In this document: positions 1 to 39,283 of the stretch, in pieces
Position numbering within the stretch: the stretch's first letter is position 1
Layout of the letters: the number at the start of each line of letters is the position of its first letter
Source of the DNA: Phycisphaerales bacterium
GTDB taxonomy: Bacteria > Planctomycetota > Phycisphaerae > Phycisphaerales > UBA1924
Assembly (NCBI GenBank): GCA_029260475.1
Contig: JAJDDE010000064.1
Coordinates: 1 to 39,283 of the forward strand
Length of the DNA stretch: 39,283 nt
Direction of reading: 5' to 3'
Notes under the pieces: generated by a model
What the model saw: only the letters and a program-made list of their open reading frames with translations
The model's database searches: none
Told to the model about the DNA's origin: nothing
Position numbers and translations under genes: made by a program

Positions 1-1347
1 GTGTTCGCCCGTGACGCTGGTGCGCGAGCCGTCGGCGTTCATGCCAGGCTCGGCGAGGCGTTCGAAGGCGATGAGCCCCTCTGCGCCGAGCGTCACGCTC
101 ACGGCGCGGACCCCTGTCCGCTCCGCGAAGGACGCGACGACCGCGTTCAGCGAGCTCTCGAAGTCCCCCATCGCGGTCCGGAGCTCCTGCTCCGTCGGGC
201 AGAGCAGGTCCATCTCCAGCATGCGCGTGAGGGCGGCGCGCCGACCCGAGACATCGCCCGTGAGCGTGCGCACGCTCGGGCGCAGCGCCTTGATCAGTCG
301 CTCCAGCAGCGCTCCCGAGACCAGCCCGTTACCGAAGTCCGCGACCACCGCGCCGTCGGCGCCCTGTGCGCTCTCACTGACGATCGCGAGCAGCTCCTCG
401 CGGGCGCCAGCGTCCAGCGCGATCGGCTGCACGATGTCCAGCTTCATGACCTTCTGCGTGCCCACGAGGAAACGCTGCTTCTCGAGGACCGCCCCCTCGC
501 ACGCGACGTCGCGCACCGTTACGCCCTCGGCCTCGAGGCGGCTGCGGATCGCCTGCGCCTCGGTCGAACGGGGCAGCGCGGTCACGAGCGTGGGCCTGGC
601 GCCCATCGCCGCCATGTGCCGCGCGATGATCGCGGCCCCGCCATCGGCGCTCACCCGGTCCAGCGGGCGGAGCGAGAGCACGGGCGACTCGCTGGCGATC
701 ACAGGCTGGTCGCAGTGCACGTAGGTATCGACGATCACCTCGCCGACGACGACGGTCTTGAGCCCAGCGAAGGCATCGATCACGCCGTCCAGTGCCGCCT
801 CGTCCAGCGCACCGCTGGAGCGGAGCCGGTGCAGGCGGGCGTGGAAGGGGTCCTGCTCGGACTCCATAGCGCGCACGAGGGCGGTGCTGCTGAAGACGAT
901 GTCGCCCGAGCTGAAGACCACCGCCCCGCCGTGCCGCTCGACGGCCTGGCGTTCGGCGCCGAAGCGCGGGTCGTTGTTGTGCTCGTACTCGCGTCCCTTG
1001 ATGTAGACGTCCGGCTGGGTCTCTTCGAGGAGGCGGACCGCCGTCGCGTCCGGGTTCACGAAGACCCAATCGACGAAGTCGAGGGCCGCGAGGTTTTCGG
1101 CGCGGAGGTCCTGAGGGAAGAGCGGGCGCCCGTCACCTTTGTTCATCACGCTGTCGGCGGTAATCGAGACCAGCAGCACGTCCCCCTGCTGGGCGGCGTG
1201 GCGCAGGTGCCGGATGTGTCCGGGGTGGACTATGTCGAAGCAGCCGTGACACTGCACGACGCAGCGGCCTTCGGCGCGCGCACGCCGGCGGAGGTCACCG
1301 AGGCGCTCGCGGGTGAGGATCTTCGTGGTGGGCGGGAGGGGGCTCAT
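1..1347 (-). CDS. Nucleotidyltransferase-PfkB kinase fusion, HldE-like with reversed domain order (3' end outside window)
   Basis: The start ATG is at 1347 and the gene runs off the left edge, leaving 449 codons. Residues about 29-165 form a cytidylyltransferase-fold domain with GCFDIVHPGHIRHL (HxGH at 41-44) and YIKGREY near 115. Residues from about 188 form a PfkB/ribokinase-type domain with VVVGEVIVDTY, GGAA near 226 and ADFGNGLVSGALL, the counterpart of the LSDYAKGAL segment of HldE. The catalytic GAGD motif would lie beyond the edge. HldE makes D-glycero-D-manno-heptose 1,7-bisphosphate and then ADP-heptose for lipopolysaccharide core. In E. coli HldE the kinase comes first; here the transferase comes first. 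The KdsC-like gene 85 bp upstream on the same strand supports a role in lipopolysaccharide sugar supply. The exact sugar substrate is inferred. Confidence 0.85.
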   Translation of the reverse strand, partial: MSPLPPTTKILTRERLGDLRRRARAEGRCVVQCHGCFDIVHPGHIRHLRHAAQQGDVLLVSITADSVMNKGDGRPLFPQDLRAENLAALDFVDWVFVNPDATAVRLLEETQPDVYIKGREYEHNNDPRFGAERQAVERHGGAVVFSSGDIVFSSTALVRAMESEQDPFHARLHRLRSSGALDEAALDGVIDAFAGLKTVVVGEVIVDTYVHCDQPVIASESPVLSLRPLDRVSADGGAAIIARHMAAMGARPTLVTALPRSTEAQAIRSRLEAEGVTVRDVACEGAVLEKQRFLVGTQKVMKLDIVQPIALDAGAREELLAIVSESAQGADGAVVADFGNGLVSGALLERLIKALRPSVRTLTGDVSGRRAALTRMLEMDLLCPTEQELRTAMGDFESSLNAVVASFAERTGVRAVSVTLGAEGLIAFERLAEPGMNADGSRTSVTGEH

Positions 1348-1432
1348 CGCAACGGGGTGTATCGGCCCTGTGCGGGGCTGGCGGCTACGAAATCGCGTTC
1401 GATGGCCCGATAACCACGGCTCCGGGTGCCGC

Positions 1433-1975
1433 TCAGACGTTCGAGACGGGGTCCGCGCCCAGCGCCATCATCACGGCGTCGGCGAGTTGGCGGAAGGCCC
1501 CGTGCCCGCCCGGGGCATCGAGGACGACGTCGGCCCGGGCCCGCACCGTCGGGTGGGCGTCGGAGGGGCAGAAGCAGCGGGCCGCGAGTTCCATCGCGAC
1601 GAGATCGTTGATGTCGTCGCCGATGTACAGGGTGTGGACCGCCTCGACGCCCATGTCGGCGCAGAGCTTCTCGAAGCGTGGACCCTTGTCGCCCGAGCCG
1701 GTGTCCACGTGCTGCACGCGGAGCATCTCGGCCCGCCTCGCGACGGAGCCGCCCTCGCTCGTGGCGCTGAGCCAGGCGATCTTCACGCCCGCGTTGTGGA
1801 GGATGTTGTGCCCCATGCCGTCGATGGTGGTGAATCGTCGCATCACCTGCCCGTCGGAGGTGGTGTAGAGCGAGCCGTCGGTGAGGGTGCCGTCCACGTC
1901 GCTGATGATCGCGTGCACGCCGACGCCCCTGAGCATCTCGACCAGCGCGTTGTCGGGGGTTCCGATGTCGTTCAA
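1433..1975 (-). CDS. kdsC: KdsC-like HAD phosphatase (3-deoxy-D-manno-octulosonate 8-phosphate phosphatase family)
   Basis: A 180-residue HAD-superfamily protein of the short, cap-less KdsC type. Motif I is SDVDGTLTD (nucleophile D26, acid D28), the motif II serine lies in LSATS near 70, the motif III lysine is K97 in GSGDKGP, and motif IV is GDDINDL at 119-125. The C-terminal GGHGAFRQLADAVM matches the KdsC GGRGAVRE tail, with His in place of the usual first Arg. The family removes phosphate from Kdo-8-P in lipopolysaccharide synthesis; related proteins act on other sugar acids. The start is a TTG, chosen because GAGGAGAG lies about 8 bases upstream (complement of about 1983-1990); the next in-frame ATG is at codon 14, inside the predicted fold. 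The HldE-like gene follows on the same strand. Confidence 0.85.
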   Translation of the reverse strand: MNDIGTPDNALVEMLRGVGVHAIISDVDGTLTDGSLYTTSDGQVMRRFTTIDGMGHNILHNAGVKIAWLSATSEGGSVARRAEMLRVQHVDTGSGDKGPRFEKLCADMGVEAVHTLYIGDDINDLVAMELAARCFCPSDAHPTVRARADVVLDAPGGHGAFRQLADAVMMALGADPVSNV

Positions 1976-2018
1976 GGCGAGGCTCTCCTCGGGGGTCTGA
2001 CGCTGGAATCTTCGATAG

Positions 2019-2050
2019 AAAACGAGCGGCCTCGTGCAAGAGGCCGCTCG
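2019..2050 (-). terminator. Rho-independent terminator of the HU/H1-like gene
   Basis: An 11-bp perfect GC-rich stem (2023-2033 with 2040-2050, 6-base loop) is followed on the minus strand by TTTT. It lies between the end of the HU gene and the start of the kdsC-like gene and probably separates the two transcripts. Confidence 0.75.
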
Positions 2051-2097
2051 CGAGATGATTCATCGATCGGGGACGTGGTCGATCAGACTGTTCCCGT

Positions 2098-2595
2098 TCA
2101 GACCATTTCCTTGAGGGCCTTGAGGGGGCGGACCTTGACGACGTTGCGCGCCGGCTTGGCCTTGAAGACGGTGGGTTCCTTGGTGAAGGGGTTGATGCCC
2201 TTGCGCGCCTTGGTTGCGGGCTTGCGCTGGACGGTCACCTTCATCATGCCCGGGACGTTGAACGTGCCGGCGTTGCCCTTCTTGAGGTCCATCGCGATCA
2301 TCGTGCCCATCGCCTCGAAGACAGCCGCGACTTCCTTCTTGGAGATGCCGGCCTGATCGGCGAGGACGGTCATGACCTCGCTCTTCGTGCGGGGCTTGGC
2401 CTTCGCCGCGACGATCTTGGCGGGCTTGTGGGCGGGGGCCGCGGTCGCGGCCTTGCGGGCCGGGGCCTTGCGGGCGGTGGTCTTCCGCGTGCTGGTCTTG
2501 CGGGCGGTGGTCTTGCGGCGTGCGGGTGTCCGCTTGGCCGCCTTCTTCGCGGTGCGCTTCTTCGTCACACGCTTCTTGGTTGTACGCTTCGCCAT
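2098..2595 (-). CDS. HU/IHF-family DNA-binding protein with a histone H1-like lysine-rich N-terminal tail
   Basis: 165 residues in two parts. Residues 1 to about 68 are almost only K, R, T, A and P, in repeats such as TARK, STRK and PARK, resembling the tail of eukaryotic histone H1. Residues about 69-165 resemble an HU fold: the helical SEVMTVLADQAGISKKEVAAVF segment is followed by an arm region with RKPATKARKGINPFTKE, which carries the RxxxNP signature of HU/IHF proteins. The predicted role is nucleoid compaction. The first 14 residues are nearly the same as those of the separate H1-like protein at 9933-10205. GGAG lies about 10 bases before the ATG. A 306-bp gap with the promoter lies upstream and a terminator downstream, so it is probably transcribed alone. 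Confidence 0.88.
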   Translation of the reverse strand: MAKRTTKKRVTKKRTAKKAAKRTPARRKTTARKTSTRKTTARKAPARKAATAAPAHKPAKIVAAKAKPRTKSEVMTVLADQAGISKKEVAAVFEAMGTMIAMDLKKGNAGTFNVPGMMKVTVQRKPATKARKGINPFTKEPTVFKAKPARNVVKVRPLKALKEMV

Positions 2596-2676
2596 TGGTC
2601 TTTTCTCCGAGGTTTTCGGGGTCTTCGTGGCACCATTCGGGCGTTACCGGCCTCCGTGCCGGACCCGTTTGCATTG

Positions 2677-2705
2677 GTTGTAGAGCGTTTTTCTCGGACG
2701 CACAA
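2677..2705 (-). promoter_or_regulatory. Candidate promoter of the HU/H1-like gene
   Basis: On the minus strand TTGTGC and TACAAC are separated by 17 bases, about 80 bases before the start codon. The match to the sigma-70 consensus is partial (3/6 and 4/6). Confidence 0.35.
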
Positions 2706-2727
2706 GCCTCCGGGCACCACCATTCGA

Positions 2728-2747
2728 GCAAAAAACACTGTTTTTGC
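2728..2747. repeat. AT-rich inverted repeat upstream of the HU gene promoter
   Basis: GCAAAAA and TTTTTGC arms of 7 bases are separated by ACACTG. It lies just upstream of the predicted -35 element of the HU gene. It could be an operator or a bent upstream element; nothing in the sequence identifies a regulator. Confidence 0.4.
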
Positions 2748-2901
2748 AGGGCGAAGCGTCCCCGGGGCCCGGTTTGGCGCTCGGACGAGCGCCCGAGCAC
2801 CGGTTCATGCCCACGCTCGGACCAGCCGATGTAGAGCCTTCGGACCCTGTTTTTTTCGGGTCAGAACCCGCTCCCGAGCCCCCCACAGACGGACACTCCC
2901 G

Positions 2902-3237
2902 ATGCCCGACAGCGTGCCCTTCGAACGTCGCCAGCACACCAGAGCCCCGATCGTGCGCACCTGCAAGGTCCGACCCTCGGGCGCGTTGCGGTTCGATGGC
3001 GGGACGACCGAGGACGCCTCGTGGGGCGGGGTGTGCGTTCACGTCCGCACCGCCAGGCGCTTCGTTCAGGGCGACACCGTCGAACTGGTGATCGCCTGGG
3101 ACGAAGAAGCGGTGGCGCAGGCGCCTGCGAGCAGGGCGAGCGTCCGGCGCGTGGACAGCCTTGGTGCCGACGGGCAGCGCCTCGCCCTCCAACTCATCCG
3201 CGAAGAGATGGCTCTTGAAGAGATCGCGGCGGCCTAA
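2902..3237 (+). CDS. PilZ domain protein (cyclic-di-GMP receptor candidate)
   Basis: A 111-residue single-domain protein. Both PilZ signature elements are present: an N-terminal RxxxR (ERRQHTR near residue 10) and a downstream D/NxSxxG (DASWGG near 40), followed by alternating beta-strand-like sequence. PilZ domains bind cyclic-di-GMP through these two motifs and often work as small adaptor proteins. There is no fused output domain, signal peptide or membrane segment, so the target is unknown. The ATG at 2902 is the first start that keeps the domain intact; the open frame continues upstream only through non-coding-like sequence. An HD-GYP protein of the same signalling system lies at 17669-18910. 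Confidence 0.8.
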   Translation: MPDSVPFERRQHTRAPIVRTCKVRPSGALRFDGGTTEDASWGGVCVHVRTARRFVQGDTVELVIAWDEEAVAQAPASRASVRRVDSLGADGQRLALQLIREEMALEEIAAA

Positions 3238-3292
3238 CCGGCCCCGATCCCTACCAACAATCAGCCAGGCCCGGTGACCGTCGCGGATGCGC

Positions 3293-3298
3293 TAGACT
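3293..3298 (+). promoter_or_regulatory. Candidate -10 element of nadA
   Basis: TAGACT lies 33 bases before the nadA ATG and would give a leader of about 26 bases containing AGGAGG. No good -35 element is seen 16-18 bases upstream. Confidence 0.3.
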
Positions 3299-3331
3299 CA
3301 GCGCCCCGCACACGGACCCCAGGAGGCCCCG

Positions 3332-4510
3332 ATGCAGCTCTGGCAACCGGCGCTCGCCGACCGCTACCTCAGCATGCCCCCCGACGAACTCACCGGCGCG
3401 ATCACCGCGCGCCGAGAGGAACTCGGCGACCGGCTGCTCATCCTCGGGCACCACTACCAGGTCGATGACGTCATCCGGCACGCCGACCTCACGGGCGATT
3501 CGCTGAAGCTCTCGCAGATGGCCTCCGAGCGTGTCGGTGCGCAGGGCGCCGAATACGTCGTGTTCTGCGGCGTCCACTTCATGGCCGAATCCGCGGACCT
3601 CCTCGCCCCCGAGGGCACCAGCGTGATCCTCCCCGACCTCTCGGCGGGCTGCTCCATGGCGGACATGGCGGACTACGACGACGCGGTTGACGCGTGGGAA
3701 GCGATCCACGCGGCGCTGCCCAAGAACACGCGCGTGATCCCGATCACGTACGTCAACTCGACCGCCGCCATCAAGGCGTTTGTCGGTGCCAACGGCGGGG
3801 CGTGCTGCACTTCTTCCAACGCGATGCGCGTCTTCGAGTGGGCGCTCGGTGGCGGCACCATCCCCGCGAAGGCGGGCGAGAAGATCAAGCTGCTCTTCCT
3901 GCCGGACCAGCACCTGGGCCGCAACACGGCTCACGCGCAGGGCATCGACGTGGAGCGCCACACCGCCCTGTTCGATCCGAAGCTCGCGCGCCAGGGCGAC
4001 CCCTTGGGGGGGATGACGAAGAAGCAGCTCGCACAAGCCCAGGTCGTGCTGTGGGCGGGGCACTGCTCGGTCCACAAGCTCTTCCGCCCCGAGCACATCG
4101 ACGAGATCCGCGCCACTTCGCCTGAGACCACCGTCATCGTGCACCCCGAGTGCGCGAAGGAGGTCGTGGACAGGGCCGATCTGTGGGGCTCCACCGAGAA
4201 GATTCTCCGCACGATCGAGGCCGCGGAGCCCGGGTCGAAGTGGGCCGTCGGCACCGAGCACAACCTCGTCGCCCGCCTCGCAAAGCAGGCGGAGGAGCGC
4301 GGCGTGGACGTCCGCATCCTCTCGGACTGCCAGTGCATGTGTACAACGATGTACCGCATCGACGAGCCGCACCTGCTCTGGGTGCTCGACAACCTCGCCC
4401 AGGGCACGGTCGTGAACCGCATCAGCGTGCACCCCGAGGCGCGTGAGCCGGCGATCGCGTCGCTCGACCGCATGCTGGAGCTCTCTTCACCCGCCCCATC
4501 GGGCGTCTGA
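3332..4510 (+). CDS. nadA: Quinolinate synthase NadA
   Basis: 392 residues. NadA is the [4Fe-4S] enzyme that condenses iminoaspartate with dihydroxyacetone phosphate to quinolinate in de novo NAD synthesis. Family motifs run through the whole length: ILGHHYQVDDVIRHAD near 37, PDLSAGCSMAD near 101, YVNSTAAIKAF near 140, LFLPDQHLGRNTA near 188, GHCSVH near 243, HPEC near 271 and GTEHNLVARL near 307. By comparison with E. coli NadA the cluster ligands would be C107, C245 and one of the cysteines in DCQCMC (332-337), most likely C335. AGGAGG at 3321-3326 sets the ATG. nadB and nadC are not nearby, so the pathway is not clustered here. Confidence 0.97.
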   Translation: MQLWQPALADRYLSMPPDELTGAITARREELGDRLLILGHHYQVDDVIRHADLTGDSLKLSQMASERVGAQGAEYVVFCGVHFMAESADLLAPEGTSVILPDLSAGCSMADMADYDDAVDAWEAIHAALPKNTRVIPITYVNSTAAIKAFVGANGGACCTSSNAMRVFEWALGGGTIPAKAGEKIKLLFLPDQHLGRNTAHAQGIDVERHTALFDPKLARQGDPLGGMTKKQLAQAQVVLWAGHCSVHKLFRPEHIDEIRATSPETTVIVHPECAKEVVDRADLWGSTEKILRTIEAAEPGSKWAVGTEHNLVARLAKQAEERGVDVRILSDCQCMCTTMYRIDEPHLLWVLDNLAQGTVVNRISVHPEAREPAIASLDRMLELSSPAPSGV

Positions 4511-4650
4511 GCCCGTTCGCACGCCCTTGACACGCACCGCGGGGCTCCCGGTAGCGCTGTCGGTCTATCCTCACTCCCCCGCCCAACGCGCCCGGGGACC
4601 GGCGGCGTGCGCACGGTCTCGACAGGGCCCAGACGCAGAGCGAACCACGC

Positions 4651-7600
4651 ATGACTACCCCTTCCGAGGCTCGTAAAGGCCGCCCGCTGCTCAAGGCGAT
4701 GGCCATCGGCGCCGTGCTGCTCGTCCTGACGACCGGCGTGATCATCGCCTTCTTCGGACCCGCGATCGCCAGCGTCTTCGCACGCGGGCTGATCGAGGGT
4801 GCCGTGAACCCGACGATCGCGGGCGACGTGCGCGTGTCGGGCGTCTCCTTGTCGTGGAAGGGGCCTCAGAAGATCGGGCGCGTGGAGGTACTGGACGACT
4901 CCGGCGCCGCGGTCGCGACCTTCGAGGGCAGCGCGGACGCGGGTCTGTTCGCTTTGGCGACGGGGAATCTGGACCTGGGCGAGGTCTCCGTGGTGCGCAC
5001 GGATGGCACCCCGTTCGATGCGAACACCGCCAGACGTCTCTCGGCGGCCTTCGCCTCCACCGTGCCGCCCACGGGCGAACCCGCCTCGGTCCCCGAGGGA
5101 CTCAAGGCGGAGATCACCGTCAGTCTCGGCAGCGCCGAGATCGGCGGAGCGACGCTGTCGGATGTCGGCATGACCGCCAGCATCGAGACCGGGCAGACCA
5201 CCACCGTCGCCCTGCGAGCCAAGGGCGACAAGGGGCAGGACGCGCTGAAGGTGGATATCGAGGCGCCGACGTTGATCGGTGCCGATGGCGTGATCTCCCT
5301 CAGCGGCAATGGGCTGACCATCGAAGCCTCGGGTGAGGCGCCGACGGGGCTTCTCACCGCGATGCTGGGCGTCACAGCGGACGACGCGGACACGCTGCGT
5401 CTCGAGGATTTTTCTTTCGTCGAGCGAGACTGGATGCTCGTGCCCAAGGCGGGCAGCCGCCCGACGCTGCGCGGGCGCGTGACCGACCGGACCATCGTCG
5501 CGCTGCTCGCGTCGGGCACGGTCGCGGTTGACGAGGGCCCGAGCTTCACGCTGCGCCCCACCGCGTTCAGTGTGCCTCTGCCGGGGCCAAAGGGCGTTCT
5601 GGATCTTCGACAGGCCGAGCTCGCGTGGCGCTTCGACGCGGACCCGCTCATCGGCAGCGTGCTCAACGCGGAGGGCCGGCGCGTGCCCTTCTCCACGGAG
5701 CGGCTCGTCGCGACCGCCCGGTTCGATGCCGAGCTCGGCGCGGTGGTGGTCGAGGGCACCACGAACACGAGCGTGGACGGACAAACGGGCGGGGTGATCT
5801 CCATCGATGCGCTCGCGCTGGGCGTGCTCGACGCGGAGGGCGCGATCCGTGGCAGCGGGCCCGGCACGCTCAACGCTTCGCTCCGACTCACCGAGGTGCC
5901 CGGCGCGCTGATCGCCAGCGCGGACGAGCGTCTGGCGGACGCCGAGGGCGTGATCGGCGAGCGTGTGGACGTGGTGCTCGAGGCGTCGATCTCCGAGACC
6001 CAGCGCTCGCTCAACGGCGCGACGCTCCGCGTGGGCGATCCGAGCCTCGCGATGACGCTCAGCGGCGAGCACGGTTCGGCGACCGGTTACTTCGTCTACG
6101 ACGGCGCGCGAGGCGTGCGCTCGCTCGGTGAACGGGCACTGGTCATCAAGACCGAGAACGCCGGGCTCCTGGCGCAGCGGTTTGCGGGCACCGGTTCGCC
6201 TGTGGTGATCGGGTCGGACGTCGCGGCGGAGCTCGTGATGCAGGACATCGCGGTGATGCTGGATCGCGACGGCGCGCTCGATACCGACGCCCTCACCGGC
6301 GACGCGGTCTTCACGCTCGAAGCGTTGCACGTGACCCCCACGGACGCGCCCCCGGTGGAGGTGGACTCGCTGCGCCTGGTCGCGAACATCGGGGCCGGCA
6401 CGCTGGACTGGTCTTTGGACTCGACCCTCCGCACGGGCGATCGCGTCGCGACCGCCAACGGCTCCGGAGGCGTCGCGGGCCTCTTCGGCGCCGCGCCCGA
6501 ACCCTCTGGCATGCTCGGATTCGACGGCGTGCCGACGTCGCTCGCGACCATCGTTTCCGCGGCGCTGGGCGACCTGCTCGTCGAGACGGTCGGCGACACC
6601 GTCTCCGGAGCGATCGCGACTACGGATGCTTTGTCGGGCGGTTTCACTGTGGACCTCAACGGCGCTTTCGGCGGGGCCAAGGGTCTCGTCCGTCTCGAGG
6701 ACAACGCGCTCGTGCTCTCCGGGGCCGGTCGCGCCGGGTTCAGCATCCGCACGGAGCGCGCTGGACCCACGCTGCGCCGACTGCTGGCCGACGCGAGCGG
6801 GCGACGCATCACGCTCGATGACGGCGCGACGGTCTCGATCGATCTGCGCGATGCGAGCATCGCGCTGGGCGTCGATCGGTCGCTCTCGCCCTTGAAGGGG
6901 CTGCGTGCTGATGCGGAATTCAACCTCTCGGGGGTGCGCGGCACGATCGACGGCACGCCCGTGGCGTACGCCCTGGACGGCGCCCTCGTGCTCACCGAAG
7001 CGGGCGATCTCGTGGGCGGCATCGGCATCAGCGGCACCCACGACGGCCTCGCGTTCGAGGCCCTGGGCCCCTTGGCGATCGCGAACCTCCACGACGGTTC
7101 GGGCCTCCCCGACTTCACCGGCACGGTGCTCACGTCCGACATCACGGGCACGCTGCCCCTGGCGCTCGCCAAACTCGCGGGCGACCAACGCGTGCGCGAT
7201 GTGCTCGAGGGGCTCGCGGGCGACGGGCTGGCGGACGTCAGCCTCGTCACCGACAGCCAGGCGGCGCGCGGACAAGGCGGGCTGACGCTCACGCTCGCCT
7301 CTCGCGAGAAGGACACGACGCTCACCACGCAGTTCGGCCCGGACCGGCGCGGCGTGGTCATCGGCGACACGACGATCCGAGCGACGTTCACGCCGGAATT
7401 GTTCGGCCGGGTCATCACGCCCCTGCTCGAGGGCGGGGCCTACGAGGGCGTTCGTCTGGTCTCGAACGCGCGAGGGACCGCGTTCCTGCCGAGTGTGCTG
7501 GTTCCGCTGAAGAACCGGATGGTGCCCGACTTCGCGATGATGCCGGGTATCACGGGCCGCTTGAACTTCGAGGAGGACGTGGTGCTCGCGGGCGTGCCCT

Positions 7601-9315
7601 CCCCGCTCGACGGCCTGCCGATCGAACTCGGCGCTCGGGATGTAAGCCTCGGGTATCGCTACGAAGCCTCGTTCGGAAACCGTGCGCCGGGTGTCTTCCT
7701 CAACGCGCTGCTCTTCAAGCCGGGCACCGCCCACGACACCGCGGCGGTCTCGGTCTCGGGTGCGTTTGATCTGCCTCTCACGAGCCGAATGGGAGCGTTG
7801 AACCTCTCGGGCGACACCGAGCGCCTCGATGAACTGCTCGCCTCGGATGCGTACTTCCAGCAGCTCTTGGGCGAGACGTACTCGCTGGTCTACAAGGGGC
7901 GGGCGATCATCGATCAGCGCACGGAGGAGTCACCGACGGAGCTCACGTTCGAGTCTCGGCGCCTGCGCGCACAGGTCGGGCTGTGGCCGACGGCCGAGGG
8001 CGGGTTCGAGATGCGCAAGGCGGCGTACCTCGGCTGGTTCCTCACGCCGGAGAGCGCCACGCAGATGCTCCTCGGCGATCTCCAGCGGGCCTCGGGGCTG
8101 CGGGTTTCGCAGACCGTCCGGATTGACATCGTCTTCGAGGACCTCGCGGTGGGGCCGATGGAGACACTCTTTGCGCGCGATCTCTTCCGCGCGGTGGGCG
8201 CGTTCACCACGACGCGCATCGTCGTCGAGGATGCTGAAGGCAACACCGACGACCTCGGGTTCTTCGAGGGCAGCGTCACCGCGCTGCCCGACGGCACGAT
8301 CGAGTTCCGCGTGCAGGGCGAACGCGAGGCGATGGGGCCTCAAGCGGGCGGGCAGCCGATCACCGAACCGACGCTCGGGGTGTCGGGGCTGCTGCACGGC
8401 TTCGCCGATCCGCTCGGGCGACCGACCTTCGCCTCGACGCGCCCGACAGCGCTGGACGTCAACGGCACGCTCCCGACACGCCTCATCGACGCGCTGGGCG
8501 GCACCGACGGTCTCATCACCGCACTCGTCGGCCCCGACGCGAATGTGAACGCGACGATCGACGGCGAGGGAGGCTCGAACCTCAACGCGAGCTTCGTCGG
8601 CGCCAACGCCAGCGGCTCGATGTCAGGCACGCTGAACGAGTCGGTGGTCCGGATCCCCGCGGGCGCCGAGATCAGCCTCAGCCGTATCTCCATCGAGGCG
8701 TCGCGCCGCGTGCTGGGCACCGCGCTCCCGATGTTCTCGGAGTTCCAGAAGACGGCGCAGGACCAGCCCGCGCTCATCACCACCACGGGCCTCGCCGTGC
8801 CGCTCGACGGCGACCTCGCGAAGCTCGATGGTGATCTCACGGTGGACCTGGGCACCATGCGCTTCGCGACGCGCAGCGTGCTCGGGCAGGTGCTGAAACT
8901 GACGAACAACCGCGTGCAGGGACAGGTCGGGCAGAAGCTCGATCCGTTCCACATCGCCATCGAAGCGGGCGTGCTGCGTTACGACGAGGTGGTGCTGCCG
9001 CTGGGCGAATTCAACGTGGTGGTGGGCGGGAGCGTCAACCTCAAAAACAGGCGCGTGAACACCCTTGTTTGGGTGCCTTTCAGCGCGCTGAACGATGATC
9101 TCGCTCACGCGGCCGCCCGTGTACCCGGCGTGAACCGCCTGACGATGGTGCCGCTGCGCGTGCGCGGCCCGATCGACAAGCCCACTGTCGAATTGGACTC
9201 CAAGGCGATGATTCAGGGACTGCCCGACGCACTCTTGGGCACGCTGTTCGAAGACGTGCCGGGCGGTGTGGGCGATCTGCTCAATGACATCTTCAACCCG
9301 AACCGCGACCGCTGA
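4651..9315 (+). CDS. Giant AsmA/TamB-like membrane-anchored protein
   Basis: 1554 residues with one N-terminal membrane segment (about 14-38) and a very long, low-complexity beta-rich remainder of repeating strands dominated by G, A, L, V, D and T. This is the look of AsmA/DUF748/TamB/YhdP-type proteins, which form long hydrophobic grooves that carry lipids across the periplasm. The C-terminal part has an AsmA-like ending: FNVVVGGSVNLKNRRV, then a VWVPFSALNDDLAH region and VPLRVRGPIDKPTVELD, the 'G.l..P' element common at the end of these proteins. No enzyme motif is seen. It stands alone: 140 bp after nadA and convergent with the ferredoxin gene. A clear ribosome-binding site before the ATG is not seen. 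The lipid-transfer role is inferred from family resemblance. Confidence 0.75.
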   Translation: MTTPSEARKGRPLLKAMAIGAVLLVLTTGVIIAFFGPAIASVFARGLIEGAVNPTIAGDVRVSGVSLSWKGPQKIGRVEVLDDSGAAVATFEGSADAGLFALATGNLDLGEVSVVRTDGTPFDANTARRLSAAFASTVPPTGEPASVPEGLKAEITVSLGSAEIGGATLSDVGMTASIETGQTTTVALRAKGDKGQDALKVDIEAPTLIGADGVISLSGNGLTIEASGEAPTGLLTAMLGVTADDADTLRLEDFSFVERDWMLVPKAGSRPTLRGRVTDRTIVALLASGTVAVDEGPSFTLRPTAFSVPLPGPKGVLDLRQAELAWRFDADPLIGSVLNAEGRRVPFSTERLVATARFDAELGAVVVEGTTNTSVDGQTGGVISIDALALGVLDAEGAIRGSGPGTLNASLRLTEVPGALIASADERLADAEGVIGERVDVVLEASISETQRSLNGATLRVGDPSLAMTLSGEHGSATGYFVYDGARGVRSLGERALVIKTENAGLLAQRFAGTGSPVVIGSDVAAELVMQDIAVMLDRDGALDTDALTGDAVFTLEALHVTPTDAPPVEVDSLRLVANIGAGTLDWSLDSTLRTGDRVATANGSGGVAGLFGAAPEPSGMLGFDGVPTSLATIVSAALGDLLVETVGDTVSGAIATTDALSGGFTVDLNGAFGGAKGLVRLEDNALVLSGAGRAGFSIRTERAGPTLRRLLADASGRRITLDDGATVSIDLRDASIALGVDRSLSPLKGLRADAEFNLSGVRGTIDGTPVAYALDGALVLTEAGDLVGGIGISGTHDGLAFEALGPLAIANLHDGSGLPDFTGTVLTSDITGTLPLALAKLAGDQRVRDVLEGLAGDGLADVSLVTDSQAARGQGGLTLTLASREKDTTLTTQFGPDRRGVVIGDTTIRATFTPELFGRVITPLLEGGAYEGVRLVSNARGTAFLPSVLVPLKNRMVPDFAMMPGITGRLNFEEDVVLAGVPSPLDGLPIELGARDVSLGYRYEASFGNRAPGVFLNALLFKPGTAHDTAAVSVSGAFDLPLTSRMGALNLSGDTERLDELLASDAYFQQLLGETYSLVYKGRAIIDQRTEESPTELTFESRRLRAQVGLWPTAEGGFEMRKAAYLGWFLTPESATQMLLGDLQRASGLRVSQTVRIDIVFEDLAVGPMETLFARDLFRAVGAFTTTRIVVEDAEGNTDDLGFFEGSVTALPDGTIEFRVQGEREAMGPQAGGQPITEPTLGVSGLLHGFADPLGRPTFASTRPTALDVNGTLPTRLIDALGGTDGLITALVGPDANVNATIDGEGGSNLNASFVGANASGSMSGTLNESVVRIPAGAEISLSRISIEASRRVLGTALPMFSEFQKTAQDQPALITTTGLAVPLDGDLAKLDGDLTVDLGTMRFATRSVLGQVLKLTNNRVQGQVGQKLDPFHIAIEAGVLRYDEVVLPLGEFNVVVGGSVNLKNRRVNTLVWVPFSALNDDLAHAAARVPGVNRLTMVPLRVRGPIDKPTVELDSKAMIQGLPDALLGTLFEDVPGGVGDLLNDIFNPNRDR

Positions 9316-9344
9316 TCACGGCGCGGCGGTCGGGGATGAGCCGA

Positions 9345-9608
9345 TCAGTTGTCCTCGAAGTACTCGAGGTTGATCTGGATGTACTTCGACCACTCCTCGG
9401 GGAGGTCTTCCTCGGGGTAGATGGCCTGGACGGGGCACTCATCGACGCAGAGGCCGCAATCGATGCAGGTGTCAGGATCGATGTAGAGCTGGTCGGCGGG
9501 GTCGTACTTCTCGGAGTCCTTGGTCGGGTGGATGCAGTCCACCGGGCAGACCTCGACGCAGGCGGTGTCCTTGGTGCCCTTGCAGGGCTCAGCGATGATG
9601 TGCGGCAT
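9345..9608 (-). CDS. fdxA: Ferredoxin, seven-iron (3Fe-4S/4Fe-4S) type
   Basis: An 87-residue soluble ferredoxin. The cysteine pattern is C9-x7-C17-x3-C21P-x2-C25, then C48-x2-C51-x2-C54-x3-C58P, matching Azotobacter ferredoxin I, whose CVEVCPVDC and ECIDCALC segments are almost repeated here. In that protein the first, second and last cysteines of this pattern hold a 3Fe-4S cluster, and the C21/C48/C51/C54 equivalents hold a 4Fe-4S cluster. The extra cysteine that would complete a standard CxxC in the first motif is absent, favouring the seven-iron form. The acidic C-terminal tail is typical. It is a low-potential cytoplasmic electron carrier; the partner enzyme is not identifiable. GAGG lies about 9 bases before the ATG. 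The gene is monocistronic and convergent with the AsmA-like gene. Confidence 0.92.
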   Translation of the reverse strand: MPHIIAEPCKGTKDTACVEVCPVDCIHPTKDSEKYDPADQLYIDPDTCIDCGLCVDECPVQAIYPEEDLPEEWSKYIQINLEYFEDN

Positions 9609-9692
9609 TGTGGATCGCCTCTGATAACGGGGTCTGGTTCACCCCCGGGGTTGACGGTCGGGGCGCGTCCTGACGCCCCTGCGGGGGACGAG

Positions 9693-9721
9693 AGTCTATC
9701 CCGAGCCCCCGGACACGTCAG
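9693..9721 (-). promoter_or_regulatory. Candidate promoter of the ferredoxin gene
   Basis: On the minus strand CTGACG, a 17-base spacer and TAGACT, giving a leader of roughly 80 bases. Each box matches the sigma-70 consensus at 4 of 6 positions. Confidence 0.4.
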
Positions 9722-9764
9722 CCTCGACCGAAATGGATCGCGGGTTCTATCGCGACGGATGCCC

Positions 9765-9801
9765 AAAACGACACGCGGGACGGCTGGTGCCGTCCCGCGT
9801 G
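9765..9801 (-). terminator. Rho-independent terminator of the H1-like gene
   Basis: A 13-bp perfect stem (9772-9784 with 9789-9801, 4-base loop) is followed on the minus strand by TCGTTTT. It lies about 130 bases after the stop codon of the H1-like gene and before the ferredoxin promoter. Confidence 0.75.
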
Positions 9802-9932
9802 AGGGTGTCTGTCCTGTGCCCGCGCCGAGCGGGCGATGTCCGGTTGTGTCGGAGGGCCGGATCGTCCGACCACCCCGACGGAATGAGTTCCTCGCCCCGC
9901 CACGATCGCACCGGGGGAGGTGGTCGAGACGG

Positions 9933-10205
9933 TTAGCGGCGCTTCTTGGCGACGCGTCGTTTCGTCTTCTTCTTGGTAGCGGCCTTCTTGGTCGCCTTCT
10001 TCTTCGTGCGGCGCTTGGCCTTCTTCTTGGTGGCCTTCTTCTTGGCCTTCTTCTTCGTGGCACGCTTCTTGGTCACGCGCTTCTTGGCGGTCTTCTTGCG
10101 TGCCTTCTTCTTGGTGGCAGCCTTCTTGGTGGCACGCTTCTTCGTCGTGCGTTTCTTGGTCGCGCGCTTTTTGGTGACGCGCTTCTTTGCGGTTCGCTTG
10201 GCCAT
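9933..10205 (-). CDS. Histone H1-like lysine-rich DNA-binding protein
   Basis: 90 residues built from only six amino acids: M, A, K, R, T and V. I count 41 K and 14 R, so about 61% is basic; there is no acidic or aromatic residue. The sequence is a run of short A/T-K-K-K/R units, as in bacterial histone H1-like (Hc1/AlgP-type) tails, and should be disordered until bound to DNA. The start was set at the ATG at 10205 because GAGGAGG lies 7 bases before it and the first residues MAKRTAKKRVTKKR match the start of the HU/H1 protein at 2098-2595. An upstream in-frame start would add residues of quite different composition. It has its own terminator downstream. Confidence 0.85.
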   Translation of the reverse strand: MAKRTAKKRVTKKRATKKRTTKKRATKKAATKKKARKKTAKKRVTKKRATKKKAKKKATKKKAKRRTKKKATKKAATKKKTKRRVAKKRR

Positions 10206-10281
10206 TGAATTGACCTCCTCGATCAGAGTCGGAGCGAGAGGAAAGTCCGGACGTACAGACACCGTGTGTACATCGTGGAAA

Positions 10282-10311
10282 ACTGTACCGTCATCGGGAC
10301 GATAACGCCAA
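10282..10311 (-). promoter_or_regulatory. Candidate promoter of the H1-like gene
   Basis: On the minus strand TTGGCG, an 18-base spacer and TACAGT, giving a leader of about 70 bases. An alternative pair, TTGAAG-17-TTAAGA at 10314-10342, fits less well in the -10 box. Confidence 0.3.
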
Positions 10312-10355
10312 CATCTTAAAGATTGTTCTTGATCGACTTCAAGAGACGCGCGAGA

Positions 10356-10847
10356 TCACTGCTTCGTCGCGTCCGCCGGGACACGTACGAGCGTGTCGAT
10401 GTGCGCGCCGTTGACGCGGTTGTACGCCTCCACCGCCGCCTTGTCGGAGACCATCACGCTGACGCGCGCACGCACCACGCCGTTGCCCGGGTTGTACCAG
10501 AAGGCGGCGGTGTCTCTGTCCACCGCTTGACGCACCAGGGGGTGTTGCAGATCGGATTCATCGGGTGCCGCGACCTCCAACCAGGGCCTGGAGCCCTTGA
10601 GAAGGGCGTTGACGGGCACGCTGCTGCCGAACCACGTTGGATCGACCGTCACGGGCCACCCGCGTCCGTTGAGCTCCGCGCCCTGGGTGCCGGAGATCAC
10701 GTTGATGTGCCGGTGGATAGCCTGGATCGCGCTCTTTGTGCGCTGCTCGGCCTGCTTCTGGTCCGCTTCGCGCCCGTGCGCGTGCATCACGATCCAGCCT
10801 GAGCCGGTGAGCAGGACGAGCACCATGATGGTCCACACGATCCGCAA
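10356..10847 (-). CDS. Small membrane-anchored protein of unknown function
   Basis: 163 residues from the proposed start. An N-terminal membrane segment (about residues 2-20, IVWTIMVLVLLTGSGWIVM) is followed by a charged helix (about 24-45) and a soluble domain with GRGWPVTVDPTWFGS and FWYNPGNGVVRARV. The overall plan resembles pilin-like or secreted small subunits, but there is no prepilin peptidase site and I do not recognise the family. The TTG at 10847 is preferred because GGAGG lies 9 bases upstream; a longer frame starting at 10907 would add a basic leader. It is divergent from the M16-like gene, with about 180 bp between the starts, and convergent with nothing: the H1-like gene follows on the same strand. 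Confidence 0.65.
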   Translation of the reverse strand: MRIVWTIMVLVLLTGSGWIVMHAHGREADQKQAEQRTKSAIQAIHRHINVISGTQGAELNGRGWPVTVDPTWFGSSVPVNALLKGSRPWLEVAAPDESDLQHPLVRQAVDRDTAAFWYNPGNGVVRARVSVMVSDKAAVEAYNRVNGAHIDTLVRVPADATKQ

Positions 10848-10993
10848 GGAGCGGTACCTCCGCGCACGCTCACCGCACAGACGCGGGGCGCAACCATGGA
10901 GTAACAACGGCTCGATCGGCCCCCGTCCCCTCCGAACCCGCGCACCACCTCACTCGGGGACGGTGAGCGGACGGTTTGTGACGCCTGTGCCGG

Positions 10994-10999
10994 TACACT
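10994..10999 (+). promoter_or_regulatory. Candidate -10 element of the M16-like gene
   Basis: TACACT followed by CGGG, 26 bases before the ATG, would give a short leader containing GGAGG (11013-11017). The same TACACTCGGG string precedes metG. No convincing -35 box is seen. Confidence 0.3.
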
Positions 11000-11025
11000 C
11001 GGGCGTCCACACGGAGGAAAACCCC

Positions 11026-12279
11026 ATGCCCGCGATCCGAACCACCACCCTCGATAACGGCCTCACGCTCGTCACAGAGCGGCTCACGGGCGTGAAATCC
11101 GCCGGCCTCGCGTGGACCGTGCCGGGCGGCACGGTGCGCGAGCCCGAGGGACGCGAGGGCCTCGCGTCGATCCTCAGCGACATGCTGCTGCGTGGCGCGG
11201 GGTCGCGCAGCAGCCGCGAACTCGCCGACGCCTTCGACACGCTGGGCGTCACGCGCCACGCCTCGACGCAGGCATACACGCTCAGCTTCTCCGCAACACT
11301 GCTCGGCGCTCGCCTCGACGATGCGCTGCCGCTGATCACCGACACCGTGCTCCGCCCCCGCCTCGAAGAGGAGCACCTGGAACCGGTGCGAGACCTCGCG
11401 CTGCAGTCCATCGCGAGCCTGCGCGACGATCCGCAGGAACGCGTGATCCTGAACCTGCGCCGCACGCACGTCGCGCCGCCTCACAACCGTTCCGCCTATG
11501 GCACCGAAACAGGGGTGGGCGCGATCACGCACGCGGATGTGCAGTGGGCGCACGCCAACACCTGCGTGCCGGACGGATCGGTGCTCGCGCTCGCGGGCGA
11601 TGTCGATCACGACGCGCTGCTCGCTTCGCTCACCCCCTTGCTCGGCGTGTGGACCGGCGGCGCGATCGCGACGCCCCCCATCACCGCGGGTGAGCGCGGC
11701 GTCACGCACGAAGAACAGGACACCGACCAGACACACATCGGCGTCTGCTACGACGGGCCCAGTGCGAACGATGACGACGTGTGGCTGGAGCGCGTCGCGA
11801 CCGCGGTGCTCTCGGGAGGCATGTCCAGCCGGCTCTTCACCGAGGTCCGCGAGAAGCGCTCGCTCGTCTACAGCGTCTCGGCCCGCTTCGGCGCCGACCG
11901 CGCGTACGGCAGGACCACCGCCTACGCCGGCACGACGCCCGAACGCGCACAAGAGACGCTCACGGTCCTCATCGACGAGCTCGAACGCATCAACACCCCC
12001 GAGGGGCGCGTCACGCAGGAAGAGTTCGACCGCGCGATGGTCGGTCTGAAATCACGCCTCGTCTTCTCGGGCGAGAGCTCCGGGGCGCGCGCACGCTCGC
12101 TGGTCAGCGACATCCGCGTGCTCGGTGAGCCGCAGACGCTCGAGCAGAAGGCTGGCAAGCTGGACGGCGTGACGCTCGACGCTCTCAACGGCTACCTGGA
12201 GCGGCGCAAGCTCGGGACGCTGACCGTCGCCTCGGTCGGCAAGCAGGCGCTGGAGGCACCGCAGGGCGTGCTCTCGTGA
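11026..12279 (+). CDS. M16 family (insulinase-like) protein lacking the zinc-binding motif
   Basis: 417 residues with the two-domain M16B plan. N-terminal half: LDNGLTLVTE, then VPGGTVREPEGREGLASILSDMLLRG. Active family members read GxAHFLEHMLFKG here; in this protein the H-x-x-E-H ligands are replaced by S48, S51 and D52. The C-terminal half keeps the substrate-binding signature SGGMSSRLFTEVREKRSLVYSV near 264-285. In two-subunit M16B peptidases one chain carries HxxEH and the other the R/Y pair; this looks like an R/Y-type chain whose partner is not in the window. There is no signal peptide, so it is probably cytoplasmic. GGAGG at 11013-11017 sets the ATG. Its stop overlaps the next start by 4 bases (GTGA), implying coupling with the epimerase-like gene. 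Confidence 0.88.
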   Translation: MPAIRTTTLDNGLTLVTERLTGVKSAGLAWTVPGGTVREPEGREGLASILSDMLLRGAGSRSSRELADAFDTLGVTRHASTQAYTLSFSATLLGARLDDALPLITDTVLRPRLEEEHLEPVRDLALQSIASLRDDPQERVILNLRRTHVAPPHNRSAYGTETGVGAITHADVQWAHANTCVPDGSVLALAGDVDHDALLASLTPLLGVWTGGAIATPPITAGERGVTHEEQDTDQTHIGVCYDGPSANDDDVWLERVATAVLSGGMSSRLFTEVREKRSLVYSVSARFGADRAYGRTTAYAGTTPERAQETLTVLIDELERINTPEGRVTQEEFDRAMVGLKSRLVFSGESSGARARSLVSDIRVLGEPQTLEQKAGKLDGVTLDALNGYLERRKLGTLTVASVGKQALEAPQGVLS

Positions 12280-13097
12280 GCACGCACCCGAGGCGGAGCC
12301 TCGTCACGGGTTCCTCCGGCTGGGTCGGGCGTGCGCTGCTGGAGCGGCTCGTATCGGAAGGCGAACGCGCCATCGGTTGGGACCGCGCCGCCTATCCCCC
12401 CACCGACGCGAAGGCGATCGAGTCCGCGCTCGCCGACCACGAGCCGGACGTGGTCTACCACCTGGCGATGTGCTCGCAACCAACGGGTTGTGTGGACGAC
12501 GAGCGCGACCTCATCAACAAGGCGTGGCCCGAGCGCTTGGCGACTTGGTGTGCCGACCACCGCGCTCGGTTCGTCTACACCTCCTCGGTCATGGTCTACA
12601 CCGACCGCCTGCCCGGTCCCTTCACGCCCGCGACCAAGCCCGAGGAAACGACGGGCTACGGCGCACTCAAGCTGGAGGTCGAGCGCCTCGTCCGGGCCAC
12701 GGCCCCCGAGCACAGCGTCGTCTGTCGCCTGGGCTGGCAGCTCGCCGACGAGCCGACCAGCAACAACATGCTGCGTCACCTGTCGGACCAGCACGCTGAG
12801 AAGGGGCGCATCGACGCCTCCTCGAAGTGGCTGCCCGCCTGCTCGCATGTCGCGGAGACCGCGCGGGCGCTGCACGCCGCGGGCACGCTCGCGGAGCCGG
12901 GCACGTACCTCGTGAGCACCAACCGCGATCGGCCCTTCACCGACATCGTGCGCGCGATCAGTGATGCGTACGGGCTGGGCTGGACACTGAACGTGGATGA
13001 CAGCCACGCCCACGACCAACGCATGCTCGACGACCGGCTGTGGCTGCTGCTGGGCGAGCCCGGCACGCCCGACGGGCCCGTCGTCCGCGAGGCCTGA
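12276..13097 (+). CDS. NAD(P)-dependent epimerase/dehydratase (extended SDR)
   Basis: 273 residues. The N-terminal Rossmann signature is TGSSGWVG (TGxxGxxG, about 11-18), followed by DVVYHLAM near 58, VYTSSVMVY near 99 and the catalytic YxxxK (Y127-GAL-K131) in TTGYGALKLEVERLV. The C-terminal half has SDR substrate-domain features (LVSTNRDRPFTDIVRAISDAYG). The closest look is to sugar-nucleotide epimerases and RmlD-like reductases. The protein is somewhat short for the family and I cannot name the substrate. It starts with GTG overlapping the stop of the M16-like gene by 4 bases, so the two are probably translated together. A possible terminator hairpin follows at 13153-13180. Confidence 0.85.
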   Translation: MSTHPRRSLVTGSSGWVGRALLERLVSEGERAIGWDRAAYPPTDAKAIESALADHEPDVVYHLAMCSQPTGCVDDERDLINKAWPERLATWCADHRARFVYTSSVMVYTDRLPGPFTPATKPEETTGYGALKLEVERLVRATAPEHSVVCRLGWQLADEPTSNNMLRHLSDQHAEKGRIDASSKWLPACSHVAETARALHAAGTLAEPGTYLVSTNRDRPFTDIVRAISDAYGLGWTLNVDDSHAHDQRMLDDRLWLLLGEPGTPDGPVVREA

Positions 13098-13152
13098 GGC
13101 CAAATTCGCACGTTCTGACATCCAACCCCCCGGTGTCGGCGTAGACAACCCC

Positions 13153-13180
13153 GAGGGCGTCTGCACACACACGCCCTCTT
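13153..13180 (+). terminator. Possible terminator after the epimerase-like gene
   Basis: GAGGGCGT (13153-13160) pairs with ACGCCCTC (13171-13178) across a 10-base loop and is followed by only two T. It lies 55 bases after the stop. The short T-run makes it a weak candidate. Confidence 0.4.
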
Positions 13181-13262
13181 GATTCGAGAGTTTCTGCATA
13201 GACCGCGTGGGCCCCTACGCGATGCGTTATCGCTGCGCACGCCGGTCGGACAAGGACACACC

Positions 13263-13979
13263 ATGACACTCCGCCTCACCGCGCTCATCGCGGGCTCCGC
13301 TATCGCTGCGCCCGCCGCCCTCGCCAACCACGTCGATTTCATTCAAGACGACTCCAACCCGGGCAACGGGGTGACGAACGCCACCTTCTCGCTCAGCACC
13401 AACGGCCCGCTCGTGACGGACACGCAGGCGGGCGAGCCCGCCGACGTCCTGGGCGGGTTCCGCGGCGTCGCCATCACCAACACCGGCGGCTTCGGCGGCA
13501 CGTTCAGCGTTGCACGCAGCGCGGGCGACGATGTCATCACCGCGACGAACACCAACGTCGCCGCTGGCACGCTGGACCTCTCGTACCCGGGCATCTCCGA
13601 CAGCGACTTCGACACGAACTGGAACTTCATCGCGGTCAGCATCCCGACGCTCTCCAACAACACCGGCGACGGTGAGATCAACCTCTCCGTGACGATCCAG
13701 AGCTCGACGGGCACCGGCACCGCCTTCGCGATGGGCACCGGCATCGCGCCGGGTCGCATCGAAGAGCCCGGGACCTACTTCTTTGCTTTCAGCGATCCCG
13801 GCTTCGCGGGCGTTGACTTCTCCGATGTCGATGGTGTGAGCGTCCGCTTCGAGTCGGCGATCATCGGCACCGACTTCACGATCGCGTCGATCACCCGCGA
13901 GGCCGTCCCCGCGCCGGGTACCGCGTGCCTCCTCGGGCTGGGTGGCCTCGCGACGCTGCGTCGCCGTCGCTCCGCCTGA
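13263..13979 (+). CDS. PEP-CTERM-type exported protein
   Basis: 238 residues. An N-terminal signal peptide (about 1-20, ending AAPAALA) precedes a beta-rich domain full of T, N, G and D. The C-terminus has the PEP-CTERM plan: VPAPG sorting motif near 216, a short hydrophobic helix (TACLLGLGGLATL) and a terminal RRRR cluster. In bacteria with an exosortase this tail is cut and the protein is exported or anchored to the surface or exopolysaccharide. The exosortase is not in the window. The middle part has no recognised enzyme motif. The ATG was chosen because it begins the signal peptide; AAGGA lies about 9 bases upstream. It has its own downstream terminator and is probably monocistronic. Confidence 0.85.
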   Translation: MTLRLTALIAGSAIAAPAALANHVDFIQDDSNPGNGVTNATFSLSTNGPLVTDTQAGEPADVLGGFRGVAITNTGGFGGTFSVARSAGDDVITATNTNVAAGTLDLSYPGISDSDFDTNWNFIAVSIPTLSNNTGDGEINLSVTIQSSTGTGTAFAMGTGIAPGRIEEPGTYFFAFSDPGFAGVDFSDVDGVSVRFESAIIGTDFTIASITREAVPAPGTACLLGLGGLATLRRRRSA

Positions 13980-14004
13980 GCGATCAGAATCACAGTGATC
14001 CCCC

Positions 14005-14032
14005 GAGGCCCCGCACCGCGCGGGGCCTCTTT
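14005..14032 (+). terminator. Rho-independent terminator of the PEP-CTERM gene
   Basis: A 10-bp GC-rich stem (14005-14014 with 14020-14029, 5-base loop) ends with TTT. It lies 25 bases after the stop codon and only 30 bases before the metG start. Confidence 0.75.
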
Positions 14033-14049
14033 CATGCGCGGTGCCCCGA

Positions 14050-14055
14050 TACACT
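14050..14055 (+). promoter_or_regulatory. Candidate -10 element of metG (possibly leaderless transcript)
   Basis: TACACT ends 6 bases before the metG ATG, and no Shine-Dalgarno sequence precedes that ATG. A start site 7 bases after the -10 box would be the A of the start codon. Confidence 0.35.
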
Positions 14056-14061
14056 CGGGGC

Positions 14062-15663
14062 ATGAGCCAGAACGCCCCGTACTACATCACGACCCCCATC
14101 TACTACGTCAACGACCGCCCCCACGTCGGGCACTGCTACACGACGCTCGTCGCGGACGCCGCGGCCCGGTTGATGCGGTGCGCCGGGCGGGACGTCTTCT
14201 TCCTGACCGGCACCGACGAGCACGCGGAGAAGGTCGTGGAGAGCGCCGCCAAGAACGGCGTGACGCCCATCGAGTGGGCCGACCGCAACGCGGCGGAGTT
14301 TGAGCGGGCCTTCGCGCTGATGAACTTCAGCCACGACGACTTCATCCGCACCACGCAGGAGCGGCACACGACGGTGGTGCAGGCCCTGATCGCGAAGCTG
14401 CAGGCGTCTGGCGATGTGTACCTGGGCGACTACGTGGGCTGGTACGACCCCAGCCAGGAGGAGTACCTCACCGAGACGGTCGCCAAGGAGCACGAGTACA
14501 AGAGCCCCGTCACCGGGCGCGAGCTCGAGAAGCGCACGGAGCAGAACTACTTCTTCAAACTGAGCGCGTACGCCGACCGTCTGAAAGCGCACATCGACGC
14601 CAACCCCGGCTTCATCAAGCCCGAGGCACGCCGGAACGAGGTGCTCGGTCGGCTCGGGCAGGGACTGGTGGATGTGCCGATCTCGCGTGGCGTCAAGGAG
14701 GGCGACGTCGAGTGGGGCATCTTCATGCCGGGCGACGAGAGCCACCGCGTGTACGTCTGGATCGATGCGCTGATCAACTACTGGTCCGCGGTGCAGGCTC
14801 CCGATCGCATCAAGTACTGGCCCGCGCAGACGCACGCGATCGCCAAGGACATCCTGTGGTTCCACGCGGTGATCTGGCCCTGCATGCTCATGGCCCTGGG
14901 CGAGGAGCTGCCCGGGTGCGTCTACGCGCACTCCTTCTGGATCCGCGAGGGGCGGAAGATGTCCAAGAGCCTGGGCAACTTCATCGATCTGGCGACCATC
15001 AACGCCTACATCGAACGTTACGGCCTCGACGCCCTCCGCTGGTACCTGCTCACGCAGGGGCCGATGGGCACGACCGATTCGGACTTCGTGCACGCCAAGT
15101 TCATCGAGGTGTACAACGCCGACCTCGCCAACGGCATCGGTAACGCCGCATCGCGCGTCGCGAACATGATCGCCAAGTACTTCGATGGCGCGATGCCCGA
15201 GGTGACCGCCCAAGACGCGGCGGCGCAGGGGTTCGGTCGCGACTGGCCCGCGCTCACCAACCAGGCGGTCACCGACGCCGTCGAGAAGATGGGGGCCTTC
15301 GATGTCGGCGGTGCCCTCCGCTGCGGCCTCGAGCTCTCCAACGAGGTGGACCGCTACGTCCACGACACCCAACCCTTCCGCCTCGCGAAGGACCCGGACA
15401 ACCTGCCGCAGGTCGCGGCGATCCTCACCAACTGCGCCGAGGCCCTCGTCGTCGCGGCGAACCTCCTGCACCCCGCGATGCCGGGGACGATGACCAACCT
15501 GCTCTCCCGCTTCGGGCGTCCGTCGCCCGACACGCTGGGCGGCGCGGATGCGCTAAGCGCGTGGGGCGCGGTGCAGGCGGGGACGCCGATCGAGAAGGGT
15601 GAGGCACTGTTTCCGCGTGCGGATGGGGATGAGGAGCCGCCGGGTGGGGGTTGCGAACTATGA
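14062..15663 (+). CDS. metG: Methionyl-tRNA synthetase
   Basis: 533 residues. A class I aminoacyl-tRNA synthetase that charges tRNA-Met. The HIGH signature is HVGH (21-24), followed by FFLTGTDEHAEKV, the editing/connective region WYDPSQEEYLTE with no zinc knuckle, and KMSKS (299-303) in GRKMSKSLGNF. The helical anticodon-binding domain fills about 340-500. The end, GTPIEKGEALFPRADGDEE, matches the usual end of the MetRS core (GxxIxKxExLFPR). There is no C-terminal tRNA-binding EMAP/OB domain. The ATG at 14062 was chosen over an upstream in-frame GTG at 14041 because homology begins at YYITTPIYYVN; it has no ribosome-binding site. Its stop overlaps the next start (ATGA). The last 22 codons are copied inside the following gene. 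Confidence 0.97.
   Translation: MSQNAPYYITTPIYYVNDRPHVGHCYTTLVADAAARLMRCAGRDVFFLTGTDEHAEKVVESAAKNGVTPIEWADRNAAEFERAFALMNFSHDDFIRTTQERHTTVVQALIAKLQASGDVYLGDYVGWYDPSQEEYLTETVAKEHEYKSPVTGRELEKRTEQNYFFKLSAYADRLKAHIDANPGFIKPEARRNEVLGRLGQGLVDVPISRGVKEGDVEWGIFMPGDESHRVYVWIDALINYWSAVQAPDRIKYWPAQTHAIAKDILWFHAVIWPCMLMALGEELPGCVYAHSFWIREGRKMSKSLGNFIDLATINAYIERYGLDALRWYLLTQGPMGTTDSDFVHAKFIEVYNADLANGIGNAASRVANMIAKYFDGAMPEVTAQDAAAQGFGRDWPALTNQAVTDAVEKMGAFDVGGALRCGLELSNEVDRYVHDTQPFRLAKDPDNLPQVAAILTNCAEALVVAANLLHPAMPGTMTNLLSRFGRPSPDTLGGADALSAWGAVQAGTPIEKGEALFPRADGDEEPPGGGCEL
15575..15642 (+). repeat. 68-bp direct repeat, copy 1 (3' end of metG)
   Basis: Direct repeat of 16531-16598, 64 of 68 bases identical. 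It encodes the last conserved residues of MetRS and is the probable parent copy. Confidence 0.9.
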
Positions 15664-16607
15664 CTCGCTGGCTGATATGGCTATTGGCGTATTCATCTAT
15701 CAGCACGATGACATCGGTTGCATTCGCCCTGTGGACCTGGAACGAACACATCACCAAGCCAATTTTTGACGGCTGGATCGCGTTAATGCCACTCGACATG
15801 GATTGGCGTCAACTTCCGCCAGATGGACCGTTGGAATTCCGGTACTGGGACGGCAACTCTTGGAAGACTCGGGAATTCGGTGTGGTGATTGAATCCAAAG
15901 TAGATGCGATCTCGTTCGAGATTCGACGATCCAGCGTGTTCACAACGCCAGAGCGATATCAACAGCATCTGGATGTCCAGGAAAGCAAAAGCCGTTTCTA
16001 CGCCTCTGAACAGTCCATGACCATGCACGTCACTTGGATTCAGGTTCCTCAAAGTGTCATGGGCAGTGCGTTCACAGGCTTCCCTTTCCGCTCGTTCGGA
16101 AAATACGGGAGCGACCTCGGCCTGTTTCGTGGAGCGGACCCGCCCGATCGAAACTGGTCAACGCTAGCCGGAGGGACTCCGGTCGTGCGTCTCTCGGAGA
16201 TTGAGGAGCGCGGCCTGCTCTTGCCGGCGCGATGGTGGAACATCCCCGAGCCGCAAACGCAATTCGCGAAGCAGCAGGCGGGCTCAAATCTACCCGGCAC
16301 AAACACGCCGTATGTCCCCGATCCGAACCGACTGTGCGACGACGGCTCTCCTTCTCGTGTGCTATTGGGTGGCGTTCTCGCGAACTCGATCGTGTGGATG
16401 CTACCGCTGGTTGGGATGCACTTCGTGATTGGTACTGGGTGCCGCTGGAACCGACGCAGACGCGGCCTCTGCACCACGTGCAAGTACCAACTCGCGGGTC
16501 TCACCACCTGCCCCGAGTGCGGCACGATGAAGGCGGGGACGCCGATCGAGAAGGGGGAGGCGCTGTTTCCGAGGGCGGATGGGGATGAGGAGCCGCCGTC
16601 ACCATGA
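15660..16607 (+). CDS. Membrane protein with C-terminal zinc ribbon, fused to a copied MetRS tail (paralogue A)
   Basis: 315 residues. N-terminal membrane segment (about 4-24), a long outside region (about 30-240) with no recognised motif, a second membrane segment (about 240-258), then RWNRRRRGLC, C-x2-C-KYQL and CPECG (about 261-289), a treble-cysteine-pair zinc ribbon that should face the cytoplasm. Such ribbons end many otherwise unrelated planctomycete membrane proteins. The last 26 residues are not part of the family: 22 of them equal the C-terminus of MetRS. The gene overlaps metG by 4 bases (ATGA) and paralogue B by 4 bases. The central codons are visibly more AT-rich than in neighbouring genes. 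The function is unknown. Confidence 0.75.
   Translation: MTRWLIWLLAYSSISTMTSVAFALWTWNEHITKPIFDGWIALMPLDMDWRQLPPDGPLEFRYWDGNSWKTREFGVVIESKVDAISFEIRRSSVFTTPERYQQHLDVQESKSRFYASEQSMTMHVTWIQVPQSVMGSAFTGFPFRSFGKYGSDLGLFRGADPPDRNWSTLAGGTPVVRLSEIEERGLLLPARWWNIPEPQTQFAKQQAGSNLPGTNTPYVPDPNRLCDDGSPSRVLLGGVLANSIVWMLPLVGMHFVIGTGCRWNRRRRGLCTTCKYQLAGLTTCPECGTMKAGTPIEKGEALFPRADGDEEPPSP
16442..16526 (+). repeat. 85-bp zinc-ribbon cassette, copy 1 (in paralogue A)
   Basis: 79 of 85 bases equal 17383-17467. It encodes the basic RWNRRRRG stretch and the two cysteine pairs. It begins at the same codon number (about 261) in both genes. Confidence 0.9.
16531..16598 (+). repeat. 68-bp direct repeat, copy 2 (metG tail copied into paralogue A)
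   Basis: Direct repeat of 15575-15642. It is read in the same frame as in metG. The four base differences (GGT/GGG, GCA/GCG, CGT/AGG) are all silent. Confidence 0.9.
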
Positions 16608-17509
16608 GGCGGGCGCGACACATCGCGCTGTGCCTGATCGTTGGGTGCCTGCTGCAGTTCGGCGTCGCGTACGGGCTGTGGTTTGGGTATATCGAGCGGG
16701 GGTCGCCAACCCGTTGGACAGGAGACCCTCTTGATGGACCCGCCCCCAACGAGAGACGGGGGCAGCGCGAATTCACCACACTTAGCCCGGAGGGTTCGGA
16801 GCGCAGAGCGTTCGAGGTGTGGCGACTCGACCGGCCCACGCACTTCGGCGTGAGTGTGACGGGCGGTATTGCGTATGAGAACGCCGACAAGGTCGATCAG
16901 AGCCGAATTGAGTCCGAGGAATTCGGAAAGATGTTCGATAGCCTTACGCAGACCCAGATAATCACGATCCAGTGGAGTTGCCCGTCGCCCGCATCAAACG
17001 TGAAGTTCATGCGTCTTCAAGCCGGCTTCCCGTTCCCGACATTGATGCGACACGAGATCGAGCCGGACGAACTTATCGAGCACGAGCGTCGCGGCACGCT
17101 CTCGCTCGCGATCGCGTATATGGGGTATCGCCTCCATGACCCGGCATTCCAAAGGAGCATCCAATTGCCCGCTTGGATTTGGTACGACCGTGACCGCGCC
17201 TTCACCATGTTTGAATTGCCGGGCGTCAATGGATACAAAACGGTTGCCCCAACCTTGGGCTTGCCACTCTCTGCTTCTCCACGCTTCCCGCCGATGTGGA
17301 TCGGGATCACCGGTGCTCTTTCGAACACCCTGACCTACGCAGCATTGCTCTATGCAGGCCTCTTCGGCACCGGCGTAGCCATCCGCTGGAACCGACGCAG
17401 ACGCGGACTCTGCACCAAGTGCAAGTACCAACTCGCCCGCCTCGCCACCTGCCCCGAGTGCGGCACGCCCAAGCGTGCCTCACCTTCGACGGCTTCCTCG
17501 TCGTCCTGA
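16604..17509 (+). CDS. Membrane protein with C-terminal zinc ribbon (paralogue B)
   Basis: 301 residues with the same plan as paralogue A. Membrane segment about 6-25, outside domain about 30-225 containing an AGFPFPT segment that lines up with TGFPFRS of A, second membrane segment about 228-252, and a zinc ribbon GLCTKCKYQLARLATCPECG (about 268-287). It ends with a short Ser-rich tail, probably the original form of the family's C-terminus. Outside the membrane segments and the ribbon the two paralogues are barely alike. The ATG overlaps the stop of A by 4 bases. Base composition of the central part is again more AT-rich than the neighbours. The function is unknown; the zinc ribbon could serve protein-protein or nucleic-acid contacts. 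Confidence 0.75.
   Translation: MRRARHIALCLIVGCLLQFGVAYGLWFGYIERGSPTRWTGDPLDGPAPNERRGQREFTTLSPEGSERRAFEVWRLDRPTHFGVSVTGGIAYENADKVDQSRIESEEFGKMFDSLTQTQIITIQWSCPSPASNVKFMRLQAGFPFPTLMRHEIEPDELIEHERRGTLSLAIAYMGYRLHDPAFQRSIQLPAWIWYDRDRAFTMFELPGVNGYKTVAPTLGLPLSASPRFPPMWIGITGALSNTLTYAALLYAGLFGTGVAIRWNRRRRGLCTKCKYQLARLATCPECGTPKRASPSTASSSS
17383..17467 (+). repeat. 85-bp zinc-ribbon cassette, copy 2 (in paralogue B)
   Basis: Partner of 16442-16526, with six mismatches in 85 bases, three of which change an amino acid. Confidence 0.9.
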
Positions 17510-17668
17510 TGGGGGCCTGAAGCGGTGTGAGCGTCCGGGAATGGTGCTTTGCAGCGTCACAATCCGGCGTGCCCGCGTGAGAGGGGCAGGGGTGGATCGG
17601 CTTCCTTCACTGCGGATCAGCGGCTTCGCTCGGGAGACCGATCATCGGATTCGAGGAGGTTGTGTCCT

Positions 17669-18910
17669 GTGCTGATGTGCGCGGTGGGTGAACTCGAGGC
17701 GGGGTGGGCGGTCGGCGGCGCAGTGCTGCATCCCAAGCGCCCATCGACCCAGCTCCTGGCCCCGAACACCGCGCTCACGCGCGAGAACATCAGGACGCTC
17801 CAGCGGCTGGGCGTCGAGCACGTCTGGATCACCGGGGACGACCTCGAGGACTACGACCGCGGCGCCACCCGTCTGCTCACGCGCGAGCAGCACGCCCTGC
17901 AGGAGGCGCTGCTCAACGATTTCGCGGGTCGCGCCAAGACGACGATCAGCACCGCGAGCGTACAGAAGTACAAGCAGCGCGTGAATCAGCTCATCATGAG
18001 CGCGATCTCGAGCCGCCAGTACGCCTCGCTGGCGTCGCGGTTGCGCACGGGTGGCGACGGGCAGTTTGCGCACGCCGCGAACGTGGCGTACCTCTGCGTG
18101 GTCTGCGGGCTCCAGCTGGAGACGTACATCGTCCGCGAGCGCCCGCGCCTGACGCCGGGCAAGGCGCTGGACCACGCGTCACTCGGTCTCGCGGGGCTGC
18201 TGCACGACGTCGGCAAGACCAATTGCGACTTCGAGAGCCGCCAGCAGCACGAGGTCCACTTGCACGAGGATGATGACGAGGAGGCGTACCGCGACCACGT
18301 GCAGATCGGCTACGAGATGCTGGAGTACGCGGGCGCGCCCGCTTCTGTGCGCGTCGCGGTGCGGATGCACCACCAGCGTTGGGACGGCGCCGGCTGGCCC
18401 GATGCGGACGCGTGTGGCCTGCGCCACCGCGAGGCGGTCGTAGGGAGCGATATCCATATTTACAGCCGCATCGTGGGTGCCGCGAACGTGCTGGACAACC
18501 TGCTGCACCGCGCCGACGGGACGCCGTCGCTCCCGGTGAGCGCCCTGGCCCGGTTCGCCTCCACGGAGTTCGACGGCTGGTTCGACCCGATGGTGCGTGC
18601 GGCGCTGCTGCGCGCGGTGCAGCCCTACGCGGTCGGCTCGCGCGTGGTGCTCACCGACGGGACGGTCTGCGCCGTGGTGTTGCCCAACCCGGCGTGCCCG
18701 TGCCTCCCGAGCGTCAAGCCCCTCGACAATCAGCACGCCGGCGAGGTGATCAACCTCTCGAACGACGCTTCGATGCGCCGCATCGCACGGCACGAGGGGC
18801 AGGACGTCTCCTCCTTGTACTACGAGCCGACGCCCGCCTCGGTCGATGGCGACGACTCGGTGTGCATGGTCCCGCCGATGTACATCGATCCTTCGGACGC
18901 CGCGGCGTAG
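17669..18910 (+). CDS. HD-GYP domain protein (cyclic-di-GMP phosphodiesterase family)
   Basis: 413 residues. An N-terminal part of about 125 residues (DUF3391-like in position) precedes an HD-GYP domain: H135, LLHDVGK (H179-D180-K183), H210, MHHQ (H234-H235), then RWDGAGWP (238-244), the counterpart of the HHExxDGxGYP signature with W in place of Y. At the last metal-ligand position, where the family reads xADxxDAL, this protein has AANVLDNL, with N273 replacing Asp. HD-GYP proteins hydrolyse cyclic-di-GMP; the substitution may weaken or abolish metal binding. The C-terminal part (about 350-413) is the usual G-x-x-V-x-L-xDG beta segment. The GTG at 17669 was chosen because GAGGAGG lies 9 bases before it; an ATG two codons later is also possible. 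It precedes the DUF58 cluster by 64 bases. Confidence 0.85.
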   Translation: MLMCAVGELEAGWAVGGAVLHPKRPSTQLLAPNTALTRENIRTLQRLGVEHVWITGDDLEDYDRGATRLLTREQHALQEALLNDFAGRAKTTISTASVQKYKQRVNQLIMSAISSRQYASLASRLRTGGDGQFAHAANVAYLCVVCGLQLETYIVRERPRLTPGKALDHASLGLAGLLHDVGKTNCDFESRQQHEVHLHEDDDEEAYRDHVQIGYEMLEYAGAPASVRVAVRMHHQRWDGAGWPDADACGLRHREAVVGSDIHIYSRIVGAANVLDNLLHRADGTPSLPVSALARFASTEFDGWFDPMVRAALLRAVQPYAVGSRVVLTDGTVCAVVLPNPACPCLPSVKPLDNQHAGEVINLSNDASMRRIARHEGQDVSSLYYEPTPASVDGDDSVCMVPPMYIDPSDAAA

Positions 18911-18974
18911 TTCTCGTGCGGATCGGGGGGCCAGGGGCACCCGCAGGGGGGCGGGGCGGTAGGATCGGGAGCCC

Positions 18975-20006
18975 GTGACGCCTCCTCCCCCACAAGCAGG
19001 TACACCCAGTGCGCCCTCGGCGCCGACCAAGCCCATCAGTGGCGTGGACGCCGGTCTGTACCTGCACCCGCAGACCCTCTCCCGCCTCGGGACGATGGAA
19101 CTGCGGGCGAAGATGATCGTGGAGGGCGTGACCAGCGGCATGCACCGCTCGCCTTACCAAGGCTTCTCCGTCGAGTTCGCCCAACACCGCCCGTACGTCG
19201 CGGGCGATGACATCCGGCACCTGGACTGGAAGGTGTACGGGCGGTCCGACAAGCTGTACCTCAAGCAGTACGAGCAGGAGACGAACCTCGATCTCGTGCT
19301 GCTCGTGGATGCCTCGGGCTCGATGAACTACGGCTCGCGCTCATTCTCCTCCGCCTCGGGCTCGGGCCAGAAGACCTCGCACGACGGGCGGGGCGAGTGG
19401 ACGAAGTACGACCACGCGACCGCGACCGCCGCCGCCCTCGCCTACATGTCGCTCAAGCAAGGCGACCGGGTGGGGATGGGGATCTACGCGGACGGGCTGC
19501 TCGACTCCGTCGCCCGCTCGGGCTCGCAGGCGGCGTGGCGCCGGATCGTGGGTGCGCTCTCGACGCAGAGCGTGGACCGCCCGACGGACCTGGGCCGCAC
19601 GATTGATCAGGCCCTCGCGAAGCTCAACAACCGCTGCCTGATCACGCTGATCTCGGACTGCTTCGAGGACGTGGACGTGCTGCGTTCGGCGCTCGCGCGC
19701 ATCCGGCACCGGCGCCACGACGCGATCGTCCTGCAGGTGCTCGACCGCAAGGAGGTCACCTTCGACCTCGACGAGACGGCCCCCTTCCTCGGGCTCGAGG
19801 GAGAGGGACGCCTTCGCCTCGACCCACGCGCGATCAAGGCGGACTACCTCAAGGCCTTCAACGAGCACCGCGAGTCGGTCGAGAAGACGGTCAAACGCTT
19901 CGGGTTTGATTACCAACTCGTGGACACGCACACGTGGCTGGGTCCGCCCTTGGCGACGTTCATCGCGAAGCGCAACGCGCTGGTGAAGCGGAGGAAGCGC
20001 TCGTGA
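18975..20006 (+). CDS. DUF58 / von Willebrand A-like cytoplasmic protein
   Basis: 343 residues, no membrane segment. The DUF58 signature is GDDIRHLDWKVYGR (77-90) followed by KLYLKQYEQE. A von Willebrand A-type fold follows with an intact metal-ion site, VDASGSM (D112-x-S114-x-S116), a Thr/Gly loop around DRPTDLGRTI and LISDCF near 228. DUF58 proteins nearly always accompany a MoxR AAA+ ATPase and BatA-type membrane proteins and are thought to help assemble or chaperone envelope complexes. No moxR is visible here. The GTG start has GGGAG just upstream and a TAGGAT box at 18960-18965. The stop overlaps the next GTG by 4 bases. First gene of the seven-gene cluster. Confidence 0.9.
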   Translation: MTPPPPQAGTPSAPSAPTKPISGVDAGLYLHPQTLSRLGTMELRAKMIVEGVTSGMHRSPYQGFSVEFAQHRPYVAGDDIRHLDWKVYGRSDKLYLKQYEQETNLDLVLLVDASGSMNYGSRSFSSASGSGQKTSHDGRGEWTKYDHATATAAALAYMSLKQGDRVGMGIYADGLLDSVARSGSQAAWRRIVGALSTQSVDRPTDLGRTIDQALAKLNNRCLITLISDCFEDVDVLRSALARIRHRRHDAIVLQVLDRKEVTFDLDETAPFLGLEGEGRLRLDPRAIKADYLKAFNEHRESVEKTVKRFGFDYQLVDTHTWLGPPLATFIAKRNALVKRRKRS

Positions 20007-22315
20007 ACTTCCTCCACCCGGGCCTGCTGCTCGCGGGCGTGCTCGCGGTCTCCATCCCGATCATCATCCACCTGCTCTTCCGCCAGCGGCGCAAGCCGGT
20101 GCGTTGGGCGGCGATGCGGTTCCTGATCGAGGCGTACCGCAAGCGGCGTAGGCGGCTGAAGATCGAGCACCTCATCCTGCTGGCGGTGCGCTGCCTGGTG
20201 ATCGCGTGCCTCGCGTTTGCGCTGGGCAGGCCGCTGTTGGACGCCGCGGGGCTGCTGGGATCGTCGGGTCGTGACGTGTACGTGCTGATCGACAACGGCG
20301 TGGCCTCCTCGCTCCGGACCACGAACGGCGAGACCGCGCTGGACGCGCACAAGCGCACCGCGAAGGACATGCTAGAGGCGCTCAACTCCGGAGATCGCGC
20401 GGGGCTGATCGCTCTGGGCGGGCCGGCCGACCCGATCGTGCTGCCCGCTTCGAGCGATATCGGCGCGGTGACCCGCCTCATCAACGGTCTCGAAGCGACG
20501 GACGGCGCGACGGACCTCCAAGGCGCGCTCGGCGCGCTGGCGGCCCACCTCGAATCGCTCGAGGGCGACGAGGACCCGAGGCCCACCGTCGGGCTGCTCC
20601 TCTCCGAGTTCCGCACCGGCAGCGCGGACATCACCAAGCCGCTGATCTCCACGCTCAGCGGGCTCGAGGGCGTGCGCCTGCTCGCGCTGCAACCCGATGC
20701 CACTAGCGCTGGCAACGTGCAGATCGTGGGCATCGAGCCGCTGCGCTCCGTCGTGCTGACGGGCGCGGGGCGGGCGGCGGAGGACGTCTCCGTCCGCGTG
20801 CGCCTCGCGCGCACCGGCAGCGCCGTCGGGGAGGCGGGCGTCACCAGCGTGCGCCTGCGGGCGCTCGACCCGAACGAACTGGACGCGCCGGGCGCCGACG
20901 ACTCGCGCGCCAGCGTGCGATGGACGCCCGGGCAGAGCGACGCGAGCGTGACCATGAGCGTGCGCTTAGACCGCGCGGGCGAAGCGGGTGTCGGCGCGAG
21001 CGTGCTCGTGGGCAGCATCGATCGCGACGCGCTCGAAGCCGACAACTCGCTCCGGACGCCGGTGCGCATCACCGATGCGCTCGAGGTGGGCATCGTCGGC
21101 ACGCGCCGCTTCTCGGGCGGCACATCCGTCGCGCAGCGCTCCGCGGCCGATTGGCTCCGCCCCGCGCTCGCACCAACCGAATCGACGCCCGTGCGCATCA
21201 CGGACCTTGAGCCCGGTGCGCTGGACGCGCCGACGCTCGCGGGGCTCGATGCGCTCTTCGTGGCGCAGCCCGATCTGGTGCCCGAAGAGTCGTGGGCGAC
21301 GCTCCGGACCTTCGCGGACGATGGCGGGATGGTCGTCGTCACGCCCCCCAGCGAGGCGACGGTCCACCTGTGGACAGACCCCTTCCTGCGCGCGTTCGGC
21401 CTCGACTGGACCTTCGGGCGCGAGGCGATCGACGCCCCGGCGGACGCGGTCTTCACGATCCAGCCCGACGCCAACGACGGCGCGGGCTCCGGGGGCGTGC
21501 TCACCCTGCTGGCGGACGAACTCGAGCCGCTGGTCCGCCCGGTTGGCGTCTTCCGCACGCTGGCCCCCGATCTCGGGGCCTCGACGGGGACGACGCGGGT
21601 GCTCTCGCTGGACAACGGGGAGCCCTGGCTCGTCGCGACGCGTCCCGGGAGCGGCATCCGTGGAGAAACTGGGGCCAACGTCCCCTCTGGAACACCTGTG
21701 GATAACCAGGGTTCGGGGCGAGGGGTGCTCTTCTACCTCGCCAGCGCTCCCACGCTCACCTGGACCGACCTCCCGGCGCGTCCGCTGATGGTCCCACTCG
21801 CGCAAGAATTGGTCAGACAAGGGGTTGGGAGCTCCTCAGCGGGGCAAGCACCCATCGCGGGGTCGCCCATCGCAGCGCCCGGTGGCGCGACGTCCATCAC
21901 GCTGTTATCGAGCGGTTCTGAGGCACGCACGATCGATGTGGATAGCTCGGGGCTCGTGCGCTCCCCGATCCGCAAGGCGGGCGTCTGGATCGCCCGCGAT
22001 CGGGCGGGGCGTGATGAGGGCGTGATCGCTGTGAACGCCGATACGAACGGGGCTCGGACGGGCGTGTACGACCCCGAGGCCCTGCTGGCCTGGATCGGCG
22101 GCGTCTTCGGGCCCGCCGAGGGGGCTTCGGAGGCGGTCACCTGGCTCGACCCCGCAGAGCCCGCAGGCGCACTCGAATCGGGCGAACGGGGCTCACCCTT
22201 CTCGATGCCTCTCCTTCTTATGGCGCTCCTATTCGCGATCGTCGAAACGCTGTTGGCCCGCTGGTTCGCCCATGCGTGGCGCGAACCCGGCTTGTCGAGG
22301 GGGGTCATCGCGTGA
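20003..22315 (+). CDS. BatA-type membrane protein with degenerate VWA and GATase-like regions
   Basis: 770 residues. The N-terminus is the BatA (aerotolerance regulator N-terminal) domain: FLHPGLLLAGVLAVSIPIIIHL with a membrane segment about 5-25, FRQRRKPVRWAAMRFL, and a second membrane segment about 56-76. A VWA-like domain follows, but its metal motif reads LIDNGVASS where DxSxS is expected. The middle has beta-sandwich sequence, and about 360-480 resembles a glutamine-amidotransferase-like fold (VGIVGTRRF, LDALFVAQPDLV, DDGGMVVVTPP). A C-terminal membrane helix (PLLLMALLFAIVETLLA, about 733-752) ends the protein, so most of the chain lies in the periplasm between two anchors. It starts with GTG inside the previous stop codon and overlaps the next gene in the same way. 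Confidence 0.85.
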   Translation: MNFLHPGLLLAGVLAVSIPIIIHLLFRQRRKPVRWAAMRFLIEAYRKRRRRLKIEHLILLAVRCLVIACLAFALGRPLLDAAGLLGSSGRDVYVLIDNGVASSLRTTNGETALDAHKRTAKDMLEALNSGDRAGLIALGGPADPIVLPASSDIGAVTRLINGLEATDGATDLQGALGALAAHLESLEGDEDPRPTVGLLLSEFRTGSADITKPLISTLSGLEGVRLLALQPDATSAGNVQIVGIEPLRSVVLTGAGRAAEDVSVRVRLARTGSAVGEAGVTSVRLRALDPNELDAPGADDSRASVRWTPGQSDASVTMSVRLDRAGEAGVGASVLVGSIDRDALEADNSLRTPVRITDALEVGIVGTRRFSGGTSVAQRSAADWLRPALAPTESTPVRITDLEPGALDAPTLAGLDALFVAQPDLVPEESWATLRTFADDGGMVVVTPPSEATVHLWTDPFLRAFGLDWTFGREAIDAPADAVFTIQPDANDGAGSGGVLTLLADELEPLVRPVGVFRTLAPDLGASTGTTRVLSLDNGEPWLVATRPGSGIRGETGANVPSGTPVDNQGSGRGVLFYLASAPTLTWTDLPARPLMVPLAQELVRQGVGSSSAGQAPIAGSPIAAPGGATSITLLSSGSEARTIDVDSSGLVRSPIRKAGVWIARDRAGRDEGVIAVNADTNGARTGVYDPEALLAWIGGVFGPAEGASEAVTWLDPAEPAGALESGERGSPFSMPLLLMALLFAIVETLLARWFAHAWREPGLSRGVIA

Positions 22316-24642
22316 TCGAGTGGCTGCTGGACCTGGACACCCTGCAATTCGGCGCTGAGGGCGTGCGCCTGGGCTTCGAACGCCCGCTCCCGGGCTGGGC
22401 GTGGCTGATGATCGTGGTCGGCGCGATCGCGCTAGCGGGCTGGAGCTACACGAAGATGACGGGCTCGCGCTCGGGCCGCGGCACGCTCGCGGTCCTCCGC
22501 GCCGCCCTGCTGATCCTGCTGGCGGTGCTGATAGCGGGCCCCAAGCTCGCGCGCGTGGACGAGAGCGTGGAGCGCGACTGGGTGCTCGTGCTGGTGGACC
22601 GTAGCGCGTCCATGACGATCCCCGACGTCCAGAACAACGGCGGCCCGCGCGTCACGCGTGAGGCGCAGCTCAGTGAGGCGCTCCGCGACGCGTGGCCCGC
22701 GTTCAAAGAGATCGCCAACGAGCGCACAGTCGTGTGGCTCGGGTTCGATTCTGGTGCCTTCGATCTCGAGTCGGGGCAATCGCTGCGCCTGGGCGAGCCC
22801 GACGGGCAGGCGACGGCGCTCGGCGCGGCGCTGGATCAGGCGCTCGCGCGTGCCGCGGCCCGTCCTTTGTCTTCGGTCGTGCTGATCACGGACGGTCGCA
22901 GCGTGGACTCTCCGACCCGCTCCGCGCTGCGTCGCCTGCGCGCCGAGCGCGTGCCGGTCCACGCGGTAGCGCTTGGTTCGCCCGATCCGGTGGGCGACAT
23001 CGCGATCCGCTCGGTGGACGCGCCGCGCGCCGCCTTCGCGGGCGACGTCACGCCGGTGCGCGTGGACTTGGACACCCTGGGCGCCGCGCCGGACCAACCG
23101 GTCACGGTGCGTCTGGTGGACAACGCGACGGGGTTGGTGCTCGACGAACGACGCGTTGAGCCGGGCGACCTGGACGATCTGGTCACCCTGACGCACAAGG
23201 CGGAGCGGGCGGGCGACGCCTCGTGGTCTGTCGAAGCGATCCCAGACGGCGCGGACCTCGTCGCGGACAACAACCGCGTGGATTTCTCGCTCGAGCTCGT
23301 GGATCGCCCCCTGCGGGTGCTCTACATCGACGGCTACCCCCGCTGGGAGCAGCGGTTCCTCCGCAACCTGCTGCTCCGCGAGGCCTCGATCCTCTCCAGC
23401 GGCCTCATGCTCGCGGCGGACCGGCGCTACACGCAGGAAGGCGACATCGAGCTCACCACCCTGCCCGGCTCGCCCGAGGACTGGGAAGAGTTCGATGTGG
23501 TGATCATCGGTGACGTGCGCCCCGACGTGCTGCGCATCGAACAGCTCGAACAGCTGCGCGACCACGTCGCGACGCGCGGCGCTGGCCTGCTGTGGATCGG
23601 CGGCGAGGCCTCCACCCCCTCGCGCTGGTTCGATACCGAGCTGGGTGACCTGCTGCCCTTCAACCGCAACGGCGCCGATGGCACGCGCCTCATCGATCCC
23701 TTCGTCATGTCCCCCACCGCCGACGCGGACCGGCTGGGCGTCTTGCGGCTCTCCGAAGACCCCACCGACCCGTGGCCCAGCGTGCTCGACGATCCATCAA
23801 CGGGCTGGAGCACCTTCTATTACGGACAGGCGATCGACCCAGAGGGTGTGAAGCCCACTGCGGACGTGCTCGCTGAGGCGACGTCGATCGTGACCGGCGA
23901 CCGCACACCCATCGCGCTGACCATGCGGTACGGCGCCGGGCGCAGCGTGTACATCGCGACGGACGAGCTCTGGCGGTACCGCTACGGGCGCGCCGAGGTG
24001 TTGTACGAACGGTTCTGGGTGCCGCTGATCCGCATGCTCGGTCGCGAGTCGCTCTCGCGTTCGGGGCGTGCGTTGGTCTTCGAAGCGACACCGACGCGCG
24101 CGATCGTGGAGCGCCCGGTGCGCCTGCGCCTCGAACTGCTGGACCAGTCGCTGATCGATGTGGCGCCGCGCGAGATCCGCGTGACGCTCGAGCGCGTCGA
24201 GCAGGCGGGCGACCCCGTCACGGGCGGTGCCACGACCGTCGAAGTCACGCTCAAACGCGACGCCGATGACCCGCGCGTGTACCTCACCTCCTGGCAGCCG
24301 CCCGCGCCGGGCGTGTGGACGGCCCGCCCGGACGACCCGCTGCTCGCCAGCGCCGTGTCGGAGGAGGGCGTGACCGAGCGGATCGAGGTGAGCCTGCCGC
24401 AGGACGAGCTGCGCCGTCCGGAGACGGACCACCACGCGCTCGCGGCTCTGGCCTCGGAAACAGGAGGCGTGGTCGTGACACCCGCGGCCGCGGCATCCCT
24501 CACCGACCTCTTCCCGAACAGAAAACTCCGTGTGCTCTCCGAGCGTGCGGAATCGCTGTGGGACACGCCTCTGGCGATGATCCTGATCCTCCTGCTCGTG
24601 ACCAGCGAGTGGGTCGGCAGGCGGCTGTTGAAGTTCGTGTGA
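22312..24642 (+). CDS. VWA domain membrane protein with GATase-like domain
   Basis: 776 residues. Two N-terminal membrane helices (about 28-46 and 58-76) are followed by a VWA domain with an intact metal site: VLVDRSAS (D96-x-S98-x-S100), a TALGAALDQAL loop and VLITDGRS near 187. Then come a beta-sandwich region, and a GATase1-like fold (LRVLYIDGYPRWEQRFLRNLL near 340, VVIIGDV, GAGLLWIGGEAS near 425). These are the features of planctomycete VWA proteins that sit next to BatA homologues. A C-terminal membrane helix (about 755-772) makes the plan match the preceding protein, so the two may pair. The GTG start overlaps the BatA-like stop by 4 bases. A 123-bp gap with a hairpin follows. Confidence 0.88.
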   Translation: MIEWLLDLDTLQFGAEGVRLGFERPLPGWAWLMIVVGAIALAGWSYTKMTGSRSGRGTLAVLRAALLILLAVLIAGPKLARVDESVERDWVLVLVDRSASMTIPDVQNNGGPRVTREAQLSEALRDAWPAFKEIANERTVVWLGFDSGAFDLESGQSLRLGEPDGQATALGAALDQALARAAARPLSSVVLITDGRSVDSPTRSALRRLRAERVPVHAVALGSPDPVGDIAIRSVDAPRAAFAGDVTPVRVDLDTLGAAPDQPVTVRLVDNATGLVLDERRVEPGDLDDLVTLTHKAERAGDASWSVEAIPDGADLVADNNRVDFSLELVDRPLRVLYIDGYPRWEQRFLRNLLLREASILSSGLMLAADRRYTQEGDIELTTLPGSPEDWEEFDVVIIGDVRPDVLRIEQLEQLRDHVATRGAGLLWIGGEASTPSRWFDTELGDLLPFNRNGADGTRLIDPFVMSPTADADRLGVLRLSEDPTDPWPSVLDDPSTGWSTFYYGQAIDPEGVKPTADVLAEATSIVTGDRTPIALTMRYGAGRSVYIATDELWRYRYGRAEVLYERFWVPLIRMLGRESLSRSGRALVFEATPTRAIVERPVRLRLELLDQSLIDVAPREIRVTLERVEQAGDPVTGGATTVEVTLKRDADDPRVYLTSWQPPAPGVWTARPDDPLLASAVSEEGVTERIEVSLPQDELRRPETDHHALAALASETGGVVVTPAAAASLTDLFPNRKLRVLSERAESLWDTPLAMILILLLVTSEWVGRRLLKFV

Positions 24643-24680
24643 CCCGGAACGCCCGCTGGGCGCTCCACGTCATAGGGGTG

Positions 24681-24700
24681 CGTCCGAAGGGTTTCGGACG
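24681..24700 (+). other. Hairpin between the VWA and coiled-coil genes
   Basis: CGTCCGAA and TTCGGACG form an 8-bp stem with a GGGT loop in the only gap longer than 10 bp inside the seven-gene cluster. No T-run follows, so it is more likely a pause, processing or mRNA-stability element than a terminator. Confidence 0.4.
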
Positions 24701-24765
24701 GGCCGATAGAGATGGAAGAACGGTGACCGGCCACCCCTTGGTCGGTACCGTCAAGGCGGAAGACC

Positions 24766-27700
24766 ATGCCCGAAACCACGCACACACCCCGCCCAAAGAC
24801 ACCCTCAGCGAAGGCCCTCGTGGAGGCGCTCGCGCGCGTCCGCTCGAGGGCCCGCCTGCTGCTGCTGGTCCGCCGGATCGGGCTGCTGGTGGCGCTGGTG
24901 CTGATCGCGGCGCTTTTGGGCGGGTTGCTGGACGCGTGGCTGCGGTTCCCGTCGGCACTCCGCGTCGCGGCGTGGCTCGGCGTGATCGGGTTCGTGGTCT
25001 GGGCGGTCTGGAAATTCGTCCTGCCCGCGGCGCGGTTCTGCCCCTCGCTGACGGACGTGGCACTCCGCGTGGAGCACGCGCGCCCGGAGACCGAGGGCCT
25101 GCTCGCCTCCGCGATGGACCTCTCGGGCGTCGCCGGCTCGGCGGGCGAGGGTGTCGGCGCGGGGCCCACGCACGACGCGCTGGCGGCGCGCGTCGTCACC
25201 GATGCGCTGCGTGCGTTCAAGGCGACCGACGCCCTGGCGATCATCAACACGACCCCCGCCGCTCGCGCCGCCAGCGCGAGCGTGCTGGCGCTCCTGCTTG
25301 TTCTCGTACCCGCCCTGCTCGCACCGAGCCTGTGGACGATCGGTGCCCAACGCATCTTCACGCCCTGGACGGACGCGACGTGGCCCAAGCGGACTGGCAT
25401 CGCCGACGCGACGCGGCTGCACGACGAACGCGTTCACTCGCTCGAAGAGGCGCTGCCGGTTCGAGGCCTGCTGACGAAGTGGCGGCGCGATCCGGAAGCC
25501 GAGGACGTCGCGGTGCGCTACCGCTCGTTCGACTCCAATGGTCAGTCAGGGCGCACGCAGCGTGCGCTGCTCACGATGCAGGGCGATCAAGAGGGCGGAT
25601 ACCTCTTCGAACGGCTCATCGAGCCCTCGGGCAGCGCGATGGAATACCGGCTGGAGACCGAAGACGACGCGACCGAGTGGACGCGGGTCAGGCTCGTTGA
25701 GCCGCCGGCGGTCGCCTCGGCCTCGGTGCGGATCACGCCGCCGGTGTACGCGACGGGCGGCGCCGAGCGCACGGGCGAGGCGCTGGACCTCGGGCCCGGG
25801 TACGACGAGCGGGCCGCGGCCCCCGCGTCGCTCGCCGGCTCGCGCGTGGAGCTCGATATCTCCTTTAACCGCGCGGGCGTGCTGCTGGCGGCGGGCGATG
25901 ACGAGGAGGGCCAGGCGCCCTCGCTCGAGACGCTGCGCAGCGCCCTCGGATCGAGCGCACGGGTCACGTCCTTCCAGGCGTCTGACAACGCGTGGTCCGT
26001 CGAGATGATCCTGAACGACACCACGCGGTTCGTGCTCCCCCTCGTGGACGAGTACGGCATCGCCTCGGTGGACACGAGCGTGTACCGCTTCGACGCGGTG
26101 CCGGACCGCGCGGCGGCTTCGACGATCACGACGCCCGAGCGCGACATGACGGTGCTCCCGGGCGCGGTCGTGGACGTGGAGGCGGAGGGGCGTGACGACG
26201 TGGGGCTGAGCCGCGTGGCGCTGGAGCGTCAGACGTGGAAGCGGAATGTGGAGAGCGGGCCCGGCGGCGCGATGGAGTCCCAGGGCGGCTTCCAGACGGT
26301 CACGGAGGTCTCGCTGGAAGACGGCACGGTCGAGGAGAAAGCGACGGCCCGCGCGGTGCGCGCGTCGTTGGATCTCGCGGAGCTCGGGCTGGAGCCGGGC
26401 GACGAGGTGCTGCTGGCGGCGCTGGCGAGTGACCTGTTCGTGGACGCGAACGGCGAGGCCCGTGCACCGACGCGTTCGTCGGGTCGCGTGCTGAAGATCA
26501 TCGGGGAGGACGAGTTCGTCCGTGAGGTGCGCGAAGCGCTCGCGGGCGTGCGCGAGGGCGCGATCCGTCTCGAGCAGCAGCAGGCGGACCTGCGCGAGGC
26601 GACGGGCGAGCGCGGCGCCGAGCGCACCACGACCCGCGCCCAGGCGCAGGTAGCCCAGCGGCTCGAGCAGCGCCTCGAAGAGCTCGAGAATATCGCGGAG
26701 CGCGTGGACGAGAACCGCCTGGATAATCAGGCACTCTCGGAGCTTCTCGAGGAGGCGCAGAACGCGACCGAACGCGCGGCGCAGAGCGCGTCGAGCGCCG
26801 CGCAGAGCCTGTCCCAGGCGCGCGCCGCGTTGGACCCCCAGGAGACCGACGCCTCGCTCCCCGAGGAGGAGGCCCGGGCTGTCGCAGACGAGCAGCTCCG
26901 GACGGAGCAGGAACTCGCCGACCTCATCGAGATGCTCGATCGAGGCGAGGACAACTGGGTCGTCCGCAACCAGATCACCCAGCTCCTCGAGCAGCAGCGT
27001 GAGATCCAGCAGCAGACCGGCCAGCTCGGGCAGGAGACCGCGGGCCTCACGCCCGAGGAACTCAGCGAGGCGCAGCGGCGCGAGCTCGAGGACATCGTCC
27101 GCGAGCAGGAGGAGCTGGCGGAGGACACCGAGCAGTTGCTCGAAGACCTGCGCGCACGCGAGCAGGCGATGCGCGAGAGCGACCCCGCGGGCGCCGAGGC
27201 GCTGCGACAGGCGGCGCAGCGGGCCGAGCAGCGGCAGACGACGCAGAGCATGCAGGAGGCGGCCGAGCAGGCGCAGCAGAACCAGACCTCCGAGGCGCAG
27301 CAGAACCAGGAGGAGGCGGCTGAGGCCCTCGAGGAGATGCTGGAGGACCTGGACGAGAGCGAGCGCAACCGCAAGGAACAGTTGCGACGGGCGCTCTTCT
27401 CGCTCGAGCAGTCGATCCAGGCGCTCATCGACAGCCAGACCGACCAGATCGCGTTGCTCGAGGCGGGCGGCACCCCGGCACGCGAGCTCGCGCTGAACAT
27501 GGTGCAGCTCGCCGACAACACCAGCGCCGTGAGCGCCGAAGCGCGCGCCACGGGGCCCGAGCTCTCGGGCGTCGCGAACCTGCTCGACCGCGCGCTGGAC
27601 GCACAGGCCGGCGCGATCGGCAAGCTCCGGGGTGAGCCCGCATCGATCGACGGAGCCGCGGCCCTCGAAGGGCGTTCGCTCGAACTGCTCGCCCAGGCGC

Positions 27701-28482
27701 TCGAAGCGACCGAGGCGCTCGAAGAGCAGCTCGAGCAGGAGGAGATGGAGGAGCGCAAGCGCGAGCTCAAGCGGGCGTACCGCGAGGCGCTGGAGCTCCA
27801 GGTCACGCTGCGCGAGCGGACCCGCCCCTTCGCGGAGATGGAGGAGCTCAGCCGTCGCGACCGCGTGCGTCTCCGCCAGCTCGGCCCGTCGCAGGTCGAG
27901 GTCCGCGAGAAGCTCGAACAGATCCGCGACGGCGCCGAGGAGATGGCCGAGGCGCGCGTGTACGACTACGCGCACCGGCGCATGGCGCGTCTGAGCGAAC
28001 AGGCCGAAGAGGCGATGTCCGTCGCGTCGGCGACCGGCGCGGTGCGCCGGCAGGACGCGATCGTGGACACGCTGGCGGACCTCCTCGAATCGCTCGAGGA
28101 CCCCGAGCAGGAAGACGACCCCTTCCAGAACGACGCGGGCCCGCAGGAAGGCGGCGGCGGTGGAGGCGGCGGACAGGGCCAGCCCGAGCAATTGTTCGAG
28201 GACCTGGGGCAGCTGCGGCTGCTGCGCGAGCTCCAGATCATGATCGCCGACGACACCGCGATGGTGGACGGGGGTGGCGAGTCGCTCTTGGGCGACCTGA
28301 GCGCACTGGCGGCGGAGCAGAACGAACTCGCGGGTATCGCGGCGGACCTCATCGAGAAGATCACCGAGAGCCCCGTGCCGCTGGACTTCCTTCCTGAGAA
28401 CGGCGGGCGTTCGCCGTTGGACGACGCCGAACCGGCCGATGGCCTCGATGGCGACGGCACCGAGCAAGGAACCGAATCATGA
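24766..28482 (+). CDS. DUF4175-like giant membrane coiled-coil protein
   Basis: 1238 residues. Two N-terminal membrane segments (about 36-56 and 66-86) and a third (about 168-188) are followed by a beta-rich region (about 200-575) with repeated Ig-like strands (VRLVEPPAVASASVRI, VLPGAVVDVEAEGRDDVGLS). From about 580 to 1125 the chain is a nearly continuous charged coiled coil rich in E, Q, R and A, with Q/E-rich blocks (about 820-870). A Gly-rich linker (about 1128-1140) leads to a final helical segment. The plan matches DUF4175/TIGR02302-type proteins, which are found with DUF58/VWA genes. The long coil could span the periplasm or scaffold the neighbouring VWA proteins; this is inferred. The stop overlaps the next start by 4 bases (ATGA). 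Confidence 0.8.
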   Translation: MPETTHTPRPKTPSAKALVEALARVRSRARLLLLVRRIGLLVALVLIAALLGGLLDAWLRFPSALRVAAWLGVIGFVVWAVWKFVLPAARFCPSLTDVALRVEHARPETEGLLASAMDLSGVAGSAGEGVGAGPTHDALAARVVTDALRAFKATDALAIINTTPAARAASASVLALLLVLVPALLAPSLWTIGAQRIFTPWTDATWPKRTGIADATRLHDERVHSLEEALPVRGLLTKWRRDPEAEDVAVRYRSFDSNGQSGRTQRALLTMQGDQEGGYLFERLIEPSGSAMEYRLETEDDATEWTRVRLVEPPAVASASVRITPPVYATGGAERTGEALDLGPGYDERAAAPASLAGSRVELDISFNRAGVLLAAGDDEEGQAPSLETLRSALGSSARVTSFQASDNAWSVEMILNDTTRFVLPLVDEYGIASVDTSVYRFDAVPDRAAASTITTPERDMTVLPGAVVDVEAEGRDDVGLSRVALERQTWKRNVESGPGGAMESQGGFQTVTEVSLEDGTVEEKATARAVRASLDLAELGLEPGDEVLLAALASDLFVDANGEARAPTRSSGRVLKIIGEDEFVREVREALAGVREGAIRLEQQQADLREATGERGAERTTTRAQAQVAQRLEQRLEELENIAERVDENRLDNQALSELLEEAQNATERAAQSASSAAQSLSQARAALDPQETDASLPEEEARAVADEQLRTEQELADLIEMLDRGEDNWVVRNQITQLLEQQREIQQQTGQLGQETAGLTPEELSEAQRRELEDIVREQEELAEDTEQLLEDLRAREQAMRESDPAGAEALRQAAQRAEQRQTTQSMQEAAEQAQQNQTSEAQQNQEEAAEALEEMLEDLDESERNRKEQLRRALFSLEQSIQALIDSQTDQIALLEAGGTPARELALNMVQLADNTSAVSAEARATGPELSGVANLLDRALDAQAGAIGKLRGEPASIDGAAALEGRSLELLAQALEATEALEEQLEQEEMEERKRELKRAYREALELQVTLRERTRPFAEMEELSRRDRVRLRQLGPSQVEVREKLEQIRDGAEEMAEARVYDYAHRRMARLSEQAEEAMSVASATGAVRRQDAIVDTLADLLESLEDPEQEDDPFQNDAGPQEGGGGGGGGQGQPEQLFEDLGQLRLLRELQIMIADDTAMVDGGGESLLGDLSALAAEQNELAGIAADLIEKITESPVPLDFLPENGGRSPLDDAEPADGLDGDGTEQGTES

Positions 28483-29234
28483 AGACTCCGACGACCGCGA
28501 CATGGTTGCTGGCGATGGTGGCGGGGTGCGCGATCGGCTTCGGCGCGTACGCCCAAGAGAGCGAACCCGCGCCCGCGGAGGAGCCCGCGACCGAGAACGC
28601 GGAACCCGTCGAGGAGCAGGGCGGGCTCGGCAGCCTCGACGACCTCCTGGGCCTGGAAGGCACCGCGGACGATGACGCGACGGCGTCGGACGACGCCGAG
28701 GCGCTGCCCGACGGTGCGGACATCGAGCTCGAGAAGGCGCTCACGCAGCAGGAGGCACGCGATGCCCTCGTGCAGGCGGCCCAGCAGATGAAAGAGGCGT
28801 CCTTCCGCATCGGTGAGGTGAGGGACACGGGCGTGGTCACGCAGCGTCTGCAGTCCGAGATCATCAGCAAGCTCGACGTGCTCATCCAGTTCGCCGAGCA
28901 GCAGCAACAGCAACAGCAGCAGCAGCAACAACAGCAGAGTCAGCAACAACAGCAGCAACAGCAGCAGAACCAGCAGCAGCAACAGGGCCAGCGTCAGCAG
29001 CAACAGCAGCCGCAGCAGCCCGGGAACAACACCGACCGCGAGGACGGCATCGCCGACATCCCCTTCGAGGAGGGCGCTCGGGACGTGATCGATTCGTCGA
29101 GCGCGGGCTGGGGCGACCTGCCCTCGCGTGTGCGCGAGCGCCTCGTCGAGGGCTCGAGCGATTATTTCAGCACGCTCTACGAGGCGTTGACCGAGGCGTA
29201 CTACCGCCGGCTGGCTGAGGAGGCGTCCAAGTGA
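28479..29234 (+). CDS. Exported polyglutamine-tract protein
   Basis: 251 residues. Signal peptide about 1-25 (WLLAMVAGCAIGFGAYAQE), then an acidic Pro/Glu/Asp-rich linker (about 26-85), a helix (about 88-139) with EARDALVQAAQQMKEA, a Gln tract at 141-180 (35 Gln in 40 residues) and a folded-looking C-terminal part containing GWGDLPSRVRERLVEG and ALTEAYYRRLAEE. The helix and the C-terminal segment resemble the last part of the upstream coiled-coil protein in style, so the two may bind. Periplasmic location is inferred from the signal peptide. The ATG overlaps the previous stop and the gene ends in a GTGA overlap with the next, so all three are coupled. No enzyme motif; function unknown. Confidence 0.8.
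   Translation: MKTPTTATWLLAMVAGCAIGFGAYAQESEPAPAEEPATENAEPVEEQGGLGSLDDLLGLEGTADDDATASDDAEALPDGADIELEKALTQQEARDALVQAAQQMKEASFRIGEVRDTGVVTQRLQSEIISKLDVLIQFAEQQQQQQQQQQQQQSQQQQQQQQQNQQQQQGQRQQQQQPQQPGNNTDREDGIADIPFEEGARDVIDSSSAGWGDLPSRVRERLVEGSSDYFSTLYEALTEAYYRRLAEEASK
28899..29018 (+). repeat. CAG/CAA repeat tract (polyglutamine)
   Basis: 40 codons: 26 CAG, 9 CAA and five interruptions (Ser, Asn, Gly, Arg, Pro). CAG and CAA are mixed irregularly, and the longest pure Gln run is 13. Confidence 0.95.
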
Positions 29235-30316
29235 AGCGATGGATGGTGATCGGAACGCTCGGCGCGATGTGTGCGATCGGGTCGGCGCAGGAGGCGGCCC
29301 CGCCGATCGGTGTCGAGGGCGATGGTGTGCCCGCATCGATCGACGGCGCGGAGATCACGCCCGAACTGCAGGACGCGATCGAGCGGGGGCTGGAGACCCT
29401 CGCGGCGATGCAGAGCGATGACGGGGCCTTCCCAGTCGCGCGCTTCGAGCGGCACGTGGGCATCACGGCCCTCGCCTGCCTCGCCTTCATGGCCGACGGC
29501 AACGCGCCCGGGCGCGGGCGGTACGCCGACGAGGTGGAGCTCGGGCTCGACTACATCCTCGACAACGTGCAGGAGACCGGCCTGCTCGCGGGCGAGGACG
29601 TCTCGCACGGGCCGATGTACGGGCACGGCTTCGCGGCGCTCTTCCTGGGCGAGGTGTACGGCATGACCAAGGGCGGGGGCGACGAGGAGCGCTCGCGCCG
29701 CCTGCACGACACGCTTGTGCGTGCCTGCCGCCTGATCGTGGAGTCGCAGAACGACGAGGGCGGCTGGCGTTACAACCCGACGCCCGCCGACGCGGACATC
29801 TCCGTGACCATCTGCCAGATCATGGCGTTGCGGGCCGCTCGCAACGCGGGCATCGAGATCCCAAAGGCCACCATCGACCGCGCGGTGGAGTACGTGCGCC
29901 TGTGCCAGGCCGACGACGGCGGGTTCCGCTACCAGCTCGGGCGAGGCGGCAGCGCCTGGCCCCGCTCGGCGGCGGGCGTCGCGAGCCTCTACTACGCGGG
30001 CGTCTACGAGGGCGAGGAGCTCGTCAACGGGCTCAACTACCTCGAGCAGACCGCGCTGCCCGGGCAGGCGGGGCCCAACGGGCGTCCCGGGGGCGGCTCG
30101 CACTACTTCTACGGGCACTACTACGCGGCCCAGGCGATGTTCCTCGCGGGGGGCGAGCACTGGGCGAAGTGGTGGCCCGCGATCCGGGACGAGTTGCTGG
30201 AGCGACAGACCGAAGAAGGGGACTGGAGCGACGTGTACGGCGACGCCTACGCGACCAGCATGTCCCTGATCATCCTTCAGATGCCCAACCGATACCTGCC
30301 GATCTTCCAGAAATGA
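29231..30316 (+). CDS. Exported alpha/alpha-toroid protein (prenyltransferase/squalene-oxidase repeat family)
   Basis: 361 residues. Signal peptide about 1-19 (MVIGTLGAMCAIGSAQ). The mature part has at least four QW-like repeats, each with Q-x-x-x-G-x-(F/W): LAAMQSDDGAF near 60, VESQNDEGGWRYNP near 175, LCQADDGGFRYQL near 227 and RQTEEGDWSD near 328. These repeats form the alpha/alpha barrel of terpenoid cyclases and related proteins. The DxDD acid motif of squalene-hopene cyclase is not apparent and the chain is about half the cyclase length, so it is probably a binding or structural protein. It starts with GTG overlapping the polyQ stop by 4 bases, and its own stop overlaps the next ATG. 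Confidence 0.85.
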   Translation: MKRWMVIGTLGAMCAIGSAQEAAPPIGVEGDGVPASIDGAEITPELQDAIERGLETLAAMQSDDGAFPVARFERHVGITALACLAFMADGNAPGRGRYADEVELGLDYILDNVQETGLLAGEDVSHGPMYGHGFAALFLGEVYGMTKGGGDEERSRRLHDTLVRACRLIVESQNDEGGWRYNPTPADADISVTICQIMALRAARNAGIEIPKATIDRAVEYVRLCQADDGGFRYQLGRGGSAWPRSAAGVASLYYAGVYEGEELVNGLNYLEQTALPGQAGPNGRPGGGSHYFYGHYYAAQAMFLAGGEHWAKWWPAIRDELLERQTEEGDWSDVYGDAYATSMSLIILQMPNRYLPIFQK

Positions 30317-31647
30317 CCATGCCCCCCACCACCGCCGCCGCCGTTCTCGCGCTCTGGATCGCACCGGGCGTCGCCTTCGCTACGCAGGAGGCCGACGCGC
30401 GCGACGGGGGCGGGTTGCCGACGGGCGTCACGATGATGGCGCTCGATGGGGAGCTGCGCCCCTCGATGGTGCGCGTGACCTCGATCCTCGACGGCGGCGT
30501 CGCGGGCGAGGACCAGCGCGGTCGCCCCGTGGTGTTCGAGGCGGGCGAGTTCGTGGCTCTGGTGCGGATCAACCCTCGCACGGACCTGCGCCTGGGCATC
30601 GGGGTGCGCGACCTGCCGATCGGGGAGGACATGCCCATCGAACGCGCGAGCATGCGGGCCCAGGCCTCGGCGCTGGGCGTGCTGGCGACCACCGACCAGC
30701 GGCGCTACCCGGGCGGCATCGGCGTCTACGTCGAGGACTCCGCGGAGGAAACCTTCGAGGGCGTCACCGTCGCGGAGAGCGTGATGTGGATCGGGGACGG
30801 GACGGTGCTCGAGTTCGATCTCGACGATCTGGCGTTCGTGGTCCGCGAGGGTGCGCCCGCGTCGGTGCGTCTCACGCTGCCCAAGAGCGTGAACACCGAC
30901 ACGCTGCTGCTCACGAACGGCGACATCATCGGGGGGTTCATCGCGGGCGTCGGCTCGGGCGTTGAGCTCGAACGCGACGACGGCTCGCTGCTGACGCTCG
31001 AGATGGAGCGTGTCCACGCGATGGTCTTCGCGAACCCGACAGAGCCCAGCGCCCCGACGCGCGCGTGGTTCGACGACGGCTCGGTGCTCGGGGATCGGTC
31101 GGTGCAGACCTCTGGCGGGCGGTGGGTGACCTTCGGCGACGGCGCCGACGGGACGGCGGACGCGGCGTGGAACACGCGACCGCTCACCTCGCTCCGCGCG
31201 ATCGCGTTCGACGCGGACCGCCTCGTGCCGCTGAGCGATCTGACGCCAGATCGCGTGGTCAGCGACACGCCCGGGGCGACGATCACGCTTGGTGTTCATC
31301 CCGATGACGCGCTGCTCGATGAGGCCCCGGCCCTCGGCGCGTTCGACGTGCTCATGGGGAGCCCGATGCGCGTGGCCTACGCCTTGCCCGACGGCGCGGC
31401 TCGGTTCGCGTGCAGCGTGACGCTCGCCTACCCGGACTCCGCGTGGGCGGATTGCCAGGTCGTCTTCGCGGTCGATGGTGTCGAAGCATCGCGGACGGCG
31501 CTGGGGCGCGAGTCGCCGATCGCATCGATCAACATTGCGCTGCCGTCAGACGCCCAGACGATGACGATCACGCTCGACGAGGGCCGTTTCGGGCCTGTCC
31601 ACGACGCGCTGCGCCTCGCCCGACCGCTCTTCTTGCTCTCGGACTGA
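30313..31647 (+). CDS. Exported protein with NPCBM-like C-terminal domain
   Basis: 444 residues. A signal peptide (about 1-23, AAAVLALWIAPGVAFATQ) is followed by a beta-rich region. One segment (LLLTNGDIIGGFIAGVGSG near 199) has the 'xxxGDxxxGxxxxxxxxxxxVE' look of small SH3-like repeats seen in exported planctomycete proteins. The last 110 residues (about 333-444) look like an NPCBM (novel putative carbohydrate-binding module) domain: ALPDGAARFACSVTLAYP, then VVFAVDGVEASRTALGRE, the place where NPCBM reads 'V...gdG..l.ds..l'. Sugar binding is inferred. The ATG at 30313 overlaps the stop of the toroid protein; a second in-frame ATG lies two codons later. Last gene of the cluster. Confidence 0.75.
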   Translation: MTMPPTTAAAVLALWIAPGVAFATQEADARDGGGLPTGVTMMALDGELRPSMVRVTSILDGGVAGEDQRGRPVVFEAGEFVALVRINPRTDLRLGIGVRDLPIGEDMPIERASMRAQASALGVLATTDQRRYPGGIGVYVEDSAEETFEGVTVAESVMWIGDGTVLEFDLDDLAFVVREGAPASVRLTLPKSVNTDTLLLTNGDIIGGFIAGVGSGVELERDDGSLLTLEMERVHAMVFANPTEPSAPTRAWFDDGSVLGDRSVQTSGGRWVTFGDGADGTADAAWNTRPLTSLRAIAFDADRLVPLSDLTPDRVVSDTPGATITLGVHPDDALLDEAPALGAFDVLMGSPMRVAYALPDGAARFACSVTLAYPDSAWADCQVVFAVDGVEASRTALGRESPIASINIALPSDAQTMTITLDEGRFGPVHDALRLARPLFLLSD

Positions 31648-31991
31648 GCGATCTCAACCATCTCACGGTCGATGACTGGCCCCGGTTCGGGTGGTGTTCA
31701 AATGGGCACTTTGGGTAGGGTAAATTGCCCGCAAGTCCAATATTGATCCGGACTTGTGGAACCAAGGACACGTCAGCATCGGATCGCGTCCGATACCCCC
31801 TATGCGCACAATTCGCGCAAGACGGCGCAATCCGTCTACATCCCCTTGAATTCCGGCGTTCGCTAGTTCATCATAAATGACGACCCCGGAACGGGGCGAT
31901 GACAGGTTCCGAGGCGGCGCAAGCCGTGGCACGACCTGTACCTGTCTGGGCTGTGGTGCTCGGGCGGGTGGAGTGAGTGGGAGACGATTCC
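31648..31991. other. 344-bp intergenic leader region before the beta-helix gene
   Basis: No convincing ORF. It is more AT-rich than its surroundings. Two consecutive hairpins are visible: CAAGTCC/GGACTTG (31732-31738 with 31750-31756, 11-base loop) and ATCGGA/TCCGAT (31778-31783 with 31789-31794, 5-base loop). The stretch TTCAAA-17-GTAAAT (about 31697-31725) could be a promoter. I do not recognise a riboswitch class in it. Confidence 0.5.
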
Positions 31992-33173
31992 ATGATTCGT
32001 TCAAACGGCAACGCCGCGTCTGCGGTACAGCCTTGGCTCGCGGTCACCCTCCTTGCGGGAGTGGGCGCGTACGCGATCGGGACGACCCCGCCCCCCCAGG
32101 CGACGAGCCCCGCGAAGCTGCAGCCACCCTCTGGGTTCATCGGTGGCACGATGAAGACGCTCGACGAGATCGAGCCCCGCACGCCCTTGTCGGATCGGTT
32201 CCTGGTGCCACAAGCGGGTGCCCGGTTCACGATCACGGAGCCCGGTTCGTACTACCTGCCCGACGATGTCGCTGTCGGTGCCAACCTGATCGGCATCAAG
32301 ATCCTCGCAGCGCCGGTCACGATCGATCTCATGGGTCACACGATCGATGGCGGGAACAGCTCGGATGATCTCATCTGGATCGACGGCCTCGCGGACCGCG
32401 TGGTCATCAAGAACGGCACGCTGCGCCGGTCGGGGTCGCGCGGCATCGATTCTGTGGCCGACACGATCCTCATCGAGATGATCGAGGTCGTGGAGACGAA
32501 GAACGCGGGCGTGGCGCTGAACACCGGTCGCGCCGCGACGCTGCGTGACGTGTCGATCGCGGACACCGGGACCGCGGGCGGCTGGGACGGTGTGGGGCTC
32601 CGGCTGTCGGGGCCCGGCAAGGTCCGGGCCAGCGACATGGAGATCACCAACACGTACAAGGAAGGCGTGTACAGCGCGCCGGAGTCGCGCCTGACGCTCA
32701 GCGACACCTACATCGGCAGCACGGGCGCCGAGGGCATCGAGGCCCACACCCGTGCGGAGATCAAGCGCGTCCGCGTGGAGAACTCCACGGGCGACGGCGT
32801 GTGGCTCGGCTCGGACTGCGTGTTCATCGATTCGCACGTCGATGACGTCAACGGCGGCGACGGCGTGCAGGCGGGCGACCGCTGCGTCGTCCAGAACAAC
32901 CGCATCTACGTGAACAACGGCCAGGGCGCCGCGTTCGGTGCCGGCGTGATGATCATCGGCAACGACGCGGTCGTGAAACGCAACACCGTTGTCGGTGGCG
33001 GCAGCGCCTTCTTCGGTATCCGGCTCGACGGCGATCGCAACCTGCTCTCGTGCAACCGCAACTACGACAACGCCGGCTTCTCGCTCTCCACGGGCAACCT
33101 GGTCGGCAACATCCTCACGAGCGTGAGCGCCTTCAACTCCAACCAGGACCCGGACGCGAACTTCGACAACTGA
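31992..33173 (+). CDS. Exported right-handed parallel beta-helix protein
   Basis: 393 residues. An N-terminal hydrophobic segment (about 14-30, WLAVTLLAGVGAYAIG) acts as signal or anchor. From about 75 to 385 the chain shows PbH1/pectate-lyase-like coils: ITEPGSYYLPDDVAVG, GIKILAAPVTIDLMGHTIDGG, VVIKNGTLRRSGSRGI, then regular turns of N-x-x-x-G-V-x-L and single N/D steps every 21-25 residues (VVQNNRIYVNNGQG, NDAVVKRNTVVGGG). The Asn-rich stacking and 'GHTIDGG' opening match NosD/DUF1565-type beta-helix proteins, which bind or cut polysaccharides. I see no catalytic triad that can be named. The ATG is set by GGGAG about 8 bases upstream. It has its own leader and terminator, so it is monocistronic. 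Confidence 0.85.
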   Translation: MIRSNGNAASAVQPWLAVTLLAGVGAYAIGTTPPPQATSPAKLQPPSGFIGGTMKTLDEIEPRTPLSDRFLVPQAGARFTITEPGSYYLPDDVAVGANLIGIKILAAPVTIDLMGHTIDGGNSSDDLIWIDGLADRVVIKNGTLRRSGSRGIDSVADTILIEMIEVVETKNAGVALNTGRAATLRDVSIADTGTAGGWDGVGLRLSGPGKVRASDMEITNTYKEGVYSAPESRLTLSDTYIGSTGAEGIEAHTRAEIKRVRVENSTGDGVWLGSDCVFIDSHVDDVNGGDGVQAGDRCVVQNNRIYVNNGQGAAFGAGVMIIGNDAVVKRNTVVGGGSAFFGIRLDGDRNLLSCNRNYDNAGFSLSTGNLVGNILTSVSAFNSNQDPDANFDN

Positions 33174-33208
33174 TCGAGAAGTTCCGTCATCCACTCTGAT
33201 ATTCAACG

Positions 33209-33236
33209 ACAACGCCCCGCGATCGCGGGGCGTTGT
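33209..33236 (+). terminator. Terminator of the beta-helix gene, probably bidirectional
   Basis: A 12-bp perfect stem (33209-33220 with 33225-33236, loop GATC) is followed by TTCGTTT on the plus strand. It sits between two convergent genes and could also end the minus-strand SRPBCC transcript. Confidence 0.7.
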
Positions 33237-33260
33237 TTCGTTTCTGGGATGTCGCGGTGA

Positions 33261-33731
33261 TCAACCGGCGCGTTCTTGTTCGAGCGAGCGCCCGATGGAG
33301 TCGAGGTCTCGCTGCATGCACTTGACCATCGAGCCCTTCATGACGGGGCCCATGATCGCGCCCATCGCTTTGGCGAAGAGGCTCTGCCCCCTGCAGTCGG
33401 CCTCGATCCTCACCGCGGTGTTCCCGTCTGGTCTGTCGCTCAGCGTGTGGGTGTAGCGGTGGTCGGCGCCGCAGGAGCAGGCGGTGAGGGCGTAGCCCGT
33501 GTCCGGACGGATGTCGCGGATGGTCATGGTCTCCGTGTGCTCCTTGCCGAACATCACGCGCGTCTCCTTGAACGAGACGCCCTCCTCGAAGGCCAGCGGC
33601 CCGTCGCCCTGCCCTGCCGGCTCGATGCGCACGATGGACTCGATGCGCTCGGGCCAGCGAGTGAGGTCCGTCAACGCGCGGTAGACGTCCTTGCGGGGCG
33701 CGTTGATCGTGCGTTCGAGGGTGAACTTCAT
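33261..33731 (-). CDS. SRPBCC (START/Bet v1-like) family protein
   Basis: 156 residues, soluble. The family plan is present: FTLERTINAPRKDVYRALTDLTRWPERI at the N-terminus (strand plus the helix-grip 'A....vW..l.D...w'), a central beta sheet (EGVSFKETRVMFGKEHTETMTI) and a long C-terminal helix (AIMGPVMKGSMVKCMQRDLDSI). SRPBCC proteins hold small hydrophobic ligands in a cavity; some are cyclases or lipid carriers. The ligand cannot be told from sequence. It lies 16 bp after the FG-GAP gene on the same strand with CGGAG before its ATG, so the two probably share a transcript. Confidence 0.85.
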   Translation of the reverse strand: MKFTLERTINAPRKDVYRALTDLTRWPERIESIVRIEPAGQGDGPLAFEEGVSFKETRVMFGKEHTETMTIRDIRPDTGYALTACSCGADHRYTHTLSDRPDGNTAVRIEADCRGQSLFAKAMGAIMGPVMKGSMVKCMQRDLDSIGRSLEQERAG

Positions 33732-33747
33732 CGGCGCGTGCTCCGGT

Positions 33748-36090
33748 TCAGGGGCCGGTGGCCTGGGGGTAGATGATGTACCGGTCGTGGACCTCGAGGA
33801 CGAGGTCGTCGGCGCCGTCGCCGTTCATGTCCGCGATGATCGCGTTGGAGGGCTCGAAGCTCCGCGAGTCGCCCCGGCTGAAGAGGCGGGACTCGAAGAC
33901 CCGGAACTCGGTGGCGAAGAAGAGCTTGCGGCTCGCTGAGAGCGTGAAGATCTGGCACATCTGCTCGCGTGCGTCGAGGACGATCATGTCGAGGAAGCCG
34001 TCGCCGTTGATGTCGCCGAACTCGGCTTCGTGCTCGAGGCGGTCGTCCTCGTCGGAGCGGTAGGTGGCGAAGTCCTCGAGCGCAACGCGCTCGCCCGAGA
34101 GGCGGACGAGGCCGAAGGCGTCGCCCGCGAAGGCGACCACGCTCATCGCGTCGTCGCCGGTGAACCGCCCGGCGGTGATGGAGCTCGGGTTGATACCGGT
34201 GAGGCCCAGCGATTCGGCGACGCCCCAGGCACCGTCCTGCTTGGTCATCATGACGAGTCGGCGGTTGGCCTGGTCGGAGGCCACGATGATCTGACGCCCG
34301 TTCTCTTCCATCGTGGAGAGGCTGGTGAGGCGGGTGCTCGGGTCGGGCAGTGTGATCTGATCGACGACGCGCCAGCCGGCGGTGCTGTCGAAGGCGCAGG
34401 CGCGGACGAAGTTCTCGTCGGCGATGAGCAGCTCCTGATCACCGTCTCCGTCCACGTCCAGCATCGCGGTGTTCGTCGGGCCGGCGGCCTGCACGAGGCC
34501 GAACTGCGGCATGGACTCGCCCTTGAGCACCCGGGGCGTCTCGCCGCCCACGATCATGACGAGGGGTTCGTTGGGCGTGAAGAGCAGCAGGTCGAAGCCC
34601 GGCTCGGAATCGAACTCGCCGGCGAGCATGGATTGCGGCGGGCGGTTGACGCCCTCGAGCTCCACGGTCGCGACCTGGCCCTCTTGGTTGTGCAGTTCGA
34701 GCGTGTGGTCGCGACGGTCGCGGACGACGACCGCGAGGTAGTCGGTGCCCGTGCCGGGGACGACGCTCATCGCGACGGGCTCGGCGCCCGCGGTCGCGAG
34801 GGCGACCGGCTGCGGGAAACCGAGACGGCCGGTGCTCTGGTCGTAGCGGCTGACGCCGACGGTCTTCTCCTCTTCGGAGAGCACGAAGACCTCGAGCGGG
34901 CCGCTGCCGTCCCACTGGCCCACGCCGATGGCCTTGGGCTCTTTGAACGCGGAGAAGACCTCGCCCGCGGAGAAGCCGGCGCCCTTGGTCTGGTGGTAGA
35001 GCACGACGGCGTTCGCGTCGGCGTCGGTGACGATGAGGTCGTCCAGGCCGTCGCGATCGATATCGGCGGTGACGATCGATCGCTCGTCGTCCTCGGAGGC
35101 GAAGGCGATGACTTCGGCGGTGGCGTCGCGCTGAGCGCCTGTCGCTTTCTTATCGAAGTTGATCGGATTGATCGCCTCGGTGACGAAGTCGTAGAGGACG
35201 ATGCGCCGGCTCGCGCGCTCGATCACCGCGAGGGAGGCGGCGTCCAGCTCCGGGAAGCGGACGGGCTCGGCCTCGATGAGGCCGGGCATCTCGAATCGCA
35301 GCTCGGCACCGAGCTGGCCCGCCTTCCGAGACGGTGCGCCGGCGCGGCCGTTGCTGTCCCAGCGCTGGAGCCACAGTCGGATCGGCGCGTCGTCATCGGG
35401 CACGATCGCGCAAATGTCGTTCATGCCGTCGCCGTTGTAGTCCTCGACGAAGAAGGCGGCGAGCTGGCCCCCGGAACCGAGCTTGGTGGGCTCGCCCGTG
35501 ATACCGGTCGAGGTGAGGTCGTAGATGTGGATCTTGCCGCTGACGATGCAGCAGAGCTCGGGCTCGGCGTTGCCCTGGACGTCGGCGATCACGAAGCCGT
35601 CCTGCCCGGCGGAGAGGCCCCGCACGCGGCGCTTCTGCTCGGCCTCGAAGGTCATGGGCGCGGTCTGACGCATGAAGACGACTTCGGAAGGGATGCCGGC
35701 GTACATGATGTCGAGCAGGCCGTCGTTGTCCACATCGTGGACGCGGAGGCCAGAGATCGCGTGCCCGACGGAGATGTCCACGCGGTCGTAGTAGGGCGAG
35801 CGGGGCAATTCGTTGGTCTTGCCGGAGCGCTCCATCTCTGCCTCGGTCCGGGCGACGCGGCGCTGGCGGTAGACCTCGATACGGCTCTTGCGGTCGTTGA
35901 CGACCAGGAGGTCCGTCAGGCCGTCCTGATCGAGGTCGGCGGCGAGGGCGGGGCCCATGCCATCATCGACAACGATGATTCTCGGGTCGTCGAACCCGAA
36001 ATACCCCGCGAGGTCCTGCTGGGCGAGGGCGATGGATGGGGTGAGGAGCAGCAGGGCGCCGGCGCCCCGCAGGAGAGAAGTACATTTCAT
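33748..36090 (-). CDS. Exported FG-GAP/VCBS repeat protein
   Basis: 780 residues. Signal peptide about 1-23 (LLRGAGALLLLTPSIALAQQ). The rest is a string of FG-GAP-like beta-propeller blades, each with a calcium-loop motif DxDxDGxxD or close to it: DLDQDGLTD (52-60), DVDNDGLLD, DYNGDGMND, DIDRDGLDD, DVDGDGDQE, DINGDGFLD and DMNGDGADD near the C-terminus. Seven such loops fit one or more propellers. Proteins of this kind are secreted or surface-bound and bind calcium and often carbohydrate or protein. AAGGA lies upstream of the ATG. It is divergent from the serine protease gene across a 244-bp region, and the SRPBCC gene follows 16 bp downstream. Confidence 0.88.
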   Translation of the reverse strand: MKCTSLLRGAGALLLLTPSIALAQQDLAGYFGFDDPRIIVVDDGMGPALAADLDQDGLTDLLVVNDRKSRIEVYRQRRVARTEAEMERSGKTNELPRSPYYDRVDISVGHAISGLRVHDVDNDGLLDIMYAGIPSEVVFMRQTAPMTFEAEQKRRVRGLSAGQDGFVIADVQGNAEPELCCIVSGKIHIYDLTSTGITGEPTKLGSGGQLAAFFVEDYNGDGMNDICAIVPDDDAPIRLWLQRWDSNGRAGAPSRKAGQLGAELRFEMPGLIEAEPVRFPELDAASLAVIERASRRIVLYDFVTEAINPINFDKKATGAQRDATAEVIAFASEDDERSIVTADIDRDGLDDLIVTDADANAVVLYHQTKGAGFSAGEVFSAFKEPKAIGVGQWDGSGPLEVFVLSEEEKTVGVSRYDQSTGRLGFPQPVALATAGAEPVAMSVVPGTGTDYLAVVVRDRRDHTLELHNQEGQVATVELEGVNRPPQSMLAGEFDSEPGFDLLLFTPNEPLVMIVGGETPRVLKGESMPQFGLVQAAGPTNTAMLDVDGDGDQELLIADENFVRACAFDSTAGWRVVDQITLPDPSTRLTSLSTMEENGRQIIVASDQANRRLVMMTKQDGAWGVAESLGLTGINPSSITAGRFTGDDAMSVVAFAGDAFGLVRLSGERVALEDFATYRSDEDDRLEHEAEFGDINGDGFLDMIVLDAREQMCQIFTLSASRKLFFATEFRVFESRLFSRGDSRSFEPSNAIIADMNGDGADDLVLEVHDRYIIYPQATGP

Positions 36091-36334
36091 CGTGTCGCAT
36101 CCTTCGCCCCGCGAGACTTGTCGCAGCCTCTCGTGGGCATGATCGTATGATTCAGTGCTGGCGGCATCCGCATCCGTAGGAGGAGGCCTCGTCCGTCAGT
36201 GTACCGATGCCCCCGAGGGGCGTCGCGAGCGAGTGATCCTTCGGGCGGCCTGTTCCGCCCATTTTTCCGGGTACTTTCTGCCCACCACCCCGACCCCGAT
36301 ACCCCATTCGATATTGCCCCGAAACGGAGCCTTC

Positions 36335-37321
36335 ATGAGACGGATCTCGATGACCGCCGGCGTTCTGACCCTCCTCTGCGGCGCGGCCCTCGCGCAGGCC
36401 GCGGCCCCCAACGTGGACACGATCACGTTTAAGGACGGACGCGCCGTCACAGCGCCCATCCTGAAGGAGACGAGCGAGACGATCTGGATCGACCTCGGCT
36501 TCGACGTGCTGGCGGTGCCGCGCGCGGACGTCGCTTCGATCCTGCGTGCCGAGAAGACGGAGACCAACGCGGGCGCCGCGTTCGCCGACGACCTGTTCAC
36601 CGTGGCGCGCGACCTGCCCGAGAGTTCCCCCAAGGAACTCGCGCACCAGATCGGCAGCGCCGTGATCAAGGTGTCCACGCCCGGCGGCCTCGGCTCGGGG
36701 TTCATCATCCACCCCGACGGCTTCGCGATCACCAACGCGCACGTCATCCAGGGCGAGACCGACCTCAAGGCGACCGTCTTCCTCAAGCAGGAGGGCAGCG
36801 ACCAGTTCAAGCGCATGACGATCGACGACATCGAGATCATCGCGGTGAACGACCACCTGGACCTCGCGCTCGTGAAGCTCACGCACCCCGACGGGGAGAA
36901 GTTCCCCGTCGCGCCGATGCAGGGCACAGAGGAGCTCGAGGCGGGCGAGGAGGTCTTCGCGATCGGCAACCCGCTGGGCCTGGAGCGTTCGCTCTCCACG
37001 GGCGTCATCGCGACGACGCAGCGCAACTTCGAGGGGCTCACGTTCGTGCAGACGACCGCCGAGATCAACCCCGGCAACTCGGGCGGCCCGCTCTTCAACT
37101 CGCGCGGCGAGGTGATCGGCGTCACCAACATGGGCATGCTGCAGTCCGACGGCCTGGGCTTCGCGATCCCCGCCCGGTACGTGCGTGACTTCGTGCGTAA
37201 CCGCAGCGCCTTCGCCTACGACAAGGACAACCCCAACAGCGGCTACAACTACCACGAGGCCCCGATGCGCGTGAAGCGTGGCGCCCCCCCGCTGCTGGAC
37301 GACGACAGCGCGAACGACTGA
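36335..37321 (+). CDS. Exported trypsin-like serine protease (S1C/DegP type, no PDZ)
   Basis: 328 residues. Signal peptide about 1-21 (LTLLCGAALAQA). A small N-terminal beta segment (about 27-70, ITFKDGRAVTAPILKETSETI) looks like an SH3-like add-on. The protease domain has the full S1 triad: H136 in ITNAHVIQG, D176 in DHLDLALVKL and S249 in INPGNSGGPL, with GSGFIIHPDGF and GLGFAIPA as further DegP-type markers. No PDZ domain follows; the chain ends about 45 residues after the fold, so substrate recognition and oligomer control must differ from DegP. CGGAG sits 5 bases before the ATG. It is divergent from the FG-GAP gene, and the DUF3352-like gene follows after 97 bp without a clear terminator. 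Confidence 0.93.
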   Translation: MRRISMTAGVLTLLCGAALAQAAAPNVDTITFKDGRAVTAPILKETSETIWIDLGFDVLAVPRADVASILRAEKTETNAGAAFADDLFTVARDLPESSPKELAHQIGSAVIKVSTPGGLGSGFIIHPDGFAITNAHVIQGETDLKATVFLKQEGSDQFKRMTIDDIEIIAVNDHLDLALVKLTHPDGEKFPVAPMQGTEELEAGEEVFAIGNPLGLERSLSTGVIATTQRNFEGLTFVQTTAEINPGNSGGPLFNSRGEVIGVTNMGMLQSDGLGFAIPARYVRDFVRNRSAFAYDKDNPNSGYNYHEAPMRVKRGAPPLLDDDSAND

Positions 37322-37418
37322 AACCGACTCACACCGTTTCCCAACCAAAGCCCATAGCTTTCCACCGAACACAACCGACGCCGCGCAAACGCTGGCGTCG
37401 CCCCCGAGGAGCCCACCA

Positions 37419-39266
37419 ATGCGGACCGTTTCGATCGCCTGTTTGATTATGACCTGCGCCGGAGCCTCGGCGCAGCAGCTCACCATCGCGGACCTCGCGC
37501 CCGAAGAGGCCTTTCTCATCCTGGGCGTTGACAACGCCAAGAGCACCATCGCCAGCTTCAAGAAGACCGGCAGCTTCGCCCTCTTCAATGACCCCGAGAT
37601 GCGGCAATGGTTCGGCGAGCTGATCGAGGAGCCGATGTCCGAGTTCCAGGGCTTCCTGGACTCCATCGACGCGAGCGCCGAAGACTTCTCCGAGCCCAGC
37701 GGCATGATGGGCATGGCGGTGTGGCTCAACGCCACCAAGGAGGGCGCACAGGGCAACGACGCGATGCCGGCCCACTTCCTCGTGAGCGCCGAGTTCGGCG
37801 ACGACGCTGTGAAGATGCACGACATGATCGTGCGCGCCTTCGAGGCGGGCGAAGACGAGGACTCGCTCACCTACTCGAAGGAGGCGATGGGCGAGGCCCA
37901 GATCTACACCGTGCGCCCCACCGAGGTGGAGGTGGACGACGCCGCGGGCGATGACTGGGACGACGACGAATGGGGCGATGACGAGTGGGCGAACGAGGCG
38001 GGCGGCATGAGCGCCGGCCCCGAGGAGTTTTTCTACGCCCGTCACGGCGAGGTCCTCATGCTCTCGACGAGCCTGGGCGACATGGAGAACGCGCTCTCGC
38101 GCATCGAGGGCGTGGGCTTCGACAACGCGTCGGGCACCGCCGCCTACTCACGCCTCAAGCCAGCGGGCAACTCGTACGACGCCTACGCGGTGCTCATCAA
38201 CGGCCCGCTCTACGACATGGCCGACAGCATGGCGGGCGACGACGAGAACCAGCTCGCGATGATGGGCGTGCCTCCGATCATGACGATCCTCGACGCGGTC
38301 GGCCTCTCCGAGGTCCGCGGCGCTTCGATGACGGTCTCCTTCGATCACGAGAAGGGCGACACGGTGGGCGAGCTCTTCGTCTCGGCGCCTCGCCTGCGTG
38401 GCCTGATGGGCCTCTTGAACGTGCCCGACAAGGCGTTCAAGGTGCCGTCGTTCGTGAGCCAGGACGCCGCGAGCATCAGCATGTTCCAGGTGGACCTCGC
38501 GGGCCTCTTCCCCGCGATCAAGCAGGCCCTCAACAACATGCCCCCGGAGATCGCGCAGCAGGGCCAGATGCTCGGCATGATCGAGCCCAGCGTGCAGCCG
38601 CTGCTCGCGCAGCTCGGCCCCGAGATCTTCATCACCCAGACGTACCGCCGCCCCTTCGACGTGGATTCGCAGGAGGTCCTGGTCGCGATCGGCACGAAGG
38701 ACGCCAACGCCATCACCAACGCCTTCGCGCAGATGGCGCCGATGGCCGGCCTCGAGGGGCGTGACTTCCAGGGCAACCAGATCTGGTCCATGCCAGAGGG
38801 CGGCGGCGGCATGCTGCCGATCGGTTCCGGCGGCGCCTCCATCGGCTTCGGCTTCGGCTACATGTTCGTCGGCCCGGACAACGCGGTGGAGGGCGCGATG
38901 CGCCAGGCCGCCAACGGCGACTCGGCCTTCGCGAACGACAAGGGCTTCCAGAACGCGATGAAGGCCCTCTCCAACAACGGCCTCTCCTTCGCGTACCAGA
39001 ACATGGAAGAGACCCTCGCCTACCAGGCGTGGACCGCCAAGAACATGGACAAGATCATCGACAAGCAGATCGATCAGATGTTCGGCGACTTCGACGACGA
39101 AGAGATGAAGCAGCAGATGCGCGAGTCGATGATGGAGGCCAACCCGATGGGCGGCATGCCCGACATGAAGAACCTCGCCAAGTACATCGGCGACTCGGTC
39201 ATGGAGTACCAGCTCGTCGATGGCGGCATCAAGGGCACCTTCGTGCTCCTCCGCGCCGACAACTAA
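37419..39266 (+). CDS. Exported DUF3352-like protein with an acidic Asp/Trp segment
   Basis: 615 residues. Signal peptide about 1-18 (VSIACLIMTCAGASAQ). The body has the DUF3352-like alternation of helices and strands found in exported bacterial proteins: ADLAPEEAFLILGVDNAKST near 24, SLGDMENALSRIEG and MFVGPDNAVEGAMRQAANG repeats ('sl..v..al.r..g..L..d..f'), and QTYRRPFDVDSQEVLVAI. At about 170-193 lies an acidic insert of repeated D/E with Trp (GDDWDDDEWGDDEW). No catalytic motif is visible. GAGGAG lies 8 bases before the ATG. It may share a transcript with the protease 97 bp upstream; a 7-bp stem (37376-37382 with 37394-37400) lies in that gap. The gene ends 17 bases before the window edge. 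Confidence 0.8.
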   Translation: MRTVSIACLIMTCAGASAQQLTIADLAPEEAFLILGVDNAKSTIASFKKTGSFALFNDPEMRQWFGELIEEPMSEFQGFLDSIDASAEDFSEPSGMMGMAVWLNATKEGAQGNDAMPAHFLVSAEFGDDAVKMHDMIVRAFEAGEDEDSLTYSKEAMGEAQIYTVRPTEVEVDDAAGDDWDDDEWGDDEWANEAGGMSAGPEEFFYARHGEVLMLSTSLGDMENALSRIEGVGFDNASGTAAYSRLKPAGNSYDAYAVLINGPLYDMADSMAGDDENQLAMMGVPPIMTILDAVGLSEVRGASMTVSFDHEKGDTVGELFVSAPRLRGLMGLLNVPDKAFKVPSFVSQDAASISMFQVDLAGLFPAIKQALNNMPPEIAQQGQMLGMIEPSVQPLLAQLGPEIFITQTYRRPFDVDSQEVLVAIGTKDANAITNAFAQMAPMAGLEGRDFQGNQIWSMPEGGGGMLPIGSGGASIGFGFGYMFVGPDNAVEGAMRQAANGDSAFANDKGFQNAMKALSNNGLSFAYQNMEETLAYQAWTAKNMDKIIDKQIDQMFGDFDDEEMKQQMRESMMEANPMGGMPDMKNLAKYIGDSVMEYQLVDGGIKGTFVLLRADN

Positions 39267-39283
39267 TCGATCGACCACCCAAC

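Follow-up and report, generated by a model that had tools for sequence, protein, structure and literature searches.

A repeated metG tail between two dissimilar membrane-protein genes of a Phycisphaerales bacterium, and how a divergent gene version may have been stacked there

Background

How does the end of a housekeeping gene come to be the end of the membrane protein encoded next to it? The question is raised by a stretch of Phycisphaerales DNA of 39,283 nucleotides, called the window in what follows, in which the gene metG is followed by two genes that we call A and B: the last residues of A are those of a copied metG tail. A first-pass annotation of this DNA considered that the simplest history was a tandem duplication of a unit made of the metG tail and the following gene, and ascribed the exclusively silent differences between the two tails either to selection on the tail or to recent gene conversion. 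We show below that the unit is indeed repeated, but that its parts have very different ages. The features of the locus are collected in Table 1.

Table 1. Features of the metG locus, in positions of the window
Feature	Positions	Strand	Basis or remark
metG, methionyl-tRNA synthetase	14062..15663	+	533 aa from ATG at 14062
Tail copy 1, read as the native metG 3' end	15575..15642	+	repeat search; homologous C-termini of relatives' metG
ATGA overlap, metG stop / gene A start	15660..15663	+	sequence read directly
Gene A: N-terminal TM helix, variable domain, C-terminal TM helix, zinc ribbon, metG-derived tail	15660..16607	+	ORF; AlphaFold2 model
Body of A	15660..16436	+	GC 56%, GC3 65%; nucleotide likeness to body of B at shuffled-control level
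Ribbon tract of A	16442..16526	+	93% identical to ribbon tract of B
Putative joint: ribbon end with a 12/17 match to the bases that precede tail copy 1	16514..16530	+	
Tail copy 2, C-terminus of A, metG frame	16531..16598	+	repeat search and direct reading
ATGA overlap, gene A stop / gene B start, design as at metG/A	16604..16607	+	sequence read directly
Gene B: family and topology as A; native ribbon-gene C-terminus PKRASPSTASSSS	16604..17509	+	ORF, alignment
Ribbon tract of B	17383..17467	+	alignment with ribbon tract of A

Results and discussion

The tail of metG and its copy

The product of metG matches the Pfam profile tRNA-synt_1g with an E-value of 6.6e-91, and its score of 406 bits against the NCBIfam profile TIGR00398 (metG), whose cutoff is 336, makes it a member of the methionyl-tRNA synthetases. 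A GTG in frame with the gene lies upstream of its ATG, at position 14041.

The repeat reported by the first-pass annotation is real and correctly placed: the repeat search and a BLAST of the assembly both recover two copies of 68 bp, identical at 64 positions, and the ungapped match around them extends to 85 bp with 89% identity. Direct reading confirms that copy 2 supplies, in frame, the C-terminal residues of A, which is fused to it. Three codons hold the four differences: GGT/GGG and GCA/GCG have one change each, and CGT/AGG has two. All four are silent, as had been claimed, and the 22 residues AGTPIEKGEALFPRADGDEEPP are encoded identically by both copies, each in its own reading frame. In a neutral simulation, the probability that four changes out of four are silent by chance is about 0.009.

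When the tail region is searched by BLAST against all 3.43 Mb of the assembly, it appears in two places only, the second with an E-value of 4e-26; on these grounds, we reject another source of the tail in this genome. The metG genes of same-family relatives end in the same type of sequence, KG(D/E)ALFPRAD, with a conserved C-terminus of the GxALFPR type, which shows that the tail is native to metG. In the metG loci of these relatives, no ribbon gene and no HD gene was found adjoining metG.

Three other features of the window are recorded here. An exported protein with a PEP-CTERM-like end (VPAPGTACLLGLGGLATLRRRRSA) is encoded directly 5' of metG (13264-13979, + strand); a small repetitive protein rich in lysine and alanine (KRTAKKRVTKKRATKK...), at 9933-10262 on the - strand, resembles histone H1-type nucleoid proteins; and a BatA-type cluster, with DUF58, BatA/VWA and VWA genes in succession, lies 3' of the HD-domain gene (18975-24642, + strand).

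Young ends, old bodies

According to their alignment and to an AlphaFold2 model, both A and B belong to a protein family that we define in the present analysis, the TM-variable-TM-ribbon proteins of the Phycisphaerales, by the presence of an N-terminal transmembrane (TM) helix, a G[WF]P motif, a second TM helix and a ribbon of the form CxxCxYxL..CPECG. In the layout of the family, the first TM helix is followed by a variable domain carrying the G[WF]P motif, the second TM helix, a basic stretch and the C-terminal ribbon; the invariant positions of the family alignment A2 are G140, P142, G238, C271, C274, Y276 and C284-G288. The model of A, with a mean pLDDT of 61.7, is confident for the TM helices (residues 2-32 and 236-267) and for the ribbon region, and mostly of low confidence for the variable domain. 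The topology, taken alone, suggests that this domain is exposed outside the cytoplasm.

Profile searches of Pfam and NCBIfam with A and B returned no match above threshold. Against the Pfam double zinc ribbon families DZR and DZR_2, the scores are 11-14.5 bits, where the gathering cut-off is 27, and only the four-cysteine pattern CxxCxYxL..CPECG is common to these families and to A and B. A literature search on the TM-variable-TM-ribbon family yielded nothing relevant.

The distance between A and B depends on where it is computed. In the ribbon tract, 85 bp long with sharp edges, the two genes are 93% identical, and 22 of the 24 identical residues use the same codon, where 10.9 are expected. 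In the bodies, about 780 bp long, the nucleotide identity is 0.559, against 0.544 for codon-shuffled controls (s.d. 0.009); the same codon is used at 22 of 55 identical residues, where 21.8 are expected by chance, and silent sites are saturated. BLASTP of the body of A against a set that included the body of B gave no mutual match, even at an E-value of 10. In both flanking repeats, the tail and the ribbon, the copies differ at about 6-7% of positions. Since the bodies are at the level of shuffled sequences, with silent sites at chance, and the repeats differ by so little, the bodies of A and B are far older than the tail and ribbon repeats. Composition also sets the bodies apart: GC3 is 65% in the body of A, 73% in that of B, and about 92-93% in metG and the HD gene.

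These distances contradict the simple duplication history. A recent tandem duplication, with the bodies then diverging rapidly by adaptation, would account for the structure of the unit, and bodies do evolve fast in the family. However, it would require the bodies to have reached shuffled identity and chance codon usage while the repeats on their flanks stayed 93-94% identical, and selection at the protein level alone cannot achieve such divergence in equal time. Unless a local mutator exists, the saturated bodies contradict this history, to which we give almost no credence: of the duplication first proposed, the repeated unit stands, and a single duplication followed by divergence does not. 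The target of a diversity-generating retroelement was also considered as a candidate, and rejected: the window genes covered by the Pfam scan include neither a reverse transcriptase nor a mobile-element gene.

The two junctions are built alike. Because a TGA overlaps the next start codon at both sites, the second tail with its ATGA looks like an intact metG/gene junction. At the other end of the tail copies, the 17 bases to their left match at 12 positions, which has a probability of about 0.0006 against random metG and ribbon 17-mers; we infer that the joint at the end of the ribbon of A lies in this weak microhomology.

The family in related genomes

A match to A is found in 82 of 100 same-family genomes, some of the matches being metG tails. 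Eight of these genomes have between 35 and 81 ribbon matches each, and the genome of the window has 43 at E-values up to 0.01; a search for dispersed copies of the ribbon with high identity found none other than B. In the same genome, on another contig than the window, an array of about eight ribbon motifs occurs within 3 kb, with several low-GC3 bodies (G000:C154, L146, positions ~5200-8230). Low-GC3 bodies are a tendency across the protein family, whose members are frequently in tandem. Their bodies vary strongly, with a fast evolution even among single-copy orthologues, and their ends remain similar.

The pattern of the metG locus recurs in other genera. Tandem arrays with near-identical 5' segments and ribbons, and with middles that cannot be aligned, are present in genomes G061, G022, G010 and G015, and further arrays were found; the same repeat scan on 336 kb of control sequence gave one other repeat of such size. 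A codon check of the G022 pair finds 19 of 47 same codons in the middle, where about 21 are expected, and ends well above chance.

Ribbons with at least 85% identity are found in 6 of 23 adjacent family pairs and in 0 of 163 unlinked controls of the same genome (p = 2e-10), the pairs being drawn from nearby search matches, so that these fractions are not unbiased rates. The ribbons of one pair, in G113, are 93% alike without any repeated 5' segment; because such pairs exist, gene conversion of ribbons probably occurs in the family.

Repeats of other kinds were observed near ribbon genes. In L121 (G061:C53), two tandem ribbon genes each have, close to their start, a copy of a palindromic hairpin element of 72 bp; the copies, at 1075-1145 and 1803-1874, are 89% identical. 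In L131 (G011:C13), at 1903-2430 and 5249-5486, a family of direct repeats of 60-246 bp, 86-94% identical, surrounds two ribbon genes.

Loci with none, one or two genes

In genus g23, a single syntenic site holds one unit in G124 and G106, and two units in G022, G126 and G128. The downstream flank is 81-87% identical where covered, the short contig of G128 matching only within the units. The ends of the units are similar, and the middles are saturated even between single-copy species. In the tree of the bodies, the one resolved grouping is a clade of the first units of G126 and G128, with support 99/98, that excludes their own neighbours. Given this supported clade, body types cross species lines in g23. 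The most similar bodies at this locus are never those of a neighbouring pair.

A sister case of the metG locus is found in G061. Here a mannose-1-phosphate guanylyltransferase-like (manC-like) gene provides, with its 3' end, the 5' segment that is repeated; the copies are identical at 66 of 72 positions, stop codon included. The copied tail sits between two ribbon genes and stops immediately ahead of the next unit; the upstream ribbon gene runs into it in another frame. Two genomes of the same genus can be compared at this site: G129, whose manC-like protein is 93% identical, has no ribbon gene, and G130, whose manC-like protein is 72% identical, has a single one. The number of ribbon genes after the manC-like gene is thus 0, 1 or 2 by genome, and the repeated tail is present just in the genome that has two. 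The first-pass annotation had proposed to look for a relative with one gene after metG and no fusion; a single-gene relative does exist, at this sister locus.

The body of the single gene of G130 matches the downstream gene of G061, u2, with 28% identity over 124 aa and an E-value of 3e-9, and has no match to the upstream gene, u1. Because it matches u2 and not u1, the comparison of sequences identifies the downstream gene as the resident, and the upstream gene, whose end is joined to the tail copy, as the newcomer; a match to u2 alone is what displacement predicts. A jump in divergence near the 3' end of the manC-like gene of G061, expected of a donor segment, was not found.

A history for the metG locus

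We consider it probable, with some reserve, that stacking took place at the metG locus: a divergent version of the gene would have been placed upstream of the resident one. Behind metG, two versions of the locus probably existed in the population, metG-tail-A and metG-tail-B. DNA with the A version would have recombined into a chromosome with the B version: pairing on metG would have anchored one side, and the ribbon end of A would have joined the resident metG tail through the weak microhomology. The product of such an event would have the order metG, tail 1, A, ribbon, tail 2, B, ribbon, in which the second metG tail would be the remnant of the displaced metG/B junction, turned into the C-terminus of A. 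By analogy with the manC-like locus, A would be the newcomer, brought by donor DNA, and the events would have followed this order.

Stacking would explain the age gap between ends and bodies. It would also explain the intact ATGA junctions, tail 2 continuing to a TGA that overlaps the ATG of B, as expected of an intact metG/B junction, and the silent-only differences of the tails, which would come from two working metG alleles; the composition of the two bodies, unlike that of the neighbouring genes, also speaks in its favour, as do the tandem arrays of other genera, the match of the G130 body to u2 alone and the supported clade at the g23 locus. The silent changes are best read as allelic divergence, each tail under selection within a working metG; gene conversion of the metG tails is possible. 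The following counts against stacking: neither putative ancestral version, metG with A alone or with B alone, was encountered among the genomes compared, the metG genes of same-family relatives lack an adjacent ribbon gene, the manC-like gene of G061 lacks the donor step in divergence, the ribbons of G113 are alike with no repeated 5' segment, and bodies evolve fast between single-copy orthologues.

The main rival to stacking is an old tandem duplication of the metG tail and the gene within one genome, after which the bodies became saturated and repeated conversion kept the tails and the ribbons alike. It yields an identical unit structure, and both the excess of similar ribbons among adjacent pairs and the G113 pair, which looks like conversion, are in its favour. 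However, it needs two short tracts to be converted and nothing in between; at the manC-like locus, the single gene of G130 groups with u2 alone and leaves u1 without a match; and at the g23 locus no neighbouring pair has the most similar bodies. We think this history rather unlikely, but worth keeping in sight. It could also be that A and B were already neighbours, and that a template switch or an ectopic conversion put the metG tail alone onto the end of A. The weak microhomology at the left edge and the short, sharp-edged, ribbon-only tracts of the family would suit such a patch, but tail 2 ends exactly in the ATGA overlap with B, as metG does with A, and the patch must hit there by chance; moreover, the copied tail of G061 includes its stop codon and ends directly before the next unit. 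Such a patch is an improbable history, and short-patch conversion as the sole cause is rejected, as it leaves the intact ATGA junctions and the manC-like case unexplained.

Significance and comparison with known systems

Stacking may reach beyond one locus. We suggest tentatively, and with more doubt than confidence, that in this family of the Phycisphaerales variable domains that look unrelated are passed around between ends that hardly change, new versions being stacked before old ones, each time leaving behind the tail of whichever housekeeping gene stands upstream. If true, this would be a general diversification system for surface or signalling proteins in the lineage, in which the repeated tails and ribbons would let either copy loop out again. 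With stacking, the metG tail on A becomes a readable scar of the growth of a very large, apparently unnamed gene family of the Planctomycetota, and its signature, a repeated upstream-gene tail and a repeated ribbon flanking unalike bodies, can be searched genome-wide. The results suggest that membrane proteins of ordinary appearance are also subject to the kind of displacement by divergent versions that is known from toxin loci.

In the effector-immunity modules of the V. cholerae T6SS (PMC5361080), and in main and orphan Rhs loci (PMC3967940), a new version takes the place beside an upstream anchor and moves the older one further downstream; the junction keeps short segments that are nearly identical. 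In Salmonella rhs, these segments are 95% identical over 522 bp. The authors propose homology-facilitated illegitimate recombination for these displaced modules (PMC5361080, PMC3967940). The metG locus resembles such arrays by the short repeat at its junction; the order of newcomer upstream and resident downstream is seen only at the manC-like locus of G061. Unlike such arrays, the metG locus is anchored on the end of a housekeeping gene, and no toxin or immunity domain is recognised in A or B, neither of which has a Pfam or NCBIfam match above threshold. T6SS arrays lose their old effector; at the metG locus, both genes are still open.

Homology-facilitated illegitimate recombination is described in transformable bacteria (PMC3240628; de Vries and Wackernagel 2002, as cited in PMC5361080). 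Its combination of one homologous anchor and one joint of low homology would give the order of segments of the metG locus, where we infer it from the product only, the joint matching at 12 of 17 positions. Merodiploids arise by unequal exchange during transformation (PMC3784515), and there too, incoming DNA and unequal pairing lead to a tandem duplication. However, in merodiploids a single chromosome supplies the copies, which measure about 100-900 kb; those stacked at the metG locus are divergent and about 1 kb long.

Follow-up and report, generated by a model that had tools for sequence, protein, structure and literature searches.

Near-identical zinc-ribbon DNA behind dissimilar exposed domains in two tandem membrane protein genes of a Phycisphaerales bacterium

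Two adjacent membrane protein genes, ORF1 and ORF2, lie directly behind metG in a 39,283-nucleotide stretch of DNA from a Phycisphaerales bacterium (assembly GCA_029260475.1, contig JAJDDE010000064.1), here called the window. They raise the question of how two neighbouring genes come to carry almost the same zinc-ribbon DNA at their 3' ends together with exposed domains that can hardly be aligned. Both ORFs are in frame and form a genuine gene pair, the metG stop codon overlapping the ORF1 start in an ATGA, as the ORF1 stop overlaps the ORF2 start (4 bp). The layout is given in Table 1.

Table 1. Features of the metG, ORF1 and ORF2 locus, in coordinates of the window
Feature	Coordinates	Strand	Remarks
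metG, methionyl-tRNA synthetase	14041..15663	+	Pfam tRNA-synt_1g E 6.9e-91 and ORF list
metG 3' end, copy 1 of the second direct repeat, 85 bp	15558..15642	+	
ORF1, 315 aa: TM1, exposed domain with GFP motif, TM2, C4 zinc ribbon, MetG C-terminus copy	15660..16607	+	
ORF1 body (variable segment)	15660..16441	+	GC3 0.65, vs 0.94 for metG body
Ribbon cassette, copy 1 (ORF1)	16442..16526	+	
metG 3' end, copy 2, directly behind ORF1 ribbon	16514..16598	+	
ORF2, 301 aa: TM1, exposed domain with GFP motif, TM2, C4 zinc ribbon	16604..17509	+	
ORF2 body (variable segment)	16604..17382	+	GC3 0.73
Ribbon cassette, copy 2 (ORF2)	17383..17467	+	

The ribbon is a direct repeat with 79 of 85 bp identical (six mismatches, 93%), the same value as in the initial annotation, and its copies begin in codons 261 (ORF1) and 260 (ORF2), in agreement with the common start near codon 261 described there. 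The poor alignability of the outside domains, also claimed, was confirmed, as the pre-ribbon parts align no better than chance (Smith-Waterman score 39 against 33.8 ± 5.1 for shuffled sequences, with 76 of 500 shuffles as high); the bodies also differ by indels. At ribbon sites encoding the same residue, Met and Trp excluded, 22 of 24 codons are identical, against 11.2 ± 2.3 expected from the ribbon codon usage of the own genome, and 22 was reached in none of 5000 draws. A second direct repeat, overlooked in the initial annotation, is formed by the 85-bp 3' end of metG, which recurs (89%, E 6.1e-25) where ORF1 ends and ORF2 begins, supplying the tail of the former and the start context of the latter; it is regarded as native to metG because the MetG C-termini of relatives are alike. 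Its second copy has 13 bp in common with the ribbon repeat, imperfectly matched, and these probably represent the duplication junction. Read as DNA, the pair is a mosaic, with near-identical sequence bracketing bodies at chance similarity. No tandem array was listed by Tandem Repeats Finder within 15660-17509.

Both proteins belong to a family having TM1, an exposed domain with a G[WF]P motif, TM2 and a C-terminal C4 zinc ribbon, to which the definition of its profile (A1) adds a conserved P and N at TM2. The profile matches at least 36 of 41 genomes of the window's order, its own included (E ≤ 1e-3), and at least four of 149 genomes across the phylum (E ≤ 1e-8); among the matches listed, the family was found in this order only. 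Its members often stand in tandem, with up to dozens of copies per genome. ORF1 and ORF2 match A1 at 1.9e-29 and 8.9e-28, by construction, both being rows of the profile. Among 23 sequences (21 from named contigs), there is no variation at G141, P143, P230 and the four Cys and hardly any at N241, and the ribbon is conserved more strongly than any other part of the protein. Neither ORF1 nor ORF2 scored above the cut-off of any Pfam or NCBIfam model. The ribbon resembles Pfam DZR, DZR_2 and Zn_Ribbon_1 in its CxxC...CPxC metal-binding knuckles; however, both ORFs remain below the cut-offs (11.1-14.5 bits against gathering cut-offs of 27-27.3 for DZR and DZR_2; best DZR E over the 23 members, 0.00076), and each has one C4 ribbon instead of two, placed after a TM helix. 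Positive charges precede the ribbon, so it is predicted to lie in the cytoplasm. The structure models of both ORFs contain the helices and the GFP hairpin, and apart from the G[WF]P hairpin the exposed parts are mostly below pLDDT 50, with block means of 54-68 at residues 51-70 of ORF1. The ORF2 model had no PDB match at E ≤ 0.001 (Foldseek), and the best PDB match by sequence was an anaerobic ribonucleotide reductase at only E 0.017. Among the matches listed in the literature search, no account was found of this family or of such behaviour in planctomycetes.

Within the own genome, the ribbon is common at the DNA level to this pair only, and nine further ORFs aligned as protein relatives, two of them weakly. 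The cassette family proposed earlier thus exists there as protein, while its DNA-level ribbon is limited to the pair; the suggested genome search gave no other DNA copies in this genome, although multi-copy DNA ribbons occur in other genera. Mean GC3 in the own genome is 0.71 for the bodies and 0.92 for metG, and ribbon GC3 exceeds body GC3 in 8 of 11 members. We make no claim that the bodies are foreign, because in another genome, G022, body GC3 is not below that of metG. A single-copy ancestor was sought in the stretch behind metG of 20 of the 24 family relatives, mostly about 9 kb long and in four shortened by contig ends. In all 20, the HD, DUF58 and next genes had no match there, nor was any likeness to ORF1 or ORF2 seen beyond the MetG tail, and the metG-HD neighbourhood is kept in none. 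A ribbon motif occurs behind metG in four of the 20, and the three that were checked belong to other proteins.

The alignments of relatives show that neighbouring members retain similar DNA over the ribbon and, in some genomes, onwards as far as the next start codon. In G027, one ribbon has at least 23 matches in the same genome, of which at least eight (query included) reach at least 95% over at least 90 bp; five ribbon pairs, three of them between contigs, are identical at 28/28 or 29/29 synonymous codons, with bodies 27-33% identical. Identity changes abruptly at the border of TM2 and ribbon, as it does at the next ATG in several pairs; in G010, G022 and G026 the shared stretch takes in TM2, its length thus varying, and the block sequence itself differs between genera. 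In G027 and G133, DNA identity continues past the stop codon. Among ribbons, sharing of codons for the same residue is 0.53 between genomes and 0.69-0.71 within them. The clearest case of a ribbon following the neighbour and a body following another species is G133, assembled as one contig: the ribbon of one member matches its neighbour at 89/93 bp and the other-species copy at 73/87, whereas its body matches them at 310/530 and 467/552, respectively (codons 29/30 against 18/26, Fisher p 0.0085).

On the alignments, two ribbon-bounded units have been copied, one between contigs and one between species, with identity dropping to background at or near ribbons. The first, within G027, is shared by contigs C28 and C23 (911 bp, 95.0% identity); the second is shared by G027 and G031 (735 bp, 94.2% identity, compared with 79.3% in the metG region). 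The left edge of the second is gradual, and the preceding ribbon motif was recognised at only one of its two loci. Block ends were counted over six blocks of at least 250 bp and at least 86% identity, from sequences other than the window and leaving out L130 and L188, which overlap L211 and L118. Strictly inside ribbons lay 7 of 21 non-edge ends, against 2.0 expected. Two ends counted as misses lie close to ribbons: the 911-bp block stops, at its upper end, 6 bp beyond the ribbon C28:2577-2672, and the 735-bp block stops at C28:1073, where a 53-bp ribbon match unseen by the motif also ends. Three of the six blocks have no end in a ribbon, and a third long block (L201/L211, 88% over 820 bp) lacks ribbon boundaries.

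Homogenisation of the ribbon by recombination, suggested initially, is therefore supported in relatives, single-contig G133 included, though patchily. Thirty members could be examined whose body had an amino acid identity of at least 0.40 to another species and which had a tandem neighbour within 2.5 kb; given a body nearer to the other species, the ribbon was closer to the neighbour in 14, tied in two and not closer in 14. Of 12 genomes, five (G005, G006, G011, G015 and G020) have no clear within-genome codon excess or none at all, and in eight an excess extends to the bodies (at most 1 of 200 shuffles), so common descent contributes. Ribbon DNA identity of at least 0.92 was seen in 5 of 36 adjacent pairs, the window's included. 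In genus g23, among pairs with body amino acid identity of at least 0.35, mean ribbon codon sharing differs little between tandem (0.68) and orthologous (0.63) pairs. One of the counts used distinct bodies of at least 120 aa, in reciprocal best pairs of at least 35% over at least 60%.

The ribbon DNA could be alike through strong protein constraint and codon bias, with no recombination, as the high conservation of the ribbon within the family and its raised GC3 in the own genome would fit. This is highly improbable and has been largely refuted by identity at synonymous sites and past the stop codon (G027, G133): codon sharing is lower between than within genomes, the window's pair shares about twice the expected number of codons, and the metG-tail copy in ORF1 is under no evident constraint of such kind. 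Somewhat less improbable, though still unlikely, is a recent plain tandem duplication after which diversifying selection made the exposed domain evolve very fast, without body exchange or conversion. A simple duplication of a unit [metG tail - ORF] would agree with the ATGA overlaps and the metG-tail copy; nevertheless, the difference is 7% between the ribbons and 11% between the metG-tail copies, whereas the bodies contain indels and resemble each other no more than by chance. Under point mutation, rates would thus have to differ very greatly, with sharp limits at the ribbon. Moreover, a G133 body is common with another species while its ribbon matches the neighbour.

It is also quite improbable that the conserved block is the site of a dedicated recombinase, of an integron-like or inversion system, beyond serving as an arm for general homologous recombination. 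Such a site would agree with the shortness of the block, the direct-repeat arrays and the unit ends that fall at it. Against it, the block sequence varies by genus and the shared length also varies, and a simple test found no inverted repeat of at least 14 bp in 15400-17800, and hence nothing like the attC palindrome of integron gene cassettes.

The reading we favour, with reasonable though not full confidence, is that a two-helix membrane protein family, its exposed domain changing fast and its ribbon constant, is diversified by recombination over the ribbon blocks. With these blocks serving as arms for homologous recombination (conversion and unequal crossing-over), exposed domains would undergo duplication, deletion and exchange, and the tail would not change. 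As shared tails mark the edges of copied pieces in relatives, the window's pair looks like one small site of such a family. Here, a unit [metG 3' end - ORF body - ribbon] may have been tandemly duplicated beside metG, with its junction at the point of likeness between the ends of the ribbon and of metG; afterwards, one body would have been replaced, or the flanks converted later. Less surely, the exposed domain, likened initially to diversifying surface or sensor families, may bind something outside, and the ribbon might couple all variants to one common cytoplasmic partner. More tentatively still, Phycisphaerales could possess an undescribed diversification system, in which outside domains act as cassettes between constant ribbon/start blocks, shuffled in the genome, traded between species and feeding one cytoplasmic pathway through the ribbon.

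Among systems that gain diversity by converting constant ends on either side of variable middles, those of pathogens exposed to immunity are the best known. In Helicobacter pylori, babA/babB and homA/homB have homologous ends and a variable middle, with 3' segments alike within a strain and 5' or middle segments alike between strains, read as concerted evolution (PMC3960876; PMC4552749). The present family is similar in its constant end and variable part; among relatives, such a pattern was seen in 14 of the 30 members, clearly in G133. However, babA/babB occupy a small number of outer-membrane loci in a pathogen and show phase variation, whereas here a two-helix planctomycete membrane protein has a zinc ribbon as its constant end and forms arrays, with one unit common to two species. 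Polymorphic toxin systems likewise gain diversity by recombining one protein end against the rest (PMC3482391); here, in contrast, the constant end is C-terminal and presumably cytoplasmic, and the Pfam and NCBIfam scans of the family named no toxin or immunity domain.

These results draw attention to a family whose members ORF1 and ORF2 reach the cut-off of no Pfam or NCBIfam model. The planctomycete case suggests a changing outside pressure on the cells, from phage, predators, competitors or substrates, and the family provides named genes with which such a pressure may be sought.

The two tandem genes behind metG, ORF1 and ORF2, overlap by 4 bp (ATGA) at both junctions of the ORF list, metG/ORF1 and ORF1/ORF2, and their products have a similar layout: an N-terminal helix (TM1), an exposed part, a second helix (TM2) and a C4 zinc ribbon at the C-terminus. 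Helices 2-32 and 235/236-267, plus a hairpin around the GFP motif, are modelled with high confidence, most of the exposed part with low confidence in both proteins, and the ribbon confidently in ORF2 and less so in ORF1. The positive charges preceding the ribbon suggest a location on the cytoplasmic side.

Direct-repeat comparison reproduced the 79/85 identity between the two ribbon copies, from which the initial annotation had proposed a cassette family with a homogenised ribbon. There is also a second repeat, as the terminal 85 bp of metG is found again in the ORF1 tail (AGTPIEKGEALFPRADGDEEPP), which also provides the DNA immediately upstream of the ORF2 start. Since the MetG C-termini of relatives resemble that of the window, this repeat is native to metG and the ORF1 tail is the copy. 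Both repeats overlap, imperfectly alike, by 13 bp, where the duplication junction would naturally be placed. Thus, the bodies preceding the ribbons are each enclosed by near-identical DNA, and their mutual similarity is at chance level (76/500 shuffles score as high). As the brackets diverged by just 7% and 11% and the bodies have no measurable likeness, flanks and bodies have separate histories. The ribbons are alike as DNA, not just as protein, because 22/24 same-residue sites use the same codon, against 11.2 ± 2.3 expected from the ribbon codon usage of the genome (0/5000 draws reach the observed value).

Features of the window and of related loci
Feature	Position	Remark
metG	14041-15663	
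ORF1	15660-16607	
ORF2	16604-17509	
Ribbon repeat	16442-16526; 17383-17467	
metG-end copy	16514-16598	89% identity
Secreted-looking protein	13266-13979	end presumably a PEP-CTERM-like tail; no Pfam match at E <= 0.001
Large ORF, 1238 aa	24766-28482	Glu/Gln/Arg-rich by eye; A strongly exceeds T (AT skew 0.34 across 27001-29000)
CAG/AGC triplet array	28897-29019	polyglutamine stretch in ORF 28479-29234
Ribbon matches in G031	C34:87234-87329; C39:61812-61907; C69:33-128, 35449-35544	equal-scoring, short open frames, in pairs; C69 and C39 matches near contig ends, as if repeats broke the assembly
Ribbon protein after metG, G005	L064:434-1201	
Ribbon protein after metG, G014	L068:577-1203, reverse strand	
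Ankyrin-like subfamily	L011:823-2766	
Ankyrin-like subfamily, other members		L124, L133, L204, L209, L221, L222, L227, L232, L244, L246, L249, L255, L263, L265

The expectation of many ribbon DNA copies in the genome was not borne out, as only the pair shares this DNA; apart from self-matches and the metG tail, a search of the genome with the whole stretch gave an 87-bp match of 71% and a 49-bp match of 80%. At the protein level, the ribbon has 22 matches in the genome (E <= 10), and nine additional ORFs were aligned as likely relatives (L014 and L018 weakly). A profile of TM2 and ribbon, built from nine own-genome sequences, matches at least 36 of 41 genomes of the own family and order, own included (E <= 1e-3; 0 to at least 94 matches per genome), and across the phylum at least 4 of 149, own included (E <= 1e-8), all matches listed being within the window's family. 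The 22 named loci are assigned to Phycisphaerales, Phycisphaeraceae, Phycisphaerae or unclassified Planctomycetota MAGs. Pfam and NCBIfam scans gave nothing above cut-off for ORF1 and ORF2, and the matches listed over 23 members are all weak, chiefly to zinc-ribbon models (best E 4.5e-4).

When 218 distinct ORFs of the family are read from stop to stop, 190 end within 30 aa after the core and 24 extend at least 80 aa beyond, 18 of these with an extra helix and ankyrin-like repeats by eye, a recurring subfamily in several genera; the one long tail scanned, of L011, matches Pfam Ank_2 at 6e-25. Two family units are seemingly fused in a 477-aa open frame of L129 (minus strand), with the ribbon followed by another TM1 and a second GFP motif, and L210 similarly has a new TM1 after its ribbon. 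In two relatives' genomes, G005 and G014, a different C-terminal-ribbon protein immediately follows metG, alike by eye between both.

DNA homogenisation and the copying of units occur in the wider family. Ribbon DNA identity ranges from 0.59 to 0.97 among the 36 adjacent pairs of 20 array regions and the window, and five pairs, including the window's, reach at least 0.92 with bodies of 0.28-0.51 aa identity. Over 68 members, same-residue ribbon codon identity is 0.71 for tandem pairs, 0.69 for other pairs within a genome and 0.53 for pairs from different genomes, compared with 0.45 and 0.41 for bodies. When codons were shuffled 200 times within 12 genomes, no shuffle reached the ribbon excess of G010, G022, G023, G026 and G027 and few did in G000 (6/200) and G031 (3/200); a clear excess was absent in G005, G006, G011, G015 and G020. 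Part of the ribbon likeness is common descent, because bodies likewise show an excess in 8/12 genomes. In G027, identity rises sharply at the TM2/ribbon border and in several pairs ends at the ATG of the following gene; in G010, G022 and G026 the shared block extends over TM2 too. With one G027 ribbon as query (E <= 1e-3), at least 23 matches were found in G027, at least eight of them, query included, with at least 95% over at least 90 bp, as well as at least 16 in G031 and at least three in G035, and none among the matches listed for G039 or the own genome.

Whole units have been copied between arrays and species. One unit is 94.2% identical over 735 bp between G027 and G031, against 79.3% for their metG region, with its right edge at the ribbon and a gradual left edge behind the ribbon. 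A different unit is 95.0% identical over 911 bp between two contigs of G027, and at each end its identity profile drops from ~97% to 30-40% where the ribbon lies. Ribbons do not bound a third block, which is 88% identical over 820 bp. Eight reciprocal best bodies join the 35 and 31 members of G027 and G031.

The clearest case, chosen after the genus table was inspected, is G133, a single-contig genome with three tandem members; here a metagenome-assembly artefact is ruled out, provided that the contig is correct. One member and its neighbour agree at 89/93 in the ribbon and 310/530 in the bodies, their DNA being identical from within the ribbon, beyond the stop, up to the next ATG, while the same member and a copy of another species (G022) agree at 73/87 and 467/552, respectively; same-residue codons agree at 29/30 and 18/26 (Fisher p 0.0085). 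Genus-wide, the difference between tandem ribbons (0.71 aa, 0.68 codons; bodies 0.39 aa) and orthologous ribbons (0.71 aa, 0.63 codons; bodies 0.55 aa) is small. Considering 30 members with a tandem neighbour and a closer body in another species (19 from one genus, 11 from another, many non-independent), the ribbon is closer to the neighbour in 14, not in 14 and tied in two. Conversion is common yet not universal.

Homologous recombination at the ribbon/start blocks probably drives these exchanges. In the window, the [metG end - body - ribbon] segment would have been duplicated in tandem, and one body replaced or both flanks converted, in either order. Helicobacter pylori bab genes are alike within a strain at their 3' ends and between strains in their 5' and middle regions (PMC3960876); the family of ORF1 and ORF2 is not a member of the bab/hom family but appears to work similarly to the bab and hom genes. 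The exposed variable part would be a putative binding part, and the constant inside part a putative adaptor.
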